From positions 124,551 through 150,159 of the forward strand of contig NW_003126387.1 in assembly GCF_000003605.2 (NCBI RefSeq): a stretch of DNA of 25,609 nucleotides. The letters are read 5' to 3'. Source of the stretch: Saccoglossus kowalevskii. Lineage: Eukaryota > Hemichordata > Enteropneusta > Harrimaniidae. Numbering within the stretch: the first letter of the stretch is position 1; every line of letters starts with the position of its first letter. The translations under genes were made by a program, and so were the position numbers. Shown here in pieces: positions 1 to 25,609 of the stretch. The notes under the pieces were generated by a model. It ran no database searches. It saw only the letters and a program-made list of their open reading frames with translations, and was not told the DNA's origin.

Positions 1-134
1 CCACTCTGGACAATATGTTCTCAAAGTGTCTGGGCGAAACTCGTTTGCCACTACCGACCTCTCGTATAGCTGTGTAAACGTCTCTCTGGCCAATGTCAAT
101 TGCGTACCAGTCTACAACAATCCCTCCGTTTTAC

Positions 135-178
135 CTCTTAACTTTTATGCTCACGTATTTTGGTGGTGTGATCGCCAT
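135..178 (-). CDS. Possible first coding exon of a gene leaving the window at the left
   Basis: The ATG at 178 is in CCAACATGGCGATC (good Kozak, YY1-like AAnATGGC) with an in-frame TGA three codons upstream. It codes for MAITPPKYVSIKVK plus two bases and runs into donor AG|GTAAAA. The upstream 240-420 stretch is richer in CG than average. The 15-residue peptide is too short to identify, and the rest of the gene would lie outside the window. Confidence 0.4.
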
Positions 179-1069
179 GTTGGATCATTTATGGCAAAAT
201 TTGCATTTTATGAGGCAATCTCTTTCCCATAGGTCTCTGCGCTTCACGTAACGCGCATCTAACTGTGCGGAGTTTGGTTTTGAAGTAGTTTTACGACAAG
301 TCGGCGCTTTGCGACAATATGAGTCGGCAAGTTCCGGACAGAAAACCGATCTGTGGAGACTCGTCATTGGAGATTTTTTTTTTTTTTTGAGAACAGGCGA
401 AAACTAATGCGCGCGCGCGGATGTCATCCATAAAATTAAATCGGTGTAGCCTTATTGATATACATGTACATGCGTACAAAAAAAAAAAATGAAAAGACTT
501 ATGTTATAGCCAGTCAGTAAATATATTGTTCATGGAGGTAACTGGGTCATCATTATTTTGTGTACAACAAATACAGTTAGTTTTAGTGTCACTGTCAGTT
601 AATATAAACTCAGGAAAAACATTTTTTGGTTAAATTTGTAAAGTCTACGAGATTGCGAGTTACATGTATCAAAATATGTTGAAATTAATAAATCAATAAT
701 GACAAAATTAATTTTCTTCTATGGCATTTCAGCTCACAAAGTCATCAATTTTATTATTGACCTATACCTTGTGGTGACTCTACGATCAACAATCATCGTA
801 ACATTGTCAGCGGATGGCATTGCGTTGAAGGGGTATTCACCGCTGCAGTTACGATCATCGGCATCTGACTTTTCGGAGTAAAAATACACAAATTTAGTTT
901 TGTTAAATAAAATGATTCATTTACGATTATATTAGACATTACATCAAAATCTCCAACAAGATGTTGTTTTTAAACATCGCGGAAACACATGCATACTGTG
1001 CTGCCATCTTTGTTACCTCAATTAGCCCTTGTTACCCAGCATCCTCCGGTTTATATCACCTTAGGGTGA
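179..1069. other. Intergenic; CG-richer start, then AT-rich
   Basis: The first part (about 230-430) has several CG pairs, a T15 run (374-388) and a (GC)n tract at 409-419, compatible with a promoter region for the exon at 135-178. From 480 on it is plain AT-rich sequence with short chance open frames. I see no exon. Confidence 0.4.
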
Positions 1070-2087
1070 CCACAGTCCCTCTATCCCCGGTCTGGAAACG
1101 ATAATTGTATTAGGTGTGAATTGGCCTCCTTGCGGGTATGGGCAAAGCATTGTCACATGATCAGTATACAGTCGGTCACTATTTTTGACATCGTCAGTGT
1201 TATGTTTTTGTTTTTTTAAACTTGGTTTTTTATTCCAAAATTCAAGCTTTTTCACATAATTGTTTAATCAGGATATTTGTATAAGGTCATATTTTATGCA
1301 GCGACTAGTTCTTTAATTCATCTATTTTACCAGCAGCTGCACATTTTCGCAACAAATTTTCATACTTTTATACCCAGAAATTTTTCGTGTTTTGGGGTGA
1401 TTAAAATGAACTCTATTTTATTTGCCCTACTTCTCGGCATGAAACCAATATTTGTCTTCGATTTTGACATTTTATGGTCGAAACATATTAAAAATTGGTG
1501 GGCTGATTTGTTATTTGTCACACTGTATTTTGTTTACATTAAATTTTTCGATCGTAATTGCAAATGGCGACATTTTGAAATGACAATGTACTCTATTCGG
1601 TGCTGAAAATATCATTTATATACAAAAATTGAAGCACTTTTGCATCAGTTGTTTTATAGTCAACTTAAACTGTTATGAACCCCCAAAAATCAGAAATATG
1701 AACATGAACGACGCCAAGTTTTTTCCCAATTAAAACTAGAAAAAGAACATAATTTCCTATATTAATCGTTGCATGACAGGAACTGGATGTTTATGAGTTT
1801 GGAGACTAGTTTTGATACGTACGTATCAGGGTTCAAAAACCACAAATTTCATAATGCTAATTTTGTTTACCCGGTACATGTTTTGTTTACATTGTGGTTG
1901 CCCGAATTTGAGATCAAAATGAGGTATTGCTTTGCATGACAGTGAATTTGCCGATTTTAATGAATATTCTGCCGGTATTTTAATCTGTCTGACTTCCTGA
2001 CTCCCTCGGCCCGGGTGTGAATGGTTTGTATACCCGCAATGCAGTTCAAGACAAAAGGACACCAGTCTGGGGATAGAGGGACTGTGG
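1070..2087. mobile_element. Inverted-repeat element, about 1 kb, non-autonomous
   Basis: The left arm 1070-1095 (CCACAGTCCCTCTATCCCC...) and the right arm 2062-2087 are reverse complements at 24 of 26 positions. Partial similarity continues inward (GGTGTGAAT and TTGCGGGTAT segments near both ends). No transposase frame exists inside; the 109-residue open frame at 1277-1606 has no recognisable features. No convincing target duplication was found, so the family is unassigned. Confidence 0.55.
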
Positions 2088-2088
2088 G

Positions 2089-5000
2089 GAGACATTCTTC
2101 GGTACTAAAGCACTCTATGAATGAGGTATTTCTTCAAGGTTTGTTTTTTTCTTCGGCCGTCTCGTCTGCTGTTGAATAATTTTTGCTTTGATTTATTTAC
2201 AGTTTTTTTTACGTGCGACTTAATTTTACTTATTTTTTTTTGAATTTTTAGTAATTAGTGTCACTGGCGATAGAGTAGTAAAAAACACAAATAACCGCAG
2301 TACAGCAAATCGGGCTAGATCTTCCCGTTGTACGCTGCGTTTCTGATACTTGTATTGTCACATTGTTGGCCGTTATATGCAATAGGAAAATTATTATTAA
2401 TACCCTAGTATTTGTTTTCGATTTGGAGGCTCTGCACCTTCAAAAGAATTGGTACTTCTTGCAGACTTCCGTTTTTATCACTGTCTTTGTATGGCTAACA
2501 AAAGCGGGATTACCTTTCGATCAATACATGTTGTTTTAGATTTGTGCAAGACGAGGCATGTTTCGGCTGTTGATTTTTTTCAAAGGTAGTTGTTTTTCTC
2601 GGGAAAATTGCACATAATAAATGCATTTAATAAACCTTTTTGTACTCATTTGTACAATTTAAAATAAACATAACTAGTTTGCTTGTTACATGAAAAATTT
2701 CAAGGGGCTCAATTTTTGCTTATTTTACCTGTCCTGCAAGATAGTGTAATATTTTACTTCCACTTGGAGTTTATTTTCGCTGAAGGGACAATTCAAAAGA
2801 AATAAAATTCAACGAATGTCCCTTTTTACCTATACTTTACAACAGCAGAAATGCTTATTTACAATCAATTTAAAAACACTTGGAACATCCACAGCCGAAA
2901 CAGCTGCTTTTGAAAAAATCAGCAACTGAAATATCCAGATCAGAAACGTCTGTGGCCAAAGTGTCCAATACATAGATATAAACGTATTGAAACCGAGAGT
3001 TTAACAAACACAAGTCAATAAAATGGCCCAAATTGCCTAAAAATTCAACACATAAATAATGACTAACTACTTTGAAATAAGTTAAACATAAACATAGTTG
3101 ACAATAAACTCAATTCAGTTAGGATGCCAATGCATAATACTTTGCTATATTTAAACCGCTTTACACGAGCGTAATACGTTCACACCTGTTTTTAAGCTGC
3201 TGCAGCAATTACGTAATAGATAAACTGGTGCTTCGAGGGGGCTTAAACTCTGCCGTATTTAGTCCGTTTATGCCTCGTACCTCTCATTATCTGGTTTACT
3301 CTTGCGATGCTGCAATTTATTTTAATTTTATTTCACAACTCCATGGAGTGCTGACCTTATTATACAATTAACATGTTTATTCACATGTTGTAAAAGGCAA
3401 ATACATTTTGTACATAGTGGAGTTGACTAATTACATGCACACTGTGGCAATTGATTACACATTTTCAGGAACAGAAAAATTTACGAAATTATCATTACCA
3501 GGCATTCTCTAAGAAAGACCCGGAACAAAAACGAGACAAAAACAAAAGATTTTTCAAGTTAGCATAGGGGAAATAACATTGCTAAGTACTACCGTCAAGG
3601 AATGCTATTGTTTAAGCTAGTCTGTGATTGGTTGTTGGCAATGTTTGGGAGATTTTGACCAGTTTGTGACGTAGGCTTGACTTAGAGAACCCATTGTATC
3701 GCAAAGTCAGTAGACAGTATTGAGGTATTCGTGTGACTAGTTTATGCACCCTTGCGGCAAGTTGAAAGCAATTTTGACACTGCAAACTCTCATGATGAAC
3801 TCTTGATTTTACACCTGAAACTAGGTTTAATTCATGACACTTAGAAATTACAATTACAGTCAAACAAAATAACATTCTGTACCATCCACTTGTAATAGAA
3901 TTCATGTTGGAGCAGGAAAAGCATGCAAATAATTTTGCAAGCATACATCAAGTACTAACAGGCAGCTATGTACAATGCACGATAGTAGGTGTGCGAATTA
4001 AGTCACTTAATCATGTAGACAAAATGCATGGACTAATGACATACACTGCTTATACATGAATAGGTCACGTGACCACACACTGAACATACATTAGCATAAC
4101 AAGAACATTGAAATGTTGAACAAATAAGTTTGCCAACCTAAAAATGCATTCATTAAAAAAAACATGGAATAATAATTACCAAAAGAACCAAAAAAAACGC
4201 AAATATATTTTTTTTAATTGAGTACAAGAGTTCAAATTTCATAGCAATTTTGTTTAAAACAAGTTAACGTCATACGCAAGTTGCCAATCGAGCTAAAAAG
4301 CGTTTGGAAAACAATAAAGTAACCAAACATAATTTCAAAATGTGACACTTTTTAAAATTTTTAAATTGATTCAAGACGGACAGAGCCAAAGCAACAAGAT
4401 TGTCGCATTTGCTCTATAAAAATTCGCATCTCTAATAGAAAGCATATACAAACAAAAAATTTCAAGCACTAGACGCTAGATCAAATGTGACGATAGACTT
4501 GTTTCTATAAGCACATTTCATAAGTTTCTAATTGAAGCAGGGATCTGCGCTAGCGACCAACACTCAGAATTTACGACCAGGAGAAAAAGTTGCTGACCTG
4601 CACTATTCTATTTGTTTATGATACACACAGGATGTCGGCCACTAGCCATCATTCTATTGTCCTTGTTGCTTTTAACAGTACACACAATGACAAAATTAAC
4701 ACAGAACAAAACATTAATGAAACAAGACACCTCTGTTCAAAATCAACATACAGTGTGACATTGGAATAGGTCATACATCAAGATAATAGAAATGAAGACA
4801 TTGATAAATAACCAGAAGGAAGGTTTAACGATTGCGGTGGTCATAACAATGAACAACATGCTTTGAAAAAAAATTTCTCAAAATACGTATTTTAGATTGT
4901 ATTTAAATTGTATCTATTTTTTCATTTTTATCAAAGCAGATTAATTTTACATTGAAACATTTTGAATAAAAGTGAAATATATTAAAGTAGGTAAATCGTA

Positions 5001-5268
5001 ACTACTACGATGGCAAAAGAAATATTAATTAGCTTATGAATATTAATGAGATCATTAATATTAATTAGCAACCAGCACTCAAATCAGGCTGGGCAGAACC
5101 CTGTAGAAAAAATACAATATTTTAATTTTTTTAGCGAAAAAAAATCCCATCTAAAATTAGGTTATCAAGAGAATGTGTACAAATGCACGGTGGAATCGAC
5201 TCCTTCTCTACGATCGACAATACAAATTAAAATAAGTGACCAAATTTGCATTTAATTCCGAGTACATA
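2089..5268. other. Long gene-less stretch
   Basis: This is AT-rich sequence without a supportable exon. The 110-residue minus-strand frame at 3612-3944 is cysteine- and histidine-rich with no family resemblance and no flanking coding signal, and fits chance. A piece near 2760-2850 (TTTATTTTCGCTGA ... CCTATACTTTAC) resembles the inside of the element at 5269-5476. At 2560-2600 and 2885-2945 a GTTTCGGCTGT motif occurs in opposite orientations, perhaps another decayed element. Confidence 0.4.
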
Positions 5269-5476
5269 CTGTAAAATACTTTATTTTAGCATGCAATTTT
5301 TTTTCGCTATTTTCGCTGACAGAATGATTGTTAAAATAAAATCTAGCGAATATACCTTTTTTCCTATATTTTACTCTCAACTTGTCAAAAATCAGTGAAA
5401 ATAAATTCCCTACAAAAAACACCCAAAAAGTCTTTTCAGCGAATATTAATCCCAGCTGAAATAAAGTATTTTACAG
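5269..5476. mobile_element. MITE with TA target duplication (Tc1/mariner type)
   Basis: The ends CTGTAAAATACTTTATTT (from 5269) and its reverse complement (to 5476) match over 18 bp, then again after one mismatch. TA dinucleotides flank both sides (5267-5268, 5477-5478), the target duplication of Tc1/mariner-IS630 elements. At 208 bp and with no coding capacity it is a miniature derivative. Confidence 0.75.
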
Positions 5477-5659
5477 TATACTGTTATTGTCACCACAAAC
5501 AACTGACTTTGACAACCAGCCACCCCAATCTGCACATGCATGTACTGGCATTTCTAAACAAACATATAATGTCTCTAGGGTAATGTCTGTATTGAACATA
5601 ATAACCGAAGTCAGCCCAAAACAAGTGACGTAAACAAACCAGCAGTAACTGAGCGACAA

Positions 5660-6985
5660 GATAATTTGGAAACAAATTGAGCAATCAGTTACCAGATATC
5701 TCTGTGATAACAGTAACTGATATTTCACTTTGCATTTTTGTCTTAAAATAGGAATAAAGCCTGATTTACATTAAAAAAAATTCTAAAATTTGTTTTGTAC
5801 CTTAAATTTTTATAATTAAATTATTCACAATGAAAAGCACATACAAATAATAAATACTACAATGAAAAATTGACAGAACATTGTAACCGCAAAAACCGAA
5901 AGCATTTCAAAGAAACGTATAGCGGGTGGTGGTTGGCCGACATCCGGGCAAACAAGCTGACCTGCTTGTAGCACCAGTGACGTCAGATATGCTGAAAGAT
6001 TAGCATATATGATCACATGTCAGGTCATGTGATGGAACACAAATTTGCATACTACTAGTATGCACATATAGGTTTCGGGGAGCCACAGGGAATCGTGCAG
6101 CCTGATCAGGTTTGACGGCAATAGTTGGCTTGCCCTGTGAATAACACGCAATACAGCGACGAACTTAAATAAGGGCAACAGAAATAAAAATATATACAAG
6201 TAAATTAGAATCTAATGTATTTCCAAGAAACAAAATTAACGAAAATCAATTAACCAACATAATTTTTTTTAATTCACAGAAAAAAATATTGTTGATATGT
6301 AAATTTATTTGAAAGCAACTATATTCGTTAGGCACAAGTTTTATTGTAACTAGTGGTTTAACAAGCGAGTATTTTATTTTAGACTACATGGTACAAAAAA
6401 TAATTATTAGACATAACTAACAAAATGTAACATAAATTGTATAAACAACAAGGTTATGTAAATTTTGGATAACATGTTATTAAGCAAAAAAAATGTAATT
6501 TAATACTGATAAAAATTCATTTGATTAATTTGGAATAAATATGTGTCATTCAAAGAGAATATTTTGGGTGAGCAGTGCTAAAAAATTCCCAAAATTTTGG
6601 ATGATAAAATACTAAACGATTCACAAGTATTATAGAGACCAATTTTGCTTGCATGAAGTGGTATAGTACGATTAGTTATTTTACCTTGTATATTTTGATG
6701 GAACCAAACTACCAAAATAATTCCGTATTTACATTGAAAACACAAACTGCCTAGCCAAATTAATAGCTCTTTGCAGAGAAAATCATAATACAATACTTCC
6801 TAAATAACTTAAACTCTACCTCAATGAGGGCCTGTTGTCTCCAAATGATGTGACCTTCACACATAAAGTTGTATTACAAACCAGAAATACATTAATTTTA
6901 CATTTATATATCTAGAATCGACAACAATGTAAGAGTTATTAAAAATTTGGCACCTGGGTCGAACTAACCAAGCGACATGACAACT
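5660..6985. repeat. Tandem duplication, copy A (about 1.3 kb)
   Basis: Collinear similarity with copy B: ATAATTTGG/ATAATTTAG near the left end, ACCAGAT...TGTGATAAC (5691 against 7083), GAACATTGTAAC before the core, the core itself, and CTCCAAATGATGTGACC near 6840 against 8435. Between these the copies have many substitutions and indels. Ends are approximate. No transposon termini or reverse-transcriptase motifs are visible. Confidence 0.7.
5912..6075. promoter_or_regulatory. Near-invariant 164-bp core, copy A
   Basis: It differs from 7423-7586 at two positions with no indel. It contains inverted repeats at 5952-5969 (ACAAGC/GCTTGT), 5989-6006 (ATGCT/AGCAT), 6012-6033 (ATCACATG/CATGTGAT) and 6046-6064 (TGCATACT/AGTATGCA). 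It also has a CRE TGACGTCA (5978-5985), a perfect POU octamer ATTTGCAT (6043-6050), CACATG and CATGTG E-boxes, and the half-sites TGACCT (5958) and AGGTCA (6022). No frame is open throughout in either copy. An enhancer or structured RNA is plausible; the function is unknown. Confidence 0.5.
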
Positions 6986-7049
6986 CAGCACTAACGAATT
7001 GACACGAACACTTGGTAACCAAGCATCATGGCTATGACGAGAGCCACAG

Positions 7050-8600
7050 ATAATTTAGCACTTAACCGAACAATTAGTTCATACCAGATCTCCGAAGCGA
7101 GCACTGGTCTTGTGATAACTGGTTTTTCACTATGCATATTTTAAAATGTGAAATGAGAGTAAAGTCTGATGAAACACTATTATGCCACACACATACTAAA
7201 ATAACAAATTACATTATCGCAAAAAATATGTTTCACTAAAATTAGCCGTTACAGTACGTTATAATTTTTTTAATTAAATTAATCAAGCCGAAAAACTCAT
7301 CAAATTAAAATTTGGGCAAAAGCGTGCAATAAACAACAATAAATTGACGATACACCAGCATGCTATGTTCAAAAAAATAGAACATTGTAACAGCGAAAAA
7401 CCCAAAGCATTAACAAGTTAAGGAAACGTATAGCGGGTGGTGGTTGGCCGACATCCGGGCAAACAAGCTGACCTGCTTGTAGCACCAGTGACGTCAGACA
7501 TGCTGAAAGATTAGCATATATGATCACATGTCAGGTCATGTGACGGAACACAAATTTGCATACTACTAGTATGCACATATAGGTTTTGGTGAACCAATAA
7601 GGGAGCCTCAAGGAATCATGCATCCTGGTCATGTTCGATGGCATTAGTTGACTCGCCCTGTAAATAACACTCAAAACTCTGACTGACTTCAAAATTGCAG
7701 CAGAATTATAAATATTAAATAAAAAATATCTATCGTATTTTGAAAAAAAAAATTATGAGAGATATGAAAATCAATTGACTAACATTGATTTTTTTTAATT
7801 TATAAAAACAAAATGTTGACGCTTGAACAAATTTGAAAACAACTATTTACAAGATGCAAAATTTTGTTTCGTTTATCATGTGACTTGAAATAAGCAGTAT
7901 AAAAAATTATTTAATATCGTTGAATTTACTATAACAAATCATAATAAAATGTATATACGAAAAAATGTTTTGTAGTTTATGGTAAACATGTTATTGAGCA
8001 AAAACTTGTGAAATTTTATTTCTTACGAAAATTTATTCACGGAAAAGTAAAAGTATAAATGATTCAAAATATATAGAATTTTTCGGGTGTGCGATGTTTC
8101 ACGCAGCAAAAATTTTTATTTGGTAATTATTTATAAATTTTAATCTCACAAAATTGTGGACGATAAAACAAAGTTTCACAACTATTCTTATTGAGATCAA
8201 TTTTTCGCAGGATGTGGTATATACATGTAGTAAGATTAGTTATTTTATCTAGTGTACTCTGATGGAAGAAAATTATCAAAATAATTTAGTTTGTACATTG
8301 AAAAACACTAACTGCCTAGTCAAACTTTTCTCTGAGGCTCACTTTGGGAAACCGATAGCACTTTGGAGAGAAAATCACAAAACGGTACTCGTACTTCCTG
8401 AATAACCTAGACTGTGCCTCATCGAGGGTCTGCCCTCTCCAAATGATGTGACCCCATACACATACGAAGTCGTATGACAAACCAGAAATTCGTATTATTT
8501 CACATGTATACGACGTCAGCCGAATCGGCGACAATGCGAGAGTTATTAAAACATCGACAATTATTAACAATTCGTGGTTGAACTTAGTTGGCAGTCGAAT
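7050..8600. repeat. Tandem duplication, copy B (about 1.5 kb)
   Basis: The downstream partner of copy A, in the same orientation and nearly adjacent. The 97-residue minus-strand frame at 8316-8609 lies in this copy. Its part GHIIWRGQTLDEAQ..LFRKY has an in-frame counterpart in copy A (GHIIWRQQALIEVE..LFRKY), with a 6-nt indel that keeps frame there, but copy A is broken elsewhere. An ancient coding fragment is possible but not shown. Confidence 0.7.
7423..7586. promoter_or_regulatory. Near-invariant 164-bp core, copy B
   Basis: The same elements as copy A at a constant offset of 1511 bp. The two differences are transitions. One lies between the CRE and the ATGCT arm. The other shortens the ATCACATG/CATGTGAT arms from 8 to 7 bp. 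The CRE is at 7489-7496 and the octamer at 7554-7561. Confidence 0.5.
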
Positions 8601-8994
8601 ATAACACACGGGTCAGTGCAGGGAAGGCAACACCATGATATACACTAACGGGAAAACTTACTTTTTACCGTGGATCTCTATGTTATTACAAACGATCAAT
8701 ATCCACATCTGGGTGGGAGTTTCAGCGGCTAACTGGCAAGTTATTGAACGTTGAAATCACAGAATCAAGAACAATTACACCCCGTACTAAAGCAAAATCC
8801 GACTGCACCCTTTCTGTCGAGCTGTCGAGAAATTTAGTCTGCGTCTGGCCTTCATCATAATGTATGCAAATAAGGACCGCGCCAAATCATGCATGCATGC
8901 CGTGGAACTACGCAGCATAGAAAAGCAATATTTTGAAGCATCCACAAGTCACAAATTGCAACAGTTTTTCAAGGTATATCTGTAGAACTCTTAC
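8601..8994. other. Gene-less stretch between copy B and the 8995-9096 exon
   Basis: It would be intron 1 of the 9096 gene. It is slightly less AT-rich than its surroundings, with a GCATGCATGC run near 8890. No exon seen. Confidence 0.35.
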
Positions 8995-9096
8995 CTCTTC
9001 CGAAGTGTTATCTGCTACATTATCAGAAGACGTATTATCTGACTGTGGTCGTACATTTTCACTGTCCGTCGAGAGCTCCGCACTCACTTCCGCCAT
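8995..9096 (-). CDS. Likely first coding exon of an unidentified gene
   Basis: The ATG lies in ACAAGATGGCGGAAGTG, which combines a good Kozak context with a YY1 core and an ETS-type CGGAAGTG overlap typical of housekeeping promoters. The 34 codons encode MAEVSAELSTDSENVRPQSD, then a Ser/Asp/Asn/Glu-rich stretch ending SEE, followed by a strong donor GAG|GTAAGA in phase 0. The peptide is acidic and low-complexity, like many disordered N-termini, and I do not recognise the protein. Later exons should lie at lower coordinates, but none was found in 179-8990; they may be small or non-coding. A chance open frame is the alternative. Confidence 0.5.
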
Positions 9097-9135
9097 CTTG
9101 TCGCTGTTCTATTTACGGGCACTAAAGGATTGTGG
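9091..9135 (-). promoter_or_regulatory. Promoter-like segment upstream of the 9096 exon
   Basis: Upstream of the ATG the minus strand reads CTACCCACAATCCTTTAG, resembling the ACTACAATTCC type of ZNF143 site, followed closely by AAGATGGCGG (YY1) and CGGAAGTG (ETS). There is no TATA box. The cluster is what makes the small exon credible. Confidence 0.35.
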
Positions 9136-9840
9136 GTAGAATGGGTTGCAGGGAGGGAACACATCAGTGACCCAAGGCAATGAAATAAGCATTGCCAAAA
9201 TATGAAATTTCAAAAGTTTCTAGTTAGTTGTGTTAGAGAGTAAAATGAAGATAAAAGTATACAACATTTAAATAAATGTTATTAAAAAGACACCAGTGGT
9301 TATTTTGACAGCCATCGCTTCGGCAGACGACACTTTAATATAAGCTGTATATATTTTTCTGCAAATTAATTTTTTGCAAAAGATTACTCGTAAAATGCTT
9401 ATTTTAATATTTATATATACCAAGATATATCAAGTTTTATACTTGATACCTAAAATATTTGAATCGTCTATGGCGGTTTATTTACCGATTCCAAAATAGC
9501 CCCAAAAAAATGCTCAAACGAAATGTTACAAAACCAGACATATAATAATAATCATTTCCGAACATGCAGTCACATTAAAAAAAAATCATTCATAATCAAT
9601 AAATTTTCTTACAGTGGATGGCAGAAACCTGAAAACATTATAAATATGTTTTATAAATATAAATTTTTATCAATCAAAATGGATTTTAGAATTGACCAAT
9701 CGAGAAATCATATTTTGACAATATCGCAAATTCTAATTAATAATAACAAGTTAGTTGAACTTCATTCAATTAGTAAGTGCTTCATTTTAAATGGAATTCT
9801 ATGTTAAGCGAAGGCATGCATTTGGTTCATGGGCATATAC
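9136..9840. other. AT-rich intergenic stretch
   Basis: Nothing recognisable apart from short chance frames (for example 9523-9807 on the plus strand, lysine- and asparagine-rich). Confidence 0.35.
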
Positions 9841-10198
9841 TATAGAGGGGGGCAAGGGGGGTAGCTGGTACAGTTTTACAGGAAATAAAAAGGGCTTTTT
9901 ACAATTTGCAAGGAAAAAAAGACGTCTTTACAGTTTACAGTGAATTGTGTCATCTAGTCGTTTTACATTTTCGAAAATGTAATTTCCCTGGATTATTCTT
10001 TACGACTTTTTTTATTTGGATGTAAATTCTTGTACGTACCAAGAAAAATTACACATTTTTACAGTGTACGAAAAAAATATTTGATTAATTACGCTGTACG
10101 TCTACACTGTGATTACAGAATTATGGAATTTATTTTTTCAATTTACGTTGTACGAACCAAAAAATGTTGACCGAAAATAACCCCCCCCCCCCACTATA
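9841..10198. mobile_element. Possible MITE with G-tract ends
   Basis: The left end TATAGAGGGGGG (9841-9852) is inverted at the right end, where a C tract is followed by ACTATA (about 10181-10198). The interior holds repeated TTTACAGT and GTACG-type motifs in both orientations. It has no coding capacity. The homopolymer makes the arm length uncertain. Confidence 0.4.
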
Positions 10199-10205
10199 AT
10201 GTTGG

Positions 10206-12705
10206 GCGTTTGAGGCAATCATTATTTACAATTTTTCATAAATATGTTTGCAAACTAAGATACAGTATTCAGCCATTCACTGTACCTCTGGCAATTAATG
10301 TTTTACAATGCTGGTAAATATAATCACTTTTTAATATAATGACATTCTGAGTAAAAATGTACTACAGAAAGTAAATATCTGCAAACGAATAATGCCCTCC
10401 CAGAATTTTGAGGAACATTTGTATATTTATTAACAAATCATTTGAATATATATTTGCAAAGACAAAGATAACGCAAAGGAAATTGTCTCCAAATATTGTA
10501 TACCAACTAATTTGTATTGGGATTTCTTGAAATGTAGGTTTGTCTTGCGATTTTATGAACATCTTGCAATTCGTGCGACTATTTCAATTTATCTTCATCA
10601 CATATCACTTCCTTCCATAGCCTCATTTTATAAATCTTTAGTTATATTCGATATTTTAATAAATATTCATTCAACCAACATTAAAATGAAATTAATATTT
10701 AAAAAAAAACACAATGCATATTCATGTATTATATGAGAGGGTCCAAGGTTGAAATTCAGTAAATCTGTATGTTTAAGAAATACATTTATGATTAAAAACT
10801 TTTTTTTTTACTTTTTGAAGAATACAAATCATGCTAATATGAAAATGAACTTTTCAATTTTCAGTGAAGCGTATTCAAAAACGGGTCAAGAACTAATTTT
10901 TAAGTCTTTATTCACATAACTATAAGTGATTTACATAATTAATGAGGGCTGCATCTATACGAGGATTGTCTCTACATGCAATACTGCACATAACTTTTGA
11001 TGAGACATTGAAAACATTTCTGTATATTGAAATTCTGGTACAAAGATCGACGTTGATTATGCAAATATTTGTTTATTTTTGGGCATTCAACAAGAAATTC
11101 CATTTGAAAAAGTTTCAACACCGCTTTTTGATTGTATTTATTTTGGTGTGTCTCCTCAAAACCGTGTCTGCATTTTTTGATAATTTATCCAGTTTTTATC
11201 TTTAGGTACATTTTTTAAATAACGCCAGTAAGTACAAAGTCAGATAAAATGTGTTCAATTTATTATTTAATAATTTTGAGATAAAATATTGTTTTTTTTA
11301 ACCCCAAATCAAGACAATTTCATGAATCATAAATAACAGCATTATTTGATAACCTGTCATATCCAGCTGACTGAATATGACACGTCTTAAATGACATCTG
11401 TATAACTCATTTAAATAGTGTGATTGAAAAGGTGTTCATCTCATTCTCAATAAATTTTATACATTTGAATTTACCAGTATTTATGTGATCGTTATTTTCG
11501 GGGGATGGAGGGGGGGGTGGACAGACATCCAAGCAAACACTCACAAAACTGTACTTAGGGCTAGCTGTTGGGACGTATATAAATTTGGTTGCTCAGAAGT
11601 ACCTAAAGTTGAGTTTGTGCTGTTTTCTCGACTTTTCTTGCCGTTTTCACCAACTCTTCGACCGGCATTCTACAGCGCCTCGCACAGAGCCCATAGAAAT
11701 ACACAGTAAAATGGTGCATGGCATAGAACATTCTGTGACATAGCTTTGCCCTCAAGAATACAGTTAATAAGTTCAATGTGTTCAACAGTCTTTAATTATG
11801 CTGCGCCAGTGTTCGATAATGGTCTCATACTAGATGTATGTAATATGTTAAATATTTGTTACACAGAATGAAATCAAATCACAGGAACAGGTGCATCAAT
11901 TACAATCAATAACTGGGCAATGGTTGATTAAACAACTAATCAGTATCCATGTTATGTTAACTTTGAATGAAATTGTGATAGCAAATATGAAAACAGTCAG
12001 GTTTATGTGTGAGAAAAGAAGAAGACAATTCAACATGAAATAACAAAATTTTATTACATGTAAAGTTGACACATGTCAGTCATTATTGCTTGACGTAATT
12101 AAAAATCGAATAAATCAAAACTCAGAAATATGAAATATAACAGCACTGACACAAAATGTAACCAATCAAAATAATTCGGGATGCGGACGCACACTATTTA
12201 AGCGGGTGTGAAATGTCTGTCACACGTCATCTGCGCATATAACAGGAGGAGTCGAAAAAAAGGTACCAGTACCAACAACAAACACCAGTCATGTTTGCAT
12301 GAATATACAGGCACAGCAATAAATTGATGCAAGCACATACATGTAGTTTTATTTTTAAAATTTTCATTGAATTTTTTTTTTAATTATGAAAATTGATTTT
12401 TCCTTGAGCTGTGATAAAATTGTTGATGATGTACATGATGGTTAACCCGAAACATGACTGTTTTTTTTTTTGTTCCTAGCAAATGGTTCCTGAATACCTT
12501 TTTTCGATGCCTATTGTATGATAAATAACACAGCACCACTGCAGTTCAAAAGACGCATAAATGCTGAGCTTTTTGTCACAGATGTTTCAGCACCAGCTAT
12601 TTTCAGGTGGGCGTTTCAGCCACAAGTGTTTTTTTTATTCGTATTAGTGTAGTAAATTTCTGCCATGAAAGTCTTTTTTTTTATGTTACATAAAGTATAT
12701 TTATA
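10206..12705. other. Gene-less stretch between TCAIM and the 9096 exon
   Basis: AT-rich with only short open frames. Two promoter-like spots on the plus strand are noted without conviction: CGTATATAAA near 11575, followed by a less AT-rich 120 bp, and CCAATCA (12161) with TATTTAAG (12197) before a CG-containing stretch to 12250. No exon follows either one convincingly. Confidence 0.35.
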
Positions 12706-13173
12706 TTTATTTACGTATATATCACAAATTTCATTTTTCAGGTGAAATGTTTTGACCGAAATGTCTACCAAGAAAAAGACACACTGTCACTTTCACAAAA
12801 ACAGAATGTGTCCTCGCAAACACAATTAAATCATCAAATCAAAAATTCAGTAGCATATGTTAAATTTGCTCGACATACAAGTCAAATTGGACTGAACTTC
12901 ACGCATATTCTTCCTCTATGATACAATTATTTTAATTCAAGCTAAACAGTTGCAAGTATCAGTTTGTAGTCGATTATTTTTTGAAAAAGATTATGAAACA
13001 GATGAAACTAAAGAAAGATTCAGCAACTAACTAACCAGCAACTAACCAATTATAGAGACACCATAGTGCATGTGAAAAATAAACCATTGCGAATTAAGTA
13101 ACATAGCTAGGTAAGCCCATTTCCATGATCTCCTTAAGTTAGCGTAAATTTAGCCATAAATAGTAATTACTCA
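12706..13173 (-). other. Possible TCAIM 3' untranslated region and poly(A) signal
   Basis: Downstream of the stop the first well-placed AATAAA on the minus strand is at 12711-12706; another is near 12634. Where the transcript really ends cannot be told from sequence, because AATAAA is frequent in AT-rich DNA. Confidence 0.3.
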
Positions 13174-13408
13174 TTACATTTTCCAGTCCCAGGGAATACA
13201 CATTTCCCCATCTTCTGAAACTGAATAGAATTTTGATATTTTGAGTTTGAGTCCTTGTAAGCTGATGCCCGCCTCGTAGGGATGGTCAAGAAGTCTCTGA
13301 CAACACATCATCATTTCTTCGGGAGTCACTGCATTGTCTTTTGTCAGTGAATCAAGTTCAAGATCATTCTGACAATGCCTCATTATATCTTCCATTAATT
13401 TACTATAC
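13174..13408 (-). CDS. TCAIM: TCAIM exon 9 (C-terminus and stop)
   Basis: Acceptor TTTATTTGCAG bounds 235 nt coding for residues 427-504 and the TAA at 13174-13176. It contains MMMCCQRLLDHPYEAGISL and ISKFYSVSEDGEMCIPWDWK, matching the human end CCKRLLEQSLPYLHGMHL...SHFYSVMQDGDLCIPWNWKN. The end of the protein coincides with the family's usual end, so it is not truncated. Confidence 0.96.
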
Positions 13409-16400
13409 CTGCAAATAAAAAAAATATTTTCTTAATTCATTTTATTTATTTTTGTTTATTATTACAGTTCTACAGCTGTTCCAGGAGCCGGAAATGCAAT
13501 ATCAGATACAAGTCAATAAAATTACAAACAACAAGTCATGCATAGTTGGAACCTAAACATGTCAGAAGTATGGATTCAGAAGCTGATGCTTGATTATGAT
13601 TTTTTAACATTAAAATGACTGACATTCAGTCATCTTGTATCTAATCGTCGAATGAGTACTTGTCCATATTGGGAGATATTGCTCCGGAAGAGCATCAATT
13701 AAAACAAAATGGCCACGGTCTGCCATTTTGAATTGAATAGTTAATTAAACCAATATATCTGTATATCTATGACATGATGTATAATGAATATATAAAATTT
13801 GAACATAATCAGTTAAAGCATGTTGGAACCGCATTCACTAAAACAAAATGGCCGCCCGTCAACCATTTTGAATCCAATCTGAAAAAAAATTAAGTGCATC
13901 AGGAACCCATAATGTCTAATGATGTATAATCACTCAAAGCATGTCAGAGATATGGCACTAGAACCGCATTCACTAAAACAAAATGGCCGCTAGCCTGCCA
14001 TTTTGAATCTGATCTGAAAAACAAAATTATTTGCATCAAGGTGCTATAAAGTCCAATGTATGTACCAAGTTTGAACAAAATCCATCTGTAAACAGCCGAG
14101 ATCCGGTTTCCTGAATGCCAGAAAAAATTTGATGATTTTTCAGCACAAAAATGGCCACCAATCAACCATCTTGAATCAGATTGTGAAACAAACTGATGTG
14201 CATACGTATCATATTATGCATGATGTATGTGTGAAGTTTGATTTAATCAGTCCAGGCATGTCTAAGATACAGGTCCAGACAACACACGCATGCACGCACG
14301 TACGTACGTACGTACGTACGGATGCACGCACAGAGGTTAATCATCCATATAAGTTCCAGTTTTCGAACTGCGACCGAACAAGCCAGGCACAGTTCCTGTG
14401 TAAATGCATTTATTATTCACTGGGTTTTAATTTTCGCTGATACATGTGAAATAAAAATAAAATTATTTCCTTTGCAAATTTGTGAAATTAAAACACAGGA
14501 AATAAGCTCAAAACATCAAAATAGTGAAATTAAATGTCAGTGAAAATCAATGGGTCCACAGTATTTCAGACCTTCAGTGAGTTCGAAAATGATATTACAC
14601 ATGTGTGATATCTGGTTCCAGATTGTAGTGCATTTTAAAAACCCTAGTGCCACCAGCAGGTTGTTAATTGGATGATAAACTTGACTGCGACATGACTGAG
14701 ATTCTTACCTGAGATATTCCTGTTTTCGATACTTAGTTTCGTCTTGTTTATCAAGTATATACTCCAGCAACAAGACAGGTGGGTAGGTAGCTGGTACAAG
14801 AAACTGACCGGTTGATAGAAGTCTTACATCACCTGCATCACTAAGATAAATCATACATACGTTATGAGAGAAGACAAAACATTGCAGTGGCTGTATCAGC
14901 TGATATGTATTGCACAGATAAATAAATGTGGTATCAGTGCAGTATACTAAATAAAGGACGACTCACTGGCCATTATTACATGTATTAGAGGTTTTTATGA
15001 CATCATTGTACATTATCACACTATTATTTCACAAGTAAATTTATTTTTAAGAAAAATCCCCAAATTTAACTAAATTTGTTCAATTGTGATGGTGGTGATT
15101 TATAACAATAATAATGAACCCTTGCAGCGTTATTCGATTCAGGGAAGGGTTGAGATGCGATAATGTGTTTGGCTTTGTCTGACATATTATCTTGCCATAG
15201 ACGCTTCCCATCATCCAATATGGCGCTGTGGAGGTTCATTACTGTTTAATTAACAGGGCAGGGATGGTGATGTGCACAATTTAAGCAAACAACCCGTCCA
15301 AGCCCTGTTATCATGCTATAATAGGCAGTGTGGAGTCCATTATTTCAATTATATTACCCCAAAATGTTGAAAGATTGAATATACGTGATGCAGAAGCAGA
15401 AGCAGGCCATTCACGAGCATATGACATGCAAAAACCATGAAATGGAATAACCAGGATTTTTTTAAACACAAATGAATCATGGAGGTTTTGTTTTTTAAAT
15501 GGTCCATACAATTATTGTACTGGATATGGCAAACTCAGTCTTGTTTGTATGTTCATGCAATGACCACAAGCACTGCCCAGTTATTGTCTGATAACAGGGC
15601 TACATGTGGTACCGATCCACCAATGAGAACCTGGCATTTCAATAATGGGCAGTGTTCGATATTATAATTTGTACATTGTAATAATGATCGTAAACGTCGT
15701 AGTTGTGGTCAGCATGTTGTAAATGCATGAAGCCATGTATGTTATGATATTGACCAAAACAGTAAAATTTTAAAGATTCAGAAAGCAGTTGATTTGTCCA
15801 CCGTCCCTCAACACCGGTTGAGGGATGGTGACTTGTCATATGCACAGCACTGAGTTACGGTTAAGTCACATAAATGCAAAAAGTCTATTATATTGTAAGT
15901 ATTGTCATTTGCCTATGAACAATTTAATACAAGTGAAAGAATAACGTAAAGATGTCAATTTTCATTGAAGAACCAACCAAATTCCCGTAAGGTTACTTTC
16001 TGTGGTTAATGTGATGGGTTTAAATCCCTGCCCTTTATCTCATTATCCAGACATTGCCCCTAGACTACTAGTAATGTTGCAGTCCTAACTAAGGTACAAG
16101 GTCTGGTCTATACAAAAACAGTGTAGGTTTTCAAAATATGTGAGATTTGCAATAGCGTTTGACAAAATATGCGAGTTGATGCAATGCGGTTTACAAGTTA
16201 TGTGAGCATTACTACAGCGAATCACAATCTGCATATGTATACAACCATAGCAGTTTACAATCTGCATATGAATATAACTGTAGCAGTTTACAATCTGCAT
16301 ATCAATACAACTGTCGCAGTTTACAATCTGCATGTGAACACAACCATAGAAGTTTACAATCTGCATACAAATACAACTGTAGCAGTTTACAATCTGCATA

Positions 16401-19400
16401 TGAATATAACTGTAGCAGTTTACAATCTGCATATCAATACAACTGTCGCAGTTTACAATCTGCATGTGAACACAACCATAGAAGTTTACAATCTGCATAC
16501 AAATACAACTGTAGCAGTTTACAATCTGCATTATGAATACAACTGTAGCACTTTACAATCTGCATATGAATACAACTGTAGCATTTTACAATCTGCATAT
16601 GAATACAACTGTAGCACTTTACAATCTGCATATGAATACAACTGTAGCACTTTACAATCTGCATATGAATACAACTGTAGCAGTTTACAATCTGCATATG
16701 AATACAACTGTAGCAGTTTACAATCTGCATATGAATACAACCATAGTAGTTTACAATCTGCATATGAATACAACCATAGTAGTTTACAATCTGCATATGA
16801 ATACAACCATAGTGGTTTACAATCTGCATATGAATACAACCATAGTAGTTTACAATCTGCATATGAATACAACTGTAGCAGTTTACAATCTGCATATGAA
16901 TACAACCATAGTAGTTTACAATCTGCATATGAATACAACTGTAGCAGTTTACAATCTGCATACGAACCAGTTTCATGATACATGACATACTTACTTTTCC
17001 ACAAGTATTTCACAGTCTCGCAAAGCTCCTTGCTTTGGTCGGTCAGGTCCTTCACTCACATCACCATAATATGACCCGCTGTACTCCGAAATATACATGT
17101 GGTTTTTCATCCGATAATAATTAACAACAGAACGTAACATTCGAGACAACAGATTATGATATGCCTCTGCCAGCAATATGCGTATATTCTCGCGTCGAAT
17201 TATCTGAATGTCTCCAAGTTGTGTGGAGAGCGCCCTCTCTAGTACAGGAAGTTCATCTAACACTGCTTCATATTTGTCCACTGATCCAAGTAACTACACC
17301 AGGGGAAAGACATAGATAAAATGTTGCTATAGTTATTATTTTTTATATAAACTAGCATCCATAGTAAACCAATGCGATGGAGTATGCCTGCATTGGTACA
17401 TAGACCTTAAAATGTATTTTAAGGTCTATTATTGGTCGAACTATTTTGAAAGTGATTCAGTGGACCTATTGATACCTCCAAATGCTTAAAGCAAGAAGGT
17501 TGTTACCTGCGCACACGCAGAAATTGAGTTCCAAACGATGATAACAACACATGCTAAAAATGCAAAGGCTCAAGGGTAGAAACTTGTTTGTAAACAATGA
17601 CACGCTACGGCCATCTGACGTATGCGCAGGTGACGACTCCCCCCGCTTTAGAACTCAATCACAAACAAATCAAAATTCTCATTTGCGAAAAACAGATAAT
17701 ACTTTTCGACAATTCGGAGGATATCGCAAAGCATGATCATGTATCACCCAACACATAGCAAAGGTCAATGCGGCCATGTACTGCATACTTTGTACATCTT
17801 TTCAATAAAACCACTAGAACTGAGCAGGATGGAAAAATTATGGAAACTTGTTATGAATTTTGTTTTCAAACATGTCTGCTACCTCAGAAATATTGTGTAA
17901 TTATTGCATATTTGGAATTTACATTTCCTAAAAAAGATAGGAAGCCGGTACCCTGTACAATATTGAAAAATTATGGCACACAATAATTCATGAAGATACG
18001 TTGACAGACAATGTTAAAGGCTAAAACACAATATAAATCTGATAATACAACTTTAATTACAAGAATGATTAATGAAAATTAAGTTTCATAATCTGTGAGA
18101 AAGTGTCAGAAAATAATTATGAAACTTTATGTCCAGTGAGGTTGAGATTCCGAAAATATGTCTTGTTTTTTTATTCACTTTATTAAGCTACCAGGGTCTG
18201 CTCTATTCACTTACCATAAGCCAATGATGTGGGACATCCATGTTGCTTAACACAATACTACCATTTCTGTCAATACCTGTATTGCTACTGAATACGACAG
18301 AGCGACCTGAAATTTGATAAATATCGCACCAATATTCCATAACTATAGTGCTCTAGATATGCATGTTCTCAGTACATCTCCCAGAAACCATAAAATATGT
18401 GAGAGAATAAGATATTTTCAAAAAAACAAAATGGCTGCCACTTGGCCATTTTTGCTCTGAACATGAATTACAATGTAAATATGTTCTCTCCAACATTGTC
18501 TTGCTGTTACTAATTTCGTGAATAAAACGTCAAGGAAACAATGACATACATACACCTTTGAACATAGGGAAACATAAAGGCAGACGATTGAACAACCTGA
18601 TATTGATCAAACATTTTTGTAAACACATACTTATGATAACCACAATGCATCACTGTGTAAATATCAGAGTTACACCTTCATGTATGATCAAGTTTAGTGA
18701 GCACTGAATCTAATCATTGAAGTCCTCTTTCCAGCCTTAACCTTTTCACTACCCGTGTCCTCTTTCCACAAAATAGACCCGTTTATAGTCTGCACATTTC
18801 TTCAGAAGATTGAGACAAAAATAGCCAAATGTTTTGAGTAAAAACTGGAAATTGACTCAAATTTTGTCTGTTGGCTCCAAAATTAGAGTTCATTTCCAGA
18901 AACATTGAAGAATATAATAGAAAAAGTGCAAAAAAAAAATATGGGCGGGAAAGTCTAAGTGTTAAATTAGAATACTTACCTCTCAGGACATTCAATTCTG
19001 CTGCATGTTGTTCAGTTAATCTACACAAACTGTTGAGACACGCCCTGTATGCTGATAACCCCCATCCACTGTGCCAACTTATATTTCGTATTCCATATTG
19101 CTTACATAGAAATTCACGAACTTCTTTGATCTCTCTTTCAAGGGGTTTATTATCTTCTAATTTCTGACGTGCTTTGCTTATATTCGTCTGCATCCAGTAT
19201 CTAGAAATGGACACTACACTAGTCAGTCGTGCTGGTTATACCCAATATACACACACACAACAATGGCAAGGATTTCAGTCAGCTGTTTTCTGTAAAAGTG
19301 ATTAAGCCTTTCTCTGTCATAAATGTCCTGTCTCAACTTTATAACTTTTTTGAGCAAAAAAAGACATTGCCCAAATCTTTTTCTTTCTTTTTAATCCTAG

Positions 19401-22400
19401 TCATTGACAGCAGATGATGACAGATTCTTGATATGCTAGCTTTGTCTTAAAAAGTTAAAGGGGAGTGGTCATTGTGTGCTCGATATGGACCCATCGCATG
19501 TAAAACGCATTGTTTGTGTACACAAAATTCAGATACACGCTTCACAATCTTTAACACTGATGTCATTTCATTGATCATCAATTAATTCTCAATGTATAAC
19601 AATGTAACAGTATTCAGTAAAGAAGTAAAAACTAACTCACTGAATAACAAGTCATTGAAAATGACAGTCGCCATTAAATTTTTGAAAGTTCTCTTTGTGC
19701 TCGTCATATTAAAGCGGAGGGGTTGTTGTGAGCGTGTCCTTGAAACTTGAGTTCCAAGTGGTGTATACAACAAATTGTTTATTTACATCAAAACACGTAT
19801 TCCGTGTAGTAGTAATATGGCCAAAAATAAAAACAGCCGTTATTCGGCCATCTTTGATCTGATTATGAAACACACTGATATGTATGATGTATGTGCCAAA
19901 TACGAATGAAAATGGTACATAAATTGTGGAAATATAGTAGTAAGGCCAAAAAGTCAGATGGCTGTCAATCGGCCATCCTTGACCAGATTTTGAAACAAAT
20001 TGTCATGGACATGCATCCTAATATGTATAAAGTACATGTATGTGCCAAATTTGAATGAAAACTGACAGAGCACATCCAGGATACCGATCCAATTGCTAAA
20101 TAAATCGTCATGGACATGTATCCTAACATGTAAAATCTATGTACCAAGTTTGAATGACAACTGACAAAGCATGTCCAAAATACAAAAAAAACACAAGATG
20201 GCTGCCAGTCGGCCATTTTGAATCGAATCGCTAAACCACTGCTTGTGCTTATGTCCCACATAAGGTACTAGGCACATGCAAAGAATGAACGGAATCAGTC
20301 CACAGGATTCTGAAATATGACTCTGGACAGACTGACGCACGGATGGACGAACACACGAACGGATGGACGGACAGACTCAAGAACTCACGGACGATCGGGG
20401 ACATGTATCCTAACATGTATGATCTATGTACTAAATTTGAATGAAAACTGACCAAGCCAGTCGGCCATTTTGAATCGAATCTCCAAACCACTGCATATGC
20501 ATATGTCCCACATAAAGTACTAGGCACATGCAAAGAATGAACGGACGGACGCACAGACGGACAAAGGCCGAATTATAAGTCCTGGTTTTCAGACTTCGTC
20601 CAAACAGGGACTAAAAAAAAAAATTTTTATACCTTAAAGTCTGAGGTTTAGGTTTTGCTTGTTGATAAATCCTGTCACTGGAGGGTGCCGTTTTGCCGGT
20701 ATATGTATAGTACGTAGGATCCCATCTTATCGGCCTCGGAAATGATCCACCCCTTCTCTTGACGGGTATCGACTCTAGCCGATCCGTTGAAATCATACAT
20801 GACTTTAGGATATGTTTGACGGTTGAACGCACATTGTGAGATTTCACAGTAAATGTGACTGGGTGTAAATGGTTGATGGCTAAGAGGAGAAAACAAAAAA
20901 CAGTATACTATCCTAGTAGTTATGATTAGCACATTGCATAGAAACTGTTCATAACAGTTTCCTGTTGAAGGGGCCTTTCAGGTGAACAAAAAAAAAAAAA
21001 GTCTCTCATTTTTACTGCATTCTCAGAGATGGACTGGAACAGGAAGTCAGTAGAAGACAAGAAATTTGTGTGTTATTTTGGGGGAGAGTTGGTTCATGTG
21101 GGAGAAAACAGAGGTGTTAAAAATTCATTGTCTATTTTTGTTTGTGATTGGCCCTGGCAATGTTTGGGGGATCGTTACGTAGCTCCATTTTTGAGAATAA
21201 GAAACTGTTTAAAGGTGAGAAACACTTTTTATTTTCAACTGAAATCAGTGTGTTCAATTATGATGTTGTCTGTTTAGCCTTGGGCTGGTAGCTAATTTTC
21301 AAAATTTCCGAGATACTACTAATAAAATTATAATAACATTGATTTGCCATGAAAAAAATTTCTCACATAAAACTGTGAGGGCGCCAGACTTATTAAAAGA
21401 GTCTATCAAAAGTGAACCACACTGTGAGTGAACTAAGTTTTGGAATCTAATGATAATGAGTCAGTGACGTTGACAATCTCAAAATTTCAAATCAAAGTGC
21501 AGATAAAATGTGTAATATTGAAAAAATGGAATTCACATGTGTTACAATATAACATACCCGCTGTATGTAAGGATTCCTTGGCAGTGTTGTGTCTAAGATA
21601 AAAGGTCAGAGTCAGCGGTTCAGGATATGTTTCTCCCTGAAGAGAGTCTAGATATGAATTCAGCTGTTTCAAGGATGTTTCATTCACATTCTGTAAAATA
21701 GAAACTTTCTATTTGTCAATGTTGTGTTCACACAAAATACAAAAACCATTTGATATTCTTTGCCAGTTACTACCGGTATCAGATTAGTGTTTTCCTGGAT
21801 GAGAATGCTAGAAAATGAACTAACACACTACATACAATTAAATGGTCACACGTAAATGCTGCATGATCCATAAAACCAACAAATAGTATAGCATCATTGA
21901 ATTTCCTTTGAATTCCATGATTGCTATATCAGAGGAGCAGCAACCATTTCAACATACGGTAATAACCACTATGCTTGGATTTGTTGGAAACAAGAGAATA
22001 AATTAACATCTCCGAGAGAAGAGAACATTGACTGATATGATGCTATGATAACAGTAAACAAGCAGCCTGTCGGCTGAGATAGATCCGCTGTTAGCAATGC
22101 ACATTTCAATTAAAGAACAGAAGATATCATTAGAAAAAGAAGAATATGTATAGTATCAAAGCAATCAGACTTGCTGTTTTCAACAAAAATTTGAAAATAT
22201 CATTTTCCCCCAAAAAATATTCATTAAAATTAGATATTTGAAGATATTATCACGAAATGAACAAATCTGAGAGGTCCACATGTAGTATCTATATATGTAA
22301 TATCAAAGCAATCAGACTTGAGGTTTTTAACAAGAAGTCGAATATATCACTTTCCACCAAATGTTACAAAAATATTCACCAAAATTAGCGAATTGAAGAT

Positions 22401-25254
22401 ATCATCACAAAATCTGACAAACATCAAGTCTGAGAGAAGTCTACCCAAGGTATACCAAGTATCAAAGCATTCAGGCTTGTAGTTTTCAAGAAGAAATCGA
22501 AAAAGTAAAAAGTTGACATGGACGATGACGGACAATCACTCATATGATCAGCTCCGCTCGACAAAGTCAACAGCAGAGCTAATAATGAGAACACTAGCCA
22601 CCACGACCGACAAACAACAACTTTCTGTTGGGCTTACTCATCAATTATAAGGAGGAATATGAAATAAGCTATGAAAACTACACATCAAATAAAAGATGTC
22701 ACAATTTTACATCCTGCATTTAAGGCTCAGAAAACAAAAAGTTTTTGGTCAATTTGTATTCCACATGAAAATTTAATTTCCGACAAAAAAACAAAAACAA
22801 AGCTGTGAAAAAGACATTCTTAACTGATATGCATAACAATCTGAAAGACAACTATTTTTTGCTAGGCCTAATTTGATTTCAATCAATTTCAATCAAAAAA
22901 TCACATTTTGTGATTATTTCAAATTTATCATGGTACAGATCACTGTGGTGCTGTCATACATTGTATATGATTTTCTTCTAAGATTATCCAACTTACTCTC
23001 TCCTTGGGGTATTGTCCAAACAAATCAGGATGCACAGCAAAATAAAAAGGCCTCAGAATAGTGGACGCCTCCGATGTAGTCAGATTTCTTGTTGAAATTT
23101 GATTCAGAATAAAAATTTTATTGCACACAAATCTGTTGAGAAAAAATAATATAATTATTTTATTATTATTATTATTATTATTAATACATTAAATATGAAG
23201 TGTACTGTAAACCATTTTAATTTCGCAACTGACAAATTTTTCGTGAATCTTGTTTCAAACACCAAAACAGCAATATTGCTAGCTGACTTGCTGACTGATT
23301 AGCTATGCACATCTATAGAGAATTACATGATCAGATCAAGTTGAATCAAACATGGTTACCGGTACTAGAAGAACCCTGAGACAAATGAACCTCAACAAGA
23401 GACAGGGGTTTTTCTAGAAACAAACTTTAAGAGGGAGCACACCTTTGTTACCATTGGTAACACTATATTTGTTATAACTGATCATGATCTACTGACTGTT
23501 CCAGGTTCGGTAAGAGAGCACAAACCGGGGGTATGAGGGAGCTGCTCCCTGTCTGGAAGAACCCCCGGGGGATATCATAGCAAAACTCAGACATTTGAAT
23601 ATATAAAATAGAAGATCATTATGCGATTACTATTCAATTTTTAATTATTTTACCAAAAGTATAAATTGCTATATGATAAATTTTTAAGTTATCCAAGCAA
23701 AATGTATGGACTGACACAGTTGTCTGAAATGTCAAGACACAATCACTGCTGTGTCTAGTGCGTTAACACGCAGGCATTTAAGCTGAACAACACACCCTCA
23801 TAAACATGGATTGTCAGTTCTAATCACGTAATGATCTTGAGACACGTGCGTAACAAAACAGTCATCAAATTAGCTGACAATGTTGCTGTTTTGGTGTTTA
23901 GAACAATAAGGAAATGACAGAAACATTACCAAAAGTGAACTCACAGTAAAGTATTATTCATTAAAAGTTGATATTCCAATTAAGATAGTTCAAAATGGCA
24001 TCAAACTTGTCATCATATGCTGATCAACGTCAACATTTAGGATTACCTATGGATTTGGAATGGGGGGCTGGAGGAACATACATTGTATATTCATATTTTA
24101 TTCAAAAGTCCAGGGTAGTAATTTTTTTCTAATTTTTTTTCATATCATACAACAATATGAAATATGTTTTTCTGACAGTCAGCTGACATATGTGAGGAGT
24201 TTAGGGTTCTTTCTACATCGCGTACCAAACATGCCAGTGTTTTTTTCTCTCTTCAGCATTTTATTTTTACAAACATTTTTCAGGAACACCTAAAGTGTCA
24301 GATCATGTGAGTTATTAATGATTTACTACAATCATGCACATCAGGTGACCAGGTGCTCCACTACTGTAAATGATATAAACAAACAAACACAATTTGTTGG
24401 TATTCAACAGTAAGGCCAGACTTTTACTATCCCTTGTTTCGCGAACCCGTCGAATGAACAGGAGGCGAAAATGAAATGAAAATCAAATTTTATTTCAGCG
24501 TAATTTCTCGCGCCCGCCGACTTGTAAGTGCAAAAAATGGCTAAAAATTATTATTTTTATCTTCATTTTTTTCCCGCTCGCCGCATAACAAACCCAAGTT
24601 GCATTTTCGTGGGAGTATCATGATCAAAGTATCGAAGTCTTGCGCAGATGAGAAACAAGGTTATTACATGGAATAAAATGTTATTTCATTTCTTCTCTCC
24701 GATCAATGATCTCAATTACAATTCTTTGAGAATCACACAAATCTAATGGGAAAAAAGAATTAATTTTATTTATTTTTCGCCCTCCTCAAAAAAATTGCCT
24801 TATAAAAACTCAAGAAACAAAGAATAAAAAAGTCTGGTCTAACAAGACAAAACACGGCAACAATAATACTTGCTCGTGCTTGAGCAAAAACGTGAGTTAC
24901 ATGCGTATGTCATGGGAAGTACGCAGGGCTAGTTTATGAAACCAATTACAGCTCCCTGAGACGAACTGGCGTAAATCTTTTTTACGAAACTTACGGCAAA
25001 TCAAGATTGCTAAACAATACAGTAATATAACGTATTTACAAACAAATCATGCCATAACATAACAGCCATAGAAATATGAAAGTTATGGAAGTTAAATTAA
25101 ATCACGTCATGGACAAATCTGACAGAGCTCCACGTGAGCTAAGAACGTGATCGTTATCTGTGTCAGCGGGGTCACACGTGAAATTGTTATATGCGTCGGC
25201 AGGGTCACCCGTCAAAATATAAAAAAGTGTTTACCTCCTAAACAGTATCGTCAT
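13174..25254 (-). CDS. TCAIM: TCAIM homologue, whole gene (nine coding exons, spliced)
   Basis: The spliced coding sequence joins 25254-25235, 23132-22997, 21690-21558, 20879-20633, 19200-18980, 18306-18215, 17293-16995, 14840-14709 and 13408-13174. All introns are GT-AG and all phases fit, giving 1515 nt and 504 residues. By recalled comparison it is collinear with human TCAIM (about 496 residues): RPFYFAVHPD near residue 34, RPIRWDPTYYTYTG, an ISWHSGWG block, MDVPHHW, and CIPWDWK at the end. The family architecture is DUF4460 (N-terminal half, J-domain-like) followed by DUF4461. The vertebrate protein is mitochondrial, was named for dampening T-cell activation, and has, as I recall, been described as a DNAJ-type co-chaperone acting on 2-oxoglutarate dehydrogenase. 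Residues 1-27 have four basic and no acidic residues and suit a mitochondrial presequence. Introns are full of repeats but no exon is disrupted, so the gene looks intact. Identity is very sure; exon 1 is the least certain part. Confidence 0.95.
13409..14708 (-). other. TCAIM intron 8
   Basis: GT at 14708, AG at 13409-13410. Most of it is the hairpin-repeat array at 13600-14335. Confidence 0.85.
13600..14335. repeat. Array of hairpin repeats with ACGT microsatellite
   Basis: About five diverged units of roughly 110-170 bp, each starting with a short palindrome of the form AAAATGGCC...GCCATTTTGAAT (13707, 13845, 13980, 14148; a variant AATGACTG...CAGTCAT at 13613). Units share GATGTAT...AGTTTGA and GCATGTC stretches. 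The array ends in (ACGT)n at about 14287-14331. It is probably the body of a non-autonomous Helitron-like or Pearl-like element. Confidence 0.65.
14709..14840 (-). CDS. TCAIM: TCAIM exon 8
   Basis: Acceptor TTTATCTTAG and donor CTCAG|GTAAGA bound 132 nt coding for residues 383-427. It reads DAGDVRLLSTGQFLVPATYP, then a charged helix with LDKQDETKYRKQEYLR. The human counterpart is the ELGHFNIPTLCDPANLQWFI...KRKEEL stretch, so identity is lower than in other exons while order and length agree. It was found from phase and position, not from a long open frame. Confidence 0.88.
15797..15833. repeat. Hairpin-forming inverted repeat
   Basis: CACCGTCCCTCAAC and GTTGAGGGATGGTG form 14-bp arms with one mismatch around ACCG. 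A similar AGGGATGGTGA...GCACA stretch near 15262 suggests a dispersed small element. Confidence 0.5.
16215..16972. repeat. 33-bp minisatellite, 23 copies
   Basis: ACAATCTGCAT recurs every 33 bp from 16224 to 16951 (23 anchors). There is a single extra T near 16531, so the two parts are one base out of phase. Typical unit: GTTTACAATCTGCATATGAA followed by TACAACTGTAGCA. The left ten copies hold a four-unit (132-bp) higher-order repeat present twice in tandem (about 16248-16379 and 16380-16511). Right-hand copies alternate AACTGTAGC and AACCATAGT variants. A unit length divisible by three without stops keeps several frames open on both strands. Confidence 0.95.
16995..17293 (-). CDS. TCAIM: TCAIM exon 7
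   Basis: Acceptor CTGGTGTAG and donor GGAAAA|GTAAGT bound 299 nt coding for residues 284-383. This is a helical DUF4461 segment: LLGSVDKYEAVLDELPVLER, then IQIIRRENIRILLAEAYHNLL. It corresponds to the human region following HHHWTKLFERLPSYFDLQRR. If intron 7 were retained, translation would stop at once (AAG TAA at the donor). A 33-bp minisatellite begins about 20 bp downstream of the donor. Confidence 0.92.
17294..18214 (-). other. TCAIM intron 6
   Basis: GT at 18214, AG at 17294-17295. It contains a perfect 30-bp palindrome (17400-17429) and an inverted CCTGCGCA/TGCGCAGG pair near 17510 and 17625 that may bound a small element. No exon seen. Confidence 0.8.
17400..17429. repeat. Perfect palindrome, 14-bp arms, 2-nt loop
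   Basis: ATAGACCTTAAAAT, then GT, then ATTTTAAGGTCTAT. It is exact over all 14 pairs. Confidence 0.85.
18215..18306 (-). CDS. TCAIM: TCAIM exon 6
   Basis: Acceptor AAATTTCAG and donor CTTATG|GTAAGT bound 92 nt coding for residues 253-283. The end reads SIVLSNMDVPHHW, matching human GHVMLGTMDVHHHW. It is too short to stand out as an open frame and was found by phase and homology. Phase 0 at its 3' end fits exon 7. Confidence 0.92.
18307..18979 (-). other. TCAIM intron 5
   Basis: GT at 18979, AG at 18307-18308. It contains one lone hairpin-repeat unit (AAAATGGCTGCC...GGCCATTTTT near 18427) and otherwise AT-rich sequence. Confidence 0.8.
18980..19200 (-). CDS. TCAIM: TCAIM exon 5
   Basis: Acceptor CATTTCTAG and donor AGAG|GTAAGT bound 221 nt coding for residues 179-253. 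It encodes a charged helical stretch (KARQKLEDNKPLEREIKEVREFL), then NISWHSGWGLSAYRACLNSL and a further helix. This aligns with human DIRWQRSWGIAHRCSQLHSL. The reading frame stays open past the donor, so a longer open frame here overstates the exon. Confidence 0.93.
19201..20632 (-). other. TCAIM intron 4
   Basis: GT at 20632, AG at 19201-19202. The half nearer exon 4 is the repeat array at 19812-20612. Confidence 0.85.
19812..20612. repeat. Second hairpin-repeat array with ACGG microsatellite
   Basis: Repeated units with GGCTGCCAGTCGGCCATTTT-type palindromes (19820-19855, 19947-19977, 20196-20222, 20459-20473). Shared pieces are ATGTATCCTAACATGTA, CCACATAAGGTACTAGGCAC and AAAGAATGAACGGA, interrupted by ACGG/GGACGGAC runs at 20335-20395 and 20540-20565. 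It ends in AGTCCTG...CAGGGACT, then CTAA, compatible with a Helitron 3' end. It is related to the array at 13600-14335. Confidence 0.65.
20633..20879 (-). CDS. TCAIM: TCAIM exon 4
   Basis: Acceptor TCCTCTTAG and donor TTAAG|GTATAA bound 247 nt coding for residues 97-179. Segments recognisable in the family are VTFTVKSHNVRSTVKHILKSC (human VKFTLHTRDLLSTVLYILNSC) and RPIRWDPTYYTYTG (human RPIKWDKSYYSFTG). It ends in phase 2 with AG, completed to AGA by exon 5. Confidence 0.94.
20880..21557 (-). other. TCAIM intron 3
   Basis: GT at 21557, AG at 20880-20881. The plus-strand 82-residue frame at 21029-21277 has no family resemblance; I see nothing else. Confidence 0.8.
21558..21690 (-). CDS. TCAIM: TCAIM exon 3
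   Basis: Acceptor TTTTACAG and donor GCGG|GTATGT bound 133 nt coding for residues 53-97. It reads NVNETSLKQLNSYLDSL, then an LTLTFYLR strand, and matches the vertebrate NENSLKRLSVYLENL...LTFYVR region. In a J-domain-like fold this is the helix after the HPD loop. It ends in phase 1, matched by exon 4. Confidence 0.93.
21691..22996 (-). other. TCAIM intron 2
   Basis: GT at 22996, AG at 21691-21692. It contains the Helitron-like repeat ending at 22582; the rest is AT-rich. Confidence 0.85.
22140..22582 (+). mobile_element. Non-autonomous Helitron-like element, 3' part
   Basis: Three diverged tandem units share TATCAAAGCAATCAGACTTG (22158, 22302, 22459), ATATCATTTTCC and TCTGAGAG stretches, and are followed by GGACGATGACGGACA. 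The end forms a hairpin, AGCTCCGCT/AGCAGAGCT (22550-22558, 22572-22580), and finishes CTAA followed by T, the CTRR-T rule of Helitron 3' ends. The stem overlaps CTAA instead of lying about 10 nt before it. The 5' end (TC) is not located. Confidence 0.5.
22997..23132 (-). CDS. TCAIM: TCAIM exon 2 (end of presequence, HPD motif)
   Basis: Acceptor TTTCTCAACAG and donor AGA|GTAAGT bound 136 nt coding for residues 7-52. It contains RPFYFAVHPDLFGQYPKER, almost the same as the vertebrate TCAIM segment. His-Pro-Asp at residues 41-43 (23024-23032) sits where J-domain proteins carry the Hsp70-stimulating HPD loop. Phase 0 at the 3' end matches exon 3. Confidence 0.95.
23158..23183. repeat. (ATT)n microsatellite
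   Basis: Eight uninterrupted TAT/ATT triplets just upstream of the acceptor of exon 2, in the intron. Confidence 0.9.
23205..23946. mobile_element. Inverted-repeat element with TA flanks, about 740 bp
   Basis: The ends start CTGTAAACC and CTGTGAGTT (complement), both flanked by TA. About 50 bp inside are well-matched inverted arms: AAACACCAAAACAGCAATAT (23257 on) and GCTGTTTTGGTGTTT (to 23899). The outer arms are imperfect. The end sequence resembles that of the element at 5269-5476. There is no transposase. Confidence 0.5.
23403..23567. mobile_element. Nested small inverted-repeat element (hAT-like ends)
   Basis: CAGGGGTTTTTCTAGA on the left is inverted as TCTGGAAGAACCCCCG on the right, with GGGAGC/GCTCCC pairs inside. 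CAGGG-type ends suggest hAT, but no 8-bp duplication is visible. Confidence 0.45.
24414..24839. mobile_element. MITE with TAA target duplication (PIF/Harbinger type)
   Basis: Ends GGCCAGACTTTT and AAGTCTGGTC (inverted, one mismatch in the first 8) continue with looser similarity (CCTTGTTTCG and TTCTTTGTTTC). TAA flanks both sides exactly (24411-24413, 24840-24842), the 3-bp duplication of PIF/Harbinger transposons. At 426 bp and non-coding, it has an interior richer in CG than the flanks. Confidence 0.75.
25235..25254 (-). CDS. TCAIM: TCAIM exon 1 (start codon, presequence)
   Basis: This 20-nt coding piece reads MTILFR plus two bases, ending at donor AG|GTAAAC. An in-frame TGA lies about 40 nt upstream with no ATG between, which supports this start if the leader is unspliced there. 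Joined to exon 2 it gives an arginine- and phenylalanine-rich N-terminus with no acidic residue until position 28, as expected for mitochondrial import. A CATTTTCAG just upstream (about 25275) could be an acceptor of an extra 5' exon, but the frame and start would not change. Confidence 0.7.
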
Positions 25255-25420
25255 ATCCACGAATGTAAGGGACAAAATAAACTGAAAATGAAATCAAACC
25301 ATTGAAAAGCATCATTTAACAATCCGATTGCGTTGTAATCAACGTAGGCCGTATCCGACTACGGGGAAATGACAATAGCGCAGCAATACTGGAGAACAAC
25401 TCGTAACCCCATTCTCACGT

Positions 25421-25451
25421 CGGCCATCTTTGGGATACCCCTGTGACGTCA
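25421..25451 (-). promoter_or_regulatory. Probable TCAIM promoter elements (YY1-like site and CRE)
   Basis: About 170-200 bp upstream of the start codon, the minus strand reads AAAGATGGCCG (25423-25432), the YY1-type core. Just beyond it is a perfect palindromic cAMP-response element, TGACGTCA, at 25444-25451. The segment is richer in CG dinucleotides than the surroundings. YY1 and CREB-type sites are common at promoters of nuclear genes for mitochondrial proteins. No transcription start can be fixed. Confidence 0.5.
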
Positions 25452-25609
25452 AGTCACGCTGTGGTGAAGACTGCGACAGCAAATTCCGCGAGATATTACG
25501 AGACTGCGGTGACTTAAAAATAATAATAATTACGGAATTTAGAAAAAATAAAATTAAATTTTTCCAATTCTCCCCTTATAATATTTCAATGTTGTCTGTT
25601 TTTGTTTTT

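Follow-up and report, generated by a model that had tools for sequence, protein, structure and literature searches.

The locus studied here raises the question of why one short block has stayed nearly unchanged in two tandem copies of a sequence that has otherwise decayed. It lies in a 25,609-bp stretch of the Saccoglossus kowalevskii genome (contig NW_003126387.1, positions 124,551 to 150,159 of the forward strand; hereafter the window, to which coordinates refer unless otherwise stated), for which a preliminary description was available.

A nearly identical block within a decayed tandem duplication

The preliminary description had reported a core of 164 bp with two differences and no indel between the copies, and direct comparison of 5912-6075 with 7423-7586 bore this out with exact coordinates (2 mismatches in 164 bp, 0 gaps). 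At each mismatch (5988/7499 and 6033/7544), copy 1 carries T and copy 2 carries C. The edges of the core are sharp, with the adjoining base mismatched on either side (5911 and 6076). The surrounding sequence had been described as rich in substitutions and indels, which was confirmed by a single MAFFT alignment of both units, with identities counted over ungapped columns. In this alignment, the left flank (251 columns) was 73.3% identical with 12 indel runs and the right flank (852 columns) was 73.4% identical with 25 indel runs, i.e., about 73% identity and 37 indel runs outside the core with both flanks summed, and the core reached 98.8%. The same alignment yielded a K80 distance of 0.332 in either flank versus 0.012 in the core. 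By local BLAST, the identity of the right flank was 65% over 985 columns, gaps included.

Chance is excluded as the source of the core identity: the binomial probability of two or fewer mismatches in 164 bp is 5e-18 if divergence is taken as 25% and 1e-9 if it is taken as 15%. Outside the core, the longest run of the MAFFT alignment with at most two mismatches was 23 columns, and the maximal run of this kind among 2000 shuffles of the flank columns was 56. The core also differs in base composition, with a G+C content of 45% versus 30-37% in 1-kb windows across 5001-9000. The coordinates of the core, the duplicated units, and the features discussed below are collected in Table 1.

Table 1. Positions in the window of the duplicated units, their conserved cores, and associated sequence features
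Feature	Position	Strand	Details or basis
Conserved core, copy 1	5912..6075	.	2/164 differences versus copy 2; 2 genome places found
Conserved core, copy 2	7423..7586	.	Pairs with 5912-6075; same genome search
Tandem duplication unit, copy 1 (decayed)	5660..6955, ends approximate	.	MAFFT alignment and nhmmer match
Tandem duplication unit, copy 2 (decayed, longer)	7050..8567, ends approximate	.	MAFFT, nhmmer
Perfect inverted repeat (6-base arms, 6-base loop)	5952..5969	.	Sequence
TGACGTCA, CRE-like word	5978..5985	.	Word match
Perfect inverted repeat (7-base arms, 8-base loop); one pair broken in copy 2	5987..6008	.	Sequence
Perfect inverted repeat (8-base arms, 6-base loop); outermost pair altered in copy 2	6012..6033	.	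Sequence
ATTTGCAT, POU octamer-like word	6043..6050	.	Word match
Perfect inverted repeat (9-base arms around a single central base)	6046..6064	.	Sequence
Imperfect terminal inverted repeat / closing stem	5912..6076; 5912-5921 with 6067-6076	.	End pairing
Putative exon 1, coding; 34 codons starting with the ATG at 9096	8995..9096	-	Sequence and ORF

Copy number and coding potential of the core

Searching the core against its own genome (572,110,611 bases in 4830 contigs) recovered it at 2 places, both in the window, with E values up to 0.001 and again with E values up to 10; this search scored 2 of 2 candidates and skipped very common words, so that very diverged or common relatives may escape it. 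The preliminary description had singled out a high-copy repeat as a possibility to be checked, and with these 2 places alone found in 572 Mb at either threshold, the core is not one. We also searched the window and the fetched neighbouring stretches for further copies of the unit with an nhmmer profile and BLAST, and no convincing third copy appeared. Apart from the two known copies and matches of the core to itself in inverted orientation, the unit profile in nhmmer gave E values of 3.1 or worse, and BLAST without the low-complexity filter returned short pieces. The best of these is a 50-bp piece at 13413-13460 on the minus strand, which resembles part of the right flank of the duplication (80% identity, E 1.2e-4).

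These searches bear on the idea that the core is mobile or viral sequence, either a small inverted-repeat element or a site-specific insertion, to which we give very little credence. Inverted ends and internal palindromes, both present in the core, would fit such an origin. A small inverted-repeat transposon would be expected in many dispersed copies, however, and the own-genome search found the 2 places only, which occupy matching positions of a shared older duplication. In addition, no target-site duplication was seen by eye, and exact matches were found neither in viral contigs (three core words searched) nor in prokaryote genomes (one core word searched).

None of the listed stop-to-stop frames spans the whole core, in agreement with the earlier statement that it lacks a fully open frame. 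One minus-strand frame is open across 5912-6019 and the counterpart 7423-7530, with a TTTCAG inside it, and could thereby suggest that the block holds a minus-strand exon, either protein-coding or poison, that was duplicated as alternative exons. This frame, however, covers just 108/164 bases, and the sole core difference within it replaces Tyr with Cys, with 0 silent changes, which makes it unlike a frame under selection at the protein level. A coding alternative exon would be expected to keep one frame open across the block and to show silent changes, neither of which was found, and no good donor was noticed by eye. These observations support the conclusion that the core does not look coding, and we judge an exon at this position to be highly improbable.

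Genomic context of the duplication

On the minus strand, stretches within 13174-23188 matched DUF4460 and DUF4461, with five of the ten scanned proteins above curated Pfam cut-offs; we take these to be domains of TCAIM and the neighbouring gene, accordingly, to be TCAIM-like. The putative exon 1 comes after these stretches on the same (minus) strand and ends at a GTAAGA donor (from 8994 downward); its single Pfam match was below cut-off (E 0.11). The two cores sit 1.4 and 2.9 kb beyond this putative donor, and both would fall in the first intron of a putative minus-strand gene starting at 9096. Further along the contig, a minus-strand frame within contig positions 104551-114550 encodes an acidic protein that matches zf-C2H2 in 2 stretches (Pfam; E 6.8e-14), in which four C2H2 fingers were counted by eye. 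As a guess, this zinc-finger frame could be the remainder of the gene beginning with putative exon 1 at 9096 of the window; joining the two is conjectural, since 15.2 kb of the sequence that separates them read N. The N content of the five neighbouring 10-kb stretches was 10000, 5236 (contig positions 104551-114550), none, 7578, and 6284.

Inverted repeats and candidate regulatory words in the core

Core copy 1 contains four perfect inverted repeats (Table 1), three of them with arms of at least 7 bases, and copy 2 has two with arms of at least 7. Three repeats with such arms were reached by 0/1000 dinucleotide shuffles of core copy 1, and 6/311 half-overlapping tiles of the window, including the core's own tiles, matched or exceeded the repeat count of the core. 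When all 165-mers of the window were considered (A/T-only repeats excluded), four runs reached three repeats with arms of at least 7. The three such runs other than that of the core are made of A/T runs or (ACGT)n repeats in which the counts overlap; copy 2 does not belong to the four because the change at 5988/7499 breaks one arm. The ends of the block can also pair with each other, forming a closing stem with 9/10 Watson-Crick pairs in copy 1 and 8/10 in copy 2, whose last base (6076) lies one past the conserved block and is unlike between the copies. Of the 25,444 165-mers in the window, 4 (among them that of the core) have at least nine end pairs, and 87/20,000 random blocks reached this end pairing when a slack of 3 bases was allowed at each end. 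These statistics indicate that the conserved stretch stops about where the inverted repeat stops.

The same block also contains words that resemble transcription-factor binding words, namely TGACGTCA, ATTTGCAT, TCATGTGA, and two oppositely oriented AGGTCA half-sites, and it contains TCACATG and CATGTGA as well. We take TGACGTCA to be CRE-like and ATTTGCAT to be POU octamer-like. Within the 6012-6033 repeat alone, the TCATGTGA word, an AGGTCA half-site, and two E-box words (CANNTG) were found. TATGC words occur four times in copy 1 and three times in copy 2, which has one fewer owing to the change at 5988. Counting against an array of sites, these words are found elsewhere in the window too (CRE 1, M-box 3, octamer 6, AGGTCA 9, and TATGC about 68). 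Both core differences lie in repeat arms, and conservation is no weaker in the loops and unpaired stretches than in the arms; a packed site array fits this identity somewhat better than a fold alone would.

We put the chances at about even that the core is a conserved noncoding element, probably cis-regulatory, of which selection keeps both copies. Purifying selection is suggested here by the comparison of two tandem copies within one genome. Mechanistically, about 1.3-1.5 kb of the putative first intron would have been duplicated in tandem with the block carried along, after which the remainder of both units would have drifted to about 73% identity, and both elements would have stayed nearly unchanged under purifying selection. 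Each core would then act as a cis-regulatory module (i.e., an enhancer or an intronic promoter element) of the minus-strand gene from 9096, in which paired and inverted recognition words for dimeric transcription factors would be closely packed, and occasional conversion between the cores may help their likeness. We infer the regulatory activity, the binding factors, and the target gene alike from the letters of the two copies and their setting. This explanation does not require the stem that the block ends can form. The preliminary description had taken the pattern to point to purifying selection or repeated gene conversion and the block, if selected, to be likely regulatory DNA or a structured RNA; the noncoding nature of the block has stood, and on its kind the evidence points both ways, with transcription-factor-like words present as well as hairpins and a possible closing stem.

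Structured RNA and gene conversion as alternative explanations

That the core encodes a structured RNA, likeliest in the minus-strand intron as an intronic ncRNA or a cis-acting pre-mRNA fold with both copies kept, is possible though on balance doubtful. Such an RNA would be laid out as four hairpins and a closing stem of GAAAC.TATA with TATA.GTTTC. In its favour, copy 1 with short flanks folded with z scores of -3.60 (plus strand) and -3.44 (minus strand), with 0/200 shuffles as stable on each strand, and without flanks with z scores of -4.68 (plus) and -3.75 (minus); the best z score among 622 tiles (-6.0, at 5987 on the plus strand) overlaps core 1; and the block ends nearly match the stem with 9/10 pairs. 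Copy 2, however, folds less well, with z scores from -2.70 to -3.45 (with flanks, -2.82 on the plus and -2.70 on the minus strand; without flanks, -3.45 and -2.79, respectively), and its tiles are absent from the 20 best tiles listed. In total, 10/622 tiles (40 shuffles each) had z scores of -3.4 or stronger, and one of these overlaps core 1. With flanks, the plus-strand optimum keeps the closing stem in both copies, but the plus-strand centroid of copy 2 does not, and the minus-strand optimum of copy 2 drops it. The two copies folded without flanks differ by one pair on the minus strand and by 51 on the plus strand, and the minus folds stay nearly identical since each difference there replaces an A-U pair by a G-U pair; against giving this much weight, random transition pairs preserved the minus fold equally in 20.75% of 400 trials. 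Moreover, palindromes fold alike on either strand and as DNA, the comparison comprises two sequences only, with 2 differences and no double change, and the loops are no less invariant than the arms. The whole window had 0 Rfam matches at gathering, and a permissive Rfam scan of 5700-7800 gave two matches below gathering (E 3.8 and 4.9), one of which lies outside the core.

Particular kinds of RNA were considered as well. A tRNA scan of the window (bacterial code) found none, and a microRNA was rejected by eye, with each inverted repeat being just 18-22 nt. A Pol III gene was likewise rejected: a T5 run lies 17-28 nt past the block on the minus strand in both copies, and no internal boxes were found by eye. 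An Sm-like AATTTGTG lies between hairpins on the minus strand and was set aside; it overlaps the octamer word and has 4 further occurrences in the window. Small nucleolar RNAs are intronic structured RNAs, and the core resembles them in being compact, duplicated, predicted to fold strongly, and situated in a putative intron, but it differs from them in having no Rfam match at gathering and no C/D or H/ACA boxes recognizable by eye. It seems to us quite unlikely that the core belongs to an undescribed class of intronic structured RNA, in which four hairpins would be gathered by a closing stem of 9-10 bp into a 165-nt molecule, with sequence and fold both constrained and two copies kept in one intron as dose or pairing matters.

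A different account requires no function at all: about 165 bp would have been copied from one unit to the other by a single recent gene conversion, or would be what is left of repeated conversions. The length of the block is ordinary for a gene conversion tract; the near-identity over all kinds of position and the abrupt edges would be explained as well, and the 105 columns adjoining the core show slightly fewer mismatches than the remaining flank columns (20/105 versus 274/998; Fisher P 0.064). We nevertheless regard this account as unlikely. Gene conversion generally requires long near-identical stretches, and the 73% identity and 37 indel runs of the units beside the core make repeated conversion hard. 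Furthermore, the block ends nearly meet an inverted repeat, a coincidence that few random blocks reach even with slack, and the block stands out from its surroundings in palindromes and G+C content. The poor match of the flanks and the coincidence of the edges speak against conversion, although neither is proof. Selection and conversion may also act jointly, as a constrained core would be the likeliest place for conversion to start.

Relation to known conserved elements

Duplicated conserved noncoding elements are a known kind of sequence, and the core selection we favour would place the present block close to them. As in such elements, the paralogous noncoding copies outdo their surroundings in similarity, with the block far more alike than the co-duplicated flanks (98.8% versus 73.3% and 73.4%), and the low copy number expected of them was observed, the 2 candidates of the genome search being both window copies. 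The core copies differ from them in being tandem and within one putative intron. The term “duplicated CNEs” is used in PMC4008492.

Frith and Ni (2023; PMC10735318) presented 25 segments that are regulatory and conserved across bilaterians, and the core may be of this kind. As these segments are described there, they share with the core the character of an extremely conserved noncoding block near or within a gene. Their conservation, however, is between species, whereas that of the core is between tandem copies in one genome, and the genes given in that report are developmental ones, with neither TCAIM nor the present gene noticed among them. The strings “palindrom” and “secondary structure” each occur 0 times in its main text. 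Among the titles and abstract openings listed by literature searches, none reported the present element.

If selection is responsible, the flanks would serve as a neutral clock, against which the cores would show near-total constraint on 164 noncoding bases. This constraint would persist where redundancy should relax it, suggesting that both copies are needed, and such a need would be testable as dosage or division of labour, whether of duplicated enhancers or of duplicated RNAs. If conversion is responsible instead, the locus would offer a very short tract between poorly matched tandem copies.

Other repeats and predicted folds in the window

Several further repeats were observed in the window. 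A 33-bp minisatellite of 22.5 copies (16224-16966; TRF score 1169) has stretches of the minus-strand DUF4461 gene on either side and is open in several frames. Short dispersed repeats with a AAAATGGCC...CCATTTTGAATC motif occur in several copies at two places (13673-14192 and 20176-20545), and a short tandem array with an 18-bp period (5021-5069; 2.7 copies) adjoins a AATATTAAT palindrome. Other strong fold tiles were found at 6889 on the minus strand (z -4.9) and within 15089-15909 (at 15089, 15499, and 15745; z -4.2 to -4.8).
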